From the NCBI GenBank assembly GCA_018139225.1, contig JAGSNX010000001.1, positions 930,001 to 994,000 of the forward strand: a stretch of DNA of 64,000 nucleotides, read 5' to 3'. Of the stretch, positions 1 to 64,000 are shown piece after piece (positions within the stretch are counted from its first letter, which is position 1; the number at the start of each line of letters is the position of its first letter). The notes under the pieces were generated by a model, which made no database searches, had not been told where the DNA came from, and was given only the letters and a program-made list of their open reading frames with translations. A program made the translations under genes and the position numbers. The DNA comes from Microvirga sp. SRT01 (GTDB lineage: Bacteria; Pseudomonadota; Alphaproteobacteria; Sphingomonadales; Sphingomonadaceae).

Positions 1-1108
1 TGCGACCGATCACCTTCGACGGATCGTCCTTGTCCAGCAGCACCGCACCGATCGAATACTTCCGCATCGCCCCGACACCGTGGGTCAGCAGCAGCCAGCC
101 CTCGTCCAGCTCGATCGGCGGACCGCAATTGCCGATCTGCACCAGTTCCCACGGATATTCCGGCACAAGGATCTTCGCGCCGTCCTCCCAGTGAGTCAGG
201 TCGTCCGACTTCAGCAGGAACAGGTTCTCGCCGTCCGACCGGCCAATCATCATATACTGGCCGTCGACCTTGCGCGGGAACAGCGCCATGCCCTTGTTGC
301 GCGCAGCACCGCCCGTCATCGGCACCAGGTCGAACGCGCGGAAGTCACGCGTCCGCATCAGCTCCGACTGGATCTGCGAGCCGTTATAGGCGGTGTAAGT
401 CCCGATCCATTCGAACGTGCCGTCTTCATGCTGGAACCGCACGATGCGCAGGTCTTCCAACCCCTTCGACTGCGCCGCCGTGATCGGGAAGATCACCGTG
501 CCCGACAGCGTGGAGTCGCGGTGGCGATACACCGTCACCGGACCCTCCGGCATCTCCTCGCGGTCGCTGCCAACCGCGTCGGTGGCCGTCGCGAACGGCG
601 GCTCGGGCGCGAGTTGCAGTTCATGCTGGTCGGTGATGATCCCTTCGCGAAACGCCACCGAGGAGATGTGCCCCTCGCCCACTGCGCGCATCGACATCAG
701 GATGCGCAGGCTGCCCGGCGGCATGCCCGACTGGTCGAAATGCGGTACCGCACTGGGGTTCATCAGCGCCGCGGCGGCATAGCTATACTCGTGACAGAAA
801 TAGGCGCCGATCAGCTGCCGCTTCTCGTCGCCGATCTCGCTGCCGTCGAGGCCGAGCATTTCCTCGATCTCGTCGTATCGCGTCATGAACACACGCCGCG
901 TCTGCCAGTGTCGCGCCTCGAAATCCTTGAGGACGACCTCCAGCTCTTCACGCGCCTGTGCACCGTCCATTTGCAGAACTTCGGCGACGAGCCGCTCGGT
1001 TCGGCTGGGTGCAGCGCCGTTCCCGCCGCTCCAGGCGATGTGGAAGGGCCTCACCACCACGCGGGACGGATCGGCGTGCAGGCGCATTTCGTGAGTGAAC
1101 AGGTTCAT
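1..1108 (-). CDS. GH130 family glycoside phosphorylase/hydrolase, 3' end cut by window
   Basis: About 369 codons are visible on the minus strand; the C-terminus lies beyond the window edge. The protein starts MNLFTHEMRLHADPS and carries blocks typical of GH130 (PF04041): EDLRIVRF, followed by the YTAYNG stretch, then MMIGRSDGENLFLL, GNCGPPIELDEGWLLLTHGV and a YSIGAVLLD strand. GH130 enzymes phosphorolyse or hydrolyse beta-mannosides. The exact substrate cannot be read here. No signal peptide is seen, so a cytoplasmic location is inferred. The gene lies 67 bp downstream of a GT4 glycosyltransferase on the same strand, so the two are probably co-transcribed. A GAGGG sequence precedes the ATG by about 11 bases. 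Family call is firm; substrate is unknown. Confidence 0.85.
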   Translation of the reverse strand, partial: MNLFTHEMRLHADPSRVVVRPFHIAWSGGNGAAPSRTERLVAEVLQMDGAQAREELEVVLKDFEARHWQTRRVFMTRYDEIEEMLGLDGSEIGDEKRQLIGAYFCHEYSYAAAALMNPSAVPHFDQSGMPPGSLRILMSMRAVGEGHISSVAFREGIITDQHELQLAPEPPFATATDAVGSDREEMPEGPVTVYRHRDSTLSGTVIFPITAAQSKGLEDLRIVRFQHEDGTFEWIGTYTAYNGSQIQSELMRTRDFRAFDLVPMTGGAARNKGMALFPRKVDGQYMMIGRSDGENLFLLKSDDLTHWEDGAKILVPEYPWELVQIGNCGPPIELDEGWLLLTHGVGAMRKYSIGAVLLDKDDPSKVIGR

Positions 1109-1175
1109 GCGATTCCGGACCCTCGCTCCCGGCAGACGATGGTCACCACGCTGCCGGTCCTCGAAGGCCCGGTAC

Positions 1176-3443
1176 TCACGCGGCGGCGAGCGTCGTCCCT
1201 GCCACGTCGGCCCGTGGCTGCGATAGCCCCCAAATCGCACAACTCGCCAGTTGCAGCGCCAGGATCGACTCCGCGCCCTGGTTGCGATTGAGGCCGGTCG
1301 GCATCAGTCCGTCGAAACACCCCCCGTCCGCCGCCGTCGCCAGCGGCAGATCGAGATCGTTCAACCCCATGAACCAGCCATAGGCGCGCTCGGCCTCCGC
1401 CACCCAACGGCGATCGCCCGTAGCCTCGAATGCGGAGACACACGCCTCGACGGTCGCCTGAGCCTCCAGCGGCTGCTGATCGAACTGCAACGGCTCGGCA
1501 TAGGGTCGAAAGAAGCTCTCGGTGCCCACCGCGCGAAAGCGTCCTTCGGGAGACGTCTGCTTGCCGCAGATCCACTCGAGCGTCGACAGGCCGCACTGGA
1601 CAAGGTCGTCGCGACCGAGTGCCCGGCCGGCTCGGATCAGCGCCTCCGGAAGGCGGGCATTGTCGTAGGCCAGCACGATTTCGAACCACTGCCATTCCGG
1701 CCGCCGCGCCTCTTCGAGCAGGCTCAGCAGCGACGCCGCATGCTGCGTCAGGATTTCCAGCGACAACACATGGCCCGGCTTCGCGTCGAGGATCGCCGCC
1801 GCGCCCAGCATCGCAAACGCCTGCGCCCGCAACGAGCCCAGCTCCAGCGCCAGACTCGCGGTCGAGTCGAACATCGCCCCGGCCCAATCCCGGTGCTTGG
1901 CTTCGCGGGCGTCCCGCGCGACCATCCCGAGCGCCCACAACGTCCGACCGTTCGAATCCTCCGACCCGACATCCTCGCACCATCCGCGATCGAACCGCAT
2001 GAAATTGCGGAAGCGGCGCTTGTCCGGGTTCCAAGCGTACTGGATGAACGAGGCGTAGATCGTCGTCCACTTGTCGCGGAGTACCGGGTCGAGATCGGGC
2101 ATGCCGCTGACCAGGATCAGCGCACGGGCGTTGTCGTCGATGCAATAGCCGTGGCGACGGTCGGGCACCGAGTAGATCGAGTGCTGCAACATGCCCGTCG
2201 AATCGCTCATCCGTTCGACGGCGGCGAAATCGGGGGCGATGGCGCGAAAGGAAGGCAGCGACTTTACGATGCGCTCCGGCTTGTGAGCGACAGCGCGGAC
2301 CGTCTCGGCCAGGATCGCTTCCGCGAGGCGCGGCCAGATCATCGTCCGGCCCCGCGCATAGGCCCGCTCCGCCAGCCGCTTGCGATCACGCTCGTTCGAC
2401 AGCAGGCGATCCATTTCACGCGCGAACGCCGCGACGTCCTTGAAATCCACCAGCACGCCGTGCCCGTCCGCCAATATCTCGGTCGCATGGACATAGGGAG
2501 TGGAGATCACCGCCTTGCCGACGCCGACCGCATAGGACAACGTACCGCTCGTGATCTGCGCCGGGTTCAGATATGGCGTCGCGTAGATGTCCGCCGCCTC
2601 CAGGTAGCTGATCAGCTCGTCATGTTCGACGAAGCCGTCAACGAACGCGACGTTGTCGCTGACGCCCTTTTCCGCCGCCAGCGCCTTCAACCGATCGCGA
2701 TACTTCTCGCCCTCGTGCGCCACGAGGTTCGGGTGCGTCGCGCCGAGCACGACGTACAGCAGGTTCGGATGCTTCTCCGCGACCGCCGGCAGCGCCTCGA
2801 TGATCGTCTCGATGCCTTTGCTCGGCGCGAGTAGGCCGAACGTCAGCACGACCGGCCGCCCCTCCCAACCGAACCGTCCCTTGCGCGACGCGGGATCGAT
2901 CAGGTCGCGGTCGGGCACGCCGTGCGGGATCATTGTGATCTGGCGCGGATTGGCGCCGTACACGCGCTTCAGGATATCACGCCCACGCTCCGCCATCACG
3001 ATCACGCGCGATGCACGACGCAACAGGCCCTCCATCACGCGCCGCTCGTCGGGGCTGGGTTTCTCCAGCACGGTGTGCAGCGTCACGATCAGCGGCAGGG
3101 TGGTCCGGTCCAGCAGCGCGAGGATATGCTCCCCCGCCGGGCCGCCATAGATGCCGTATTCATGCTGGAGCCAGATCGCCTGCGCGCCGCTCGATTCGAT
3201 CACCCGCGCCGTATCGATATAGGCGGACAGTTCGTTCTGCGGGATCGCCCCCGTCACCGCGTCGGGATAATCGTAGTGGCCGGGATGATCGTCCATCGCG
3301 TAGACGTCGAGGGCGATGTCGGGAAAACGATCGCGAACAGCGGTGTAGACGTCGGTCGTGAACGTCGCCAATCCACATTGCCGCGGCAGAAAGTTGCCGA
3401 TCATGACGAGATGATCGATCGTGGCCGCGGCTGCTTCTACCAT
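1176..3443 (-). CDS. GT4 glycosyltransferase with C-terminal glycosidase-like domain
   Basis: This 755-residue protein has an N-terminal GT-B glycosyltransferase of family 4 (about residues 10-400): a GNFLPRQCGLATF opening, IWLQHEYGIYGG, the LTFGLLAPSKGIETII nucleotide-sugar block, and the ADIYATPYLNP...GTLSYAVGVGKAVIST acceptor/donor region. Roughly residues 420-745 are a helical six-hairpin-like region (DDNARALI, YAWNPDKRRFRNFM, DVGSEDSNGRTLWALG). The ATG at 3443 is chosen because GAGGGAAA lies just upstream; an upstream in-frame start would add 19 residues and lacks such a site. It heads a probable operon with the GH130 enzyme, suggesting making and trimming of a manno-type glycan or storage oligosaccharide. 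That role is inferred. Confidence 0.88.
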   Translation of the reverse strand: MVEAAAATIDHLVMIGNFLPRQCGLATFTTDVYTAVRDRFPDIALDVYAMDDHPGHYDYPDAVTGAIPQNELSAYIDTARVIESSGAQAIWLQHEYGIYGGPAGEHILALLDRTTLPLIVTLHTVLEKPSPDERRVMEGLLRRASRVIVMAERGRDILKRVYGANPRQITMIPHGVPDRDLIDPASRKGRFGWEGRPVVLTFGLLAPSKGIETIIEALPAVAEKHPNLLYVVLGATHPNLVAHEGEKYRDRLKALAAEKGVSDNVAFVDGFVEHDELISYLEAADIYATPYLNPAQITSGTLSYAVGVGKAVISTPYVHATEILADGHGVLVDFKDVAAFAREMDRLLSNERDRKRLAERAYARGRTMIWPRLAEAILAETVRAVAHKPERIVKSLPSFRAIAPDFAAVERMSDSTGMLQHSIYSVPDRRHGYCIDDNARALILVSGMPDLDPVLRDKWTTIYASFIQYAWNPDKRRFRNFMRFDRGWCEDVGSEDSNGRTLWALGMVARDAREAKHRDWAGAMFDSTASLALELGSLRAQAFAMLGAAAILDAKPGHVLSLEILTQHAASLLSLLEEARRPEWQWFEIVLAYDNARLPEALIRAGRALGRDDLVQCGLSTLEWICGKQTSPEGRFRAVGTESFFRPYAEPLQFDQQPLEAQATVEACVSAFEATGDRRWVAEAERAYGWFMGLNDLDLPLATAADGGCFDGLMPTGLNRNQGAESILALQLASCAIWGLSQPRADVAGTTLAAA

Positions 3444-3537
3444 CGTATTTCCCTCGCTAGGTGCATCGGCGACTCCCGGTCTGCCTGCTACAACTGGCAT
3501 AAACCATTCATCGGAGGGAAAGTTTCGTGGAAGTCGC

Positions 3538-3567
3538 TGCAGCGCAACAATAATATGCTGCGCTGCA
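3538..3567. promoter_or_regulatory. Perfect 9-bp inverted repeat upstream of the GT4-GH130 genes
   Basis: TGCAGCGCA at 3538-3546 is repeated in inverse orientation as TGCGCTGCA at 3559-3567, separated by a 12-base A/T-rich spacer. It sits between the queF stop and the GT4 start, both on the minus strand. On that strand the spacer reads as a TATTAT-like -10 element, so the repeat could be an operator over the GT4 promoter. There is no T-tract, which argues against an intrinsic terminator. Confidence 0.35.
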
Positions 3568-3591
3568 TGACACGCCCGTCATCGAACAGAG

Positions 3592-4038
3592 TCATCCACG
3601 GCCGCGGTAAGGTGCAACCCCCTGATCCGGGAGCCACAAATCGGCCGGCGGCGCGGACGACTGCCAGAACACGTCGATCGGGATACCGCCGCGCGGATAC
3701 CAATAGCCACCGATCCGCAGCCAAACGGGCTTCATTTCGTCGAACAGCCGCTCGCCGATTCCCACCGTGCAATCCTCGTGGAACGCGGCATGATTGCGGA
3801 AACTGCCCAGGAACAGCTTCAGCGATTTCGACTCCACGATCGTCTCGCCGGGCACGTAATCGATCACCAGATGCGCGAAGTCGGGCTGTCCCGTCACCGG
3901 GCACAGGCTGGTGAACTCGGGGGCCGCGAACCGCACCAGATAGGTACGGCCGGGCCGCGGATTGGGAACATAGTCGAGCACCGCCGCTTCGGGGGATGCG
4001 GGCAGCGCGCTGGTCTGGCCGAGATGCATGGGGGTCAT
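3592..4038 (-). CDS. queF: NADPH-dependent preQ0 reductase QueF (short, type I)
   Basis: QueF reduces 7-cyano-7-deazaguanine to 7-aminomethyl-7-deazaguanine in queuosine tRNA-modification synthesis. At about 148 residues it matches the unimodular YkvM-type enzyme. The thioimide-forming cysteine lies in [13 protein letters not shown] (C46, with D53 as the acid), and the QueF signature follows as [22 protein letters not shown]. The start is uncertain: in-frame ATGs occur at 4050, 4038 and 4029 and none has an ideal ribosome site. The gene is divergent from the photolyase gene, with about 30 bp between starts. Identification is firm; only the N-terminus is in doubt. Confidence 0.92.
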
Positions 4039-4067
4039 GTCCCCGCACATAGGAAGATGATGCCCGC

Positions 4068-5621
4068 ATGAAAACGCTCGTGCCGATTCTCGGCGATCAA
4101 TTGTCGCCGACTATGGCCTCGCTTCGCGGCCAGAACCCGGCCGACACGGTCGTTCTGATGGTCGAGGTCGCGGAGGAGACGACCTACGTCCGCCATCATA
4201 AACAGAAGCTCGCCTACATCCTGTCGGCGATGCGCCACCACGCCGATGCACTGCACGACGCCGGCTGGACGGTCGATTACACGGCGCTCGACGCCCCCGA
4301 CAACGCCGGCAGCTTCACCGGCGAGCTCGCCCGCGCGATCCAGCGTCACGATCCCGACCGCATCGCCGTCACCGAAGCCGGCGAGTGGCGCGTCCGCGCG
4401 ATGATCGACGGGTGGGAGACGATCTTCGGCATCCCCGTCGATATCCACCCCGACGACCGCTTCGTCGCCACGCATGCGGAGTTCGACGCCTGGGCGGAGA
4501 ACCGCCGCGAACTGACGATGGAGTTCTTCTACCGCGACATGCGCCGCAAGACGGGCCTGCTGATGGAAAGCGACAAACCCAACGCCAAACCGGTCGGCGG
4601 CCGCTGGAACTTCGACAAGGACAATCGCAAGCCGGCCAAGGCCGACCTGCTCATGCCCCGCCCCCTCGCCTTCGCGCCCGACGCGATCACGCGAGACGTG
4701 ATCGCGATGATCGCCGAACGTTTCCCCGATCATCCCGGCTCGCTCGACGGATTCGACTGGGCCGTCACCGCCGCCGATGCCGAGCGTCAGGCGGATATGT
4801 TCTTCCGCCACGCCCTCCCACAGTTCGGCGATTACGAGGATGCGATGCTGACCGGCGAGCGCCACCTCTGGCACTCGATCCTGTCGCCCTACATCAATTC
4901 CGGCCTGCTCGACCCGATCGATCTGTGCCGCCGGGCGGAGGCGGAATATCATGCCGGCCGCGCACCGCTGAATTCCGTCGAGGGCTATGTCCGCCAGATC
5001 ATCGGCTGGCGCGAATATATGCGCGGAATCTATTGGCGCGAGGGGCCGGACTATGTCGATCGCAACCACCTCGATCACCGCCGCCCGCTGCCCGCATGGT
5101 ACTGGACCGGCGAGACCGAGATGCACTGCCTGCGCGAGTCGATCGGTCAGACGCTTGCCACCGCACACGCCCACCACATCCAGCGGCTGATGGTCACCGG
5201 CAATTTCGCGCTGCTGATCGGCGCCGATCCGAAGGCGGTCCACCTCTGGTATCTGGAGGTCTATGTCGACGCGTACGAATGGGTCGAATTGCCGAACACG
5301 CTGGGTATGAGCCAGTTCGGCGACGGCGGCCTCGTGGGGTCGAAACCCTATGTCTCGTCGGGTGCGTATATCGACCGGATGTCCGATTATTGCCGCCACT
5401 GTCGTTACGACGTGAAGCAGCGGGTCGGACCGGATGCGTGTCCGTTCAACGCCTTGTACTGGGACTTCCTGGCACGGCACCGGGAAACGCTCGGCCGCAA
5501 TCCGCGCCTCGCGATGCCGTACCGCACCTGGGACAAACAGCCGGCCGATGCACAGGCCGCGACCCGCGATCAAGCCGCTGCGTTCCTCGATACGCTCGAC
5601 GCCAGCGGTCCGCCCTACTGA
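4068..5621 (+). CDS. Iron-sulfur bacterial photolyase/cryptochrome (PhrB-like, probably (6-4) photolyase)
   Basis: This 517-residue protein belongs to the deoxyribodipyrimidine photolyase-related family (PF04244). It opens with [11 protein letters not shown], and its middle has the family's [19 protein letters not shown] block. Four cysteines (C353, C442, C445, C458) match in spacing the four that hold the [4Fe-4S] cluster of Agrobacterium PhrB (350, 438, 441, 454). The [11 protein letters not shown] segment carries the conserved HHxxR. Known relatives repair UV (6-4) photoproducts with FAD and a lumazine antenna. The start at 4068 is the only good in-frame ATG, with AGGA upstream. Repair versus pure signalling cannot be settled from sequence, but all cluster ligands are present. 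Confidence 0.9.
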
Positions 5622-5672
5622 TCGTCCGCCACCCTTCGACAAACCCCTCGGCCATCCGCTAGAGGCGCGCAT

Positions 5673-6509
5673 ATGGACTCCCTCGTCACGACCGAATGGC
5701 TCGCATCATCGCTGGGCCAGGGCGACCTGCGCATCGCCGATGCCACCCTGCTCGACCCTTCGCTGGGACGCGACGCCCGCGCGGAGTTCGAGGCCGGTCA
5801 CATCCCCGGCGCAGTGTTCCTGGACCTTGCCGAACTTCGCGACACCGACTCGCCGCTCCCGAACACCCTGCCCGGACCCGCCAAGGTCGCTAGCCGCCTC
5901 GGCAAGCTCGGCCTCGGCGATGGCACCCGCATCGTCCTCTACGACGATGCCCCGTGGAAGAGCGCGGCCCGCGCGTGGTGGCTGATCCGCGGGTACGGCA
6001 TCGGCAGCGTCGCGATCCTCGACGGCGGCCTCGCCAAATGGCGCGCCGAGGGTCGCGCGCTGGAGGCGGGACCGCATGATGCGAAACCCCGCCACGCGAC
6101 GCCGCAATGGAACGAGGCGCGGCTGCGCACCCTCGCCCAGATGAAGGGCAATCTCGCCACCGGTGCGGAACAGGTGATCGACGCGCGCAGCGCCACCCGC
6201 TTCACCGGCGAAGAACCCGATCCGCACGGCGCCGCGCCCGGCCATATACCCGGCGCGCTTAGCCTTCCCTATCCGCGCCTGTTCGAGGCGGACGGCACGT
6301 GGAAGCGCGGTGCGGCATTGTCCGCGGCGTTCGAGGCGGCGGGGGTCGATTTGAACGCACCGATGGCGATGACCTGCGGCTCCGGCGTGACCGCCGCCGT
6401 GCTGGCATTCGGCGCGCATCTGCTCGGTCGCGAGGCATCGCTCTACGACGGCAGCTGGACCGAATGGGGCAGCGACTCCTCCACTCTCAAGGCGACGGGC
6501 GAAGCATGA
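5673..6509 (+). CDS. sseA: 3-mercaptopyruvate sulfurtransferase
   Basis: This protein of 278 residues has two rhodanese domains. The N-terminal, inactive domain has GHIPGAVFLDL. The C-terminal domain has GHIPGALSLPY and the active loop MTCGSGVTA, whose cysteine accepts sulfur. CGSGVT is the loop typical of 3-mercaptopyruvate sulfurtransferases rather than thiosulfate sulfurtransferases (CRxGxR). The enzyme takes sulfur from 3-mercaptopyruvate to a thiol or cyanide in the cytoplasm. It overlaps the following metC gene in an ATGA junction, consistent with translational coupling in sulfur amino acid metabolism. Confidence 0.93.
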   Translation: MDSLVTTEWLASSLGQGDLRIADATLLDPSLGRDARAEFEAGHIPGAVFLDLAELRDTDSPLPNTLPGPAKVASRLGKLGLGDGTRIVLYDDAPWKSAARAWWLIRGYGIGSVAILDGGLAKWRAEGRALEAGPHDAKPRHATPQWNEARLRTLAQMKGNLATGAEQVIDARSATRFTGEEPDPHGAAPGHIPGALSLPYPRLFEADGTWKRGAALSAAFEAAGVDLNAPMAMTCGSGVTAAVLAFGAHLLGREASLYDGSWTEWGSDSSTLKATGEA

Positions 6510-7702
6510 ACGATCGCGACGATACGAAGCCCGCGACGAAGGTCGTCACCGCGGGCCGCCGCAAGGAATGGACCTCGGGGATCGTCAACCCGCCGGTGTG
6601 GCGGGCATCCACGATCCTGTACGACGATGTCGCCCATCTGCGCGCTGCGGCCGGTCGCGATACCCATCATCGCCTGTTCTACGGACGGCGCGGTACACCG
6701 ACGCAGTGGTCGCTGGCCGACGCGCTGACCGAGCTGGAGCCGGGCGCGGAAGGCACCTTCCTCTATCCGTCCGGCGTCGCTGCGGTCGCCGCTGCGCTGC
6801 TCGCGGTCCTGTCGCCGGGCGACGAGCTGCTGCTGGTCGACAGCGCCTATGACCCCACGCGCGGTTTCGCCACCGGCCTGCTCCGGCGCTTCGGGATCAC
6901 CACCAGCTTCTACGATCCGATGATCGGCACTGGCATCGCCGACCTGATCGGCCCGAACACGCGCGCGATCTTCATGGAAAGTCCGGGCAGCCTGACTTTC
7001 GAGGTGCAGGATATTCCCGCGATCGTCGCCGTCGCCAAGGCGCACGGCATCGCGACCCTGCTCGACAATACCTGGGCGACGCCACTGTTCTTCCCGGCCA
7101 TCGCCCGCGGCATCGACTATACGATCCTCGCCTGCACCAAATATGTTGTCGGTCATTCGGACGCGATGCTCGGCTCCGTCACCGCCGGTCCCGGCCGCTT
7201 CGCCGCCCTGCGCGACACCAGCTTCCAGCTTGGCCAGCATGTCGCCCCCGACGATGCCTTCCTCGGCAGTCGCGGACTCCGCACGATGGCCGTCCGCCTG
7301 CGCCAGCATCAGGAGAGCGCGCTTGCGATTGCAGGCTGGCTCGACACGCGGCCGGAAGTGTCGGCGGTATACCACCCCGCGTTGCCGAACTGCCCCGGCC
7401 ATGAGAATTTCGTGCGGGATTTCGCCGGTTCCAGCGGCCTGTTCTCGTTCGCCTTCGCGGGCGGGGACGACGCCGCACGCACCGCCTTCATCGATACGCT
7501 CGACCTGTTCGGTATCGGCTACAGCTGGGGCGGCTATGAGAGCCTCGCGATCCCGATCGATCCTCAGCGCCACCGCAGCGTCACGACGCGCGCCGACACC
7601 GGCTTGCTGGTGCGCATTCAGGTCGGGCTGGAAGACACAAGCGACCTGATTGCCGATCTGGAGCGCGGATTTGCGGCGTGGGGGGCCGCAGCCACAGTCT
7701 AG
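6506..7702 (+). CDS. metC: Cystathionine beta-lyase (PLP, Cys/Met metabolism family)
   Basis: This 398-residue fold-type I PLP enzyme cleaves cystathionine to homocysteine, pyruvate and ammonia in methionine synthesis. Visible blocks include the FYGRRGTPTQWSL substrate loop, YPSGVAAVAAALL, the LLDNTWATPLFF strand with the PLP-contacting aspartate, and ILACTKYVVGHSDAMLG with the Schiff-base lysine. The C-terminus has YSWGGYESLA and RIQVGLEDTSDLI, usual in the family. Its ATG overlaps the sseA stop (ATGA). Related family members include cystathionine gamma-synthase and gamma-lyase; the YSWGGYES motif and closest recall favour MetC. Confidence 0.88.
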   Translation: MNDRDDTKPATKVVTAGRRKEWTSGIVNPPVWRASTILYDDVAHLRAAAGRDTHHRLFYGRRGTPTQWSLADALTELEPGAEGTFLYPSGVAAVAAALLAVLSPGDELLLVDSAYDPTRGFATGLLRRFGITTSFYDPMIGTGIADLIGPNTRAIFMESPGSLTFEVQDIPAIVAVAKAHGIATLLDNTWATPLFFPAIARGIDYTILACTKYVVGHSDAMLGSVTAGPGRFAALRDTSFQLGQHVAPDDAFLGSRGLRTMAVRLRQHQESALAIAGWLDTRPEVSAVYHPALPNCPGHENFVRDFAGSSGLFSFAFAGGDDAARTAFIDTLDLFGIGYSWGGYESLAIPIDPQRHRSVTTRADTGLLVRIQVGLEDTSDLIADLERGFAAWGAAATV

Positions 7703-7704
7703 GC

Positions 7705-7722
7705 TGTTGCGGGTTCGCAACA
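7705..7722 (+). terminator. Short hairpin after metC
   Basis: A perfect 7-bp stem (TGTTGCG / CGCAACA) with loop GGTT begins two bases after the metC stop codon. A TTTT run follows only eight to eleven bases later, so it is a weak terminator at best. A separate 12-bp palindrome, ATCGTGCACGAT, lies at 7743-7754 in the same spacer before the porin gene. Confidence 0.3.
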
Positions 7723-7896
7723 TATGATCGTTTTAACTTGGCATCGTGCACGATTGTTCTTGTGCGTTGCAACAGCGGCTGGCAGTCAGCGGGTCCCGGC
7801 GAGTAGATCGCAAGACGGCCTTTCGACAGGCCGGACACACGCGGCGTTCCCGGGAAGCAGGCGGAGCAATCGGTTTCATCCCAAAAGGGGAATACG

Positions 7897-8745
7897 ATGC
7901 GCTTCTCGCACCTTCTCGTTGGCGGTCTTTCGCTCGTCGCCGCTTCGCCCGCTCTGGCGCAAGACGACACCGCCCCGCCACCGCCCGTTACGATCAGCGG
8001 CTCCGCCGCCATCGTATCCGACTACCGTTTCCGCGGCGTCTCGCAGTCCGACGAGGATGTCGCGGTGCAGGCTGGCGTCACCATCTCGCATGAGAGCGGC
8101 CTGTATGGCGGCTTCTGGGGATCGAATCTCGCCGGTTGGGGCACGTTCGGCGGCGCGAACCTCGAACTCGACATCATCGGCGGCTACAAGTTCAAGCCCA
8201 CCGAGGACGTGACGCTCGACGTCGGCGTCACCTATTATATGTATCCGGGCGGCGCCGATAAGACCGACTTCTTCGAACCCTATGCCAAGGTGTCCGGCTC
8301 GCTTGGGCCGGCGTCGCTGACCGCTGGCGTCGCCTATGCTCCCGCGCAGGAAGCGCTCGGCCGCTGGTACTTCACCGGTGCCGATGCAGCCGCCGGCGTC
8401 TACAATGATCCGGGCGACAAGGAGGACAATCTGTATCTCTGGGTCGATGCCGCGACCGCCCTGCCCAGCACGCCGTTCACGCTGAAAGGCCATGTCGGCT
8501 TTTCGGACGGCAATCGCGGGCTCGGTCCCAACGCCACCTCGGTCGCGCCGACCGGCAAGTATTTCGACTGGATGGTCGGGGTCGACACGACGTTCAAGAA
8601 CCTGACGCTGGGCGTTTCCTATGTCGGCACCGACATCTCCGCGCGCGACGCCGAATATCTCCGCCCCAGCTTCAGCAACGGCCAGGACGGCAGCGGCAAC
8701 ATCGCCGACGGCACCTTCCTGTTCTCGCTCACCGCGGCATTCTAA
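7897..8745 (+). CDS. TorF family putative outer-membrane porin
   Basis: This 282-residue protein has a clear signal peptide ending ASPALAQ, a short proline-rich linker, and then a body of alternating beta-strands. The region SGSAAIVSDYRFRGVSQSDEDVAVQAGV is the hallmark of the TorF / TIGR02001 family, and it ends in an aromatic C-terminal strand (FLFSLTAAF) suited to recognition by the BAM machine. Members are thought to be 12-strand or larger barrels in the outer membrane; the transported substrate is not known. AAAAGGGGAA supplies a ribosome site nine bases before the ATG. It stands alone, not obviously in an operon. Confidence 0.85.
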   Translation: MRFSHLLVGGLSLVAASPALAQDDTAPPPPVTISGSAAIVSDYRFRGVSQSDEDVAVQAGVTISHESGLYGGFWGSNLAGWGTFGGANLELDIIGGYKFKPTEDVTLDVGVTYYMYPGGADKTDFFEPYAKVSGSLGPASLTAGVAYAPAQEALGRWYFTGADAAAGVYNDPGDKEDNLYLWVDAATALPSTPFTLKGHVGFSDGNRGLGPNATSVAPTGKYFDWMVGVDTTFKNLTLGVSYVGTDISARDAEYLRPSFSNGQDGSGNIADGTFLFSLTAAF

Positions 8746-8766
8746 AGCGGAAAACGTGGGCTGAAT

Positions 8767-8791
8767 CTCCCCTCCCCTTCAGGGAGGGGAG
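8767..8791. repeat. Hairpin CTCCCCTCCC / GGGAGGGGAG downstream of the porin gene
   Basis: A perfect 10-bp inverted repeat with a five-base loop (CTTCA), 21 bp after the porin stop. The same arm sequence recurs near 49.56, 56.4 and 60.1 kb, so it belongs to a dispersed element. It could also stop transcription of the porin gene, although it has no T-tract. Confidence 0.6.
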
Positions 8792-8886
8792 CATCCGCGT
8801 GTACCTCGCTCGTGGAAGGACCCACCCGGCCCTTACTTGAAACGAAGGTAAGCCTGGGCCGAACCCACGCCATCAGGCCCGGAACG

Positions 8887-8918
8887 AAAAGGGGCGGCCT
8901 CCTCACGGAAGCCGCCCC
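8887..8918 (-). terminator. Intrinsic terminator of the ribF-ileS-lspA-bamF transcript
   Basis: Read on the minus strand, an 8-bp stem GGGGCGGC / GCCGCCCC with a 12-base loop is followed by TTTT. It lies about 190 bp beyond the bamF stop and is the first terminator-like structure on that strand. Confidence 0.6.
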
Positions 8919-8978
8919 CTTGACGCGTTACACCGGCGAAAGCCGGCGTCTTATTCAGTCGTGAGGCATCGGTGCGAG

Positions 8979-9045
8979 CCGTTCGTGCCGAGGTTGTCGA
9001 AGCACAGGTGGGACCCATGCCCTTCGACAGGCTCGGGGCGAACGG
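8979..9045. repeat. Imperfect inverted repeat (TTCGACAGGCTCGGG type)
   Basis: A 24-base left arm at 8979-9002 pairs with a right arm at 9022-9045 at 21 of 24 positions. A second, more diverged copy lies at 28988-29074. Both sit at the ends of transcription units. Confidence 0.6.
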
Positions 9046-9107
9046 ACATCAAGTCATCATGTCCAGCGCGGCAGCCCCGCCCCGTCGGACCAGACCGCGC
9101 GTCGATC

Positions 9108-9512
9108 CTACTGCGCCGTCGCTTTCGCGTCCGCGCCATCCGCGGCGGGGGCAGCGACGATGTCGCGCGTCGTCGTGCCCTTGTTGACGACATTCGTCTG
9201 GGGATCGCCGACCGACGAGCGGATACCGTTCTCCGCCGTGTCGCCACCAGCCTCCTCGACCACCGCCGACTCGGCGGCGCTACGCGGAGCCGTGCCGCCG
9301 AACAGCGCGTCCAGCGTCTGCGCCTGCGTCGATACATCCTGCGGGCGGGCGGCCCCCGGCTGCGGCGGCACCAGTGCGTAATCGGGCGGGATCACCAGCG
9401 GAGCCTGACGCGCGACTGCGAACTCGTCCGGCCGCGCCCGGTCGAGCGACTTGCCCGCGCAACCCGACAGGATCGAAGCGGCCCCGGCGACGAGGATGAC
9501 GGACTTACGCAT
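9108..9512 (-). CDS. bamF: DUF3035 lipoprotein, BamF-like
   Basis: This 134-residue protein begins with a lipoprotein signal, MRKSVILVAGAASILSGC, giving a lipobox LSGC at residues 15-18. After it comes SLDRARPDEFAVARQAPLVIPPDYALVPP, the conserved DUF3035 block with the RPDEF motif. In Caulobacter this family is BamF, an accessory lipoprotein of the outer-membrane beta-barrel assembly complex in alphaproteobacteria. The rest is low-complexity and hydrophilic. The gene overlaps the lspA stop by 8 bp, so the lipoprotein signal peptidase and one of its substrates are translated from adjacent positions on one message. Function here rests on family membership. Confidence 0.8.
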   Translation of the reverse strand: MRKSVILVAGAASILSGCAGKSLDRARPDEFAVARQAPLVIPPDYALVPPQPGAARPQDVSTQAQTLDALFGGTAPRSAAESAVVEEAGGDTAENGIRSSVGDPQTNVVNKGTTTRDIVAAPAADGADAKATAQ

Positions 9513-10023
9513 GGGAACTCTCCGTAGAAGGCTGGCGCTTGTCGCGAACCAGGAACGCGCGGATCAGCAGCGTCGCGACGCCCACCGTAATCGCCACGTC
9601 GGCGACATTGAAGACCAAAAAGGGACGCCAGTCGCCGATGTGCAGATCGGCATAGTCGACGACGCAGCGGGGCGAACGAAACAGGCGATCGGCAATGTTT
9701 CCCAGTGCCCCGCCCAGCACCGCACCCAGCGCCAATTGGTCGATCCGGTTCGTCTCGCGCAGCATCCACACAAACACGCCGATCGAGATCGCGCCGGTCA
9801 GCGCGACCAGCACCCACGGCCACCACGCCTCGTCGCCGTGCAACAGCCCGAGCGACACGCCGCAATTGGCGACGTAGCGCAGGTCGAAGAACGACGTGAT
9901 CGTACGATAGGCGGACAGGTAGTTCAGCCCCAGCGGACCCGTCACCCAGTATTTCACGACCTGATCGACGATCAGGACCGCAACCGCCAGTCCCAGCGCG
10001 GCGCGTGGCAGCGTGCGAGTCAC
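9505..10023 (-). CDS. lspA: Lipoprotein signal peptidase (SPase II)
   Basis: LspA is an inner-membrane aspartyl protease that removes the signal peptide from diacylglyceryl-modified prolipoproteins. At 172 residues it matches family length and has four hydrophobic segments. Catalytic blocks are GNIADRLFRSPRCVVDYADLH (first aspartate) and FNVADVAITVG (second aspartate); NCGVSLGLL corresponds to the conserved N-x-G segment. The start is the GTG that overlaps the ileS stop (GTGA); a longer reading frame upstream lies entirely inside ileS and is not real. Coupled to ileS upstream and bamF downstream. Confidence 0.92.
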   Translation of the reverse strand: MTRTLPRAALGLAVAVLIVDQVVKYWVTGPLGLNYLSAYRTITSFFDLRYVANCGVSLGLLHGDEAWWPWVLVALTGAISIGVFVWMLRETNRIDQLALGAVLGGALGNIADRLFRSPRCVVDYADLHIGDWRPFLVFNVADVAITVGVATLLIRAFLVRDKRQPSTESSHA

Positions 10024-12818
10024 GCCACCACCCCGGCGCAGCGGTCGCACAGCGACCCGTCGTCTGTGACCTCCGGCAGATGCCGCCAACAACGGCCGCA
10101 TTTCCGATAATCGGTCCGTGCCACCGTCACGTCGTCGGCCTCGCGCACCGCGGCGACGATGAAGATCTCCGCCAGTTCGTCCACTGGCAACGGCGTCGAC
10201 GACACCGTCACCTCCGCCTCCAGGCTGGAGCGGACCGTTTTCTCGCGGCGCAGCGGCTCGATCGCCTCGGTCACGGCGACGCGCAGCGCGCGTACCGCCT
10301 GCCACCGCGTCCCGAGCGGCGAGTCGCCGGGCACGTCCGGCAATTCCGGCCACTCGAGCAGATGCACCGAGCCGTCCGCGCTGGGGAAGCGCGCCTGCCA
10401 CACTTCCTCGGCGGTGAAGCACAGCACCGGCGCAGCATAGCGGACCAGCGCGTGGAACAGCGTGTCGAGCACCGTCCGGTAACTGCGCCGCTTCACGCTG
10501 TCGTGCGCGTCGCAATACAGGCTGTCCTTGCGCACGTCGAAGAAGAACGCCGACAGGTCCTCGTTCGCGAAGTCGGTCAGCAGGCGGATGTAGCGGTTGA
10601 ACTCATAACCCGTCGCGGCCTCGCGCAACTCCGTATCCAGCATTCCCAGCCGGTGCAGGATATACTGCTCCAGTTCGGGCATCTCGGCGACATCGACCGT
10701 TTCCGTTTCCGAATAACCGTCGAGCGCGCCGAGCAGATAGCGGAACGTGTTGCGCAGCTTGCGATAGGCATCGGAGGCCGTCGCCAGCACTTCCTTGCCG
10801 ATGCGGACGTCGTCGAAATAGTCGGTCGACGCGACCCACATCCGCAGGATATCCGCGCCGCTTTCGCCGATGATCTTCAGCGGATCGACGACGTTGCCCA
10901 GTGACTTGGACATCTTGCGGCCCTTGTCGTCCAGGGCGAAGCCGTGGGTCAGCACGGCGTCGTACGGCGCGCGCCCGCGCGTGCCGCAGCTTTCCAGCAA
11001 CGACGACTGGAACCAGCCGCGATGCTGGTCGGACCCTTCGAGATACAAATTCGCGCGCACGTCCGCGCCGTACCGCGCCTCGATCGTGAAGACGTGCGTG
11101 CAGCCCGAATCGAACCACACGTCCAGGATGTCGCGCTGCGGCTCGTAATCGGCGAGCACATGCGCATCGCCCAGCAGCATCTGATGATCCGCGGTGAACC
11201 ACGCATCCGCCCCGCCCTCGCGAAACGCCGCGACGATGCGCGCGTTGACGGCAGGGTCGTTCAGATACTCGCCGGTCTGGCGGTGGACGTACAGCGCGAT
11301 CGGCACGCCCCAGGCGCGCTGGCGGCTGATGACCCAGTCGGGCCGCCCCTCGACCATCGCCCGGATGCGGTTCTCGGCGCGCGCCGGCACCCACTGCGTC
11401 GCCGCGATCGCGTCCAGCGCGACCTCGCGTAGCGTCGCGCCGTTGCTGGCGGTGTCCGCCGCCTCGTCGCGCTCTGCATTGCGATCCATCGGGATGAACC
11501 ATTGCGGCGTCGCGCGCTGGATCACCTTCGCCTTGGACCGCCACGAATGCGGATAGCTGTGCCTGAAATCGTCGGAGGCCGCGATCAGCGCGCCGGCTTC
11601 GCGCAGGTCCGAACAGATCGGCCCGTCCGCCGCGACGAACTTCTTGTTGATGACGGAGCCCTGCCCGCCCAGCCACGCCCAATCCGCGCGGTACATGCCG
11701 GCGCCGTCGACCGCGAAGACGGGATCGATGCCGTGCCGCTTGCACAGCAGGAAATCGTCCTCGCCGTGGTCCGGCGACATATGCACCAGACCCGTACCGG
11801 CATCGATCGTGACGAAGTCGCCTTCGAGGAACGGCCGCGGCTTCGCGAAGAACCCGCCCAGATGGTGCATCGGGTGACGCGCCGTCGCGCCCTCCAGCAC
11901 CGGCCCCTTGGCCAGCGCCTCGAACGATTCCATGCCGATGCCGGTGCGCTTCGTAAAGGCCGGCAACAGCGGCTCCGCGACCAGATAGCGTTTGCCCTGA
12001 TGGCCGAACACCAGATAATCGATCGCCGAACCATAGGCCAACGCCTGATTGACCGGGATGGTCCACGGCGTCGTCGTCCAGATCACCGCGATCGCCCCGA
12101 CCAGCGGCGGATATTCCGGTGCCTCGACGATCTCGAACCCGACATCGATCTGGGTCGAGACGACATCCTCGTATTCGACCTCGGCCTCGGCCAGCGCGGT
12201 CTTCTCGACCGGCGACCACATCACCGGCTTGGCCCCGCGATACAGCTGACCCGATTCGGCGAACTTCAACAGCTCGCCGACGATCGCCGCCTCCGCGTCG
12301 TAATTCATCGTCAGATAGGGATCGGCCCAGTCGCCCATCACGCCCAGCCGCTCGAACTCGGCGCGCTGCACGCCTACCCACTTCTCGGCATAGGCGCGGC
12401 ACTCGGCACGGAACTGGTCGACCGGCACGTCGTCCTTGTTCAGCTTCTTCGCGCGATACGCTTCCTCGACCTTCCACTCGATCGGCAGGCCGTGGCAGTC
12501 CCAGCCGGGTACGTACGGCGCATCCTTGCCGAGTAGGGTCTGGCTGCGGACGATGATGTCCTTCAGCACCTTGTTCATGGCGTGGCCCATGTGAATGTCG
12601 CCATTCGCATAGGGCGGGCCATCGTGCAGGATGAAGCGCTCGCGCCCCTCCCGCTCGCGTCGCAGCCGGTCGTACAGGCCGATGCGCGCCCAGCGATCGA
12701 GGATCGCCGGCTCCTTGGCGGCAAGGCCCGCCTTCATCGGAAAGTCGGTCTTCGGCAGGAAGACGGTATCGCGATAGTCCCTGGCGGAGTCGCGCGGAGT
12801 GTTGGGTGCGTCGGTCAT
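10020..12818 (-). CDS. ileS: Isoleucyl-tRNA synthetase
   Basis: This 932-residue class I synthetase charges tRNA-Ile. The HIGH motif appears as GDIHMGHAMNK near residue 76, the KMSKS motif as GRKMSKSLGN in the second half, and the editing domain (CP1) lies between (WTTTPWTIPVNQALA, and the TGLVHMSPDHGEDD segment). The C-terminal zinc finger CGRCWRHLPEV...CDRC marks the type 1 bacterial form. The start MTDAPNTP follows an overlap with the ribF stop (ATGA at 12815-12818), and the stop overlaps lspA, so the four genes ribF-ileS-lspA-bamF are translationally chained. The same ileS-lspA linkage is common in bacteria. Confidence 0.97.
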   Translation of the reverse strand: MTDAPNTPRDSARDYRDTVFLPKTDFPMKAGLAAKEPAILDRWARIGLYDRLRREREGRERFILHDGPPYANGDIHMGHAMNKVLKDIIVRSQTLLGKDAPYVPGWDCHGLPIEWKVEEAYRAKKLNKDDVPVDQFRAECRAYAEKWVGVQRAEFERLGVMGDWADPYLTMNYDAEAAIVGELLKFAESGQLYRGAKPVMWSPVEKTALAEAEVEYEDVVSTQIDVGFEIVEAPEYPPLVGAIAVIWTTTPWTIPVNQALAYGSAIDYLVFGHQGKRYLVAEPLLPAFTKRTGIGMESFEALAKGPVLEGATARHPMHHLGGFFAKPRPFLEGDFVTIDAGTGLVHMSPDHGEDDFLLCKRHGIDPVFAVDGAGMYRADWAWLGGQGSVINKKFVAADGPICSDLREAGALIAASDDFRHSYPHSWRSKAKVIQRATPQWFIPMDRNAERDEAADTASNGATLREVALDAIAATQWVPARAENRIRAMVEGRPDWVISRQRAWGVPIALYVHRQTGEYLNDPAVNARIVAAFREGGADAWFTADHQMLLGDAHVLADYEPQRDILDVWFDSGCTHVFTIEARYGADVRANLYLEGSDQHRGWFQSSLLESCGTRGRAPYDAVLTHGFALDDKGRKMSKSLGNVVDPLKIIGESGADILRMWVASTDYFDDVRIGKEVLATASDAYRKLRNTFRYLLGALDGYSETETVDVAEMPELEQYILHRLGMLDTELREAATGYEFNRYIRLLTDFANEDLSAFFFDVRKDSLYCDAHDSVKRRSYRTVLDTLFHALVRYAAPVLCFTAEEVWQARFPSADGSVHLLEWPELPDVPGDSPLGTRWQAVRALRVAVTEAIEPLRREKTVRSSLEAEVTVSSTPLPVDELAEIFIVAAVREADDVTVARTDYRKCGRCWRHLPEVTDDGSLCDRCAGVVA

Positions 12819-13750
12819 GCGTTCCGCGCGCCTAGAACCTCCCGTGCCCGCGCGCAATCGGCGTCCATCTGCGCGATGAGCGCGTCCATGCCGTCGAACA
12901 TCGCTTCCGGTCGCAGATATTCGATCAGTTCGACCTCAAGCGCCTGTCCGTACAGGTCTTCCGAGAAGTCGAAGAAGAACGGTTCCAGCAATTCCTTCAA
13001 CGGAACGAATTGCGGCCGGATGCCCAGATTCGCCGCGCCGTCCAGCATCCGCCCGTCCGCCAGCCGTCCACGCACCGCATAGATGCCGTAGGCCGGGCGA
13101 ATATACTTCCCCATCGACAGGTTCGCGGTCGGATAGCCGATCGTCCGCCCCACCTTGTCGCCGTGCTCGACCACGCCCTCGATCGCGAACGGCCGCGTCA
13201 GCAGGCGTGCCGCCGCCCGCGCCTCGCCCAGCCTCAGATGTGCGCGGATGCGGCTCGACGACACCGGTTCGCCGTCCAGCGACACCGCCGCGACGGCCGC
13301 GGCCTCGAACCCGTAATCACGGCCCAGTTCGGCGAGCAGGCCGACATTGCCGCCCTTCGACTTGCCGAAGGTGAAATCCTCGCCGGTCACGACGCCGCCG
13401 ACCTTCAGATCCTCGACCAGACACCGGCGGACGAAATCCTGCGCGGTCAGCCCGGCCAGCACGCCGTCGAAATGAAAGACGACCATCGCATCCGCGCCCG
13501 CCGCCGCGAACAGCCGCTCGCGCTGGTCGAGCGTCGTCAGCCGGAACGGCGCGGCGTCGGGCATGAAATGGCGCACCGGATGCGGATCGAACGTCGCCAC
13601 GAGCGCGGGGCGGCCAGCCTCCCGCGCACGCCGTACCGCCTCCCCCACCACCGCTTGGTGACCGAGATGGAAGCCATCGAAATTACCGAGCGCGACGATC
13701 CCGCCGGCGAGATGGGGCGGAATGGCCGAGCCGCCGTCGAGCCGCTGCAT
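12815..13750 (-). CDS. ribF: Bifunctional riboflavin kinase / FAD synthetase
   Basis: This 311-residue protein makes FMN and then FAD. The N-terminal adenylyltransferase domain has ALGNFDGFHLGHQAV (the HxGH nucleotide-binding site), FDPHPVRHF and the SSSRIRAHL block. The C-terminal kinase domain has GRTIGYPTANL and YGIYAVRGRL, ending with a helical tail. Length is typical. It is the first gene of the ribF-ileS-lspA-bamF chain and lies 84 bp downstream of folA, so it may be read from the thyA-folA promoter as well. Confidence 0.95.
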   Translation of the reverse strand: MQRLDGGSAIPPHLAGGIVALGNFDGFHLGHQAVVGEAVRRAREAGRPALVATFDPHPVRHFMPDAAPFRLTTLDQRERLFAAAGADAMVVFHFDGVLAGLTAQDFVRRCLVEDLKVGGVVTGEDFTFGKSKGGNVGLLAELGRDYGFEAAAVAAVSLDGEPVSSSRIRAHLRLGEARAAARLLTRPFAIEGVVEHGDKVGRTIGYPTANLSMGKYIRPAYGIYAVRGRLADGRMLDGAANLGIRPQFVPLKELLEPFFFDFSEDLYGQALEVELIEYLRPEAMFDGMDALIAQMDADCARAREVLGARNA

Positions 13751-13834
13751 GCGCGGCGCTATACGGGCCGTGCCGCGCCGGGGATAGGGGTTTCGGGAGC
13801 GGCCAGTCGCGACCGGCGGAAGCTTATCCCGCTA

Positions 13835-14293
13835 TCACTGGACCAGCGTCACGAAGCTGTACGCCGGCCGATCGCCCTCCGCCGGATGATCCTCGCGGGC
13901 GATCTCGCGCCAGCCTTCGAACGCCGACACCACCGCGTCGCCCATCGGCGAGCAATGCACCTCCGTCAATTCGATCCGTTCCGGCGTGAACAGCGCGAAG
14001 ATCTCCGCTCCACCGATCACCGCCGCATCATCGCCTGCCAGCGCCAGCGCATCCTCAGCGCTGCGCGCGACCTCCGTGCCGGCCGCGGCCCAGTTCCGAT
14101 CGCGGGTCAGCACGATGTGGCGACGGCCCGGCAGCGGCGCGGGAAAGCTGTCGAAGGTCTTGCGGCCCATGATCATCGCACGGCCCAGCGTCTGCGCCTT
14201 GAACCGCTTCAAGTCGGCGGGCAGGTGCCACGGCAGCCGCCCCTCGACCCCGATCACCCCGTTATCGGCCCGCGCGAGATGGAAGGTCACCAT
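13835..14293 (-). CDS. folA: Dihydrofolate reductase
   Basis: This 152-residue enzyme reduces dihydrofolate with NADPH, regenerating the tetrahydrofolate that thymidylate synthase consumes. Motifs: the ADNGVIGVEGRLPWHLPADLKRFK substrate loop with the catalytic acidic position in PADLKRF, MGRKTFDSFPAPLPGR, and IGGAEIFALF. Its start codon shares one base with the thyA stop (TGATG), so the two are coupled. Slightly shorter than E. coli FolA (159), within family range. Confidence 0.95.
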   Translation of the reverse strand: MVTFHLARADNGVIGVEGRLPWHLPADLKRFKAQTLGRAMIMGRKTFDSFPAPLPGRRHIVLTRDRNWAAAGTEVARSAEDALALAGDDAAVIGGAEIFALFTPERIELTEVHCSPMGDAVVSAFEGWREIAREDHPAEGDRPAYSFVTLVQ

Positions 14294-15087
14294 CAGATCG
14301 CCACCGGCGCCCTGATGTGCGCCTGCGCGACGTAATCGTGGAGCACGAAGTCCTCCAGGTCATACCCGTCGATTGCATCGGGCTTGCGCACGATCTCCAG
14401 ACGGGGCAGCGGTCCCGGTGTCCGCACCAGTTGCTCGCGCGCCTGATCGAGGTGGTTGAGGTAGAGGTGGCAATCGCCCCCCGTCCAGATGAACTCCCCG
14501 ACCTCCAGCCCGCATTGCTGCGCCAGCATGTGCGTCAGCAGAGCATAGCTGGCGATGTTGAACGGCACGCCGAGGAAGATGTCCGCCGACCGCTGGTAGA
14601 GCTGCAACGACAGCCGGCCGTTCGCGACGTGCGTCTGGAACAGGCAGTGGCAGGGTGCGAGCGCCATAGAGTGCAGTTCGCCGGGGTTCCAGGCGGAGAC
14701 GATCTGGCGGCGCGACGCCGGTTGCTCGCGGATCTGGCGGACGAGGTCGGCGATCTGGTCGATATGCCGCCCCTCCGCCGACACCCAGTCGCGCCATTGC
14801 TTGCCGTACACGGGGCCGAGATCGCCGTTTGCGTCCGCCCATTCATCCCAGATGCTGACCCGGCGATCGTTGAGCCACTGGACGTTGGTGTCGCCGCGCA
14901 GGAACCAGAGCAGTTCGACGATGATCGAGCGCAGGTGCAGCTTCTTGGTCGTCAGCACCGGAAAGCCGGCGGCGAGGTCGAATCGCATCTGGTGGCCGAA
15001 CACCGACAGGGTGCCGGTGCCGGTGCGGTCCATCTGCCGCGATCCGTGGTTCAGGACGTGGTCCATCAAATCGAGATATTGCCGCAT
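14293..15087 (-). CDS. thyA: Thymidylate synthase
   Basis: ThyA methylates dUMP to dTMP using methylenetetrahydrofolate. The 264 residues match E. coli ThyA exactly in length. Motifs: [19 protein letters not shown], the [18 protein letters not shown] loop, the nucleophile in [14 protein letters not shown], the [24 protein letters not shown] stretch, and GDCHLYLNH. The start lies at MRQYLDLM. It leads the thyA-folA pair, a classic arrangement that keeps folate recycling linked to dTMP synthesis. Confidence 0.97.
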
Positions 15088-15194
15088 CCCCGCTGCCTAG
15101 AACCGCGCGAGCACTTCGCCAAGTAGCGCACATCCGATCGGTTACGGACCTATCTGGAGCAGCCGAACACGACGGTGCGCGTCAGGCTCGATCG

Positions 15195-15593
15195 ATGCCC
15201 AGCCGCGAGGACCACCATCATGACCAACTGGTTTCCACCCTTGAAGACGCCTTGCACCTCTTCGCAAACCTGCGCGACCAAGCAAATGAGATGGCAGCAG
15301 TCGCGTTTTTATCTCCGGAACGGAGGCTTCTCGGCCTCCGACATCTCGCCGGCCTGGGCAGCAGCGTGACCATACCGGTGCGGGCGATCGCTCGCGATGC
15401 GCTGGCGATGGACGCAACATTGGCGATCCTTGCGCATAATCATCCGGCCGGCGACAGCACGCCCAGCGCCGACGACCTGCACGCTACGCAGTTGCTGGCG
15501 CGTGGGCTGGCGGCGGTGGGAGTGACGCTACTCGATCATCTGGTGATCGCGCATAGCGGCACCACGAGCTTTGCGGCGCTCGGCTATCTCTGA
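15195..15593 (+). CDS. Compact RadC-like JAMM/MPN+ domain protein
   Basis: This 132-residue protein is essentially only the C-terminal RadC (JAB, PF04002) domain. It keeps the metal-binding pattern as AHNHPAGDSTPSADD (HxH, then S and D), with an upstream glutamate in QANEMAAV. Full RadC proteins are about 220 residues and carry an N-terminal helix-hairpin-helix part that is missing here. Despite the name, RadC-domain proteins have no settled repair role; the fold suggests a metalloprotease or isopeptidase-like activity. The gene ends convergently, overlapping the methyltransferase gene stop by 10 bp. The start is the ATG in CGATGCCCAGCC; a later start is possible. Confidence 0.75.
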   Translation: MPSREDHHHDQLVSTLEDALHLFANLRDQANEMAAVAFLSPERRLLGLRHLAGLGSSVTIPVRAIARDALAMDATLAILAHNHPAGDSTPSADDLHATQLLARGLAAVGVTLLDHLVIAHSGTTSFAALGYL

Positions 15594-16330
15594 GCGGTCG
15601 GAGCCGCTGCCGGGGAAAGTTGACAGCGCTTGATCGTCTCCGGATCAGGGCGCGGCCCCTGCGGTCGGAACGAAGCGAGATAACCACCCGCAGAGGGCAG
15701 GTTCTCCATCGTCACCTGACGATACCCGACCGCGGCGAACTCGCAGGCGAGGAGCGCTGGCGGCGTCCCGTGATTCTGGGTCGCGCGGTTGGCGTCGACC
15801 ACCACCACCAGCCCGTCCGGCTTCAGCGACGGGCGCAGTCGCCACAGAAACTCGTAGGGCTGCTCGATCTCGTGATACATATGCACCAGCAGCACGCGGT
15901 CGAAGCTGTTCTCCGGCAGCTTCGGATCGGCGGGGGTACCCAGTCGGACGCTGACATTGTCCAACCGCTCGCGCGCGACTCGCTCGGCCAGCTCGTCGCG
16001 GACGGAGGCGAAGATATCCTCCGCCAGGACGCGCCCGTCCTCGCCGACCCGCGCTGCAAGCCGGATCGTGTAATAGCCTTCGCCGGCGCCGATATCCGCC
16101 ACCGTCATGCCCGGCCGGATCGATGCCCGGTCCATCACCTGCGACGCCTCACGCAGGCGGTCGCGCGCCTCTTCGTTCGACCAGCGGCTGGAGACGATAT
16201 GGGCGACAGGCCGATCCGCGGCGGGGAACGGCCCCGGCTGCTCCGGCTCGCGCTTGATCAGCGGCTTGGAGCCGTCACAGGCCCCCAGCAGCGTCAGCGC
16301 GAGGAGAGCGGCGGCGCGGATCAAACCCAC
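15584..16330 (-). CDS. Class I SAM-dependent methyltransferase with lipoprotein signal
   Basis: From a GTG at 16330, preceded by GAGGGG at a good distance, this is a 248-residue protein. It opens with a hydrophobic signal ending LTLLGACDG, an apparent lipobox (LGAC). The rest is a Rossmann methyltransferase: motif I is TVADIGAGEGYYTIRLA, the acidic residue follows in VLAEDI, and later come FDRVLLVHMYHEIEQP and LKPDGLVVVVDAN. The substrate is unknown. A lipoprotein signal is odd because SAM is cytoplasmic; similar signal-bearing methyltransferases exist in other Gram-negatives as far as I recall, but their role is unclear to me. It follows prfB by 19 bp and may be co-transcribed. Confidence 0.8.
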   Translation of the reverse strand: MGLIRAAALLALTLLGACDGSKPLIKREPEQPGPFPAADRPVAHIVSSRWSNEEARDRLREASQVMDRASIRPGMTVADIGAGEGYYTIRLAARVGEDGRVLAEDIFASVRDELAERVARERLDNVSVRLGTPADPKLPENSFDRVLLVHMYHEIEQPYEFLWRLRPSLKPDGLVVVVDANRATQNHGTPPALLACEFAAVGYRQVTMENLPSAGGYLASFRPQGPRPDPETIKRCQLSPAAAPTAQR

Positions 16331-16349
16331 AGCGAGACCCCTCGCGGCA

Positions 16350-17477
16350 TCAATCGACGTCCTCCACGTCGGCGACTTCGCCGGTGACGCGCTGCGACAG
16401 GGCCGCCGCCATGAACGCGTCGAGATCGCCGTCGAGCACATCGCCCGGCGCGGTCGAGGTGACGCCGGTGCGCAGGTCCTTCACCATCTGATAGGGCTGC
16501 AGGACATAGCTGCGGATCTGGTGCCCCCAGCCGATATCGGACTTGGTCGCGTTTTCCGCATTGGCCGCCTGTTCGCGAATCGCGAGTTCGCGCTCATAGA
16601 GCCGGGCGCGAAGCTGGTTGTAGGCTTCGGCCTTGTTCTTGTGCTGCGAACGCTGGTTCTGACACTGCACGACGATGCCGGTCGGGATGTGCGTGATGCG
16701 CACCGCCGAATCGGTGGTGTTGATGTGCTGACCACCGGCACCCGACGCGCGGTAAGTGTCGATGCGCAGGTCCGATTCATTGTATTCGACCTCGATATTG
16801 TCGTCGACGACCGGATAGACCCAGACGCTGGCGAACGAGGTATGCCGCCGCGCGGCCGAGTCGTAGGGGCTGATGCGGACGAGGCGGTGGACGCCGCTTT
16901 CGGTCTTCGCGTAACCATACGCGTTCTCGCCCTTCAGCAGCAGCGTGGCGGACTTGATGCCCGCCTGCTCGCCCGAATGCTGATCGACCAGCTCCACCTT
17001 CAGTCCGTGCCGCTCCGCCCAGCGCGTGTACATGCGGCTGAGCATGCCGGCCCAGTCCTGACTTTCGGTGCCGCCAGCACCCGCGTTCACCTCGATATAG
17101 GTGTCGTTGGCATCGGCCTCGCCCGCCAGCAGCGCCTTCACCTTGTCGCGGTCGGCGCGCGCGGCCAGCTCGGCGAGCGCGGCGACGCCCTCGTCCGCCA
17201 GTTCCTGATCGCCCTCGGCATCCGCCAGCTCGATCAGTTCGACGGTGCCGGACAGCTCGCTCTCGATCGCGCGGGTCGCGCCGATCGCCTCGTCCAGCCG
17301 GCGACGCTCGCGCATCACCTCCTGCGCGGCCTTGGGATCATTCCAGAGCGCCTGGTCCTCGACACGCGCGTTCAGCTCGTCGAGCCGGCGAAGTGCGCGG
17401 TCCCAATCGAGGAACCGGCGCAGCAAAGCCAGCGCGTCGTTGATGCTGTCGACATGGGCCTGCGCTTCGGCGCGCAT
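16350..17477 (-). CDS. prfB: Peptide chain release factor 2
   Basis: RF2 reads UGA and UAA stop codons and triggers peptide release. The protein has 375 residues, beginning MRAEAQAHVDSIN after a GGAGAG ribosome site; the upstream in-frame ATG at 17519 lacks one. The catalytic GGQ is in RASGAGGQHINTTDSAVRITH. The tripeptide anticodon region reads RISPYDSAARRHTSF, so the E. coli SPF is SPY here, a variant I recall from other alphaproteobacteria. There is no in-frame UGA or programmed +1 frameshift of the E. coli type. It lies about 60 bp downstream of mrcA. Confidence 0.95.
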   Translation of the reverse strand: MRAEAQAHVDSINDALALLRRFLDWDRALRRLDELNARVEDQALWNDPKAAQEVMRERRRLDEAIGATRAIESELSGTVELIELADAEGDQELADEGVAALAELAARADRDKVKALLAGEADANDTYIEVNAGAGGTESQDWAGMLSRMYTRWAERHGLKVELVDQHSGEQAGIKSATLLLKGENAYGYAKTESGVHRLVRISPYDSAARRHTSFASVWVYPVVDDNIEVEYNESDLRIDTYRASGAGGQHINTTDSAVRITHIPTGIVVQCQNQRSQHKNKAEAYNQLRARLYERELAIREQAANAENATKSDIGWGHQIRSYVLQPYQMVKDLRTGVTSTAPGDVLDGDLDAFMAAALSQRVTGEVADVEDVD

Positions 17478-17539
17478 TGATACTCTCCAGTGGGTCGGGA
17501 ACGCGCCGAACCGGGGCATTCGCGATATAGGAACTGCGG

Positions 17540-20041
17540 CTAGTAGATTCCGCCTTCCCTTTGCAAGAAATCGCTGTCGCGGGGTGCCTGCGTCGCCGTG
17601 GCGGTGGGGGCGACGGTCGGTGCAACATCGGAGCGGCGGGCGCGGCGGCGAGGTTCGGTTTCGGGCTTGAACGCCTCCCAGATCACAGATGCCTTGGGAT
17701 CGGTGTCGGTCGGGAAGGTGCCGAACACCGGCTTGCCGCTGCCGCGATCGATGCGGACCATGCGGATGCCAGCGGGGGCGCGGAACGGCAGCTTCTCCAG
17801 TCCTTCGTACGCTTTCGTCGCGAATTGCTTGAAGATCGGCGCGGCGAACGTACCGCCCTGCACCGCCCCGCCCAGGTTTCGGGGCGTGTCGTAGCCGATA
17901 TACAGGCCGCCAACGAACTGCGGGGTGCCGCCGATGAACCAGACGTCGGTCGGGCCGGTGGTGGTGCCAGTCTTACCGAACATCGGCCGATCCAGGTCGC
18001 GCAGCACGGTGGCGGTGCCGCGCTGGATCACGCCCTCGGTGATGTGGACCATCTGGTACGCGGTCAATGGGTCGATCACCTGCTTCTGGCGCATCGCCGG
18101 GCGCGGCATCGCGCGGCCGTTCCATTCGGGCGTATTGCAGCCATCGCAGGGACGCCAGTTGTCAGGGAAGATCACCTTGCCGTGGCGGTCCTGCACGAAG
18201 TCGATCAGGCTGGGCGGTCCGCCGCGACCCTGATTGGCGAGGATCGAGAAGGCATTGACCATCCGCTGCACCGTCGTCTCGCCGGCACCGAGCGCGAAGG
18301 ACAGATAGGGCGAGTAGTTCCCGATCCCCATCCGCTTCATCAGCGACACGATGCGCGGCATGCCCGTCTGCGCGGCGGCGCGGACGGTCATCAGGTTGCG
18401 CGATTGTTCGATGCCCCAGCGCATCGTGTGCGGCCCGGCGCCGCGCATGTTGCCGAAGTTACGGAAGCATTTCTGCCCCAGCCGCGCACCTTGATAGACG
18501 CAGAACGGGCCGTCGACGATGATCGAGGCGGGCGTCATTCCGTTCTCCAGCGCCGCGGAATACACGATCGGCTTGATCGTCGATCCCGGCTGCCGCATCG
18601 CCTGCGTCGCCCGGTTGAACGCCTGCAAGCGAGCATCGAAGCCGCCCTGCATCGCCAGCACGCGCCCGGTGCCCGGTTCCTCGACGACGAACCCGCCGGA
18701 CACGCGTGGTACGGAGCGGATCGCCCAGTCGTTGCCGGACGGTGCGACCGCGAGGATGTCGCCGGCCTCGATCGCGCCGAACGCGTTGCCGCCGCCGCCG
18801 CGGACCGGCATCTGCGCGGCCCAGCGCGGCATCGTGCCGGTCGTGCCGTCGGAGAAGCCGATCGACCAGCCGCCGTCATCTCGTGCGATGGCGATGCCGG
18901 CGCGCCAGTCCTTGTAGTCGAGGCCGATGTTGGTGTTCAGCAGCGACTGGAGCCAGTTGTCGCCGTCGATGTCGACATGGCGCAGCGGGCCGGACCAGCC
19001 ACGACCGCCCTCGAACCGCATCAGACCGTCGCGGAGCGCCTCCTGCGCCAGATCCTGAAGCCGCGTGTCGAGCGATGAGCGGACCCAAAGGCCGCCGGAA
19101 TAGACGCTGTACGGTCCATCCTTTGCCGACTCGCCGAACTTGTCGATCAGCAGGCGGCGCACCTCTTCAACGAAGTACCCGCCCTGTGCCTCGAACTTGG
19201 GGGTGCGGCGCAGGATGGTGCCGAGCGGCTCGGCGTTGGCCGCCGAATATTGCGCCTGGGTGATGAAGCCGTTGCGGAGCATCTCCCGCAGCACATAGTT
19301 GCGGCGGTCCATCGCGCGTTCGGGATGCCGGACGGGGTCGTAGTTGGACGGACCCTTGGGCAGGATCGCCAGATAGGCCATCTGGCCGAGGCTGAGATCG
19401 GCCAGTTCCTTGTCGAAATAGGCGTGGCTCGCCGCCTCGACGCCGAACGCGTTGCGGCCCAGCGCAATCTGGTTGAGATAGAGTTCCAGGATCTGCGGCT
19501 TGGTCAGCGTATCCTCGATCTTCCACGCCAAAATCGCCTCGCGCAGCTTGCGCGTAGGCGAGTATTCGGCGCCGATCAGCAGGTTCTTGGCGACCTGCTG
19601 CGTGATCGTGGAGCCGCCCTTGGCGCGGCGGCCGGTCCCGAACTTCTGCGCATAGTCGATGACGGCGCCGGCGAGACCGGGATAGTCGACGCCGTGATGT
19701 TCGAAGAAGGTACGGTCCTCGGCGGCGAGGAAGGCGCGGACCAGCATCGGCGGGTATTCGCCGTAGGACAGTTCGACACGACGCTCGCGGGCATAGGACT
19801 GGACGGGCACGCCGTCCGCACCGCGCACGTTGGTCGGCAGGGGCGGCTCGTAGGTTCGCAGCTGGTCGACCGAGGGCAGGTCGCGGATGACGAGCAGCCA
19901 CAGCAGGAACGCCCCGACCGCGGCGATCAGTACGAGCCCGGCGAGGAGCTTGACCCACCAGCGTCCCCACAGGCGCGCGACGCGGCCACCGGGGGGACGG
20001 TCGTCGGGCAGATCGGAGGTGCTGGGAGAAACGGACGCCAT
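17540..20041 (-). CDS. mrcA: Penicillin-binding protein 1A (bifunctional glycosyltransferase/transpeptidase)
   Basis: This 833-residue class A PBP polymerises and crosslinks peptidoglycan. It has a short cytoplasmic tail, one membrane segment at about residues 31-52, then the GT51 domain with AAEDRTFFEHHGVDYPG (catalytic E109), KGGSTITQQVAKNLL and ELYLNQIALGRNAFGVEAAS. An OB/PCB1-like insert follows. The transpeptidase domain shows RQPGSTIKPIVYSAAL (serine nucleophile, SxxK), SRN and KTGTT. The tail is proline/alanine rich. The ATG at 20041 is chosen because upstream in-frame codons have no site; it has little Shine-Dalgarno itself. An amidase lies just upstream on the same strand, so envelope genes cluster. 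Confidence 0.95.
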   Translation of the reverse strand: MASVSPSTSDLPDDRPPGGRVARLWGRWWVKLLAGLVLIAAVGAFLLWLLVIRDLPSVDQLRTYEPPLPTNVRGADGVPVQSYARERRVELSYGEYPPMLVRAFLAAEDRTFFEHHGVDYPGLAGAVIDYAQKFGTGRRAKGGSTITQQVAKNLLIGAEYSPTRKLREAILAWKIEDTLTKPQILELYLNQIALGRNAFGVEAASHAYFDKELADLSLGQMAYLAILPKGPSNYDPVRHPERAMDRRNYVLREMLRNGFITQAQYSAANAEPLGTILRRTPKFEAQGGYFVEEVRRLLIDKFGESAKDGPYSVYSGGLWVRSSLDTRLQDLAQEALRDGLMRFEGGRGWSGPLRHVDIDGDNWLQSLLNTNIGLDYKDWRAGIAIARDDGGWSIGFSDGTTGTMPRWAAQMPVRGGGGNAFGAIEAGDILAVAPSGNDWAIRSVPRVSGGFVVEEPGTGRVLAMQGGFDARLQAFNRATQAMRQPGSTIKPIVYSAALENGMTPASIIVDGPFCVYQGARLGQKCFRNFGNMRGAGPHTMRWGIEQSRNLMTVRAAAQTGMPRIVSLMKRMGIGNYSPYLSFALGAGETTVQRMVNAFSILANQGRGGPPSLIDFVQDRHGKVIFPDNWRPCDGCNTPEWNGRAMPRPAMRQKQVIDPLTAYQMVHITEGVIQRGTATVLRDLDRPMFGKTGTTTGPTDVWFIGGTPQFVGGLYIGYDTPRNLGGAVQGGTFAAPIFKQFATKAYEGLEKLPFRAPAGIRMVRIDRGSGKPVFGTFPTDTDPKASVIWEAFKPETEPRRRARRSDVAPTVAPTATATQAPRDSDFLQREGGIY

Positions 20042-20259
20042 ACTGTGGCGCGGCTTATACCAGCTTGGAGCCGGCTCGCCAGCGGTGTGATTCGACTGGC
20101 ACCGCCGATGGCCCAAGTGGCTGTAATCATTCGGACCGGTGTCGGAAGGTTAGGCTAAGGTTAGTCCAATGCGGCGTTTCGGCAGCGGGCGCGGTACAGA
20201 CGGTTCAAAGAGCAAACCCGCCTTCTACGCCTCCCTCGCAGTGTAGGACAGCGCACCCG

Positions 20260-21477
20260 TCAGCGTCCGACCATCCGGCGTGCGAAATGGACCTCGACGG
20301 CGCGACGGACGCTTTCGGCGATGGCTTCGCGGCCGTCATCGGAATCGAGGAAGGCGGCATCCCTGGGGTTGGAGATATAGCCCGTCTCGAACAGGATCGA
20401 CGGCAGGTCGGGCGCCTTAAGGACCATCAGCGACGCCATGCGGTGGAAGTTGGTCTTGGTCGGGATCAGCGGCTTGGCCTCGCGCCCCAGCAGACGAGCG
20501 AACGTCGCCGAGTTGTTCATCGTCTCGCGCTGAGTCAGGTCGATCAGGATCGAGGACACGTCGGCGCCGGCATCGCCGAGGTTCACGCCGGCGATCACGT
20601 CCGCCTTGTTCTCGCGCGCGGCGAGGCGTGCGGCTTCCTTGTCGGAGGCGACTTCGGACAGGGTGTAGACGGACGCGCCGGTGGCGTCGCCGCTGCCGAC
20701 GCTGTCGCAGTGGATCGAGATGAACAGGCTCGCCTTCAAACGCCGGGCGATGCCATAGCGTTCGCGCAGGACGAGGTACTTGTCGCTGTCGCGGGTCAGC
20801 GCGACGCGGACCCGGCCGCCGTCCAGCAGTTCCTTGCGGATGGCGCGCGCGATCTTCAGCGTCACGTCCTTCTCGCGCAGCTTGGTGACCGGATTGATCG
20901 CGCCGGGATCGACACCGCCATGCCCGGCGTCGATCACGACCAGCGGGCGGGTGTCGTCGCCCGCGACGCGAGGGAGCGGCGGGGCCTTGCGCGCGGGCGG
21001 AACGGGAACGGTGACCTTGTATTTCGGCCTGGAGCCGAACGACAGGAAGTCGAGAGGTCCCGCAATACTGGCGGCGATAAAGCGACCGTCGTCGACCGGC
21101 CTCAAGGTCAAGGTCAGCTCGCGACCGCTGGAGTCGAAGCCACCGTCCGACACGATCACCGGGCGTACCAGATCGAACACCAGCCGCCGACCACCATCCT
21201 CGCGGTGGACCGCGCCGACCGGGCCGGCGGGCGCGATCGACAGGCCCCTCGGTGCATTCCCGACATCGACCGCGATCTGACGCGGCTCGTCCAGCAAGGT
21301 CGCCGCCGCATCGGTGGCGGGCGCGTCGAACCGGATGACGATGTGCGTACGATCGATCGCTACCGAGGTGACCGTCGCGGCGAATACCGGCGTCGCGATC
21401 GCCGCCGATGTCAGCGCGAGCGCGAAGGCCGCGCATCGCATGCGCCGCCCGCCGCCCCTGCCGTCGCCCCCGAACAT
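20260..21477 (-). CDS. amiC: N-acetylmuramoyl-L-alanine amidase with AMIN domain
   Basis: This 405-residue secreted protein splits septal peptidoglycan during daughter-cell separation. After a signal peptide (ALALTSAAIATPVFAA) comes an AMIN domain (about residues 35-140, with IRFDAPA and LTLRPVDDGRF), which directs amidases to the septum. The Amidase_3 catalytic domain has VVIDAGHGGVDPGAI (first zinc histidine), REKDVTL (glutamate), SIHCDSV and LFETGYISNP (C-terminal glutamate). Start choice: ATG 21477 has AGGGG eight bases upstream; ATG 21441 gives a neater signal peptide. AmiC versus AmiA/B naming is by architecture only. Confidence 0.88.
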   Translation of the reverse strand: MFGGDGRGGGRRMRCAAFALALTSAAIATPVFAATVTSVAIDRTHIVIRFDAPATDAAATLLDEPRQIAVDVGNAPRGLSIAPAGPVGAVHREDGGRRLVFDLVRPVIVSDGGFDSSGRELTLTLRPVDDGRFIAASIAGPLDFLSFGSRPKYKVTVPVPPARKAPPLPRVAGDDTRPLVVIDAGHGGVDPGAINPVTKLREKDVTLKIARAIRKELLDGGRVRVALTRDSDKYLVLRERYGIARRLKASLFISIHCDSVGSGDATGASVYTLSEVASDKEAARLAARENKADVIAGVNLGDAGADVSSILIDLTQRETMNNSATFARLLGREAKPLIPTKTNFHRMASLMVLKAPDLPSILFETGYISNPRDAAFLDSDDGREAIAESVRRAVEVHFARRMVGR

Positions 21478-21946
21478 CCTGCTCGCCCCTGCTCGCGGTC
21501 CAAGGGCACTGGAGCGCCCGCGGGGACCGAATATCGTTACGCCTACCATAAATCCGCTGTAACGACCTATGGTTAACGCAATCTTAGCCTTTACCGATCT
21601 ATGCCGAGCATCGCGGAAAAGCGCCGGTTGCGACGAACGGTTGGCAATGCTAGCTATGGATTGCATCCGTGCGTCGGTCCAGACCGGTGCCGGTTCCGCG
21701 CGTCCGCCCGGTTGGCGGACATATTCCAGGTTGACGCTCGCATGACGCATTTCCCCCGCACGCCAGACCGCCCGGCCTTCGCCGGCGGGAGCGGCGTGGC
21801 GCGGGAGCCGAACGGCCCACCGCCCCGGCGGCGTTCGCGAGCAGACGCATTCCTTGCAACATCGGCGACGCCGGCACCCTGCCGCGTCGCGACCAATCGT
21901 CGCGCGTTCCCCCCCGAGGGTGGCGGACGCGCGTGGAGAGCCATCA
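21478..21946. other. Long spacer between divergent amidase and rne genes
   Basis: These 469 bases contain no gene I can support; the ORFs that cross it are compositional. The half nearer rne probably includes a long 5' leader of the rne message. Long leaders are known to mediate RNase E autoregulation in enterobacteria, and whether this one does so is untested. AT-richer sequence at about 21540-21610 is the likeliest place for the two divergent promoters, but I could not assign convincing -35 and -10 boxes. Confidence 0.4.
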
Positions 21947-24685
21947 ATGACCACGCGTATGCTGATCGACGCACGCCACCGGGAAGAAACCCGCGTGGCG
22001 GTCGTCCAGGGTAACCGGATCGAGGAATTCGATTTCGAGTCCGCCGAGCGCAAGCAGCTCAAGGGCAACATCTATCTCGCCAAGGTAACCCGCGTCGAGC
22101 CGTCGCTCCAGGCGGCGTTCATCGATTACGGTGGCAACCGTCACGGTTTCCTCGCCTTTTCGGAAATCCACCCGGATTACTACCAGATCCCCAAGGAGGA
22201 TCGCGACGCGTTGCTGCGCGAAGAGGCGGAGCATGCGGCCGAGGAAGCCGCGCTGCGTGCCGAGCAGGACGACGACGACGATCATCATGACGATCATGAC
22301 CATCGCGACCACGGCCATGACGAAGACGATCACGACCATGACGATCACGACGATCATGAGGAGGGCGAAGGCGAGGCCGGCGGCGAGACCGACGGCACGT
22401 CGAAGAAGCCGCGCGGGCAGAACGACGATCAGGTGGAGGCGCTGCGCCAGCGTCGCATGAACCTGCGCCGCCGCTACAAGATTCAGGACGTGATCCGCCG
22501 CCGTCAGGTGCTGCTGGTGCAGGTCGTGAAGGAAGAGCGCGGCAACAAGGGTGCGGCACTGACGACGTACCTGTCGCTCGCCGGCCGTTACTGCGTGCTG
22601 ATGCCGAACACGTCGCATGGCGGCGGCATTTCGCGGAAGATTTCGAACGCCGCCGATCGCAAGCGGCTGAAGACGATCATGGCCGATCTGGCGCTGCCGT
22701 CGTCGATGGGCTGCATCGTCCGCACCGCCGGGCTTCAGCGCACGCGCACCGAGATCAAGCGCGACTTCGACTATCTGGCACGTCTGTGGGACGAGATCCG
22801 GGACAAGACGCTGACGTCGTCGGCCCCTGCGCTGGTCTATGGCGACAGCGACCTGATCAAGCGTGCGATTCGCGACATCTACAACGCCGGCGTCGATGAG
22901 GTCGTGGTCGAGGGCGAGGAAGGCTATCGCCATGCCAAGGACTTCATGCGCCTGCTGATGCCGAGCCACGCGAAGAAGGTGAAGCAGTACGCCGACGCCG
23001 TGCCGCTGTTCCAGCGCGCACACGTCGAAGACCAGCTCGCGGCGATGTACAACCCGGTCGTGCAGTTGAAGTCGGGCGGCTATCTCGTCATCAACCCGAC
23101 CGAGGCTCTGGTGTCGATCGACATCAACTCGGGCCGCTCGACGCGCGAGCATAATATCGAACAGACCGCGACCGCGACCAATCTGGAAGCGGCGCAGGAG
23201 ATCGCACGCCAGTTGCGCCTGCGCGACATGGCCGGCCTCGTCGTCATCGACTTCATCGACATGGACAACGGGTCGAACGTCCGGAAGGTCGAGAAGGCGA
23301 TGAAGGAGGCGCTGAAGAACGATCGCGCCCGCATCCAGGTCGGCCGCATCTCCAGCTTCGGCCTGATGGAAATGAGCCGCCAGCGGCTGCGTACCGGCGT
23401 GCTCGAAGCGTCGACGCGCCAGTGCCCGCATTGCGAGGGCACGGGTCTGGTCCGCACGGCGTCGTCGGCCGGCCTTTCGGCGCTGCGCCTGATCGAGGAC
23501 GAGGCGGCACGCGGTCGCGGCTCGCTGCTGACGCTGCGCGCGTCGCAGGAGGCGACGATCTACGTGCTGAACCGCAAGCGCGGAGACATTGCCGAGATCG
23601 AGGATCGCTACGGCGTACAGGTCGAGATCATCCCCGACCGCGAGGAAGAAGGTGCGCGCATGTCGGTCGAGGCCTCCGGCCCGCCGCCTGCGCATGCTCC
23701 GAAGATCGATGAGCTGATCATCGAGGAGGAAGAGGACGAGGTCTTCGACGAGGTCGAGATCGAGGAGGACGACGAGGAAGAGGTCGTCGAGGCCCGCGCG
23801 CCCCGTCAGCCACGCGAGGCACGTGGTGACGACGAGAGCGAGGGTGAGCGCGGCAAGCGTCGTCGTCGCCGTCGCGGTCGTCGGGGCCGGGCGAAGGATG
23901 GCGAGGGCTCGGAGGCTGGTGATGCGACCGAGGCGTCGGATGACGGCGTCGAGCAGGTCGAGAGCGACGATGCCGTCGAGACGGTAGACACCGTCGGGGC
24001 GGAGGACATCGACGCCGGCGACGAGCAGGCCGAGTTCGCGGGCGAGCAGCCGGCGGGCGAAGGCGGACGTCGCCGTCGTGGGCGTCGCGGTCGTCGCGGT
24101 GGCCGTCGTCAGGAGGGCGGTGCCGAGGGTGCCGTCGAGGCGAACGTCGAGGTCGAGGAAGCCGCCGATGCGGGCGACTCCGGCCCGGTCACGAGCGCGC
24201 TGGCGTTGGCACCGGTCGAGCCGGTAGTGGTCGAAGCGGCTCCTGTCGTCGCCGAGGAGGCAGCGCCGAAGACGCGCCGTCGTCCGCGGGCGCGGGCTGC
24301 GGCTCCGGTCGAGGCGGCTGCCCCGGCCGCCGAGGCTGCGCCGGTCGAGGCCGCTGCTCCCGTCGCGAACGACGAGGCCACGCCGAAGCCGAAGCGGACC
24401 CGCAAGAAGAAGGCGGACGTGGACGCTCCGGTCGAGGCGGCCCCGACTCCCGAGCCGGCTCCCGAACCCGTCGCGGAGGAGGCTCCGGCCAAGCCCAAGC
24501 GGACACGCCGGAAGAAGGCCGATGCCGATGCCGACGCTCCGGCCGCGGAAGCGCCCGCTCCTGTCGTGACGGAGGCGGACGCCGAGCCCGATCAGGTCCC
24601 GGCCGAGCCGCTCGCCGGCGAAACCGACGACGCCCCCGCCGGCCCGCCGCGGCGCGGCTGGTGGCAGCGGACCTTCGGCGCGTGA
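21947..24685 (+). CDS. rne: Ribonuclease E
   Basis: This 912-residue endoribonuclease begins mRNA decay and processes rRNA and tRNA. The split S1 domain occupies about residues 36-215 and is interrupted by an acidic/histidine insertion (residues 108-137, ten histidines among aspartates). Then follow the 5' sensor and the DNase I-like catalytic core, with VSIDINSGRST and VIDFIDMDN (catalytic aspartates). The zinc link is CPHCEGTG. The C-terminal half is disordered, with arginine-rich RNA-binding tracts (KRRRRRRGRRGR and a second), alanine/proline repeats, and a final RGWWQRTFGA, matching the GWW peptide that binds PNPase in Caulobacter. Start ATG follows GGAGAG. Confidence 0.96.
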   Translation: MTTRMLIDARHREETRVAVVQGNRIEEFDFESAERKQLKGNIYLAKVTRVEPSLQAAFIDYGGNRHGFLAFSEIHPDYYQIPKEDRDALLREEAEHAAEEAALRAEQDDDDDHHDDHDHRDHGHDEDDHDHDDHDDHEEGEGEAGGETDGTSKKPRGQNDDQVEALRQRRMNLRRRYKIQDVIRRRQVLLVQVVKEERGNKGAALTTYLSLAGRYCVLMPNTSHGGGISRKISNAADRKRLKTIMADLALPSSMGCIVRTAGLQRTRTEIKRDFDYLARLWDEIRDKTLTSSAPALVYGDSDLIKRAIRDIYNAGVDEVVVEGEEGYRHAKDFMRLLMPSHAKKVKQYADAVPLFQRAHVEDQLAAMYNPVVQLKSGGYLVINPTEALVSIDINSGRSTREHNIEQTATATNLEAAQEIARQLRLRDMAGLVVIDFIDMDNGSNVRKVEKAMKEALKNDRARIQVGRISSFGLMEMSRQRLRTGVLEASTRQCPHCEGTGLVRTASSAGLSALRLIEDEAARGRGSLLTLRASQEATIYVLNRKRGDIAEIEDRYGVQVEIIPDREEEGARMSVEASGPPPAHAPKIDELIIEEEEDEVFDEVEIEEDDEEEVVEARAPRQPREARGDDESEGERGKRRRRRRGRRGRAKDGEGSEAGDATEASDDGVEQVESDDAVETVDTVGAEDIDAGDEQAEFAGEQPAGEGGRRRRGRRGRRGGRRQEGGAEGAVEANVEVEEAADAGDSGPVTSALALAPVEPVVVEAAPVVAEEAAPKTRRRPRARAAAPVEAAAPAAEAAPVEAAAPVANDEATPKPKRTRKKKADVDAPVEAAPTPEPAPEPVAEEAPAKPKRTRRKKADADADAPAAEAPAPVVTEADAEPDQVPAEPLAGETDDAPAGPPRRGWWQRTFGA

Positions 24686-24692
24686 CCTTGGG

Positions 24693-24731
24693 CCGCCCCG
24701 CACTCGCAGGAGTGCGGGGCGGTTCTGGTTT
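24693..24731 (+). terminator. Intrinsic terminator of rne
   Basis: A perfect 13-bp stem (24693-24705 with 24710-24722), loop GCAG, followed by a T-rich stretch TTCTGGTTT. It begins seven bases after the rne stop codon and is the strongest terminator in the window. Confidence 0.85.
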
Positions 24732-24838
24732 GGGGCTCTGACGGGCGGTCGTGCTGCCCTTCACCCGCCGTTCAGCCGCCCCGGCCCATCGCGGCGTGCC
24801 GTTGATCCCGCCGGCCATTTAGCGGATACCCCTTACCG

Positions 24839-26194
24839 ATGACGCGCTTCGCTGCCCTGACGAGCCTCGCGATGGCTGCGCTGTTGTGGACGCAGCCGGC
24901 GGCGGCGCAATCGATCCTGCGCGATGCGGAAACGGAAAGCCTGTTCGCGGACATGTCCGCGCCGCTGATCTCCGCAGCGGGTCTGCGACCGCAGGACGTG
25001 AAGATCGTGCTGATCAACGACAGCTCGATCAACGCGTTCGTCGCGGGCGGGCAGATCGTCTATGTGCATTCCGGCCTGATCCAGGCGGCGAGCAACGCCA
25101 ATCAGGTGCAGGGCGTGATCGCGCACGAACTGGGCCATATCGCCGACGGCCATGTCCTGTCGGGCGAGGCGGCGATGAAGCCGGCGATGAAGATTTCGAT
25201 CCTGTCGATGGTGCTGGCGCTGGCGGCGATCGCCGCCGGATCGGGCGAGGCGGGCGCCGGCATCATGGGCATGGGGCAGCAGGCGGCGATGGGCAACTAC
25301 CTCGCCTTCAGTCGCGTGCAGGAAGCGACCGCAGACGCCTCCGCCGTGCGCTACCTCGACACCGCGGGCATCACCGGCAAGGGGATGCTGAGCTTTTTCA
25401 AGACGATGCAGCAGGACGAATATCGCTACGGCCTGTCGAACATCGATCCGTTCATGCAGAGCCATCCGCTATCGGGCACGCGCATCCAGACGCTGACCGG
25501 CGACGTGCAGAAGTCGGCCGCGTACGACAAGGCGCCCGACGCGGCGTTGCAGGAGCGGTTCCGGCGGGTGCGCGCGAAGCTGGCCGGTTACGTCATGGAC
25601 GCGCCACGGACGCTGACCGAATATCCCGAGACGGACCAGACGATCTACGCACAATACGCCCGCGCCTATGCCTATCATAAATCGGGCTATCCCGAGAAAG
25701 CGGACGCGGAGGCGAATGCGCTGGTCAGGCGCGAGCCGAACAACCCGTATTTCCAGGAGATCAAGGGCCAGATCCTGCTGGAGGCGGGGAAGCCGCGCGC
25801 CGCGCTCGTGCCGCTCCGGCTGGCAACGCAGGAGTCCGGGAGCAATCCGCTGATCTCGACGACGCTGGGCCACGCGTTGATCGCGACCGACGACAAGGCG
25901 AACCTGCCCGAGGCGATCAAGGTTCTGCGCGTGGCGGTGCAACGCGACGACGAGAATCCCTGGGGCTGGATGCAGCTCGGCACCGCTTACGAGCGCACCG
26001 GCGACGAGCCGCGCGCCGCGCTCGCCACCGCCGAGCGCGCGAGCATGATGGGCGATCAGCGCACCGCCATCGCCTCCGCCAAATATGCGATGGCCAACAT
26101 CCCGTCGAACACGCCCGACTGGATTCGCGCGCAGGACATCGCGATGACCTCCAGCGACGCGTTCGCGGGTGAAAAGAAGAAGAAACGCCGGTGA
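24839..26194 (+). CDS. M48 family metalloprotease with TPR region (BepA-like)
   Basis: This 451-residue periplasmic zinc protease has a signal peptide ending QPAAAQS and the M48 active site GVIAHELGHIADGH (HExxH), with a downstream glutamate in QEATADASAVRYL. The second half, from about residue 250, is a run of TPR-like helices (AYAYHKSGYPEKADAEANALVRREP; WMQLGTAYERTGDEPRAAL). This layout matches BepA/YfgC, which degrades or helps assemble outer-membrane proteins such as LptD. Its stop overlaps the GTG start of a DsbA-like gene, hinting at a joint role in envelope protein folding. Confidence 0.88.
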   Translation: MTRFAALTSLAMAALLWTQPAAAQSILRDAETESLFADMSAPLISAAGLRPQDVKIVLINDSSINAFVAGGQIVYVHSGLIQAASNANQVQGVIAHELGHIADGHVLSGEAAMKPAMKISILSMVLALAAIAAGSGEAGAGIMGMGQQAAMGNYLAFSRVQEATADASAVRYLDTAGITGKGMLSFFKTMQQDEYRYGLSNIDPFMQSHPLSGTRIQTLTGDVQKSAAYDKAPDAALQERFRRVRAKLAGYVMDAPRTLTEYPETDQTIYAQYARAYAYHKSGYPEKADAEANALVRREPNNPYFQEIKGQILLEAGKPRAALVPLRLATQESGSNPLISTTLGHALIATDDKANLPEAIKVLRVAVQRDDENPWGWMQLGTAYERTGDEPRAALATAERASMMGDQRTAIASAKYAMANIPSNTPDWIRAQDIAMTSSDAFAGEKKKKRR

Positions 26195-26877
26195 AAGCTC
26201 CGATATTGTTCGCAACCGCCGTCGCCGGCGGGCTGGTGGGGGCTGCCGCCACCTACTTGATCCCCCGCGGTGACAGCGACGTGCGCGGATATCTGATGGC
26301 GCATCCGGAGGTGATCCCGGAGGCGATGCGTCGCTTGCAGGAGCGGGAGGCAGGCAAGTCCGTCGCCGCGAACCGCGACGCGATCACGACGCCGTTCGCG
26401 GGGGCCTGGGCGGGCAATCCGAAGGCGGATGTCACGCTGGTCGAATATTACGATTATAATTGCGGCTATTGTCGCGCCAGCCTGCCCGCGATCCGGCAGT
26501 TGCTGGCCGATGATTCGAACCTGCGCATCGTGTTCCGGGAGCTGCCGGTACTGGCGGACAGCAGCCGCGATGCCGCCCGGATCAGCCTGGTCGCGGCGGC
26601 GCAGGACAAGTTCTCGAAGTTCCACGACGCGCTGTACGCGGGCGGGCCGGTGTCGACCGACACGATCGCCGCCGCCGCGCGGACCGCTGGCGTCGATACG
26701 AGCGATCTGTCGACGATCGCGCCCAGGGTGGATGCGGAGATCGCGAGCAACCTCGATACCGCGGCGAAGCTGGGGATCACCGGCACACCGAGCTGGGTGA
26801 TCGGCGACCGGGTGATGTCGGGCGCCTTCCCGATCGAGGACCTGAAACGCGCGATCGCCGAGGCGCGCGCGGGGTAA
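26191..26877 (+). CDS. DsbA family thioredoxin-fold disulfide oxidoreductase
   Basis: This 228-residue protein has an N-terminal hydrophobic segment (FATAVAGGLVGAAATYLI) acting as signal or anchor, then a thioredoxin fold with the redox motif DYNCGYCRASLP (CxxC with GY between). The cis-proline loop reads GITGTPSWVIGDRV. It resembles the ScsC/BdbD-like DsbA family rather than classic E. coli DsbA (CPHC). It likely oxidises or isomerises disulfides in the periplasm. Start is GTG, overlapping the protease stop (GTGA). Partner and direction of electron flow are not evident. Confidence 0.85.
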   Translation: MKAPILFATAVAGGLVGAAATYLIPRGDSDVRGYLMAHPEVIPEAMRRLQEREAGKSVAANRDAITTPFAGAWAGNPKADVTLVEYYDYNCGYCRASLPAIRQLLADDSNLRIVFRELPVLADSSRDAARISLVAAAQDKFSKFHDALYAGGPVSTDTIAAAARTAGVDTSDLSTIAPRVDAEIASNLDTAAKLGITGTPSWVIGDRVMSGAFPIEDLKRAIAEARAG

Positions 26878-27117
26878 CGGCCGGCGGAGGATCATGGACG
26901 GATGAACCGCTGGCGGGTGACGGCGTGACGTTGGGCCACCGGTCCGTTTGCCGTGAGCTTGTCGAAGAGCTTGATTTCCAATTGTGCTTCAAATCGCTCC
27001 GGTGGCTCGCCACGGCTCCACCCCACCCCGGCCCGCTCCTAAAAGCGGGGAGTTAGACGTTTGCGCCGTCCCCTCCCGCCGCTAAGACGCCGCCAACTAC
27101 CCAACAGGGGGACAGAC

Positions 27118-28050
<933 letters not shown>

Positions 28051-28070
28051 GCTCCGCCACGCCCCTGGTC

Positions 28071-28150
28071 CCACGAAAGCGGGAGCCCAGTAAACACGCA
28101 GTACAAAGGCGGATGAGTTCGGAGACACTGGGCTCCCGCCTTCGCGGGGG
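28071..28150. repeat. 80-bp inverted-repeat element inside the ABC exporter operon
   Basis: Left arm 28071-28091 (CCACGAAAGCGGGAGCCCAGT) is mirrored by the right arm 28127-28150 (ACTGGGCTCCCGCCTTCGC...), leaving a 35-base centre. It fills most of the 166-bp gap between the ATPase and permease genes. It looks like a small MITE or REP-type insertion. Confidence 0.65.
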
Positions 28151-28216
28151 CACAATCCTCGTCGGTCGGAAGGCTCACGGTCGCCCTCGCCCCACCCTGA
28201 ACCGAGGAACGATCGC

Positions 28217-28978
28217 ATGAACCTGCATGGCATATGGGCGATCTATCGCTTTGAGATGGCGCGGTTCGGGCGGACGATCTGGACCAGCCTGATGGTGCCC
28301 GTCATCACCACGTCGCTGTATTTCATCGTGTTCGGTTCGGCGATCGGATCGCAGATGCGGGAGGTGTCGGGTGTGCCGTACGGCGCGTTCATCGTCCCCG
28401 GACTGATGCTGCTCGCGATCTTTTCGGAGAGCATCCTGAACGCGTCGCTCGGCATCTACATGCCGAAGTTCACGGGCACGATCTATGAGTTGCTATCGGC
28501 GCCACTCTCCCCGCTGGAGACGGTGCTGGGCTATGTCGGGGCGGCGACGACCAAGTCGGTGGTGATCGGCCTCGTCATCTTCGCGACGGCGCATCTGTTC
28601 GTCGACCTGCCGATCGCGCACCCGTTCGCGATGATCGCCTATCTGGTGCTGGTGGCGGCGACATTCTGCATGTTCGGATTCGCGATCGGTATCTGGGCGA
28701 AGGGGTTCGAGCAGTTGCAGGTTATCCCGCTGCTGGTCGTGACGCCCCTCACCTTCCTCGGCGGTGCGTTCTATTCGGTGACGATCCTGCCGGAACCGTG
28801 GCGGTCGATCACGCTGTTCAATCCGGTCGTGTACCTGATCAACGGCTTCCGCTGGACGTTCTTCGGGACGAGCGACGTCGGTGTCGGGATCAGCCTGGCG
28901 GTGACGGCGGGGTTCTTCGCGGCGTGCCTGACGTGGATCGGGTGGATATTCCGGACCGGGTGGCGGCTGAAGAGCTGA
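28217..28978 (+). CDS. ABC-2 type exporter permease (YadH-like)
   Basis: This 253-residue membrane protein has six hydrophobic segments and the ABC-2 permease pattern: an initial amphipathic stretch ([22 protein letters not shown]), [35 protein letters not shown], and [18 protein letters not shown] before [15 protein letters not shown]. This is the pattern of YadH/NodJ-type permeases. It works with the ATPase encoded 166 bp upstream. The exported substrate is unknown; relatives have been linked with lipids, polysaccharides and drugs. Confidence 0.87.
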
Positions 28979-28987
28979 AGCTCAGCG

Positions 28988-29074
28988 CCCGTTCGGCCTC
29001 AGCCTAGTCGACGGCCACGCCACGGAAGTCTGTCCTCCGTGATCGGTGCTTCGACGGCGCTCAGCACGAACGGG
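28988..29074. repeat. Second copy of the TTCGAC-type inverted repeat
   Basis: Arms at 28988-29012 and 29048-29074 (CCCGTTCG... / ...CGAACGGG) resemble the element at 8979-9045 but are more diverged. It lies between convergent genes, the ABC permease and tamB. Confidence 0.5.
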
Positions 29075-29075
29075 T

Positions 29076-32000
29076 TCAGTAATCCTTCGACACCCGCACG
29101 TTGGCGCTCTGGCGGCCCAGCGTGGAGATGCTCGACAACAGCGACAGCCAGCGCGTGACCTGAAACTCGACCTGCGTTGCGGAATAGCCCTGACCGTCGG
29201 TGACGATCTCCGCATACAGGCGACGCGTCACGAACTTGCCCGCGGCGACCGACGTGCCCTGTCCGGTCTGCGGATCGGCGGGCAGGATACGCAGCCGGTC
29301 CAACCCCGCGGCGCGGCGCAGCGCGTTGATGGGGTTGAGGCCGGTGCCGCCATTCTGCAACGCCGACACCGCCGCTGCGAGTTGCAGCGCCTCTGGTGCG
29401 GACAGGTTGGTGATCGAGGTACCGAACAGCAGCCGCGACAGCAATTCGTCTTCCGGCAGCGCGGGCACGCTGGTGAAGCTGATTTCCGGTTTCAGCGCAG
29501 TGCCGGCGACGCGGATACTCGCGTTCAGGCCGGTGCTGTCGGCGTTCGCCTGAATATCCAGCGCCGGGTTGGCGGGGGTTTCGCCGCCGAAGCGGATGAC
29601 GCCGCGCTCCAGCTCGAAATCGCGTCCCGCAAACTCCACGTCGCCGCGGATCAGGTTCGCGCGGCCCGTGATCGCGGGATTGGTCGGCTGGCCGCCGATG
29701 CGGATGTTTGCGGACCATTCGCTGGTCAGGCCGAGGCCGCTGACCATCACGCCACCCGATGCCTTTGCGCCGAGATCGAGCGTCCACGGCGCGGGTGGCC
29801 GGTCATCCTCGACATCGCCGCCCGGCACGTTGATTTCGCGCACGTTCAGCTTCGGCGCGGCCGTGGCGGCGGTCGCCTGACCCAGACGATAGCGCGCACG
29901 GTTGAGGACGACGTCGCCCGATATCGTGCCGCCGGTACCCGTCGACAGGAAGCGTAGTGGCCCGGTGACGGTCGCGCCGATATCGTCGCGCGCGATCATC
30001 ACGGCGTTCTGCGCGTTCAGCCGGATGTCGAGGCCGATCCCGGTCGGCGCGGCGAAGTCGAACTGGCCGCTACCCTCCACCCGGCCGCCCTTGCCCGCAT
30101 CGGCGGAGAAGCGTTCGATGGCGAGGCGGGAGCCGGCGAAGCGGCCGCTCGCCTGAACCCCGGTCAGCAGCGTGCCGGTGGTGGCGCTTTCGATCCGTGC
30201 GCCACTGGCGTTGAGCGCGCCGCGGATCAGCGGCTGCGCGAGGCTTCCGGTCACGTCCGCGCCGATCGACACCGGGCCGGACAGGTCGAACAGCTCCACA
30301 CCGGTCAGCCGCCACAACGCGTCCGCCGGCCCGGCATAGCGTAACTGCGCGAACAGCTTCGCATCGGCGAGGCGGCGGATCAGGCTACCTTGTCCGAGCG
30401 GCGACAATTGCGCCTGCGCCCGGCCGATCGTCTTGCCGCCGGAGGCCAGCACCGCGCGCAGGCCGGCGCGGTCCGCGCGCAGCACGCCAGCAACGCCGAT
30501 GTCGATCGGGGCGGAGGTGAGCACCAGCCCGGAGCGGGTGACGCCGCGCAGCGTCATGTCCACGCGCCCGGTCGGCGGGCCGTTCGTGGCGGCGGAATAG
30601 TCGAGCGTCCCCGACGCGGTGCCGCCGAGGCCCAGCCCCGCGAAGCCGATGTCGAGGATCGCGAGCGGCATCCGCTCCACGCTCGCCTCCACCGCCAGCC
30701 CGCCGGGGCCGGAGCGGCCGGACAGCTTCGCTTCGCCACCCGCAAAGGACAGGCGGGTCGGGGCAAGCCGCCAGCCGTCGCCGTCGCGGGTCACGATCGC
30801 AGGCGTGATGAGCTGGATCGGGCGGCGATCGAGCGTACCCTGCCCCGCGACGGTGTAGCCGTCGGCGCGGACCTGCGTCACGGTGCGCAGGTCGAAGGCG
30901 CGACCGCGCGACCCGGCGATCGCGGCACGCACTTCGCCCAGGCCGTCGACCAGCTTCGCAGTCCCGCCGAACCGCGCGAGCGAGAGACCGCCATAGCGCA
31001 GCCCCTGGCCGCTGGCGGTCGCGTCGATCGTCTGGCCGGCGGGATCGAGCAGGGTCACAAGGTCGAGCTTGCCCTGTCGCAGGGTCACACCCTCGAACGC
31101 GGCATTGCGCGCCGCGAGATGCGCCTCGATCCGCTGGACGATGCCGACCGGGCGGAACAGCAACTCGCCGTCTAGCCCCCCGCCCGCGACCGCGAGCCGT
31201 CCGTCGAAGCCGCCGGTGACGATCGCAAGATCGCCCCGCGCGCGGGTGCCGGCGACATCCAGCGCGGCGATCGACACCGTCGCACCCGGACCGCGCGGCA
31301 GCAGGATCGCGCCGGTGGAGGTGAACGGGCCGAGGCGGGAACGGCCGGCCGCCCGGAATGCGAAGCCTTGCGGCGTGGGATCGAGGTGCGCGATCACGTC
31401 TCGCAGGCCCAGCGCCTTGTTCGGGCGGGCGAGCTTCAGGTCGATCGTCGGCTTTTCGATGCGGCCGTCCAGCACCAGTGTCAGCGGGCCGTAGGTCGCC
31501 TGCGTGCCTGCACCTTCGAAGTGGAAGGTGCCGTCGCGGCGGCGATAGCCGTTGCCGGACAGCGTCAGTTGCGGGGAGACGAGGCGTGCGCCGTTGAAGT
31601 GGAGGATACCGTCCGCGGTCCGCTCCAGCCCGGTATCGATGCGCGGCAGCCCGCCCGTCAGCGAGCGGAAGAACGCATTGTCGAGCCGCCGCACCTGCGC
31701 CTGCCCCCGCCCGACGATGCGCGTGCCGCGCCCATTCGGTCCGGGCACGACCTGAAGCCGCGAGGTGACGTCGACGATGCCGATGCCCGGGATCAGGTAA
31801 CGGCCCAGCCGACCGTTCAGCCCCACCTCGAACCGGCCGGTGCGCAGGTCGAGCGACAGATCGATCAGCCCCGCCAGCTTGTCCGAGCGCAGTTTCAGCG
31901 CGGTGCCGGTCAGCGTCGGTGGCGCGAGCACCAGCACGCCGTCGACCGACAGGTTGCGCAGGATGCCGCCCGCGACATCGCCGACGCCGGTGACGCGCGC

Positions 32001-33191
32001 GGCGGCGACCCGGACCGGCAGGCGGGCGGGCGTTGTCGACAGGCGCCCGGCGCCCGCCGCACGGAACGTCTCGAACCCGGTATTGTCGAACGACAGCCGG
32101 TTCGCTGCGAGCCGCCAGTCGTAGCGCGCGGTGGCGAACGGGCCGTCGAGGATCGCCCGCAGTGCGATCCCCTGCCCGCCCATGTTGCCGAACAGCGCCG
32201 CCGGCCGCAGCAGGCGCGCGGCGATGCGGACGTTGCGGTACGCGTTCGCGCCGAGATCGATCGTGCCGGTCGTGTCGATCGCCAGCGCCGCCGAACGCAG
32301 GTTCAGCGCCCCGTCGAGCCGGCGGTTCGCGAAGGTCGCCGATCCAATGACCGCGACGCGCGGGCTGGTCAGCCGCTGCGCCTTGCCGGTCAGCAGCGAT
32401 GCCGGCGTGATCGCGCCCGACAACGTGTAGCGGCCGGAGGTAGCCGCCAGCGCGAGGTCGGCGACACGGGTACCGCGCGCGGTCGCGACCGCGGTGCCGC
32501 GCCACTGCGCCCAGCGGCCGTCGCCGGTGACGGTCAGCGCCACCGGCCCGGCGACGCCCGCCGCCTTCGCCAGCGCGCCGCCGGAAGCGCCCGCTGCGCG
32601 CACGTCGATATCGAACCTGTCGCGGTCCGGCTGGGCATCGATCGATAGCGCCAGCCGGTCGCTGCCCGCGACCGCGGCGTCGATCTTCACCAGCGCGCGG
32701 CCGGAACGGATGTCCGCTTGCGCGACGACGCGCGCCTCACGCTCGCGGCCTAGGACCGGCCGGGCGAGCGTCAGCCGGCCGATGTCGAGCCGCCCGATCA
32801 GGATGTCGAAATCGGGCAGGATCGGCGACGCCTTGCCGCTCTTGCGGGTTTGCGGGACGTGTTCGAGCACCGCCTGCGGCACCACCAGCCGGTCGATCGC
32901 GAGCTCGTTCGACAGCCACCGTGCCGGCCGCCAGTCCAGCTCGACCTGCGGTGCGCGGAAGACGAGGCCCTTCAGGTCGTAGACGCGCAGGTCGGTCAGC
33001 CGCGTCTCACCGTAGAGCGATCCCTCGATCCGCCCGACCGAGAAGCGCAGGCCGCTGCTCGGGCGTATCTTGCCGATCCGCTCGGCGACCAGTCCGTGAC
33101 CCCAGGGCGTGTCGACCAGCACCAGCACCGCCGCCGCCAGCGCCATCAGGCCGGCGATAATGCCGACGATCCAGCGCACGGCCCTCGTCAA
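29076..33191 (-). CDS. tamB: Translocation and assembly module inner-membrane protein TamB
   Basis: This 1371-residue protein has one N-terminal membrane anchor (IVGIIAGLMALAAAVLVLVDT), a long repetitive beta-rich body (AsmA-like strands throughout) and the C-terminal TamB domain (DUF490), ending ATQVEFQVTRWLSLLSSISTLGRQSANVRVSKDY-like sequence. TamB spans the periplasm, and with TamA helps insert outer-membrane proteins and probably moves phospholipid. Its ATG overlaps the tamA stop (ATGA), so the two are coupled. Length is usual for the family (about 1260-1400). Confidence 0.93.
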   Translation of the reverse strand: MTRAVRWIVGIIAGLMALAAAVLVLVDTPWGHGLVAERIGKIRPSSGLRFSVGRIEGSLYGETRLTDLRVYDLKGLVFRAPQVELDWRPARWLSNELAIDRLVVPQAVLEHVPQTRKSGKASPILPDFDILIGRLDIGRLTLARPVLGREREARVVAQADIRSGRALVKIDAAVAGSDRLALSIDAQPDRDRFDIDVRAAGASGGALAKAAGVAGPVALTVTGDGRWAQWRGTAVATARGTRVADLALAATSGRYTLSGAITPASLLTGKAQRLTSPRVAVIGSATFANRRLDGALNLRSAALAIDTTGTIDLGANAYRNVRIAARLLRPAALFGNMGGQGIALRAILDGPFATARYDWRLAANRLSFDNTGFETFRAAGAGRLSTTPARLPVRVAAARVTGVGDVAGGILRNLSVDGVLVLAPPTLTGTALKLRSDKLAGLIDLSLDLRTGRFEVGLNGRLGRYLIPGIGIVDVTSRLQVVPGPNGRGTRIVGRGQAQVRRLDNAFFRSLTGGLPRIDTGLERTADGILHFNGARLVSPQLTLSGNGYRRRDGTFHFEGAGTQATYGPLTLVLDGRIEKPTIDLKLARPNKALGLRDVIAHLDPTPQGFAFRAAGRSRLGPFTSTGAILLPRGPGATVSIAALDVAGTRARGDLAIVTGGFDGRLAVAGGGLDGELLFRPVGIVQRIEAHLAARNAAFEGVTLRQGKLDLVTLLDPAGQTIDATASGQGLRYGGLSLARFGGTAKLVDGLGEVRAAIAGSRGRAFDLRTVTQVRADGYTVAGQGTLDRRPIQLITPAIVTRDGDGWRLAPTRLSFAGGEAKLSGRSGPGGLAVEASVERMPLAILDIGFAGLGLGGTASGTLDYSAATNGPPTGRVDMTLRGVTRSGLVLTSAPIDIGVAGVLRADRAGLRAVLASGGKTIGRAQAQLSPLGQGSLIRRLADAKLFAQLRYAGPADALWRLTGVELFDLSGPVSIGADVTGSLAQPLIRGALNASGARIESATTGTLLTGVQASGRFAGSRLAIERFSADAGKGGRVEGSGQFDFAAPTGIGLDIRLNAQNAVMIARDDIGATVTGPLRFLSTGTGGTISGDVVLNRARYRLGQATAATAAPKLNVREINVPGGDVEDDRPPAPWTLDLGAKASGGVMVSGLGLTSEWSANIRIGGQPTNPAITGRANLIRGDVEFAGRDFELERGVIRFGGETPANPALDIQANADSTGLNASIRVAGTALKPEISFTSVPALPEDELLSRLLFGTSITNLSAPEALQLAAAVSALQNGGTGLNPINALRRAAGLDRLRILPADPQTGQGTSVAAGKFVTRRLYAEIVTDGQGYSATQVEFQVTRWLSLLSSISTLGRQSANVRVSKDY

Positions 33192-35125
33192 AACGCCTGT
33201 CCCAGCGACACATAGACCGCGATTTTCGAGTCGCCCCGCTGCGGGTTGAGCGGCGTGCCGACGTCGATGCGGATCGGCCCGAAGTTCGAATAGTATCGCA
33301 CGCCCAGGCCCGCGCCGTAGCGGAAGTCGGTGAAGCGCGGCAGCGCGGCGGTGTAGATGTTGCCGGCGTCGAGGAAGGGCACGACGCCGAAATTGCCGAA
33401 CGCCTTCACCCGCGCCTCGATCGAGAATTCGGTCAGGCTGCGGCCGCCGATCGGGTCGTTATTCGGGTCGCGCGGGCCGATCGACTGGAAACCATAGCCG
33501 CGCACCGACGCGCCGCCGCCGGCGTAGAAGCGCCGCGAGGGCGCGACCGCGTCGCGCGGCGAACCGGCGATCGTGCCGAGCCGGGTCCGCCCCGCCAGCA
33601 CGACGCCGGGCATGACCGTGCGGTACACGCTGGCGTCGAGTTGGGTGCGCGCATAGCCGAACACCGATCCCTGCAACGATGCCTCCGGACTGATCCGCCC
33701 GCCGATGCGGAAGCCGGTCGTCGGGTTCAGCAGATCGTCCGACCCGTCGTAGATCAGGCTGGTCGGCAACGCACCGATGAAGAAGGTTCGGCGGCGCGGA
33801 TCCCCCGTGGCGAGGATCACGTCACGCTCGTCCGAGGCGATCAGTTCGGCGCCGATCGACCACGTCCACGTCTTTTGGAAGAAGATGTTGGTCTGCCGCT
33901 CCAGCGTGCCGGACAGCGAGAAGGTCTTCGCGTCGTACGCGTTGCGCGACTGGTGCGCCGCCGCGACCTGGAACGTCAGCACGCGGTCGCGCGCCTCGAA
34001 ATTGTTGCGGCGATAGACGACCGAGCCGAGTTGTTCCTGTGTGCCGAGTACGCTGCGCAGCGTCAGGCCGCCCTCGGGAGGAAACAGGTTGCGGTGGGTC
34101 CAGCTGAGTTCCGCACGCGCGCCCTCGCCGGTGCCGTAGCCGAGTTCGCCCGCGACGGTGCGCGGGGGCGCGCGGTCCAGCTTCACGCCGATGTCGACGG
34201 TGCCGGGCTCCTTGCCCTCGACCGGGGTCAGCGCGACGGCGGAGACGAGCCCGGTCTGGATCAGGGCGCGGCGGAGATCGTCGAGGCGGCGCTGGTCGAA
34301 GGGATCGCCGCGGTCGAAGCGCGCGATCTCCGCCACGTGATCCGGCCCGAACACGCGATTGCCGGGCAGTGCGACGATGTCGCCGAAGCGCCGCTCACCA
34401 CCGGGCGCGACGCTCAGGTCCAGCGTCGCGGTCCGCGCGGCGCGGTCGACGACGATCGCCGGATCGCCGACCCTGGCGAAAGGAAACCCCTCTGCGCCGA
34501 CGGCGGTCGCGAGCCGCGCCTGTCCCGCGACGATCGTGTCCGCGTTGACGGGATCGCCAGCCTTGACGCCGAACGCATCGGTCAACGAAGCGGACTTGTC
34601 CCCGGCCGCGGCAACGCCGTCCAGCGTCACGCCGGCGAAGCGGTACAGGCCACCAGGCGTTGCCTCCAGCACCACCAGCGGCTTCGCGCCCGCCTCCACC
34701 CGCGTCGTGACGGCGACATCGTAATAGCCCTCCGCGCGGAGCAGCGTCGCCAGAAGCTCGGCATCCTCGCGCGCGCGGCGGTCGAGTTGCGCGGCGTTGG
34801 CGGGATCGCCATCGCCGGCGTTCAGCGTCGAGAACTCGTCGAAGCGCTGTTTCAGCAGCGGCGATCCGACGCCGTCGATGCCATCGACCCGCCAGCCGTA
34901 CCGGCGCTCGGCGACCACGTCGGTGGCGGCGGTGGCCGGTCCGGTCGTAGCGGGTTCCGCCGACAGGTCGGGCCATGCGACACCGATGTCGGGCAACGGC
35001 GCAAGCGGCGAATTCGGATCGGGCGCATCGGTCTGCACGCCCTGTTGGGCGCGCACATGGCCCGCGAGGCAAAGGGAACAGGCGGCGACCGCCCAGCGGC
35101 CGGACCACAGGACGCGGAGCAGCAT
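33188..35125 (-). CDS. tamA: Translocation and assembly module outer-membrane protein TamA
   Basis: This 645-residue Omp85-family protein has a signal peptide ending AGHVRAQQ, then three POTRA-like domains (about residues 60-290; for example VTLDGVAAAGDKSASLTDAFGVKAGDPV), and a 16-strand barrel with the RRFYAGGGASVRGYGFQ motif (VRGY) near residue 540 and a C-terminal GPIRIDVGTPLN...VYVSLGQAF. The pairing with tamB confirms TamA over BamA or two-partner secretion FhaC. A perfect inverted repeat lies just upstream at 35181-35208. Confidence 0.93.
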   Translation of the reverse strand: MLLRVLWSGRWAVAACSLCLAGHVRAQQGVQTDAPDPNSPLAPLPDIGVAWPDLSAEPATTGPATAATDVVAERRYGWRVDGIDGVGSPLLKQRFDEFSTLNAGDGDPANAAQLDRRAREDAELLATLLRAEGYYDVAVTTRVEAGAKPLVVLEATPGGLYRFAGVTLDGVAAAGDKSASLTDAFGVKAGDPVNADTIVAGQARLATAVGAEGFPFARVGDPAIVVDRAARTATLDLSVAPGGERRFGDIVALPGNRVFGPDHVAEIARFDRGDPFDQRRLDDLRRALIQTGLVSAVALTPVEGKEPGTVDIGVKLDRAPPRTVAGELGYGTGEGARAELSWTHRNLFPPEGGLTLRSVLGTQEQLGSVVYRRNNFEARDRVLTFQVAAAHQSRNAYDAKTFSLSGTLERQTNIFFQKTWTWSIGAELIASDERDVILATGDPRRRTFFIGALPTSLIYDGSDDLLNPTTGFRIGGRISPEASLQGSVFGYARTQLDASVYRTVMPGVVLAGRTRLGTIAGSPRDAVAPSRRFYAGGGASVRGYGFQSIGPRDPNNDPIGGRSLTEFSIEARVKAFGNFGVVPFLDAGNIYTAALPRFTDFRYGAGLGVRYYSNFGPIRIDVGTPLNPQRGDSKIAVYVSLGQAF

Positions 35126-35180
35126 GGCCGCCCTCTAGCGGCGCACGCGCCTGTGTGCGAGCCTTGTGGTTGGTTCGATT

Positions 35181-35208
35181 GCATTACCTTCCGCAGTCAA
35201 GGTAATGC
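35181..35208. promoter_or_regulatory. Perfect 10-bp inverted repeat upstream of tamA
   Basis: GCATTACCTT (35181-35190) and AAGGTAATGC (35199-35208) flank an 8-base spacer. It is AT-richer than its surroundings and lies 56 bp before the tamA start and 20 bp after the stop of the upstream receiver gene. No T-run follows on the minus strand, so an operator is more likely than a terminator. Confidence 0.45.
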
Positions 35209-35227
35209 GGGCATCCGGCAGATGCCG

Positions 35228-35632
35228 TTAGGCTGCCGCCACCTTGACCTTGCCGCAGCGGGCGGTGCGTACGATCGACACAAACCGATCGGCGTTGGCG
35301 ATCAGCCGGCTCTTGTCGAAGCACGCCGACGCTCCCAGCGCAATCGCCTGCTTGGCGATCTCCGCGTCCTGGACGATGGCCGACGACAGGATGACGACGG
35401 GCATCGGCCGCCGCCGCATCAGCGTGGCGAGCAGCGACAGTCCGTCGAGGCCCGGCATCGCGAGATCGAGCGTCAGCACGTCCGGCTCCAGCCGCGACAC
35501 CGCTGCCATGGCCTCTTCCGGGCGCTCGATGACGCCGACGACCTCCATATCGCGCTGCTTCGTCAGCAGCGTTTCGATCATCGCACAGATCGTGAGCGAA
35601 TCGTCGACAATCAGCACCCGCCGACGGCGCAT
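35228..35632 (-). CDS. Single-domain response regulator, CheB-like receiver
   Basis: This 134-residue protein is only a receiver domain. RVLIVDDSLTICAMIE supplies the acidic pair, DVLTLDLAMPGLDGLSLL the phosphorylated aspartate (D56), VVILSSAI the switch serine, and CFDKSRL the lysine. The LTLDLAMPGLDG and RRPMPVVILSS sequences resemble the receiver of the methylesterase CheB rather than CheY, but no esterase domain follows. The start at 35632 has GGGAG eight bases upstream. No cognate kinase or chemotaxis gene is nearby, so its pathway is unknown. Confidence 0.85.
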   Translation of the reverse strand: MRRRRVLIVDDSLTICAMIETLLTKQRDMEVVGVIERPEEAMAAVSRLEPDVLTLDLAMPGLDGLSLLATLMRRRPMPVVILSSAIVQDAEIAKQAIALGASACFDKSRLIANADRFVSIVRTARCGKVKVAAA

Positions 35633-35711
35633 CGCTCTAGCTCCCAACGCCAACACATTTGCGGTCCTAGCCGCTAAATGGTTGTCGCCGCACTAAGAAA
35701 TCGCCGTTCGT

Positions 35712-35924
35712 TCAATGAACGGTGCCGACCGCCTGTTCGGAGCGCATCACGGCGATCAGACGTTCGATCTGACGCCACCGGCAAAAATGGATGTGGTTGC
35801 CCAGATCGCGACTGCGTGCGGCCCGCAGGGCAGCCTCGGCCCCCGCTTCCTCGCCGAACGACGACAACAGATCGGCCGCCGCGGCCACTTCGGCGGCATT
35901 CGCCAGGTACGGAAAGGTAAGCAT
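35712..35924 (-). CDS. Small conserved-looking protein, 70 residues
   Basis: I do not know a function. The protein MLTFPYLANAAEVAAAAD... is helical and ends with a basic/aromatic stretch GNHIHFCRWRQIERLI, which I associate with small sphingomonad proteins that share an HFCRWRQIER-type motif. The ATG at 35924 is chosen because AGGGGG lies six bases upstream, a strong ribosome site; an in-frame TTG two codons earlier is less likely. Convergent neighbours do not overlap. The good ribosome site and coherent amphipathic sequence support a real gene. Confidence 0.6.
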   Translation of the reverse strand: MLTFPYLANAAEVAAAADLLSSFGEEAGAEAALRAARSRDLGNHIHFCRWRQIERLIAVMRSEQAVGTVH

Positions 35925-36072
35925 CGCCAACCCCCTAACAAAGTCCGTGCCGAATTGGCCAGAGCGCCGGACTCAGCCCGTCGCGTTGGTAAACCGCCCC
36001 TCGCCGGACCGTTCCGAGTGTCCCGATCCGGCACGCTGGCGTCCCGCAACGGGACGTGCGACGACGATCGGC

Positions 36073-36267
36073 ATGACGATTCCTCCTCCCTCTCCCCGCT
36101 CCGGAGCACGCGCCGGCAGCACGGCCGGCGGCTTCCTCGTCGCGCTCGGCGCGATGATCGGTACCGCTATCGGCTTCTTCGTCGGCGAGGCGACGCCGGG
36201 CTTCCTCATCGGGCTGGCGGTGGGTGCGGTCGGCGCCGCGTTGGTGTGGTGGCGCGGGCGCGGGTAA
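36073..36267 (+). CDS. Small membrane protein (64 residues) upstream of phoR
   Basis: The protein has a short basic, proline-containing N-terminus and two closely spaced hydrophobic segments (GGFLVALGAMIGTAIGFFVG and GFLIGLAVGAVGAALVWW), ending RGRG. It lies 12 bp before phoR on the same strand and would be co-transcribed with the phosphate regulon. It has no strong ribosome site, so the start is uncertain. I know no function for it. A role alongside PhoR would be a guess. Confidence 0.5.
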   Translation: MTIPPPSPRSGARAGSTAGGFLVALGAMIGTAIGFFVGEATPGFLIGLAVGAVGAALVWWRGRG

Positions 36268-36279
36268 GACCCCGAGCCT

Positions 36280-37521
36280 ATGATCGCCGAATCAAATCCC
36301 CGCCTGCCCTGGGCGGTCATCGTCGCAGGCGCGACCGCCGTCGCCGTCTACATCATCGCCGACCCGCTGAGCGGCGCGGCGGCGGCACTGGTCGGCGGGA
36401 TCGCGGCGATGCTGGTCGCGATCAGCGGCCACCGCGAGGTTGCGGTGGCACCGCCGGCCCCGCCGCCGGACCTGATCGCCAGCCCCTCCGTCGGTGCGAT
36501 GCTGGACGCGGTGGCGGAACCGCTGCTGCTACTGAGATCGGGCCGCGTCGTCCGTGCCAACCTCGCCGCGCGCACGCTGCTGGGCGAGCATATCGTCGGC
36601 GAGGATGCGCGCGTCGCCGTCCGCCATCCCGCCGCCGCCGCCGCGCTGGCGTCTCAGCGCGATCAGACGGTGGAGTTGGTCGGCGTCGGCGCACAGGACG
36701 CGCGCTGGCAGATGCGGCTGGCGGCGGCCGCAGACGGGATGCGTGTCGTGCATCTGTCGGACCGCAGCGAGAATGCCGCGACGGAGCGGATGCGCGTCGA
36801 TTTCGTCGCCAATGCCAGCCACGAACTGCGAACGCCGCTGGCGTCGATCCTCGGCTATGTCGAAACGCTCGACGACGAGGCGGGCGACGACCCCGCGATC
36901 CGCCACCGCTTCCTGCGGATCATGATGGACGAGGCGCGGCGGATGCAGCGACTGGTCGAGGACCTGCTGTCGCTGTCGCGGATCGAGGCCGAACGCTATC
37001 GCCTGCCGGACCAGCCGGTGGCGCTCGGCGAACTGGTGGACGAGGTCTGCGCCGAACTGAAGCGATCGGGCGCGCCGCGTGCCGCCGACGTCTCCTGCAT
37101 CGCCGTCTCGGGCATCCCCGACATCGTCGGCGACCGCGCGCAACTATCGCAGATGCTGCACAACCTCGTCGGCAATGCGATGAAATATGGGCGGCCGGGG
37201 ACGCCGGTCGAGGTGCGGCTGGAACCGGACGCGGGCGGGGGCGCGCGACTGTCGGTCGTCGATCAGGGCGACGGTATCGCGCCCGAGCACCTGCCGCGCC
37301 TGACCGAACGCTTCTACCGCGTCGATGCCGGGCGCAGCCGTTCGCTGGGCGGCACCGGGCTGGGCCTCGCGATCGTCAAGCATGTCGTGGAGCGGCATCG
37401 CGGACGGCTCGACATCTCCAGCCGGGTCGGCGTCGGCACGACGATGGCCGTGACGCTGCCCGCCGCGCCGGCCGCCCTGTCATCACCACGTAACAACGAT
37501 GTCACAGAGGGCCGTGCGTGA
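36280..37521 (+). CDS. phoR: Phosphate regulon sensor histidine kinase PhoR
   Basis: This 413-residue kinase has two N-terminal membrane segments (about residues 10-48), a PAS-like linker (about 65-160), and a HisKA domain with VANASHELRTPLASILGYVETL carrying the phosphoacceptor histidine. The ATPase domain shows QMLHNLVGNAMKYG (N box), VVDQGDGIAPEHLPRLTERFYRVD (G1/F box) and GGTGLGLAIVKHVVERH (G2). It likely reads phosphate status through PstSCAB and PhoU and phosphorylates PhoB, encoded at the end of the operon. Its stop overlaps the pstS GTG start (GTGA). Confidence 0.93.
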   Translation: MIAESNPRLPWAVIVAGATAVAVYIIADPLSGAAAALVGGIAAMLVAISGHREVAVAPPAPPPDLIASPSVGAMLDAVAEPLLLLRSGRVVRANLAARTLLGEHIVGEDARVAVRHPAAAAALASQRDQTVELVGVGAQDARWQMRLAAAADGMRVVHLSDRSENAATERMRVDFVANASHELRTPLASILGYVETLDDEAGDDPAIRHRFLRIMMDEARRMQRLVEDLLSLSRIEAERYRLPDQPVALGELVDEVCAELKRSGAPRAADVSCIAVSGIPDIVGDRAQLSQMLHNLVGNAMKYGRPGTPVEVRLEPDAGGGARLSVVDQGDGIAPEHLPRLTERFYRVDAGRSRSLGGTGLGLAIVKHVVERHRGRLDISSRVGVGTTMAVTLPAAPAALSSPRNNDVTEGRA

Positions 37522-38585
37522 CGAACAGGGCGGCGCGGCGCGCGCTACATCTCGCGCTGGCGATTTTGCCCCTGTTGGCGGGTGCCTGCCGCGATCAGGC
37601 GAATGGCGGCGGCGGCGGTGCCCGGGACCAGATCAGTGCCGTCGGCTCCTCCACCGTCTACCCCTTCACCACTATGGTCGCGGAACGCTACGTCGCCGCG
37701 AACCCGGACGCGAAGGCGCCGGTGATCGAATCGACCGGCACCGGCGCGGGCATGAAGCTGTTCTGCGCGGGCATCGGTGCGGCCCATCCCGATATCGAGG
37801 ATGCATCGCGCCGGATGAAGGCGAGCGAGTATAAGGATTGCGCGAAGAACGGCGCGCGCGACATCCTCGAAATTCAGGTCGGGATCGACGGCATCGCCTT
37901 CGCAGAGGCCAAGAACGGCCCCAAGATGCAGCTCACGCCAACCGACATCTACCGCGCGATCGCCGCCAATCCGGGCGGCAAGCCCAACACGGCGGCGACG
38001 TGGCGCGACGTCAACCCGGCGCTGCCCGCGGTTCCGATCCAGGTGTACGGCCCGCCCGCGACCAGCGGCACCCGCGACGCGCTGGCCGAACTCATCATGA
38101 CCAAGGGCTGCGAGGCGTTCGACGCGTCCGCCAAGCCACTGGCGAAGTCCGATCCCGACGCGCACAAGGCGCTCTGCACCCGCGTCCGCGAGGACGGGGC
38201 GTATGTCGATGCGGGCGAGAACGACAACCTCATCGTCCAGAAGCTGCAGTCGAACCCCGCCGCACTGGGGGTGTTCGGCTATAGCTATCTCGAAGAAAAT
38301 CGCGACGCGGTGAACGGGGTCGCGATCGATGGCATCACGCCCAGCTATGCCGCCATCGCCGACGGACGTTATCCGGGGTCGCGGCCCTTGTACCTGTACG
38401 TCAAGAAGGCGCATCTGAGCGCGATTCCGGGTCTGGCCGACCTGCTGACGTTGTACACCACCCTCTGGGGTCCGGATGGCCCGCTGGTACGCCGCGGCCT
38501 GATCGCCGCGCCGGATTCGGTGCGCGCCAACGCCGCGCGGGTGATCGCGGAGCGCATCCCGCTCGACCCGGCGGAGCTGCACTGA
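37518..38585 (+). CDS. pstS: Phosphate ABC transporter substrate-binding protein PstS
   Basis: This 355-residue protein starts with GTG and bears a lipoprotein signal (LALAILPLLAGAC, lipobox LAGA-C), so it is probably membrane-tethered rather than free in the periplasm. Phosphate-binding motifs: ISAVGSSTVYPF near the N-terminus, ESTGTGAGMKLFC, and GPPATSGTRDALAELI. It belongs to the PstS family 2/SphX-like group rather than the short E. coli type. Coupled to phoR by GTGA and to pstC by TGATG overlaps. Confidence 0.92.
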   Translation: MTNRAARRALHLALAILPLLAGACRDQANGGGGGARDQISAVGSSTVYPFTTMVAERYVAANPDAKAPVIESTGTGAGMKLFCAGIGAAHPDIEDASRRMKASEYKDCAKNGARDILEIQVGIDGIAFAEAKNGPKMQLTPTDIYRAIAANPGGKPNTAATWRDVNPALPAVPIQVYGPPATSGTRDALAELIMTKGCEAFDASAKPLAKSDPDAHKALCTRVREDGAYVDAGENDNLIVQKLQSNPAALGVFGYSYLEENRDAVNGVAIDGITPSYAAIADGRYPGSRPLYLYVKKAHLSAIPGLADLLTLYTTLWGPDGPLVRRGLIAAPDSVRANAARVIAERIPLDPAELH

Positions 38586-39958
38586 TGCCTGCGACCGCGC
38601 TGCTGTTCATCCTCGTCGGGCTGTCGCTGATCGGCTGGCTGACCGCGCGTGCCCGCGCGGCACGGTTCAAGGTCGCGGGCCAGCGGTTCAGTTCGCTGCC
38701 CGGTCATTTCGGCTGGTACGTCGCGCTGTGGACGATCGTGCCGCCGCTGATCTTCCTCGCGATCTGGTCGACGGTCGCGCCCGCGCTCGTCACCGACGCC
38801 GTGTTGTCGACGCCCGCCGCCGCGCAACTGCCGCCGCCCGGCTTCGACCGCGCGGCGATCCTGTCGGAAGCGCGGGAGCTTGGCGCGGGGCGCGCGTACG
38901 GTGCGTTCCACGGCCTCGCCCGCCTGCTCGCGCCCGCCTATGCCGCGGCGCAGGACCGCTACGACTGGATCGCCACCGCCGCCGCGCTGCTGCTGGCGTT
39001 CGCCGGCGGCGCGTTCGCGTGGACCCGGTCGAAGCCGGGCTTCGCGGCGCGCACCCGCGTCGAACGGATCGTGATGGGCGCGCTGCTCGCGGCGTCGCTG
39101 ATCGCGATCCTGACGACGATCGGCATCGTGCTGTCGCTGGTGTGGGAGGCGGGCCGCTTCTTCCAGGTCGTGCCCGTCCACGAATTCCTGTTCGGCACCC
39201 ATTGGAGCCCGCAGGTGATCGACGCGCGCGATCCGGGCGCGTCGCTGGGCGCGGTGCCGCTGTTCTGGGGCACGTTCTTCATCGGCGCGGTGATCGCGAT
39301 GATCGTCGCGATCCCGTTCGGGCTGATGAGCGCGATCTACCTGACCCAATACGCTGCGCCGCGCACCCGCCGCTGGATGAAGCCGATCCTGGAAGTGCTC
39401 GCGGGCGTGCCGACCGTCGTCTACGGATATTTCGCGGCGCTGACCGTCGCGCCGGCGGTGCGCGATCTGGCGGTGGCGATGGGGATCAGCTGGGCCTCGT
39501 CCGAAAGCGCGCTCGCCGCCGGGCTGGTGATGGGCGTGATGATCATCCCGTTCGTGTCGTCGATGGCCGACGACAGCCTCGCCGCCGTACCCAGTTCGAT
39601 GCGCGACGGCAGTCTGGCGATGGGTGCGACCAGTTCGGAGACGATCCGCAAGGTCATGCTGCCCGCCGCCCTGCCCGGCGTCGTCGGTGGCGTCCTGCTG
39701 GCGATCAGCCGCGCGGTGGGGGAGACGATGATCGTGGTCATGGCCGCATCCGGCGTCGCCACGCTGACGCTCAACCCGTTCGCCAGCACCACCACCGTCA
39801 CGCGGCAGATCGTCGACCTGCTGACCGGCGAGGCGGAGTTCGACAGCCCCAAGACGCTCGCCGCCTTCGCGCTCGGCCTGACGCTGTTCGTCGTCACGCT
39901 GCTGCTCAACATCGTCGCGCTGACCGTCGTGAAGAAATATCGGGAGGCGTATGAGTAA
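38585..39958 (+). CDS. pstC: Phosphate ABC transporter permease PstC, long form
   Basis: At 457 residues this is much longer than E. coli PstC (319). The extra N-terminal part (about 1-185) has three membrane segments and a soluble loop. The conserved permease core begins about residue 215 (LFWGTFFIGAVIAMIVAIPFGLMSAIYLTQYA), followed by LEVLAGVPTVVYGYFA and the EAA-type coupling loop DDSLAAVPSSMRDGSLAMGATSSETIRKVMLPAALPG. The long form is usual in alphaproteobacteria. It overlaps pstS by one base and pstA by 8 bp. Confidence 0.93.
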   Translation: MPATALLFILVGLSLIGWLTARARAARFKVAGQRFSSLPGHFGWYVALWTIVPPLIFLAIWSTVAPALVTDAVLSTPAAAQLPPPGFDRAAILSEARELGAGRAYGAFHGLARLLAPAYAAAQDRYDWIATAAALLLAFAGGAFAWTRSKPGFAARTRVERIVMGALLAASLIAILTTIGIVLSLVWEAGRFFQVVPVHEFLFGTHWSPQVIDARDPGASLGAVPLFWGTFFIGAVIAMIVAIPFGLMSAIYLTQYAAPRTRRWMKPILEVLAGVPTVVYGYFAALTVAPAVRDLAVAMGISWASSESALAAGLVMGVMIIPFVSSMADDSLAAVPSSMRDGSLAMGATSSETIRKVMLPAALPGVVGGVLLAISRAVGETMIVVMAASGVATLTLNPFASTTTVTRQIVDLLTGEAEFDSPKTLAAFALGLTLFVVTLLLNIVALTVVKKYREAYE

Positions 39959-41249
39959 GTCTCTGGTCGCCCAGCTTCCAACCGGCCCCGCCGAGCCGGC
40001 GCAGCGCGTCCCGACCGACTGGACGACGGGCGCGATGCAGGGCCGCATCCGCCGCCGCTATGCCGCGGAGCGTCGTTTCCGGCTGATGGGCCTTGCCGCG
40101 GTGACGCTGTCGGCGGGGTTCCTCGCCTTCCTGCTCGCGACGATGCTGTGGCAGGGGATCGGCGGCTTCACCGAGACGCGCGTGACGGTGCCGGTGGATC
40201 TCGGCGCGGCGAAGCTGGCGGTGACGCCGGCCCAGCTCGACGGGCGCGGCGCCGATCTGGCGCTGGCGGGGGCGGGCCTCGAAGGGATCGTCGATACCTC
40301 TGCCTCGCGCGCTTACGGCAAGGACGGCGACAACCTGCTGTCCGGCGGCGCGTGGCTGACGGTGCGGGAGGCGATCAAGGCCGATCCCTCGCTGCTGACA
40401 CGCCGTGCGACGTTCGACCTGCCCGTCGCCAGCCCGATCGACGTCGCCTATAAGGGCAAGGGAGCGCCCGAGGCGGAGGCGATGGTCGCCCGGCTGACGC
40501 CGCGTGGGGTGCTGTCGCGGTCGCTCAACACCGGCTTCCTCGACAGCGCCGACTCGACCGATCCGACGCGCGTCGGCATCTGGGGTGCGTTCAAGGGGTC
40601 GCTGCTGACGATGCTCGTCACGCTGCTGCTCGCCTTCCCGATCGGTGTGCTGTCGGCCCTGTATCTCGAGGAATATGCGCCGCGGAACCGCTGGACCGAC
40701 ATCATCGAGGTGTCGATCAACAATCTCGCGGCGGTGCCCTCGATCATCTTCGGCCTGTTGGGGCTGGCGGTCTTTCTCGGCACGTTCGGGCTGCCGCGTT
40801 CCGCGCCGATCGTCGGCGGACTGACGCTGGCGCTGATGACGATGCCCGTCATCGTCATCGCCGGGCGCAATGCGATCAAGGCGGTACCGCCGTCGATCCG
40901 CGATGCCGCGCTGGGCGTCGGCGCCTCCCCGATCCAAGTCGTGTTCCACCACGTCCTGCCGCTCGCCCTGCCCGGCATCCTGACGGGTACGATCATCGGC
41001 ATGGCGCGCGCGCTGGGCGAGACCGCGCCGCTGCTGCTGATCGGCATGCGCGCGTTCATCGCCGCGCCGCCGCGTGGGCTGACCGATCCGGCCACCGTGC
41101 TGCCGGTACAGATCTTCCTCTGGTCCGATCAGGTGGATCGCGGCTTCGTGGAGAAGACCTCCGCGGCGATCATCGCATTGCTGGTGTTCCTGCTCGCGAT
41201 GAACGGCCTCGCCATCTATCTCCGCAACCGTTTCGAGACCCGCTGGTGA
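39951..41249 (+). CDS. pstA: Phosphate ABC transporter permease PstA, long form
   Basis: This 432-residue permease has a roughly 130-residue N-terminal addition (DUF3333-like) after the first membrane segment, containing a periplasmic region with repeated acidic/alanine stretches. The core permease starts at about residue 220: [35 protein letters not shown], then [20 protein letters not shown] and the coupling helix [30 protein letters not shown]. It pairs with PstC. Its stop overlaps the pstB start region (GTGATGA). Confidence 0.93.
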
Positions 41250-42016
41250 TGAGCAACACGCCTCCCAAGATGACCGCCAGCCACGTGACCGTGCATTACG
41301 GCACGAAACGCGCGATCGACGACGTGTCGATCGACATCGACCAGGACGAGGTCGTCGCCTTCATCGGCCCGTCCGGCTGCGGCAAGTCCACGTTCCTGCG
41401 CACGCTCAACCGCATGAACGACACCGTCGCGTCGGCGCGGGTGGAGGGCGATATCCGGCTCGACGGGCACGACATCTACGCGCCCGACATGGACGTGGTG
41501 CAGTTGCGCGCGCGGGTCGGCATGGTCTTCCAGAAGCCGAACCCGTTCCCGAAATCGATCTACGAGAACGTCGCGTACGGACCGCGCATCCACGGGCTGG
41601 CGCAGTCGAAGTCGGACATGGACGGCATCGTCGAACGCTCGCTGACCCGCGCCGGGCTGTGGGCGGAGGTGAAGGACCGGCTGTCGGACAGCGGCACCGC
41701 GCTGTCGGGTGGCCAGCAGCAGCGGCTGTGCATCGCCCGCGCGATCGCCGTCGACCCCGAAGTGATCCTGATGGACGAGCCGTGCAGCGCGCTCGACCCG
41801 ATCGCGACCGCCAAGATCGAGGAGCTGATCCACGAGCTGCGCGGCCGTTACGCGATCGCGATCGTCACGCACAACATGCAGCAGGCGGCGCGCGTGTCGC
41901 AGCGGACGGCGTTCTTCCACCTCGGCACGCTGGTCGAGTTCGGGCGCACCTCCGACATCTTCACCAATCCGCGCCAGGAGCGCACAAAGGACTATATCAC
42001 CGGCCGTTACGGCTGA
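41249..42016 (+). CDS. pstB: Phosphate ABC transporter ATP-binding protein PstB
   Basis: The ATPase has 255 residues with Walker [23 protein letters not shown]-loop [24 protein letters not shown] (the NPFP stretch is a PstB hallmark), signature [17 protein letters not shown], Walker [14 protein letters not shown] and the switch histidine in [13 protein letters not shown]. The ATG at 41249 is used; an overlapping GTG at 41246 would add one residue. Powers high-affinity phosphate uptake with PstC and PstA. Confidence 0.96.
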
Positions 42017-42029
42017 GTGGGGAACCGCC

Positions 42030-42713
42030 ATGAACGACCATACCGTCAAGGCTTTCGACAACGATATCGGGCAGTTGCGCGGCCTCATCAGCCAGATGGG
42101 CGGGCTGGCCGAGGACGCCATCGAAAAGGCTATGCGCGCGCTCCAGCGCAGCGACCTCGACCTCGCCGTCGAGGTGCGCAGCGGCGACAAGGCGATCGAC
42201 ACGATCGAGGCGGAGGTCGAACGCATGGCCGTCCGCATCATCGCGTTGCGCGCGCCAATGGCGAACGACCTGCGCGAGGTCGTCGCGGCGCTGAAGATCG
42301 CGGGCGTGGTCGAGCGGATCGGCGATTACGCGAAGAACATCGCCAAGCGCGTGCCGCTGATCGAGAGCGATCACCGGATCGAGCCGATTTCGATCCTGCC
42401 GGCGATGGGTCGAATGGCGTCGGAGATGGTGCGCGACGCGCTCGACGCGTTTGCCGCGCGCGATGCGGAGGGCGCGGTGCGGGTGTGCGAAAGCGACACC
42501 GCGCTCGACGATTTCTACGACAGCATCTTCCGGACGCTCGTGACCCACATGGTCGAGAATCCGAAGACGATCAGCCAGGTCGCGCACCTGCTGTTCGTCG
42601 CGAAGAACCTGGAGCGCATCGGCGATCATGCGACGAACGTCGCAGAGATGGTCTATTTCGCCGCCACCGGCACCCAGATGGTCGAACGCGAACGCGGCGG
42701 CAGAGAGGTCTGA
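42030..42713 (+). CDS. phoU: Phosphate regulon regulator PhoU
   Basis: This 227-residue protein is two repeats of a three-helix PhoU domain. Each repeat carries the metal-binding E/D-rich pattern: RSGDKAIDTIEAEVERMAVRIIALRAPMANDLREVVAALKIAG in the first and ESDTALDDFYDSIF...HLLFVAKNLERIGDHATNVAEMVYF in the second. PhoU links the Pst transporter to PhoR and damps the response when phosphate is plentiful. It starts 13 bp after pstB and ends 5 bp before phoB. Confidence 0.95.
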   Translation: MNDHTVKAFDNDIGQLRGLISQMGGLAEDAIEKAMRALQRSDLDLAVEVRSGDKAIDTIEAEVERMAVRIIALRAPMANDLREVVAALKIAGVVERIGDYAKNIAKRVPLIESDHRIEPISILPAMGRMASEMVRDALDAFAARDAEGAVRVCESDTALDDFYDSIFRTLVTHMVENPKTISQVAHLLFVAKNLERIGDHATNVAEMVYFAATGTQMVERERGGREV

Positions 42714-42718
42714 ACGAC

Positions 42719-43411
42719 ATGGCACGGGTCAAGATGCTGTTGGTCGAGGATGATGCCGCGCTGGCGGAGCTCCTGACATTCCATTTCCGGCGCGAGGATT
42801 TCGAGGTCGTGCATACGCCCGACGGCGAGGAGGCGCTGCTGCTCGCACGCGAGGCCGCGCCCGACATCGTGCTGCTCGACTGGATGGTCGAGGGGCTGTC
42901 GGGGATCGAGGTGTGCCGCCGCCTGCGCCGTGCCCCCGAGACGCAGAACGTGCCGATCATCATGCTCACCGCCCGCGGTGAGGAGGAGGACCGGGTCCGC
43001 GGGCTGGAAACGGGGGCGGACGATTATGTGACCAAGCCGTTCTCCCCGCGCGAGCTTGTCGCGCGCGTCGGGGCGGTGCTGCGCCGCGTCCGCCCCGCAC
43101 TGGCGGGCGAGGCGCTGACCTATGCCGACATCGAGATGGACACGGTCGGCCACAAGGTGAAGCGCGGCGGCGAGATGGTGCCGCTCGGCCCTACGGAATT
43201 CCGGTTGCTCAAGCATTTCCTGGAACATCCGGGCTGGGTGTTCTCGCGCGAGCGGTTGCTCGATGCGGTGTGGGGGCACGACAGCGATATCGAGAGCCGC
43301 ACCGTCGACGTGCATATCCGCCGGCTGCGCAAGGCGATCAATATCGGCGACCGGCCGGATATTATCCGCACCGTCCGATCGGCCGGTTATTCGCTTGATT
43401 CAGAAGGCTAA
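42719..43411 (+). CDS. phoB: Phosphate regulon response regulator PhoB
   Basis: This 230-residue OmpR-type regulator has a receiver with MLLVEDDAAL and the phosphoacceptor D54 in DIVLLDWMVEGLSG, the LETGADDYVTKPFSP segment (lysine), and a winged-helix domain with LGPTEFRLLKHFLEHPGWVFSRERLLDAVWG and RTVDVHIRRLRKAI. It activates pho genes when phosphate is scarce. It is the last gene of the operon. I saw no clear Pho box (CTGTCAT repeats) in front of phoR or pstS, so the operon's own promoter control is not visible. Confidence 0.95.
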   Translation: MARVKMLLVEDDAALAELLTFHFRREDFEVVHTPDGEEALLLAREAAPDIVLLDWMVEGLSGIEVCRRLRRAPETQNVPIIMLTARGEEEDRVRGLETGADDYVTKPFSPRELVARVGAVLRRVRPALAGEALTYADIEMDTVGHKVKRGGEMVPLGPTEFRLLKHFLEHPGWVFSRERLLDAVWGHDSDIESRTVDVHIRRLRKAINIGDRPDIIRTVRSAGYSLDSEG

Positions 43412-43532
43412 AGGTAACGGCGTAGACACGGCTGTTGGAATCGGTTGCGAAACGAAGGAGCGAACTCGAAGTTGGGGCGTTGGGTCGCCTGCGTGTTTCG
43501 AAAATTCGCGCTTCAGATTTCAGGAGACTCCT

Positions 43533-44003
43533 ATGAAGTTCATCCTCTTGGCCGCCACGGCCCTGATCGCTGCTCCGGTCATCGCCCAGACCTCGGGCTC
43601 CACCGGCACCAGCTCGCCGACGACCTCCGGCGCAGCGACGACCACGGCGCCGGCTGACCAGACCGCACCGGCGGATCAGGCCGCTCCCGCCGCCGCCGAT
43701 CCCGCGATGACGCAGCAGACGCCGGACACCGGTGCCGCGACCGATCCGGCCGCCGCAGCCGCACCGGCTCCCGCCCCCGCGCAGACCACTTCGGCTCCGT
43801 CGGGCATGAGCACGGGCGGCGATCCCGTCGGCGGCTACGCACCGCAGACGCCACCGACCGCTTCGGGTGCGCCCGGCGCACCGGTGGTGTTCCAGCCTTC
43901 GGCTAGCCCGGCACAGGCATTCCCGGCTCCGGCGCCGCTGGAAAGCTACCCGGTCTGCAAGAAGGGCCAGTACGACAAGTGCCGTCAGCGCGGCGGCAAG
44001 TAA
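43533..44003 (+). CDS. Secreted Pro/Ala/Thr-rich protein of unknown function
   Basis: This 156-residue protein has a signal peptide ending APVIAQ, then a long low-complexity stretch of alanine, proline, threonine and glutamine (APADQTAPADQAAPAA-type), and a compact C-terminus ESYPVCKKGQYDKCRQRGGK with two cysteines likely forming a disulfide. AGGAGA eight bases before the ATG supports the start, and a strong terminator follows directly. The disordered body suggests a cell-envelope or periplasmic linker protein. I recognise no domain. Confidence 0.7.
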   Translation: MKFILLAATALIAAPVIAQTSGSTGTSSPTTSGAATTTAPADQTAPADQAAPAAADPAMTQQTPDTGAATDPAAAAAPAPAPAQTTSAPSGMSTGGDPVGGYAPQTPPTASGAPGAPVVFQPSASPAQAFPAPAPLESYPVCKKGQYDKCRQRGGK

Positions 44004-44023
44004 GGTCGCATCCTGATCGATCA

Positions 44024-44055
44024 GGGCGTCCCGCGATCAGCGGGGCGCCCTTTTT
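44024..44055 (+). terminator. Intrinsic terminator after the Pro/Ala-rich gene
   Basis: An 11-bp stem with one G-T wobble (44024-44034 with 44040-44050), loop GATCA, followed directly by TTTTT. It lies 20 bp after the stop codon. Confidence 0.85.
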
Positions 44056-44119
44056 CGTGGGCGAACGTCATTGTCCGCGGCACGGGCCGTCGCTACGCTG
44101 CTTCCAGGGGGAAGCGACG

Positions 44120-45208
44120 ATGTATAGCGAAGCCGAGATCGACGACGCGGTCACCGCGGGCGTGCTGTCAGCCGCGTCGGCGGAGTCTTTTCGAGGGTTC
44201 GTCGCCCTGCGTCGCGCCACGCCGGCCGCGGACGAGGAGCAGTTCCGGCTGATCACCGGCTTCAACGACATCTTCGTCGCAATCGCCATCGTGCTGTTGC
44301 TGGTCGCGATGTGGCAGGTCGGCGATGCGCTCTGGTCGCCGCTGTCGGCGCTGGCGATCGCCGCCACCTCTTGGGGGCTGGCGGAGTATTTCACCCGCGT
44401 TCGCCGCATGGCGCTGCCCAGCATCCTGCTGCTGTTGGCCTTTGCGGGCGGTGTGGCAGGGTTCGTCGGCATGGCGCTTTTCATAGGGCTGGAGGCCATC
44501 GGCGCCGTCGACGCTCAGCCTCAGGTCGTCTTGGAAGGTGCTCCCCGCGCCGTTTCCTATGAACGGTTGCAGGCGGGACTCGGCGCGATCACCGCAGCCC
44601 TGACGGTCGGCGCGACGTGGCTGCACTGGCGGCGGTTCCACGTGCCGATCACGATCGCGGCGGGCGCGGCGGCCGTGGTCGCCGTCGCGGTGTCGATCGT
44701 CGTCGCCATCATGCCTTCGGTCATGAGCGTGGCTTGGGCGGCATTGCTCGTCGGCGGGCTTGGGGTGTTCGCCTTCGCCATGCGCTGGGACCTGTCCGAC
44801 CGAGAGCGGCGGACGCGGCGCGCGGACGTCGCGTTCTGGCTTCACCTCGCCGCCGCACCGATGATCGCCCACTCGCTGTTCAACCTGCTCGGCGTGTTCG
44901 AGGGTGACATGGGCGTCGGCACCGCTGCGGTCGTGCTGATCCTGTACGTGGCGTTCGCGGTCGTAGCGCTGGCGACGGACCGGCGCGCACTGCTCGTGTC
45001 CGGCCTCGCCTATGTGCTGTACGCAATGGCGGCGATCATCCGCCAGTCGGGCGCGGTCGAGTTGAGCGCGGCGCTTACGGCACTGGTCATCGGCTCCGCG
45101 CTGCTGAGCCTGTCGGCCTTCTGGCAGACGATGCGGCAGCCGATCGTGGCAGGCCTGGGCGCCTGGGGCCAGCGGCTGCCGCCCGCTATTCCTCGACCAG
45201 CTTCATGA
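44120..45208 (+). CDS. Multi-pass membrane protein, DUF2157-like
   Basis: From MYSEAEIDDAV this 362-residue protein has a soluble N-terminal stretch of about 55 residues, followed by about nine hydrophobic segments with short loops (VAIAIVLLLVAMWQVG, ALPSILLLLAFAGGVAGFVGMALFI and others). The N-terminal helix pattern followed by a full-length bundle recalls DUF2157 membrane proteins, but the match is not strong. The in-frame extension upstream of 44120 overlaps the terminator and is unlikely to be translated; GGGGGAAGCG precedes this ATG. Function unknown. Its stop overlaps the end of the convergent DUF2794 gene. Confidence 0.7.
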   Translation: MYSEAEIDDAVTAGVLSAASAESFRGFVALRRATPAADEEQFRLITGFNDIFVAIAIVLLLVAMWQVGDALWSPLSALAIAATSWGLAEYFTRVRRMALPSILLLLAFAGGVAGFVGMALFIGLEAIGAVDAQPQVVLEGAPRAVSYERLQAGLGAITAALTVGATWLHWRRFHVPITIAAGAAAVVAVAVSIVVAIMPSVMSVAWAALLVGGLGVFAFAMRWDLSDRERRTRRADVAFWLHLAAAPMIAHSLFNLLGVFEGDMGVGTAAVVLILYVAFAVVALATDRRALLVSGLAYVLYAMAAIIRQSGAVELSAALTALVIGSALLSLSAFWQTMRQPIVAGLGAWGQRLPPAIPRPAS

Positions 45209-45521
45209 GGCGGCGCTCGACCGGGGCCAGCACGGGGCCGAGGTCGTGGCCCCGCTTCAGCACCGCGCCGGCCTCCCCCACCAGCGCCCACATGCCCTGA
45301 CGCTGACGTAGCGCCGGACGTTTCTCGACCCGGATCTCGGGCCGCTCGGCGGTGCGCCGGAAGGCGGAGAACACCGCCGCCTCCCGCCCAAGCTCGATCG
45401 CATAATCGCGCCAGTGGCCGGCCGCGACCATCCGCCCGTACAGGTCGAGGATGCGCGTGAGTTCGGCACGGTCGAACCCGACCTGCGCGTCCTTTCGCGA
45501 GGGAAACGGCACGACGCCCAT
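45186..45521 (-). CDS. DUF2794 family protein
   Basis: From MGVVPFPSRKDAQVGFDRAEL this protein has 111 residues, close to the usual DUF2794 length. Family blocks seen are FDRAELTRILDLYGRMVAAGHWRDYAIELGREAAVFSAFRR and VEKRPALRQRQGMWALVGEAGAVLKRGHDL. The family is nearly confined to alphaproteobacteria and has no established function. An ATG 14 codons earlier would overlap cysE; I prefer the shorter start because relatives begin with VVPFP. It is 14 bp downstream of cysE. Confidence 0.8.
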   Translation of the reverse strand: MGVVPFPSRKDAQVGFDRAELTRILDLYGRMVAAGHWRDYAIELGREAAVFSAFRRTAERPEIRVEKRPALRQRQGMWALVGEAGAVLKRGHDLGPVLAPVERRLMKLVEE

Positions 45522-45534
45522 CAGGCCGCGACCA

Positions 45535-46218
45535 TCATGCGCGATCACGCTCGCGATGCGCATCCTGCTCCTCCAGCAGCGAATCGAGTCGGCGTCGAAG
45601 CTGCTCGACCTCGCAGCGCAGGATTTCCATCTTCTGAGTCTGCGGATCGAAATTTTCGGAACAGGGTGTACCGTATGGCACGAACCGGCCGCGCGGCTCG
45701 ACGCCGCCTTCGACGGTGGTGGGGCGTGCCGGGATACCGACCATCACCGCGCCTTCGGGCACGTCGCGCGTCACCACCGCATTGGCCCCGACCCGCGAGC
45801 GGCGGCCGAGCGTGATCGGCCCCAGCACCTGCGCGCCCGATCCGATGATCGCGCCGTCCATCACCGTCGGGTGACGCTTGCCACCGACACCGTTGTCCGG
45901 ACTGGTCCCGCCCAGCGTCACGCACTGGTAGATCGTGACATCGTCGCCGATGTGCGCGGTTTCGCCGATCACCACGAAACCGTGGTCGATGAAGAAGTTG
46001 CGGCCGATCGTCGCGCCCGGATGGATGTCGATCGCGGTCCAGGCCCGCGTCCAGTGGTTGACCGCACGGGCGAGGAAGAACAGCCGTGCGCGAAACAGCC
46101 GGTTCGCGATGCGGTGCCCGGCGAGCGCCCAGACGCCCGGATACAGCAGCACCTCCGCGCGGCTGCGCGGGGCCGGATCGCGGGCGCGGATCGAATCGAT
46201 ATAGGTGCGAAGGCCCAT
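45535..46218 (-). CDS. cysE: Serine O-acetyltransferase
   Basis: CysE acetylates serine to O-acetylserine, the precursor for cysteine. This 227-residue form is the shorter type: a helical N-terminus (LLYPGVWALAGHRIANRLF) and a left-handed beta-helix with hexapeptide repeats, including IDIHPGATIGRNFFIDHG, VVIGETAHIGDDVTIYQCVTLGG and RHPTVMDGAIIGSGAQVLGPITLG. The histidine in DHGFVVIGE is catalytic. The C-terminal tail has a heptad-like helix (MEILRCEVEQLRRRLDSLLEEQ). It is divergent from a TauE/SafE exporter. Confidence 0.93.
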   Translation of the reverse strand: MGLRTYIDSIRARDPAPRSRAEVLLYPGVWALAGHRIANRLFRARLFFLARAVNHWTRAWTAIDIHPGATIGRNFFIDHGFVVIGETAHIGDDVTIYQCVTLGGTSPDNGVGGKRHPTVMDGAIIGSGAQVLGPITLGRRSRVGANAVVTRDVPEGAVMVGIPARPTTVEGGVEPRGRFVPYGTPCSENFDPQTQKMEILRCEVEQLRRRLDSLLEEQDAHRERDRA

Positions 46219-46428
46219 TCCAGTCCCCTGCGCGGCCCTCCGCGCGCTCCAAGAAACACGCGGTCCTCCGCGCGTCCAGCGCGCGATTTAGGTGCTCGCC
46301 GCGCCGAAATCCAGACGCGGCCGACAATCGGGGGCTGATCGCGGCGTCCGGCACGACTCGGCTGAAAGCCTATCTTTGTTGTGGATATTGCCGCGTCCGG
46401 CCACGTTCATGGTCACGAAAGGACATCC

Positions 46429-47193
46429 ATGCCCGATTTCGCCGCGTTCGATTATTCCTCCATCCTGCCCTTCATCGCGATCGGTTTCGCCGCGCAGGTG
46501 GTCGACGGCGCGCTCGGCATGGCGTTCGGCGTGATCTCCAACACCGCCCTGCTGTGGATCGGCGTCCCGCCCGCCGCGGCCTCTGCGGGCGTGCATACCG
46601 TCGAGACGTTCACGACCGCCGTGTCGGGGGTCAGCCATGTCCTGCATCGCAACGTGAACTGGAAGCTGTTCTTTCGCCTCGTCATCCCCGGCATCATCGG
46701 CGGCGTGCTCGGCGCATACCTGTTGTCGAACATCTCCGCGGCGGCGGCCAAGCCGTTCATCCTCGCCTATCTGTCTGGGATCGGCATCTATCTGCTCGTC
46801 CGCGCCTTCCGTTATCCGCCGCAGCACAAGGAGCCCAAGGTCGTCGAGCCGCTCGGGTTGATCGGCGGCTTCCTCGATGCGGCGGGCGGCGGCGGCTGGG
46901 GGCCCGTGGTGACGTCGAACCTGCTGGTGCAGGGCGCGACTCCGCGGACGACGATCGGCACCGTCAACACGGTAGAGTTCTTCCTGACGCTGACGATCTC
47001 GATCACGTTCCTCACGCAACTCGGCTGGGCGGCGTTCACGGTGGCGACGATCGGCTTGCTGATCGGCGGCGTCATCGCCGCACCGTTCGGAGCGATCCTG
47101 GCGAAGCGCGTGCCGGCCAAGACGTTGCTGGCGCTGGTCGGCGTGATCCTCATCATCACCAGCCTCTTCGGCTTATGGCGGGCACTGCACTGA
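46429..47193 (+). CDS. TSUP family sulfite/sulfonate exporter (TauE/SafE)
   Basis: This 254-residue integral membrane protein has about seven to eight hydrophobic segments and the two TSUP repeats: GFAAQVVDGALGMAFGVISNTALL in the first half and LGLIGGFLDAAGGGGWGPVVTSNLL in the second. Such proteins move sulfite, sulfoacetate or related anions. AAAGGA seven bases before the ATG supports the start. Divergence from cysE, with about 210 bp between, suggests a link with sulfur assimilation; the substrate is inferred only. Confidence 0.87.
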   Translation: MPDFAAFDYSSILPFIAIGFAAQVVDGALGMAFGVISNTALLWIGVPPAAASAGVHTVETFTTAVSGVSHVLHRNVNWKLFFRLVIPGIIGGVLGAYLLSNISAAAAKPFILAYLSGIGIYLLVRAFRYPPQHKEPKVVEPLGLIGGFLDAAGGGGWGPVVTSNLLVQGATPRTTIGTVNTVEFFLTLTISITFLTQLGWAAFTVATIGLLIGGVIAAPFGAILAKRVPAKTLLALVGVILIITSLFGLWRALH

Positions 47194-47240
47194 TCCCCCC
47201 TGCCCTTTGAATGTCGCGGCGGGCTGGGCTAACGGCGGGC

Positions 47241-48140
47241 ATGGCCGCAACCTACCTGCCGACCCTCAAGCAGCTGCAATATCTGGTCGCGCTGCGCGAT
47301 CACGGGCATTTCGGGCGCGCCGCCGATGCCAGTTTCGTGACGCAGTCGACCCTGTCCGCCGGCCTGCGCGATCTGGAAACGCTGATCGGCGTGACGCTGG
47401 TCGAACGCACCCGCCGCGTCGTGCGCTTCACGCCCGTGGGTGAGCGCATCGTCGACAAGGCGCGGCGCGTCCTGCGCGAGGCCGAGGAACTGGGCGACCT
47501 TGCCCGGGCCGCCGGCCGGCCGCTGACCGGCGAGATGCGGATGAGCGTCATCCCCACGATCGCGCCGTTCATGCTGCCACGCATCCTGCCCCGCCTGCGC
47601 CGTGACTATCCCGACCTCAAGCTGTTCCTGCGCGAGGAGCCGAGCGGGCCGGCGTGCGAGGGCCTGCACAACGGGCGCACCGATTGCGTGCTGCTGGCGC
47701 TGCCCTTCGCATGCGGAGAGGTGGCGTCCGAACCGCTGTTCGACGACCGGCTCTATGTCGCGTTCCAGCAGGGCGAGGGCGAGCCCCCCGCTTCCATTCC
47801 CGCCGCCGCCATCGACGAGACGCGGCTGTTGCTGCTGGAGGACGGGCATTGCCTGAAGGATCATGCGCTGTCCGCGTGCAACCGTCCCGAGTTGCGGGCG
47901 GAGGCGACGATGATGGGCACGTCGCTGCACACGATCGTGCAGATGGTCGACAACGGGCTCGGCGTGACGATGCTGCCCGAGATGGCCGTGAACGCGGGCA
48001 TTCTCGACCATACCAGCGTCACCGCGCGGCCGCTGGATGCCGCGAACGCCGTCCGCCACATAGCTTTGGTGTGGCGGCGTGCGTCGCCGCGCGAGAGCGA
48101 TTTCCGCCTGCTCGCCGGCGTATTGAAGGATCATTCTTGA
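47241..48140 (+). CDS. oxyR: OxyR, LysR-type peroxide sensor
   Basis: This 299-residue regulator has a LysR winged helix (LKQLQYLVALRDHGHFGRAADASFVTQSTLSAGLRDLE) and a substrate domain with the redox loop LLLLEDGHCLKDHALSAC. The two cysteines C204 and C213 are nine residues apart, matching C199 and C208 of E. coli OxyR, which form a disulfide when peroxide appears. The start is uncertain: ATG 47211 would add ten residues and has no site; ATG 47241 is preferred by family length. The stop codon overlaps a TTG start of a fasciclin gene. Confidence 0.9.
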   Translation: MAATYLPTLKQLQYLVALRDHGHFGRAADASFVTQSTLSAGLRDLETLIGVTLVERTRRVVRFTPVGERIVDKARRVLREAEELGDLARAAGRPLTGEMRMSVIPTIAPFMLPRILPRLRRDYPDLKLFLREEPSGPACEGLHNGRTDCVLLALPFACGEVASEPLFDDRLYVAFQQGEGEPPASIPAAAIDETRLLLLEDGHCLKDHALSACNRPELRAEATMMGTSLHTIVQMVDNGLGVTMLPEMAVNAGILDHTSVTARPLDAANAVRHIALVWRRASPRESDFRLLAGVLKDHS

Positions 48141-48682
48141 AGCATTTCATGGCGCTTGCCGCCCTTTGCTCGCTCGCCGGCTGCGTTGCGGCGATCCCTG
48201 TCGTCGCACCGCCGCCGATCGTGCTCGCGCCCGAACAGCGGACCTTGGCGGCGGAGATCGCCGCGCGTCCCGATCTGTCGATCTTCGCGGCACAACTCGC
48301 GGCGAGCGGCGATGCGGGCCTTGCCGCGGCACCGCCGATGACGGTGTTCGCGACCCTGGACGACGCCTATGCGCGGCTGGCGCCGGGGGTCGTGCCCGCG
48401 ATGCTGACGGTGGAGAACCGGCCGCTGCTGACGAAGGTCGTGGCGTACCATATCGTACCCGGCGCTCTCGATCCGGTGGAATTGCGGCGGCGCGTTGCCG
48501 CCGGAAACGGCCGCGCGACGCTCGTCACGCTGGCGGGCGATCCGCTGGTCGTGACGCTGACCGGCACGACGCTGACGCTGACCGATGTCGATGGCGATGT
48601 CGGCTATGTCGGTGAGGACGTGCGGCGGCCGAACGGAATCCTGTATCCGGTGAACGGCTTCCTCGCCCCCGCCGTGGAGTAG
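48137..48682 (+). CDS. Fasciclin (FAS1) domain lipoprotein
   Basis: This 181-residue protein starts at TTG, with AAGGA six bases upstream, overlapping the oxyR stop (TTGA). The signal MALAALCSLAGC has a lipobox LAGC, so it is probably membrane-tethered. One FAS1 domain follows: PPMTVFATLDDAYARL (H1), then LTKVVAYHIVPGALDP (H2), LVTLAGDPLVVTL and RRPNGILYPVNGFLAP. FAS1 domains mediate adhesion or polysaccharide binding. Coupling to oxyR suggests the surface protein is made with the peroxide response; that is inferred. Confidence 0.83.
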   Translation: MKHFMALAALCSLAGCVAAIPVVAPPPIVLAPEQRTLAAEIAARPDLSIFAAQLAASGDAGLAAAPPMTVFATLDDAYARLAPGVVPAMLTVENRPLLTKVVAYHIVPGALDPVELRRRVAAGNGRATLVTLAGDPLVVTLTGTTLTLTDVDGDVGYVGEDVRRPNGILYPVNGFLAPAVE

Positions 48683-48730
48683 CCGCGACCGAACGATCGA
48701 TCCTGTATCGGTTTCGCTTCGTCGTGGGTT

Positions 48731-48776
48731 TGTGACATTTCGGCTTCACATTCGTTCTGTGAGTTCCGAGTATATT
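48731..48776 (+). promoter_or_regulatory. Possible promoter region with TGTGA/TCACA motifs before second FAS1 gene
   Basis: TATATT at 48771-48776 is a plausible -10 hexamer, 25 bases before the start codon. Upstream lie TGTGA (48731), TCACA (48746) and TGTGA (48758), alternating in orientation. The spacings are not those of a CRP site (TGTGA-N6-TCACA), so no regulator is assigned. Confidence 0.3.
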
Positions 48777-48800
48777 GCAGAGCAACACGGGAGTGATCGA

Positions 48801-49547
48801 ATGTTTCATGCCGGGACCAAGAATGTCCGCGTCATCCTCGCCGCCGGGACCGCGCTGATCGCGACACCGGTCGTTGCGGGACCCCCTGCAACCGCTACGG
48901 CGGTGGCGCCGCAGGCTGCCGTCGGCCGTACGCCGATGACCGCGCCTGCCCAGACGGCCCAGGCTTCCCAGACGGCGCCGCAAGCCGCGCCCGCAGGCCA
49001 GGCCGCGCCTGCCGGCCAAGCCGCACCGGCGGGTCAGGCCACTCCGGCGCAGGCTGCTCCTGCGGCACCCGCCGCCGCGCCAGCACCGGCCGCCACCACC
49101 ACGATCGCGGCAGCGCTGCCGACCCTGCCGAACCACGCGACGCTATTGAAGCTGGTGACCGCCGCGAAGCTGGAGGCGCAGCTCGCCGGTCCGGGTCCGT
49201 TCACGGTCTTCGCCCCCGATGACGGAGCGTTCGCGCGCCTGCCTGCGGGCACGCTCGATGCGTTCCTTGCCCCGGCCAATGCGCCCACGTTGGCGACGAT
49301 CCTGAAGAACCACATCGTCGCGGGCTCGATGGACGAGGCGCAGATCCGCGCTGCGATCACTGCCGCCGGTGGCCGGGCGACGATCCCGACGCTCTCCGGG
49401 CAGCCGTTGATCGCGACGATCGATCAGGGTTCGGTGCTGCTGACCGACGCCGTCGGCAACAAGAGCTACATCGACAAGCCCGATCTGCGCCAGACCAACG
49501 GCGTGATCCACTCGACCAACGGCATCAGCCTGCCCAAGATCGGCTAG
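48801..49547 (+). CDS. Secreted fasciclin (FAS1) domain protein with repetitive linker
   Basis: The protein has 248 residues: a signal peptide ending ATPVVAG, a roughly 75-residue disordered linker with three near-identical APAGQA repeats among alanine, proline and glutamine, and one FAS1 domain (LPNHATLLKLVTAAKLEAQLAGPGPFTVFAPDDGAFARLP, LKNHIVAGSMD, RQTNGVIHSTNGISLPKIG). GGGAG seven bases before the ATG supports the start. The linker would hold the domain away from the envelope. It is about 120 bp from the first FAS1 gene and may have its own promoter. Confidence 0.87.
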   Translation: MFHAGTKNVRVILAAGTALIATPVVAGPPATATAVAPQAAVGRTPMTAPAQTAQASQTAPQAAPAGQAAPAGQAAPAGQATPAQAAPAAPAAAPAPAATTTIAAALPTLPNHATLLKLVTAAKLEAQLAGPGPFTVFAPDDGAFARLPAGTLDAFLAPANAPTLATILKNHIVAGSMDEAQIRAAITAAGGRATIPTLSGQPLIATIDQGSVLLTDAVGNKSYIDKPDLRQTNGVIHSTNGISLPKIG

Positions 49548-49555
49548 GCCGTTCC

Positions 49556-49700
49556 TCTCCCCTCCCCTCAAGGGAGGGGGGGGGGCCCACCCCAGTCATC
49601 CCCGGCACGCGAGGCGGTGGAGGGAAAGCCACGAGCGGCTTCGCTTGCGTCTGCCCAGTCACGCCTGCGGCGCGCCACCTCCCCGTGCCGGGGAGGACTG
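49556..49700. repeat. Repeat-rich spacer: CTCCCCTCCC hairpin and CCCCGGCACG inverted repeat
   Basis: A CCTCCC/GGGAGG hairpin follows the FAS1 stop, then CCCCGGCACG near 49600 is mirrored by CGTGCCGGGG near 49690. The arms match those of other dispersed elements in this window. It separates the plus-strand FAS1 gene from the end of minus-strand moaE. Confidence 0.5.
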
Positions 49701-49728
49701 CATGTCTCCCTGAAGGAAGATGCCGGGC

Positions 49729-50166
49729 TCACGCCCCCCAGCGCGCCGCCGCTGTATCGTCGGCGGCGCGCGGTTCGACCCAGGTACTCGCGGCACCGCG
49801 CGTTTCGCGTTTCCAGAACGGGGCGTCGGTTTTCAGCCGGTCGATCAGATAGGCACAGGCCTCCAGCGCCGCACCGCGATGGGCCGCAGCCGCGGCCACG
49901 AACACGATCCGCTCGCCCGGATGCATCGCACCGACGCGGTGGACGATCGTCGCTGCGGTCAGCGACCAGCGCGCGGTCGCTTCCTCCGCCAGGCGGTGCA
50001 GCGCCGCCTCGGTCGCGCCCGGATAATGTTCCAGTTCCAGCGTACCGACGCCGTCGTCGGCGCGGACCAGTCCGGTGAAGGTCGCCACGGCACCCACCCC
50101 GTCTTCGACCCGCGTCATCTCGGCGGCGATGTCGATCGGATCGGGCGAGACGAGGATGCGGATCAT
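49729..50166 (-). CDS. moaE: Molybdopterin synthase catalytic subunit
   Basis: MoaE, with MoaD, inserts two sulfurs into cyclic pyranopterin monophosphate to make molybdopterin. The 145 residues show VGAVATFTGLVRADDGVGTLELEHYPGATEAAL, VHRVGAMHPGERIVFVAAAAAHRGAALEACAYLID and the active-site lysine in LKTDAPFWKRETR. ATG 50166 shares a base with the moaD stop (TGATG). The C-terminus is somewhat extended (WVEPRAADDTAAARWGA). Confidence 0.93.
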   Translation of the reverse strand: MIRILVSPDPIDIAAEMTRVEDGVGAVATFTGLVRADDGVGTLELEHYPGATEAALHRLAEEATARWSLTAATIVHRVGAMHPGERIVFVAAAAAHRGAALEACAYLIDRLKTDAPFWKRETRGAASTWVEPRAADDTAAARWGA

Positions 50167-50417
50167 CAACCGCCCGTCACTGGCGGGAAGATCGCGATCT
50201 CCCTCGCCCCTGCGATCGGCGCATCCAGCGCCACGAACGCCTGATCCACCGCGCACCTCAGCCGGCCGCGATCGGCGAAGGCACGGGCATGCCCGTCGCT
50301 GCGGCCGGCGAGCCAGTCGATCAGACCGGCGACCGTTGCGACCTCCGCCGGCGGGGTCACGTCCTCTTGGCCGATACCGACAGCTTCACGGACCCAGGCG
50401 AAATACAGCACACGCAT
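50166..50417 (-). CDS. moaD: Molybdopterin synthase sulfur carrier subunit
   Basis: This 83-residue ubiquitin-like protein begins MRVLYFAWVREAVGIGQED and ends IAIFPPVTGG, the C-terminal diglycine that is adenylated by MoeB and thiolated. An overlapping GTG at 50420 is an alternative start. It lies 6 bp after pgsA and overlaps moaE, giving a pgsA-moaD-moaE operon. Confidence 0.9.
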   Translation of the reverse strand: MRVLYFAWVREAVGIGQEDVTPPAEVATVAGLIDWLAGRSDGHARAFADRGRLRCAVDQAFVALDAPIAGAREIAIFPPVTGG

Positions 50418-50422
50418 CACGC

Positions 50423-50974
50423 TCAATCCATGTGCTTCAGGCCGACGCGCAGATAGTCCCAGCCGGTGATCGCCGTCAGCGCCGCCGCACCCCACAGGCT
50501 GGCGAGCCCGACGACCTTGATCCACTCCGCCTGTGGCAACGCGCCGCCCAGGATCAGCGCGCCGAGCGACACGAGTTGCAGCGTCGTCTTCCATTTGGCG
50601 AGCCGCGACACCGGCATCGACACGTGCAGCGGCGCGAGGAACTCCCGCAGGCCGGACACCGCGATCTCGCGCAGCAGGATGATCAGCGCGGCGACGATGC
50701 TGAACCCCTCGATATCGCGAGTCGCCACCAGCATCAGGATGACGGCGGCGACCATGATCTTGTCGGCGATCGGATCGAGGAACACGCCGAGCCGCGACAC
50801 CGCGCCGTTGCTGCGCGCCAGATATCCGTCGAAATAATCGGTGATGCCCATCAGGCAGTATAGCGCAAAGGCGAGCGCATAGCCGGCCGGCCAGTGCGGC
50901 CACCACAGCAGCCCGACCAGCAGCGGCACCGCGACGATCCGCGACAGGGTCAGCAGGTTGGGCAGTGTCAGCAT
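50423..50974 (-). CDS. pgsA: CDP-diacylglycerol-glycerol-3-phosphate 3-phosphatidyltransferase
   Basis: This 183-residue inner-membrane enzyme makes phosphatidylglycerol phosphate. The CDP-alcohol phosphotransferase signature D-x2-DG-x2-AR-x8-G-x3-D-x3-D appears as DYFDGYLARSNGAVSRLGVFLDPIADK. The opening MLTLPNLLTLSRIVAVPLLVGLL is typical of PgsA, and there are four to five membrane helices. Length matches E. coli PgsA (182). It leads the pgsA-moaD-moaE run. Confidence 0.94.
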   Translation of the reverse strand: MLTLPNLLTLSRIVAVPLLVGLLWWPHWPAGYALAFALYCLMGITDYFDGYLARSNGAVSRLGVFLDPIADKIMVAAVILMLVATRDIEGFSIVAALIILLREIAVSGLREFLAPLHVSMPVSRLAKWKTTLQLVSLGALILGGALPQAEWIKVVGLASLWGAAALTAITGWDYLRVGLKHMD

Positions 50975-51088
50975 CGGGGGCGACTCCTAACCCCCTATGG
51001 CGGAACCGCAACCGGATTGAGCATGGCGCGGGCTCGCGCGCTCGGCTAAGTGCCGTTCGTTCGTAAACGACCGAGGCCGGCGTCCGTC

Positions 51089-52378
51089 ATGATAAATGCC
51101 TTGGGGCTGTTGAAGCAGCGCCGCTTCCTGCCTCTGTTCACCACCCAGTTTCTCGGCGCCTTCAACGACAATCTGTTCAAGACGTCGATGGTGTTGTTCG
51201 CAACCTACGCGATCTTCGACGATGCCAAGCACGAAGCCAATTTCAACGCCCTGGCAACCGGCATCGCCATTTTTCCCTTCTTCCTGCTCTCCGCGCTGGC
51301 CGGCCAGCTGGCTGATAGTCACGACAAGGCGCGGATCATCCGGCTGGTGAAGTCGGCGGAGATCGGGATCATGGCGGTGGGAGCCGCGGGACTCGTGGTC
51401 GCGCGGGCGGGGCACATCAATCTCGGCGTCGGGTTGATGCTGTTCGCGGTGCTGTTGCTCGGTACGCACTCGACCTTCTTCGGGCCGATAAAATACGCGA
51501 TCCTGCCGCAACACCTCGCCCCCTGCGACGTGCTGGGGGGCACGGGGCTGGTCGAGGCGGGCACCTATCTGGCAATCCTGCTCGGCACCGTCGTCGCCGG
51601 CTGGATCTCGATCGACGGTGCGGCGGTGCTGGTGCTGGTGATCGCCATCATCGGTTGGTTCGCCGGGCGTCACGTCCCGCCGGCTCCGCGTGAAGGACCG
51701 CCGCTGAAGCTGAACTACAACCCGTTCACCGCGTCGTGGCGCCTGATTTCCGCGACGATGCATATCCCGCGGCTGTTCCTGGCGATCTGCGCGATCAGCT
51801 TCTTCTGGACGATCGGATCGGTCCTCATCATCGTCTTCCCGCCGCTGGTGAAGAACGTGCTGACCGCCGACGAACGTGTCGCGAGTGCGGTAATCGCGGT
51901 GTTTTCGGTTGGCGTCGCGATCGGCTCCGTCGTCATCAACTCGATGCTGAAAGGTCGGATTTCGGCCCGCTATTCGCCCGTATCGGTGATCGCGATGGGC
52001 GCGTTGGTCTGCGTCTTCTCGTTCCTGTCGCGCAACTGGACCCCCGCGCCGGCGGGGCAACTCTACGGCTGGGCGGGCTTCGTGGCGCAGCCGGGCGCGA
52101 TCCCGATCCTGGTGACGCTGCTGCTGATCGCCGTCACAGGCGGCATGTTCGTGGTGCCGCTCTACGCGTTCCTGACGACGACGGTGGAGAAGGATCAGAC
52201 CGCGCGGACGGTGGCGGCGAACAATGTCGTCAATGCCGGGGCGATGACGATCGGCGCGGTCGCGGTGCTGTTCATCACCGGGCTTGGCGTCACGCCGGAG
52301 GACATGCTGTTCCTGGTGGCGGGCATGTGCCTCGTGTCCGCATGGATCGCGCAGAAGCTCCACCGCGCCTGCGACTGA
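51089..52378 (+). CDS. MFS transporter, LplT/Aas N-terminal-like (lysophospholipid flippase)
   Basis: This 429-residue protein has twelve hydrophobic segments. The N-terminal FTTQFLGAFNDNLFKTSMVLF sequence is shared with LplT and the membrane half of acyltransferase fusions, which move lysophospholipids inward for re-acylation. The MFS signature follows as GQLADSHDKARIIR and the LLGTHSTFFGPIKYAILPQHL block is also typical of this group. No acyltransferase domain is fused. The start is MINALGLLKQRR. It is divergent from the phospholipid gene pgsA, consistent with lipid metabolism. Confidence 0.82.
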   Translation: MINALGLLKQRRFLPLFTTQFLGAFNDNLFKTSMVLFATYAIFDDAKHEANFNALATGIAIFPFFLLSALAGQLADSHDKARIIRLVKSAEIGIMAVGAAGLVVARAGHINLGVGLMLFAVLLLGTHSTFFGPIKYAILPQHLAPCDVLGGTGLVEAGTYLAILLGTVVAGWISIDGAAVLVLVIAIIGWFAGRHVPPAPREGPPLKLNYNPFTASWRLISATMHIPRLFLAICAISFFWTIGSVLIIVFPPLVKNVLTADERVASAVIAVFSVGVAIGSVVINSMLKGRISARYSPVSVIAMGALVCVFSFLSRNWTPAPAGQLYGWAGFVAQPGAIPILVTLLLIAVTGGMFVVPLYAFLTTTVEKDQTARTVAANNVVNAGAMTIGAVAVLFITGLGVTPEDMLFLVAGMCLVSAWIAQKLHRACD

Positions 52379-52385
52379 GCCCCCG

Positions 52386-52553
52386 TCAGATCAGGAACGT
52401 GTAGAAACAGGTGAAGAACGCAGCGAAGCTGAGCAGGAACAGCTTCCAGTCGTGATCCTCGCTGCGGACGGCCGCTACGGCAGGCACGCGCGGCAGCGTC
52501 TGGCGGAAGGGATGCCTTGCGGCTTCGTTGGTCAGGACAAGGCGTCGTTTCAT
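52386..52553 (-). CDS. 55-residue single-pass membrane protein
   Basis: Reading the minus strand from ATG 52553 gives MKRRLVLTNEAARHPFRQ, an 18-residue basic start, a linker with SEDHDWK, then one hydrophobic helix LFLLSFAAFFTCFYTFLI ending at the stop. It is too short for most gene callers. The coherent layout (charged N-terminus, acidic SEDHDWK, C-terminal helix) resembles small tail-anchored membrane proteins that I recall in sphingomonads. It lacks an obvious ribosome site. Function unknown. It ends 8 bp beyond the convergent transporter gene. Confidence 0.6.
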   Translation of the reverse strand: MKRRLVLTNEAARHPFRQTLPRVPAVAAVRSEDHDWKLFLLSFAAFFTCFYTFLI

Positions 52554-52684
52554 GGCGCATGTGTTAACGCGCCGTTTACGAATTGGACCAGCGACAAAAA
52601 TGGTTAACCGCCACCCGTCCGGCGATGGGACGGATAGCGGTTAACGCGCCCGCCCTCCCCGACCCGGAGAGGCGATCGGGAATG

Positions 52685-53962
52685 TCAGCGCGAGGCGACC
52701 TGCAAGCCCGGCTTCCGCAGCCACTGCGCCATCGCGTCGCCGGCGTTGCGGCGAACGAAACAGGCACCGCCGCGTGCACGATATTTCGTGCAGAGCGCCA
52801 CGGCCTGCGTGCGATCGAACCCGCCGATCGACAGGCGATAGAAGTCGCTGCCGCCGGTCTTGAACATCATCCCCTGAGGCGTGTGCCCGGCGAGTGCGGA
52901 AAAGCGCCGCGTCATCCGTCCCCACGCGTCGCGCGCAACGCCGGGCGCACCGAACGCGCCGAGCTGGACCTGCCAGTCGCCCGAACGGACCGCCGGCTGC
53001 GCCGCTGCACTCTGGCGCAGGATCGCAGCGAAGGACACCTTGGCGGGCGCCTTGTCGGCGGCGATCAGGATCGACGGCGGCATCGGCAGCGGCTGCACGA
53101 CTTCCTTGCGAGGACCGAATACGACAGGCGCGAGCAGCGGCGTGGGCAGCGGCTCCGCGGCAGGGACGATCGCGACGACCTTCTCGACCGGCTCCGCCTC
53201 GGCGACAGAAGCCGCTTCGGGCGCAGCGGCCGTCATCGTCGGCGCGGCGGACAGCGCCAGCGTCACCGGCTGGCCGCTATCGGCGACCGGATGCACGCCG
53301 AGCAACGTCGCGACCTGATCGGACGCGGCGGCGGGCTGCGCGAAGCTGGCCCATTCCTGCATGCGGTGGTCGACATCGGCGGGCGACAGATCGGCGGACG
53401 CCGCGGCCCGCGCCATCGTCCAGTCGCCGGCCAGCGCCAGCGCCAGGGCGAGGTTCTGCCGCACGGTCGCGGTCGCCCCCGGCAGGCGCGCAGCCTGCGT
53501 CAGCAACGCGACGCCGCCCGCCGGATCACCGGCCAGCGCCATCGCCAGCCCGCGATCGGCCAATGCGATCTGGTTCGCGTGATCGATCAGCGTCGTGCGC
53601 GCCGTTGCGAAATCGCCTGTCGCGATCTGCATCAGCGCCAGGTTCAGCGCGGTCGCGCCGTCGTCCGGCACCAGCGACAGCGCGTCGGCATAGGCTGCGC
53701 GTGCCGACTGGAAGCGACCCGCCTGAAGATAGCTCTTCGCCAGCAGCACGCGGTAATTGGCGACCGACGGTGCGGCGGCGACCGCCGCCTCCGCCTCGCC
53801 GATCGCGAGCGCGGGGCGATGCTTGTCGAGCGCCTTGCCCGCCTTGCGAGCGTGATCGGCGGGGCTGCCCTTGGCGGCGTCGCCACCGATGGCGCTGCCC
53901 GCCATCACCGTGCCGATCGCCAGCGCCGAGAGGCCGAGCGAGAACAGCGTGCGCGTCTTCAT
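52685..53962 (-). CDS. Periplasmic TPR and SPOR domain protein
   Basis: This 425-residue protein has a signal peptide (LFSLGLSALAIGTVMAGSAIGG), TPR repeats at about residues 35-200 (ANYRVLLAKSYLQAGRFQSARAAYADALSLVPDD and next), a proline/alanine-rich linker, and a C-terminal SPOR domain (GDWQVQLGAFGAPGVARDAWGRM, FYRLSIGGFDRTQAVALCTKYRARGGACFV). SPOR domains bind glycan strands lacking stem peptides at the division septum. It is the third gene of an operon after parA and the RHH gene, with 15 bp between. Confidence 0.87.
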   Translation of the reverse strand: MKTRTLFSLGLSALAIGTVMAGSAIGGDAAKGSPADHARKAGKALDKHRPALAIGEAEAAVAAAPSVANYRVLLAKSYLQAGRFQSARAAYADALSLVPDDGATALNLALMQIATGDFATARTTLIDHANQIALADRGLAMALAGDPAGGVALLTQAARLPGATATVRQNLALALALAGDWTMARAAASADLSPADVDHRMQEWASFAQPAAASDQVATLLGVHPVADSGQPVTLALSAAPTMTAAAPEAASVAEAEPVEKVVAIVPAAEPLPTPLLAPVVFGPRKEVVQPLPMPPSILIAADKAPAKVSFAAILRQSAAAQPAVRSGDWQVQLGAFGAPGVARDAWGRMTRRFSALAGHTPQGMMFKTGGSDFYRLSIGGFDRTQAVALCTKYRARGGACFVRRNAGDAMAQWLRKPGLQVASR

Positions 53963-53977
53963 GTCATCGACTCCGGA

Positions 53978-54511
53978 TCAGGCGGTACGGCGGGCCTTGG
54001 GTGCGGGCAGCTGTTCGATCAGCGCCTCCACCTCGGGCATCGTGTTCAGGAAGGCGTCGAGCGCGTCGGCGACCAGCGCCTGCGCCGAGCGGTTCGCGAC
54101 CGCACTCGCCAGCCGCAGCCGCAGGTGTCGATCGGTGTCGAGGCGCAGCGTGAAGGCGGCCTTGCCGCGCTTCGTCTGGGCGGCGCTGTCGCGCCCGATC
54201 CGGGCGGCGGTGGCGATCGATACCGGCCGCGCCTCGACCCGCTCGCGCAGCACGGCGCGTTCGGTCAGCACCGGCGGCGCCTCGACGGGCAACGACACGG
54301 GCGCTTCCGCGACGGGTACGATGGACGGTTCGGGCGCCGTTACAGCCGCGACGACAGGCTCCCCGCCCATGTCGTTCCAGCCGAGATCGTCGGCGCTAAC
54401 CGCCATCGTCTGCGGCGTGTGGGACATGGCGAAGGCCTGGCTGCGCATCGCGGGCCGGGCCTGCCCCTTGCGGGCGAGCAGTTGCGATGAAAGCGAGGCG
54501 AGCGGCTTCAT
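53978..54511 (-). CDS. Ribbon-helix-helix-like protein, partner of ParA
   Basis: This 177-residue protein has a disordered N-terminal part of about 115 residues, rich in proline, alanine and glutamate. Its C-terminal part (about 118-170) shows the pattern of an RHH DNA-binding domain: strand AAFTLRLD, helix TDRHLRLRLASAVANRS, helix AQALVADALDAFLNTM. This resembles the partition protein ParG. It starts 5 bp after the ParA stop, so the two are surely co-translated. DNA binding is predicted from pattern only. Its long disordered head differs from the short tail of ParG. Confidence 0.65.
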   Translation of the reverse strand: MKPLASLSSQLLARKGQARPAMRSQAFAMSHTPQTMAVSADDLGWNDMGGEPVVAAVTAPEPSIVPVAEAPVSLPVEAPPVLTERAVLRERVEARPVSIATAARIGRDSAAQTKRGKAAFTLRLDTDRHLRLRLASAVANRSAQALVADALDAFLNTMPEVEALIEQLPAPKARRTA

Positions 54512-54516
54512 GCCCC

Positions 54517-55227
54517 TTACCCCACCACGCGACGGCCGAAGCCCGACGCGGCCGGGCGCTGGCCGAAGCCGACGGTGCCCGGAACCGCGAATACGGTTCG
54601 GCGGAAATTCTTCTCGAGGCGATCGGAGACATAGGTCCACAGCGCCTCGACCTCCGCCGCCGATTTGCCGTTCGGGTCGGTTTCCATGACCGTGCGGCCG
54701 TCGATCATCGACGCGGCGAAGTCGGTACGCTGGTGGATCGTGATCGGTGCGACCGTGCCGTGCTGCGACAGCGCGACCGCGGCCTCCGACGTGATCCGCG
54801 CCTTGGGCGTGGCGGCGTTGACGACGAACACCAGCGGCTTGCCGGCGCGGTCGCAGATGTCGACGGTGGCGCCGACCGCGCGCAGATCGTGCGGGCTGGG
54901 ACGCGTCGGCACCAGCACCAGTTCGGCGACCTGGATGACGCTCTGGATCGCCACGGTGATCGCCGGCGGTGTGTCGATCATCGCCAGCTTGAAGCCCTGC
55001 TGGCGCAGCACCTCCAGATCGGCGGCGAGCCGTGCCACGGTGGTTTGCGCGAAGGCGGGAAACTCCGACTCCCGCTCGTTCCACCATTCGGACAGCGATC
55101 CCTGCGGATCGATATCGATCAGCACGACGGGTCCTGCGCCGGCGCGTTGCGCCTGCACGGCGAGATGGCCGGACAAGGTGGTCTTGCCCGATCCGCCTTT
55201 TTGCGATGCCAACGCGAGAACGCGCAT
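54517..55227 (-). CDS. ParA family ATPase (orphan, small type)
   Basis: This 236-residue protein has the deviant Walker A SQKGGSGKTTLSGHLA at the N-terminus, Walker A-prime VLIDIDPQGSLSEWW and Walker B LAMIDTPPA. It lacks the N-terminal DNA-binding domain of plasmid type Ia ParA, so it matches ParF/Soj-like or cargo-positioning ParA types. No parB or parS-like repeats are nearby. It heads the minus-strand operon parA - RHH gene - TPR/SPOR gene and is divergent from a second SPOR gene, with about 155 bp between. Confidence 0.9.
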   Translation of the reverse strand: MRVLALASQKGGSGKTTLSGHLAVQAQRAGAGPVVLIDIDPQGSLSEWWNERESEFPAFAQTTVARLAADLEVLRQQGFKLAMIDTPPAITVAIQSVIQVAELVLVPTRPSPHDLRAVGATVDICDRAGKPLVFVVNAATPKARITSEAAVALSQHGTVAPITIHQRTDFAASMIDGRTVMETDPNGKSAAEVEALWTYVSDRLEKNFRRTVFAVPGTVGFGQRPAASGFGRRVVG

Positions 55228-55382
55228 AGTTCCCCGACACTCCTGTAAGTCGATCGGGGAAGTGACACGCGCGTCCCTAATAACTCGTTAAATCTCTCGC
55301 TTTAGAAATACCCCGGACGAACAACGCCGGTGAACGCGATCTTGACCAAAGACCACGGTACACCGGGCTCGAGGAACGGACG

Positions 55383-56318
55383 ATGACGAAGCTGCTGCCA
55401 TCACTGGTGTCCGCATTGGTGCTGTCGATAACCGCCGCGCCCGCGGCGGCGGATGTGAAGACCGGTGTCGATGCGTGGGGCCGCGGCGAATATTCGCGTG
55501 CGGTGCAGGAGTGGCGGACACCGGCGGTGCAGGGAGACCCCGACGCGCAGTTCAATCTGGCGCAGGCGTACAAGCTGGGCCGCGGCGTGCCAGTCGATCC
55601 GGCGCAGGCGGAAAGCTGGTTCCGCAAGGCCGCCGATCAAGGCCATCAACAGGCACAGGACAATTACGGTCTCGCGCTGTTCCAGGGGGGCCACAAGGAA
55701 CAGGCCGCGCCGTGGCTGTTCAAGTCCGCCGACCGCGGCGAGGCGCGCGCGCAGTTGGTGCTCGGCACGATGCTGTTCAACGGCGACGGTGTGCCGCGGG
55801 ATTACCCCCGCGCTTACGCGCTGATGACGCGCGCATCGCAGGCGGGATTGCAGTCGGCCGGCACGACCCTGGCGCAGATGGACCAGTATATCTCCGCCGA
55901 GGATCGCGAGCGCGGGCTGACGCTGGCGCAGGAATATGCGGTGGGCTCGGTGACGCCTGACCTGCCGGGCGCGGCAACGACCACGCCGGTGAAAGCCGTG
56001 AAATCGGCGTCTGTGGTGAAGCCCGTCGCGATTCCGGCCTCCGTGCTGCGTGAGCCGGTCCTGCGCGCCGAGCCGAAGACGGTCGCCAGACCGCGGGCAA
56101 AGACCGGAGCATGGCGGGTGCAACTCGGCGCCTTCCGCGATCGCGGCAATGCGGAGGGATTGTGGAGGCAGGTTCGCGGCAAGCTCGGCGGCGCGGAACC
56201 GGCCTATGTAGCGGGCGGCGGGGTCACCCGGTTGCAGGCGACCGGCTTTATGAACAAGGCGGAGGCTCAGCGCGCATGCAAAGCCGTAGCGGCATCGTGC
56301 GTGGTGGTGGCGCCGTAG
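55383..56318 (+). CDS. Periplasmic Sel1-repeat and SPOR domain protein
   Basis: This 311-residue protein has a signal peptide ending AAPAAAD, several Sel1-like repeats at about residues 30-170 (GDPDAQFNLAQAYKLGRGVPVDPAQAESWFRKAADQGHQQAQDNYGLALF and next), a linker, and a C-terminal SPOR domain (GAWRVQLGAFRDRGNAEGLWRQV, RLQATGFMNKAEAQRACKAV). It starts 155 bp from divergent parA. With the TPR/SPOR protein it brackets the ParA operon, and both probably act at the septum. Confidence 0.87.
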   Translation: MTKLLPSLVSALVLSITAAPAAADVKTGVDAWGRGEYSRAVQEWRTPAVQGDPDAQFNLAQAYKLGRGVPVDPAQAESWFRKAADQGHQQAQDNYGLALFQGGHKEQAAPWLFKSADRGEARAQLVLGTMLFNGDGVPRDYPRAYALMTRASQAGLQSAGTTLAQMDQYISAEDRERGLTLAQEYAVGSVTPDLPGAATTTPVKAVKSASVVKPVAIPASVLREPVLRAEPKTVARPRAKTGAWRVQLGAFRDRGNAEGLWRQVRGKLGGAEPAYVAGGGVTRLQATGFMNKAEAQRACKAVAASCVVVAP

Positions 56319-56391
56319 AGTTCTCGACGGGCTCGTTGCGGCATCCGCCGTTCCGCAGATGGGATTTCAGCTGACACCGCAAAGCCATCTT

Positions 56392-56491
56392 CTCCCCTCC
56401 CCTTCAGGCGAGGGGCTGGGGGTGGGGCGATGCCGCGAGTACATCGCCTGAGGGGAGGCCCCACCCCAACCCTGCCCTGAAGGGGAGGGAG
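56392..56491. repeat. 100-bp palindromic element (CTCCCCTCCCCTTCAGG type)
   Basis: The left half CTCCCCTCCCCTTCAGG..., through a GGGGTGGGGCGATG block, is mirrored in the right half ending ...CCTGAAGGGGAGGGAG. The centre is about CCGCGAGTA. It lies between the stops of the convergent Sel1-SPOR and serB genes. A related element lies at 60121-60255. Confidence 0.7.
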
Positions 56492-56503
56492 TAGAAAATT
56501 TGG

Positions 56504-57379
56504 CTACACCCCGACCCAATCCGCTCGCGCGATGCCCTGTGCATAGAGCAGCGCCGTCAGGTCGGCATTCTCGACCCGCGCGCCGGCCGCCGCCGCGACG
56601 ATCGGCTTGGCGCGAAACGCCACGCCCAGCCCCGCTGCGCGGATCATCGGCAGGTCGTTGGCTCCGTCGCCGACCGCCAGCGTCTCCCCGTGCGAGAGAT
56701 CGAGGCGTGCGGTTTCCGCCGCCAGCGTCGCCTCCTTCGTCCCGGCATCGACGATCGGCTTCGCAACGGTGCCGGTGAGCTTGCCGTCCGCGACCAGCAG
56801 CACGTTGGCGATCGCGCGGTGGAAACCGATCTCCGCGGCCACCGGCTCGGCGAAGCGCGTGAAGCCGCCGGACACCAGCACGCAGGTCGCGCCCCGCGCC
56901 CGCATCGTCTGCACCAGCGGCTTCGCGCCCGGCATGATCCGCACGCGTTCGGCCAGACACCGGGTGATCACCGCCTCGTCCAGCCCCGCGAGCAGCGCGA
57001 CGCGGGCGTCCAGCGCCCCCGCGAAGTCCAGTTCGCCGCGCATCGCCGCCTCGGTCACGGCCGAAACTTGCGCCTTGATCCCGGCATAGTCCGCCAGTTC
57101 GTCGATGCATTCGACGGTAATCATCGTCGAATCCATGTCGGCGATCAGCAACCGCTTCTCGCGCGCGGTCGCCGGCTGCACGATCGCATCGACGCCGGGC
57201 AGCAGCCCTTCGAGCACCGCCCTGCCCGCCTCCGGCTCGGCGGAGAAGACCAGATCGGCGGCGACGCCCTCGTCCAGCCATGTCGAAGCCCCCGGCGCGC
57301 AGCAGGCGTCACGCAGCGCGTCCAGCGCCACCGATACGTCTCCCGCCCGGAGCGTCTCTGCTGCTATCAGCGTCGCCAT
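56504..57379 (-). CDS. serB: Phosphoserine phosphatase
   Basis: SerB performs the last step of serine synthesis. The 291 residues show the HAD motif [25 protein letters not shown] (nucleophile D81, acid D83), motif [16 protein letters not shown], the lysine in [14 protein letters not shown], and [23 protein letters not shown] (motif III/IV). The N-terminal 75 residues are the ACT-like part of the long form. The ATG at 57379 overlaps the miaA start codon on the other strand (CATG). An ATG two codons upstream at 57385 is the alternative. Confidence 0.95.
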
Positions 57380-58319
57380 GAACATCGTCGATCTCCCACC
57401 GGCGGCTGAGCGGCCAAGGCTGGCGCTCATTGCAGGGCCGACCGCCAGCGGCAAGTCCGCCGCCGCGATCGCGCTGGCGGAACACGCCGATGGCGTGGTC
57501 GTCAACGCCGACGCGAGTCAGGTCTACGCCGACCTGCGCATCCTCAGCGCGCGCCCGTCGGAGGAGGACGAAGCACGCGTGCCGCACCAACTGTTCGGCT
57601 ATATCGATGGCGCAGAGAGCTGCTCCGCCGCGCGCTGGGCGGGCGATGCCGCTGCCGCGATCGACGCGATCCACGCGCAGGGCAAGCTGCCGGTGCTGGC
57701 GGGCGGCACCGGCCTGTATATTCGCACGCTGCTCGACGGCATCGCGCCGGTGCCCGACATCGATCCGGCGATCCGTGCCGACGTCCGCGCCCTGCCCGTC
57801 GCCATCGCCCACGACCGGCTGGCGACGCTCGATCCGGCCGCCGCCGCCCGCCTTGCACCCGCCGATACCACCCGAGTCGCGCGCGCGCTGGAGGTGGTGC
57901 TGTCGACCGGCCGCACGCTGGCCTCGTGGCAGGCGGAACGCAGCGGCGGTATCGGCGGGCGCGTCATGCTCCAGCCGCTGATCCTGCTGCCCGACCGGGC
58001 CGCCTTGATCGACCGCTGCGATGAGCGGCTGGCGGCGATGTTCGCCGGCGGCGCTATCGAGGAAGTCGCCAGCTTGTTGAGACGCAACGATATTCCCCCC
58101 GACGCCCCGGTCCGTCGCGCGATCGGCGTGCCGGAGATCGCGGCGATGCTGGCGGGCGATGCGAGCCGGGAAGAGGCGCTCGCGGGCGCGCGGCTGGCGA
58201 CGCGCCGTTATGCCAAGCGCCAATACACGTGGTTCCGGCACCAGCCACCCGCAGACTGGCCGCGATCAGAAAGTTTCCCCAAAGAGACTTTAAATGAAAT
58301 ATTCTGTCTTTCGGGTTGA
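57378..58319 (+). CDS. miaA: tRNA dimethylallyltransferase
   Basis: MiaA adds a dimethylallyl group to A37 of tRNAs reading UNN codons. The 313 residues have the P-loop [38 protein letters not shown] (binds the tRNA base), [16 protein letters not shown] and the C-terminal [14 protein letters not shown]. Start is ATG 57378, two bases of which are shared, on the other strand, with the serB start. Its final 26 bases also encode the beginning of a short peptide preceding ilvB. Confidence 0.95.
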
Positions 58320-58348
58320 CGCGCAGGAAAGCGTCCTTTAGCGGGACG
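58294..58348 (+). promoter_or_regulatory. Putative valine-rich leader peptide and competing hairpins before ilvB
   Basis: An ORF at 58294-58341 encodes [15 protein letters not shown], with three valine codons and one leucine codon in 15, ending 33 bases before the ilvB start. AAAGAGA lies upstream of its ATG. Two hairpins share one arm: GACGC:GCGTC (58318-58322 with 58331-58335) and CGTCC:GGACG (58332-58336 with 58344-58348). They cannot form together. This is the layout of an attenuator, but no clear T-tract terminator follows, so a translational mechanism or coincidence remains possible. Confidence 0.4.
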
Positions 58349-58374
58349 GCCATTCCAACAGGTGGAGACGTGAC

Positions 58375-60120
58375 GTGACCGAGCAAAGCGGAGCAGACAT
58401 CCTCGTCGAGGCGCTGTGCGATCTCGGCGTGGAGGTCGTGTTCGGCTATCCGGGCGGTGCCGTGCTGCCGATCTACGATGCGCTCTTCCGGTCGGGCCGG
58501 ATCAAGCACATCCTCGTCCGGCACGAACAGGCAGCGACGCATGCGGCGGAGGGCTATGCCCGCTCCACCGGCAAGCCCGGCGTCGTCCTCGTCACCTCCG
58601 GCCCCGGCGCGACCAATGCCGTCACCGGCATCACCGATGCGCTGATGGACTCGATCCCGATGGTCGTCATCACGGGTCAGGTCCCGACCGCGCTGATCGG
58701 CACCGACGCGTTCCAGGAAGCGGATACGGTCGGCATCACGCGCCACTGTTCCAAGCACAATTATCTGGTGAAGGACCCGGCCAAGCTCGGCGCGATCATC
58801 CACGAGGCGTTCCACATCGCCACCAAGGGTCGCCCCGGTCCGGTCGTCGTCGACATCCCCAAGGACGTTCAGGTCGCAACCGCCGCCTACACGAAGCCGG
58901 GCGCGATCCAGCACAAGACCTATCGCCCGCAAGTGAAGGCGGACCGTGCCGCGATCGAGCAGGTCGTCGACATGCTCGCCGCGGCGGAGCGGCCCGTTCT
59001 GTATACCGGCGGCGGCATCATCAATTCGGGCCCGGCGGCATCGCAGATGCTGGCGGAGCTGGCGCGGCTGACCGGTGCGCCCGTGACCTCGACGTTGATG
59101 GGCCTCGGCTGCTTCCCGGCGTCCTCGCCGCAGTTCCTCGGCATGCTCGGCATGCACGGCACGTACGAGGCGAACATGGCGATGAACCAGGCCGATCTGG
59201 TCGTCGCGATCGGCGCGCGGTTCGACGATCGGGTCACCGGCCGGCTGGACGCGTTCAGCCCGAACAGCCGCAAGGTTCACATCGATATCGATCGCTCGTC
59301 GATCAACAAGACGGTGCGGATCGACCTGCCGATCGTCGCCGATGCCGGCCATGCGATGGAAGACATGGTCCGCATCTGGAAAAGCCGCCAGCATCCGAAG
59401 CCGGACACGCGCGAGTGGTGGAGCAGGATCGCCGAATGGCGTGCGGTCGCGTGCCTGTCGTTCCCGGAGGTCGGCAACGACATCATGCCGCAACGCGCGA
59501 TCCGCGCCTTGTGGGAGGCGACCCACGCCCGCCAGCCGATCATCACGACCGAAGTCGGCCAGCACCAGATGTGGGCCGCGCAGCATTTCGGGTTCGAGCT
59601 GCCCAACAAGTGGCTCACGTCCGGCGGTCTCGGCACGATGGGCTATGGCCTGCCCGCCGCGATCGGCGCGCAACTCGGCAATCCGAACGCGCTGGTCATC
59701 GACATCGCCGGCGAAGCATCGATCCAGATGAATATCCAGGAACTGGCGACGGCGACTCAGTATCGCCTGCCGGTCAAGATCTTCATCCTGAACAACCAGT
59801 ATATGGGCATGGTCCGCCAGTGGCAGGAACTGACCTATTCCTCACGCTATGCGGAGAGCTATTCGGAATCGCTCCCCGACTTCGTGAAGCTCGGCGAGGC
59901 GTACGGGTGGAAGGGTATTCGCATCGAGACTCGCGATCAGCTCGACGCGGGCATCGCCGACATGCTTGCCTATGACGGGCCGGTGATCGTCGACTGCATG
60001 GTGTCGCAGCTGACGAACTGCTTCCCGATGATCCCGTCGGGCGCGGCGCATACCGACATGATCCTCCAGGCGAACGAGGTATCGGGCACGATGGACGACG
60101 AGGCCAAGGCCCTCGTCTGA
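58375..60120 (+). CDS. ilvB: Acetolactate synthase large subunit
   Basis: This 581-residue thiamine diphosphate and FAD enzyme condenses pyruvate with pyruvate or 2-ketobutyrate, the first common step of valine, leucine and isoleucine synthesis. Motifs: VFGYPGGAVLPIYDAL, HEQAATHAAEGYARSTGKPGVVLVTSGPGATN (ThDP glutamate in HEQ), FQEADTVGITRHCSKHNYLV, and the Mg/ThDP-binding region (MGYGLPAAIGAQLGNPNALVIDIAGEASIQMNIQELATATQYRLPVKIFILNN). The usual GDG of this motif reads AGE here (IDIAGEASIQMN), which also occurs in family members as GDASIQMN/GEASIQMN. GTG start, preceded by GGTGGAGA. Confidence 0.95.
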   Translation: MTEQSGADILVEALCDLGVEVVFGYPGGAVLPIYDALFRSGRIKHILVRHEQAATHAAEGYARSTGKPGVVLVTSGPGATNAVTGITDALMDSIPMVVITGQVPTALIGTDAFQEADTVGITRHCSKHNYLVKDPAKLGAIIHEAFHIATKGRPGPVVVDIPKDVQVATAAYTKPGAIQHKTYRPQVKADRAAIEQVVDMLAAAERPVLYTGGGIINSGPAASQMLAELARLTGAPVTSTLMGLGCFPASSPQFLGMLGMHGTYEANMAMNQADLVVAIGARFDDRVTGRLDAFSPNSRKVHIDIDRSSINKTVRIDLPIVADAGHAMEDMVRIWKSRQHPKPDTREWWSRIAEWRAVACLSFPEVGNDIMPQRAIRALWEATHARQPIITTEVGQHQMWAAQHFGFELPNKWLTSGGLGTMGYGLPAAIGAQLGNPNALVIDIAGEASIQMNIQELATATQYRLPVKIFILNNQYMGMVRQWQELTYSSRYAESYSESLPDFVKLGEAYGWKGIRIETRDQLDAGIADMLAYDGPVIVDCMVSQLTNCFPMIPSGAAHTDMILQANEVSGTMDDEAKALV

Positions 60121-60255
60121 CCCTCTCCCCTCCTTGTCAGGGAGGGTGCGGGGGTGGGTAGCATGCTCGCGACCCAGCACAGCCGACGCCCAGCTCTCCG
60201 TACATCGCCCAGACGCCACCCACCCCCAGCCCCTCCCTTGCAAGGGAGGGGAGTT
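60121..60255. repeat. Palindromic element between ilvB and ilvH
   Basis: CTCCCCTCCTTGTCAGGGAGGGTGCGGGGGTGGGT on the left is mirrored by ACCCACCCCCAGCCCCTCCCTTGCAAGGGAGGGGAGT on the right, across a centre of about 60 bases. It resembles the element at 56392-56491. It fills almost the whole 146-bp spacer between two subunits of one enzyme. Confidence 0.65.
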
Positions 60256-60266
60256 GAGGACCCGGA

Positions 60267-60782
60267 ATGCACATCAAGACCGAAGCCGCCGAACGCCACA
60301 CGCTGGCCGTGATCGTCGACAACGAGCCGGGCATCCTCGCCCGGATCGCCGGGCTGTTCACCGCGCGCGGCTATAATATCGAGAGCCTGACGGTGTCCGA
60401 GATCACCGAGGACAAGGCGGTCAGCCGCATCACGATCGTCACCAGCGCATCGCCGCCGGTGATGGAGCAGATCATGGCGCAGCTCGACCGGCTCGTCCCC
60501 GTCCACCGCGTCACCGACCTGACCGTCGCGGGCGAACACGTCGAACGCGAACTCGCGCTCGTGAAGGTGGCCGGCATCGGCGACAAGCGGATCGAGGCGA
60601 TGCGCCTCGCCGAGGTGTATCGCGGTCGTGTGGTCGATGCGACCACGTCCAGCTTCGTGTTCGAAGTCACCGGCGGCCGCGACAAGATCGACAAGTTCGT
60701 CGAACTGATGGCGGAGGTCGGGCTGGTCGAAGTCGCCCGCACCGGCATCGTCGCCATCTCCCGCGGTCGCGAGGCCGCCTGA
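60267..60782 (+). CDS. ilvH: Acetolactate synthase small (regulatory) subunit
   Basis: This 171-residue regulatory subunit confers valine feedback inhibition. The N-terminal ACT domain reads RHTLAVIVDNEPGILARIAGLFTARGYNIESLTVSEI (the glycine/asparagine valine-site region), followed by ISRITIVTSASPPVMEQIMAQLDRLVPVHRVTDLT and a second ACT-like domain (AEVYRGRVVDATTSSFVFEVTGGRDKIDKFVELM). Length is usual. It follows ilvB after a palindromic spacer. The symbol ilvN is also in use. Confidence 0.95.
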   Translation: MHIKTEAAERHTLAVIVDNEPGILARIAGLFTARGYNIESLTVSEITEDKAVSRITIVTSASPPVMEQIMAQLDRLVPVHRVTDLTVAGEHVERELALVKVAGIGDKRIEAMRLAEVYRGRVVDATTSSFVFEVTGGRDKIDKFVELMAEVGLVEVARTGIVAISRGREAA

Positions 60783-61928
<1,146 letters not shown>

Positions 61929-61941
61929 ACCCCCGATCCTC

Positions 61942-61979
61942 ATCGCAGCCGCTCCCCATGGCGACGGGGCGGCTGCGAT
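61942..61979. terminator. Strong hairpin between convergent ilvC and STAS-like gene
   Basis: ATCGCAGCCGC (61942-61952) pairs with GCGGCTGCGAT (61969-61979), extended inward by further C:G pairs. No T-tract follows on either strand, so it may be a bidirectional or Rho-assisted stop, or a 3'-end stabiliser of the ilv message. Confidence 0.5.
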
Positions 61980-62028
61980 CAGCGGCGGGGGTCGTGGCGA
62001 TTGCTATCGTCCGAAGACGGGTCGCGTT

Positions 62029-62379
62029 TCAGATTGCGAACAACCAGGTTCTGGCCTCGGCTTCGTCCAGAAATATCTGGCAGTTATCCGGAGACGTCAG
62101 ACGCTTGATCTGAAGTCGCTGGATCGCGGAATCCGACGAGACGATGGCGAAGCGTTTTGCCAACATGCTGTACATCGGCATGAATTCACCCAGTTCGCGC
62201 GTCAGCTTCTTTTCCTGAACGGGAAAGTTTCGCGCGACGACGAGGATGCGGCTTTGTCCCGGCCTCGCGCCGTCGTCGATCGCGTTCTGCACGATCTCTC
62301 CCGCCCGCACCTTGAATGCATCGATCGTGGCATGGGTCCAGAAACCGTTGAATTCGACCCGGACGAAGCGGTTCGGCAT
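62029..62379 (-). CDS. STAS/SpoIIAA-like small protein
   Basis: This 116-residue protein has no signal peptide. Its alternating beta-strand and helix order (VRVEFNGFWTHATIDAFKVRAGEIVQNAIDDG, SRILVVARNF, FAIVSSDSAIQRLQIKRL, CQIFLDEAEARTWL) fits the SpoIIAA/SEC14-like STAS fold, as used in small single-domain proteins that bind lipid or act as anti-sigma antagonists. No matching sigma or anti-sigma gene is nearby. It is convergent with ilvC across a strong hairpin. Confidence 0.7.
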   Translation of the reverse strand: MPNRFVRVEFNGFWTHATIDAFKVRAGEIVQNAIDDGARPGQSRILVVARNFPVQEKKLTRELGEFMPMYSMLAKRFAIVSSDSAIQRLQIKRLTSPDNCQIFLDEAEARTWLFAI

Positions 62380-62679
62380 GTCGTGATCGAAGCGGAACGG
62401 GTGTTAATCCATCGATCCCTTGTCATCGAACCGCAATCTTCGGTCAATGTCAGGTCGACGCGCGATGACGGCGATGCCCGCTTCACGGATTGACATTCCG
62501 AAAGGATGGTCTCGATGTCAAACACTTGCAGAACATTCGACCATCAACGATGAATTCGACCGATCAGCGTCGGATGTTCGATCACCCCCCCCTGCATGAA
62601 ACCGATCGTTGCCGCTTTGGTCGTTTGACAAGGGCCGCATCGGCCCGCACCTCCTGTGCCATCAACAGGAGGATTATCC
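62380..62679. other. 300-bp divergent spacer between STAS-like gene and yceI
   Basis: No gene is supported. It holds TTGACAT (62490-62496) mirrored by ATGTCAA (62515-62521), a possible operator, and a GGGCC-GGCCC hairpin near 62632. AT-richer sequence around 62500-62560 is a likely promoter zone for both genes. Confidence 0.4.
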
Positions 62680-63282
62680 ATGCGTTTCGCGCTTCCCGTC
62701 GCGGCTCTGTTCGCCGTCGCCGCCCCCGTCATCGCTCAGGGCCTGCCCGGCACCGCCAACACGGCGCTGGTCAAGGCCGGCACCTATCAGGTCGATCCCA
62801 ATCACACGCAGGTGACGTGGACCGTCAATCATATGGGCTTTTCCATGTTGTCGGGTCAGTTCGGTGCCGGCTCCGGTTCGATTACGATCGATCCCGCCAA
62901 GCCCGCGGCGACGAAGGTCGATGTGACCTTCCCCGTCGACCAGCTGTCGACCACCGCGGCTCGGTTCACGGAGCATCTGAAGTCGAAGGATTTCTTCGAC
63001 GTCGCCAACAATCCGACCGCGCGCTTCGTCTCGACCGGCGTGACGCCGACCGCGAACGGCGCGACGGTGACCGGCAACCTGACGCTGAAGGGCGTGACCA
63101 AGCCGGTGACGTTGCAGGCGAAGTTCGTCGGGGCGGGCGATAACCCGATGAGCAAGAAGCTGAACTTCGGCTTTCACGCGACCGGCACGATCAACCGCAG
63201 CGATTTCGGCCTCGGCTATGCCGTGCCGGCGGTGGCCGACAAGGTCGACCTGACGATCAACGCGGCCTTCTCGGCCTCGTAA
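62680..63282 (+). CDS. YceI family periplasmic lipid/isoprenoid-binding protein
   Basis: This 200-residue protein has a signal peptide ending AAPVIAQ and one YceI lipocalin-like barrel: AGTYQVDPNHTQVTWTVNHMGFSMLSGQFG, VDVTFPVDQLSTTAARFTEHLKSKDFFDVANNPTARFVSTGV, LTLKGVTKPVTLQAKFVG, FGFHATGTINRSDFGLGY. Members bind polyisoprenoid lipids in the periplasm and are often raised at stress or high pH. AGGAGG eight bases before ATG 62680 makes this a strong start. Confidence 0.92.
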   Translation: MRFALPVAALFAVAAPVIAQGLPGTANTALVKAGTYQVDPNHTQVTWTVNHMGFSMLSGQFGAGSGSITIDPAKPAATKVDVTFPVDQLSTTAARFTEHLKSKDFFDVANNPTARFVSTGVTPTANGATVTGNLTLKGVTKPVTLQAKFVGAGDNPMSKKLNFGFHATGTINRSDFGLGYAVPAVADKVDLTINAAFSAS

Positions 63283-63290
63283 CGACCGAC

Positions 63291-63313
63291 GGGCGGCGTC
63301 CTCGACGCCGCCC
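63291..63313. terminator. Bidirectional hairpin between yceI and BLUF genes
   Basis: GGGCGGCGTC (63291-63300) pairs perfectly with GACGCCGCCC (63304-63313) over a three-base CTC loop. It lies 8 bp past the yceI stop and 4 bp from the BLUF stop, serving convergent genes. No good T-tract is present. Confidence 0.6.
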
Positions 63314-63317
63314 GCTC

Positions 63318-63716
63318 TCAGGCCGTACGCCGGGTCGCGATCAGGCCGGTGAAGGTCGCGCGGACGCTGTCGCTGGCACCCGCCAGCAGCCGCGCGACCT
63401 TGCCGTCGAACGTGTCCGCCTCGTCCGTCGGCAGGCGATAGGCCATCGACCAATTGCCGAACTCGCGCGTCGTGATCGTGCGATCCGATAATATGACGAC
63501 CGCATGATGACGGGGATCGGCCTTGATCCGCGCGAAGGTCGCGGCGACGGGTTCCTCGTCCCCCTCCAGCACTTGCAGAAATCGCGTCCCGTCCGTGTAG
63601 AGCAGTCCGGTCACGCCGGCCGCGTCGTTGTTGCGGCGGGAAATCATCAGGATGTTGCCGACGCTGACCTCCGGAACGCTCGGCGGGCGGGAACTGACGT
63701 AAAGAAGTTGGCGCAC
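63318..63716 (-). CDS. BLUF-domain blue-light sensor
   Basis: This 132-residue protein is a single BLUF domain with a short helical C-terminal tail. Photocycle residues are all present: Y6 in LLYVSSR, N30 in SRRNNDAAGVTGLLY, Q48 in RFLQVLEG, and W89/M91 in GNWSMAY. The tyrosine-glutamine pair around FAD shifts on blue light. There is no effector domain (EAL or similar), so it must act through a partner, as PixD- or SlbB-type short BLUF proteins do. An Fe-S photolyase elsewhere in this window is another light-linked gene, but the two are unlinked. Confidence 0.9.
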   Translation of the reverse strand: MRQLLYVSSRPPSVPEVSVGNILMISRRNNDAAGVTGLLYTDGTRFLQVLEGDEEPVAATFARIKADPRHHAVVILSDRTITTREFGNWSMAYRLPTDEADTFDGKVARLLAGASDSVRATFTGLIATRRTA

Positions 63717-63850
63717 GCGGAGTTTCCCTGATGTTGCAGGCGTTCGGACGGGCTCCTAACGCGCCGCTGTCCGGACATCGCTGACCTGCATCAGCCGGGC
63801 GGACTTTACCATACTGGACAATCGGTCGTCGCCGCGCCACAGGATGCGTC

Positions 63851-63897
63851 ATGCCGGCCAACCGCCTCGATCCGCGACTTATCCGCCCCTAGGGGCG
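63851..63897 (+). promoter_or_regulatory. Possible short leader ORF and palindrome before leuA
   Basis: ATG 63851, with CAGGA six bases upstream, opens a 13-codon ORF (MPANRLDPRLIRP) ending at 63892, containing two leucine and one isoleucine codons. Its stop lies inside a perfect 14-bp palindrome CGCCCCTAGGGGCG (63884-63897). The residue bias is slight, so this is only a candidate leucine leader. Confidence 0.2.
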
Positions 63898-63964
63898 CGA
63901 CCACGGCCAGCGCACCTGGGGGACGATAGCGGCCACTCTCCCCTTCTCGCCGAAAGGCTCCGCC

Positions 63965-64000
63965 ATGTTGCGCAATCCCTCCGAAAAATATCGCCCCTTT
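63965..64000 (+). CDS. leuA: Start of 2-isopropylmalate synthase, cut by window edge
   Basis: Only twelve codons are visible: MLRNPSEKYRPF. This is the characteristic N-terminus of the LeuA type found with M-L-x-x-P-S-x-K-Y-R-P-F in many proteobacteria and actinobacteria, which condenses ketoisovalerate and acetyl-CoA for leucine synthesis. Position downstream of ilvB-ilvH-ilvC fits. GAAAGG upstream is a fair ribosome site. Confidence is limited by the short visible part. Confidence 0.7.
   Translation, partial: MLRNPSEKYRPF

Follow-up and report, generated by a model that had tools for sequence, protein, structure and literature searches.

Among the described systems closest to the locus analysed here is ParF-ParG, the type Ib plasmid partition pair of TP228, which combines a small ParA without an HTH and a partner with a basic N-terminus and a C-terminal ribbon-helix-helix (RHH) domain. 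An RHH protein is also the partner of a ParA in omega-delta, a Gram-positive plasmid partition system (pSM19035), which has no SPOR link of the kind found here. According to PMC7993993, activation of ParA/MinD ATPases by basic N-terminal extensions is an established principle, and in PomXYZ of Myxococcus xanthus, where a ParA/MinD ATPase links the nucleoid and the division site, an AAP carries a short basic N-terminal tail. PpfA-TlpT and McdA-McdB likewise pair a ParA-like ATPase with a cargo adaptor bearing a basic N-terminal stretch (PMC7993993 and PMC9178275), a likeness drawn from their published descriptions. These systems differ from the present one in that PomXYZ has a PomX scaffold and PomY, contains no RHH or SPOR protein and acts on FtsZ position, and in that the cargo of PpfA-TlpT and McdA-McdB consists of chemoreceptors or carboxysomes.

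The locus lies in a 64,000-nucleotide stretch of Microvirga sp. SRT01 DNA (the window), and all four of its open reading frames (ORFs) are present and open. On the minus strand, the gene for a 236-residue ParF-like ParA (54517..55227) is followed after 5 bp by that for a 177-residue adaptor (53978..54511), and after another 15 bp by that for a 425-residue TPR-SPOR protein with a hydrophobic segment at its N-terminus (52685..53962). A divergent gene on the plus strand (55383..56318), with its start codon 155 bp from that of ParA, encodes a 311-residue Sel1-SPOR protein with a signal-peptide-like N-terminus. This gene order, the C-terminal RHH domain of the adaptor and the divergent Sel1-SPOR gene had been proposed in an earlier reading of the letters alone (the sequence-only reading), and agree with the open ORFs, the Pfam matches and an RHH profile. 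The Sel1 and TPR_16 matches score 71.9 bits (cut-off 30.7) and 40.9 bits (cut-off 32.7), and the SPOR domains of the TPR-SPOR protein (residues 327–405; 52748..52984, minus strand) and the Sel1-SPOR protein (residues 241–309; 56103..56309, plus strand) reach 36.8 and 54.2 bits against PF05036 (cut-off 21). The ParA-RHH-TPR-SPOR order is kept in all 40 family (Sphingomonadaceae) loci that were fetched, picked from among RHH-protein matches, and the arrangement is thus more than chance. The chromosomal setting claimed earlier also stands: the neighbours on the serB, miaA and ilvBNC side look chromosomal (gene names by reading of ORFs) and the contig measures 1.25 Mb, unlike the plasmid-borne location of ParF-ParG. 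P0001 had no match at E ≤ 1e-5 among 72,556 plasmid records. An association with defence was rejected, as a PADLOC search gave no match at E ≤ 0.01, and comparison with a viral structure library yielded nothing useful.

ParA carries the deviant Walker A motif KGGSGKT (residues 10–16; 55180..55200, minus strand; read from the translation), which conforms to the KGGxxK[ST] pattern of ParA/MinD ATPases, with Lys10 and Lys15 invariant in a five-row alignment, and has a C-terminal GFGRRVV. The protein matches Pfam AAA_31 with 51.4 bits (cut-off 27), and its nearest PDB chains are ParA 5u1g (E 3.8e-17) and ParF 4dzz (E 4.1e-17), both of them TP228-type ParA/ParF. Because its score of 167.9 bits against NCBIfam NF041546 (ParA_partition) falls below the curated cut-off of 180, it is not filed as an equivalog of that family. 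The match to Pfam MipZ is above the cut-off (27.1 against 20.7 bits), but MipZ identity was rejected, since another gene of the same genome (G000:C3:406123) scores 372.6 bits. The gene adjoining ParA encodes the RHH protein and not a ParB, as a chromosomal ParABS system would have; at another place in this genome, G000:C3:258452, lies a canonical ParA accompanied by an ORF that looks ParB-like by eye. ParA identity is 79–88% across the 40 fetched loci, and goes down to 74% in the rows of the family genome survey, two rows being weaker still.

The adaptor consists of an N-terminal tail, a Pro/Ala-rich stretch, and the RHH domain at about residues 118–156 (54044..54160, minus strand). From the single sequence the RHH call is weak (PF20605 at E 0.065; no Pfam match at 0.05), but a profile of 46 adaptor sequences matches seven PDB chains at E ≤ 1, namely 56B (2.2e-4), ParG 1p94 (0.028), two CopG family chains, two omega chains (omega E 0.4) and E73, all of them RHH proteins. 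Among the 46 members, Pfam RHH_10 is found in 19 and Antitox_RHH in 11 (E ≤ 0.05). The AlphaFold model has a mean pLDDT of 73.8, with helices 126–139 and 143–156 in blocks of pLDDT 94–98; its 41 Foldseek matches in the PDB are all non-significant (E ≥ 0.87), and judging by name we take 26 to be RHH proteins and 13 not (BldD, vimentin, histone complex), with two unclear. The RHH fold that the sequence-only reading had seen in this protein is thereby upheld, chiefly by the profile. The strand residues FTLRLD, at positions that face DNA in Arc-type RHH proteins, are invariant in 38 family rows. A second motif, DLGWNDMG (residues 42–49; 54365..54388, minus strand), has each of its eight positions kept in 37 or 38 of the 38 rows; inspection by eye did not reveal it in those rows of a wider alignment that come from outside the Sphingomonads.

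The N-terminal tail LASLSSQLLARKGQARPAMRSQ (residues 4–25; 54437..54502, minus strand) follows the pattern A-x-L-x3-L-[LI]-x-x-K-G-x-A-x-P and, by sequence resemblance, reads as a ParA-docking, ATPase-activating tail, which would bind and activate ParA. Its core is invariant in the 38 of 41 family rows that were aligned, the other three, left out for starts set too late, also containing tail matches. Seven tail positions, including a proline outside the search pattern, are invariant in 68 motif-bearing named loci. When 498 called genes of at least 100 residues at 40 loci were searched, 16 had the tail within their first 60 residues, and all 16 are the gene after ParA. A strict tail after ParA is missing in 11 of 80 named loci and in two of 38 loci (L138 and L141) of the class set, which may include plasmids, some of its loci lying on short contigs.

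Across Alphaproteobacteria the tail tracks the same ParA subfamily and is carried by RHH proteins, by membrane-spanning SPOR proteins (TM-SPOR), and by one DivK paralogue. TM-SPOR carriers account for 13 of the 68 named loci (e.g., Parvibaculum), with the SPOR domain detected in 11, and occur at five further loci (L114, L117, L128, L132, and L140); five TM-SPOR adaptors score 30.4–55.4 bits against PF05036 (cut-off 21). They combine a single TM helix with a long stretch of low complexity and a SPOR domain at the C-terminus, an architecture that we take to be FtsN-like, but unlike FtsN-type bitopic proteins they carry the ParA-associated tail and are encoded directly after ParA. Four genomes (G207, G320, G340, and G404) contain both RHH-type and TM-SPOR-type copies. 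The FGRR-like C-terminus of ParA is present at 37 of 55 non-TM and none of 13 TM-SPOR named loci (19 of 35 and none of six in the class set), a difference that lineage may explain, because the 37 are Sphingomonad-type loci. Outside the order, RHH-type loci are followed by genes other than SPOR, such as those for proteins whose PAS_5 match is below the cut-off. Plasmids also carry ParA relatives (58–67% identity in six opened loci), with a small tail-RHH protein encoded in the ORF after ParA at all six, the tail being looser in one (L304). The previously noted likeness to ParF-ParG, in which the RHH partner has an N-terminal tail, is borne out and sharpened by these relatives; the differences are the chromosomal location, the lack of detected iterons, the different tail motif, the long linker and the attachment to SPOR genes.

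Among 199 family genomes, ParA is found in 153 and the RHH protein in 155, and the two are gained and lost together. A TPR-SPOR match occurs in 153 of 153 ParA genomes against 19 of 46 others; the Fisher value of 2e-21 should not be read as a probability, because the counts ignore phylogeny. ParA, a tail protein and a TPR-SPOR-like gene are also found together in three genomes from other families of the order. The sequence-only reading had linked ParA to the division site through septal peptidoglycan binders, and this part of it gains from the tail-TM-SPOR proteins of other orders and from the TPR-SPOR co-occurrence. It does less well for the SPOR proteins of the window, both of which look periplasmic and so could not contact a cytoplasmic ParA. 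At eight loci (L164–L171) the SPOR pair remains although ParA-RHH is missing, so ParA is not required for SPOR function. The coupling of Sel1-SPOR is not tight (141 of 153 ParA genomes against 38 of 46 others), and one genome (G114, locus L182) has the ParA-RHH pair away from both SPOR genes.

The interpretation that we prefer, at about even confidence, is that a plasmid-type ParA/tail-RHH partition pair has become a domesticated positioning module on the chromosomes of Alphaproteobacteria, coupled to septal peptidoglycan and, in some lineages, coupled to it through fusion; both this function and the plasmid-to-chromosome course of the transfer we infer from sequence comparison. ParA-ATP dimers would coat the nucleoid, and the RHH protein would dimerise through its C-terminus and present two N-terminal tails, whose docking on ParA would trigger ATP hydrolysis. 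The resulting ParA gradient would then move or place whatever the carrier domain holds, including a putative cargo of the RHH protein. In Sphingomonadales the pair forms an apparent operon with a TPR-SPOR protein predicted to bind septal peptidoglycan. In Parvibaculum and relatives a bitopic membrane-SPOR protein bears the tail itself, and the division-site envelope would be where ParA is discharged, or what it steers. A bolder and rather doubtful extension treats the K-G tail as a portable ParA-docking tag, re-attached after capture of the plasmid pair to long RHH adaptors, septum-marking bitopic SPOR proteins and a DivK paralogue. The result would be a general system, alongside MipZ and ParABS, for positioning between nucleoid and division site (and for polarity). 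On the preferred interpretation, Sphingomonads and many other Alphaproteobacteria would possess a further chromosomal ParA/MinD ATPase besides those two, some lineages would have a direct physical path (tail-TM-SPOR) from nucleoid to septal peptidoglycan, and a plasmid partition motor would have become a cell-division positioning device by carrier swap behind one short docking tail. The tail would also serve as a simple motif, open to testing, by which the adaptors of orphan ParA proteins can be traced. As a variant of ParA/MinD positioning, the system would be a little-noticed tie between chromosome and division site; ParA-directed literature searches listed no description of it.

The similarity of the RHH domain to 56B, ParG and omega, the invariant FTLRLD strand, the plasmid relatives, presumably partition pairs, and the nearest PDB chains, which are of TP228 plasmid type, would also fit strict chromosomal DNA partition, with the RHH protein binding a centromere-like site, ParA segregating that region, and the SPOR neighbours incidental. 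We consider this unlikely, given that no iteron array was seen within 52500–56500, no shared palindrome was found upstream of ParA-RHH loci, locus position varies (by coordinates) among single-contig genomes, a TPR-SPOR match accompanies ParA in all 153 ParA genomes of the family, and TM-SPOR takes the place of RHH in relatives. Locus L140, which encodes ParA, a tail-TM-SPOR protein and the tail-bearing DivK paralogue (DivK in the PDB at E 4e-44, the next match at 3.5e-19), brings in another reading, namely that signalling proteins of the cell cycle or of polarity (DivK, PAS proteins), and not the division machinery, are what the module positions, the SPOR proteins being one cargo of several. 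A second DivK-like match (62%) in G501 is consistent with it, as are L119, L120, L125 and L185, whose third genes show related motifs at the N-terminus when inspected by eye. DivK is found at one locus only, however, the PAS_5 match in L189 (16.4 bits) is below the cut-off of 22, L203 has no PAS_5 match, and the window operon has no such gene, which makes this account distinctly improbable.

Least probable, with only a slim chance, is that the RHH protein is an autorepressor only and ParA-RHH a semi-selfish plasmid relic beside SPOR genes. The clean absence of the unit from several genomes and the existence of plasmid relatives agree with this, but the high ParA identity across family loci and the invariant tail core do not. 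The autorepressor part is also at odds with a conserved upstream element, TTAAC-N6-TTAG (55277..55291, minus strand; from comparison of loci; also written GTTAACC-N5-TTAG), that begins 64 bp upstream of the start codon of ParA. Among ten loci without an intact pair, five keep all 10 fixed positions of the element and the other five match 8 or 9, so that a role as an RHH operator alone is unlikely. A wide regulon defined by exact GTTAACC-N5-TTAG is unsupported, with five genome sites against three control sites, and 24 against 38 over nine genomes. The element resembles the CtrA box, given as TTAA-N7-TTAA in PMC9437464, but ends in TTAG, and possible control by CtrA is a lead only.

The sequence-only reading had placed ParA (54517–55227, minus strand), a 177-aa partner (53978–54511, minus) and a TPR-SPOR gene (52685–53962, minus) in series, with a divergent Sel1-SPOR gene (55383–56318, plus), and ORF reading together with Pfam confirmed this layout. 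The gap between the partner and TPR-SPOR genes is 15 bp. Between TPR-SPOR and a convergent transporter-like gene lies an inverted repeat (52603–52645; 18-nt arms, 89% complementary) bounded at its two ends by GTTAACC and its complement. Comparison with PDB chains identifies the window ParA as a small, ParF-like ATPase. Because the genome already encodes a canonical ParA, with an ORF after it that looks ParB-like by eye, and a separate MipZ (372.6 bits), the window ParA is a further chromosomal ParA/MinD ATPase. Additional ParA genes are found on two small plasmid-like contigs, C8 and C9, one of them followed by a 96-aa RHH-like ORF (by eye) that lacks the tail described below. Among the titles listed in literature searches on ParA, with most subscription journals out of reach, there was no account of ParA with SPOR proteins or tail-RHH adaptors.

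The partner starts with a basic N-terminus, continues through a stretch rich in Pro and Ala, and ends in an RHH region. Single-sequence support for the fold from a Pfam scan is weak. With a profile of 46 relatives, the PDB matches at E ≤ 1 were seven chains, all of them RHH proteins: 56B, ParG, two CopG-family, two omega, and E73. In the AlphaFold model, whose mean pLDDT is 73.8, the expected strand region is followed by two helices lying in blocks of 94–98. Profile and confident helices thus bear out the RHH fold proposed earlier from sequence, while none of 41 Foldseek matches to the model was significant (E ≥ 0.87; 26 RHH by name, 13 not RHH, 2 unclear).

The N-terminus of the partner carries a tail, A-x-L-x3-L-[LI]-x-x-K-G-x-A-x-P. 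Among 38 alphaproteobacterial loci, a pattern-matching tail ORF follows ParA in 26, and in eight (L119, L120, L127, L131, L133, L136, L143, and L145) the tail is looser and the protein, by eye, ends like an RHH protein; L130 and L142 stop at the end of the contig, and no tail ORF follows ParA in L138 and L141. The strict tail occurs in 68 of 80 loci from named organisms, the remainder comprising 11 without it and one whose ParA runs off its contig. Positions A, L, L, K, G, A, and P are invariant in the 68; the search pattern left P free and elsewhere required an L-like residue, K or R, G, and A. In a control set of 40 loci (the 38 plus two of the source genome), the 498 called genes with at least 100 aa (the crude gene caller missed some adaptors) contained 16 tails, all 16 directly after ParA.

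The tail is not confined to RHH proteins. Hydropathy indicates no TM helix in 55 of the 68 strict-tail adaptors, most of which end RHH-like by eye (exceptions are L224 and L240, and L222 is short). A TM helix is present in the other 13, of which 11 also have a SPOR match; the two misses are presumably L198 and L254, both running off contigs. Five further loci, outside the named set, encode tail-TM-SPOR proteins, and four genomes hold both RHH-type and TM-SPOR-type copies. Parvibaculum is among the named carriers, as is Pelagibius, where the protein is cut short. In the ParA tree, six TM-SPOR loci and the RHH-type L120 form one loosely supported group (88/62; 85/32 in a second tree). At L140, ParA and a tail-TM-SPOR gene are followed by a receiver (8527–9162) with the tail in an N-terminal extension and DivK as best PDB match (4e-44); by sequence it is a DivK paralogue with a ParA-adaptor tail, and the genome holds another DivK-like match. 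At L207, the gene beside the ParA-tail-TM-SPOR pair resembles the window Sel1-SPOR protein (SPOR 32.8 bits, over the cut-off; Sel1 22.5 against a cut-off of 30.7).

Activation of ParA/MinD ATPases by basic N-terminal extensions is established, and adaptors bearing them are described as modular (PMC7993993). Because of its place, invariance and reuse, the tail would be such an ATPase-activating element. The SPOR fusions and linkage suggest a septal function.

Several minor features accompany these loci. By eye, third genes after the RHH adaptor in L185, L189 (with a sub-threshold PAS_5 match), L203, L119, and L120 have a related motif, ASL-x2-I-x-VRK or similar, at the N-terminus; these are possibly second adaptors. 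In L125, the third gene, after ParA and the RHH adaptor, encodes a 178-aa protein that contains a tail-like ASLSANLIPRHK and ends in a hydrophobic anchor. A tandem ParA-like gene upstream of ParA in L195, L203, L205, and L206, with DSxSA instead of DTPPA as second motif, is perhaps a degenerate partner. Across the window (54517–54550, minus) and L184–L263, ParA C-termini are GFGRRVV-like in Sphingomonads as opposed to RGAA-like in most TM-SPOR loci.

Within Sphingomonadaceae, all four proteins were surveyed in the same 199 genomes, as genome-wide matches counted without regard to phylogeny. ParA (E ≤ 1e-60) was found in 153, the RHH protein (E ≤ 1e-3) in 155, TPR-SPOR (1e-10) in 172, and Sel1-SPOR (1e-10) in 179. 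ParA and the RHH protein are both present in 151, both absent in 42, and discordant in six: in G119 and G178 the partner keeps its tail and has a diverged C-terminus, in G085 the contig stops about 120 bases beyond the partner, in G124 the match starts at base 61 of its contig, in G057 the match has E = 0.001 and the Sel1-SPOR locus has no pair, and G008 retains an RHH ORF, with ParA and any tail-bearing ORF missing. On these phylogeny-blind counts, TPR-SPOR matches occur in 153/153 genomes with ParA versus 19/46 without, and Sel1-SPOR matches in 141/153 versus 38/46. As regards neighbourhood conservation, all 40 fetched loci, a set drawn from the RHH matches, kept the ParA-RHH-TPR-SPOR order, with Sel1-SPOR divergent in 34. 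The pair stands without an adjoining SPOR gene in L182, and is missing in eight loci picked by coordinates (L164–L171), where the two SPOR genes are arranged divergently. Because six genera (g9, g32, g35, g37, g44, and g62) hold genomes with and without the intact pair, the data point to repeated loss or gain.

Beyond the family, ParA (E ≤ 1e-30) occurs in 74 of 337 class genomes, 44 of them outside the family at 52–69% identity, followed by a gap down to ≤44% (our own count of the listing). All 26 of 398 phylum genomes with matches beyond 1e-45 are Alphaproteobacteria, and yet plasmid relatives occur in Beta- and Gammaproteobacteria. In three genomes from other families of the order, genes for ParA and a tail protein share one strand with a TPR-SPOR gene whose match is weak (27–33% identity); in L180 a Sel1-SPOR-like gene lies in between on the opposite strand. 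Among 72,556 plasmid records, the window RHH protein has no match; ParA has 3,217 at E ≤ 1e-5, eight of them 60–80% identical. In six opened plasmid loci (ParA 58–67%), the next ORF, annotated as hypothetical protein in four and unannotated in two, carries the tail, though L304 has a looser form, and by eye ends like an RHH protein. Of four such partners scanned, one exceeds the RHH_10 cut-off (29.3 versus 27), another matches RHH below threshold, and the remaining two give no match. Replication genes are close by in two of the six records. Because plasmid ParA relatives have these tail-bearing neighbours, the chromosomal pair seems to be a partition module that chromosomes acquired from plasmids, with the root of the tree and the direction uncertain; class loci on short contigs may themselves be plasmids.

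Upstream of the window ParA is a CtrA-box-like element, TTAAC-N6-TTAG (55277–55291, minus). Within 150 bp upstream of ParA, TTAA-N7-TTA[AG] occurs in 34/41 family loci, 15/39 named Sphingomonadales and 6/40 other loci, where 200 mononucleotide shuffles gave means of 0.1, 0.13, and 0.36 and maxima of 1, 3, and 2, respectively. The element is fully matched in five of ten loci without the intact pair, and the site shows no genome-wide enrichment in the source genome or a nine-genome set. A second TTAAC-N6-TTAG site (21573–21587) is flanked by an Amidase_3 gene (20263–21549, minus) and an ORF that by eye is RNase E-like. The adjacency to the amidase gene recurs in one other genome of nine (L285), and is worth following because SPOR domains bind amidase-processed peptidoglycan (PMC7822825).
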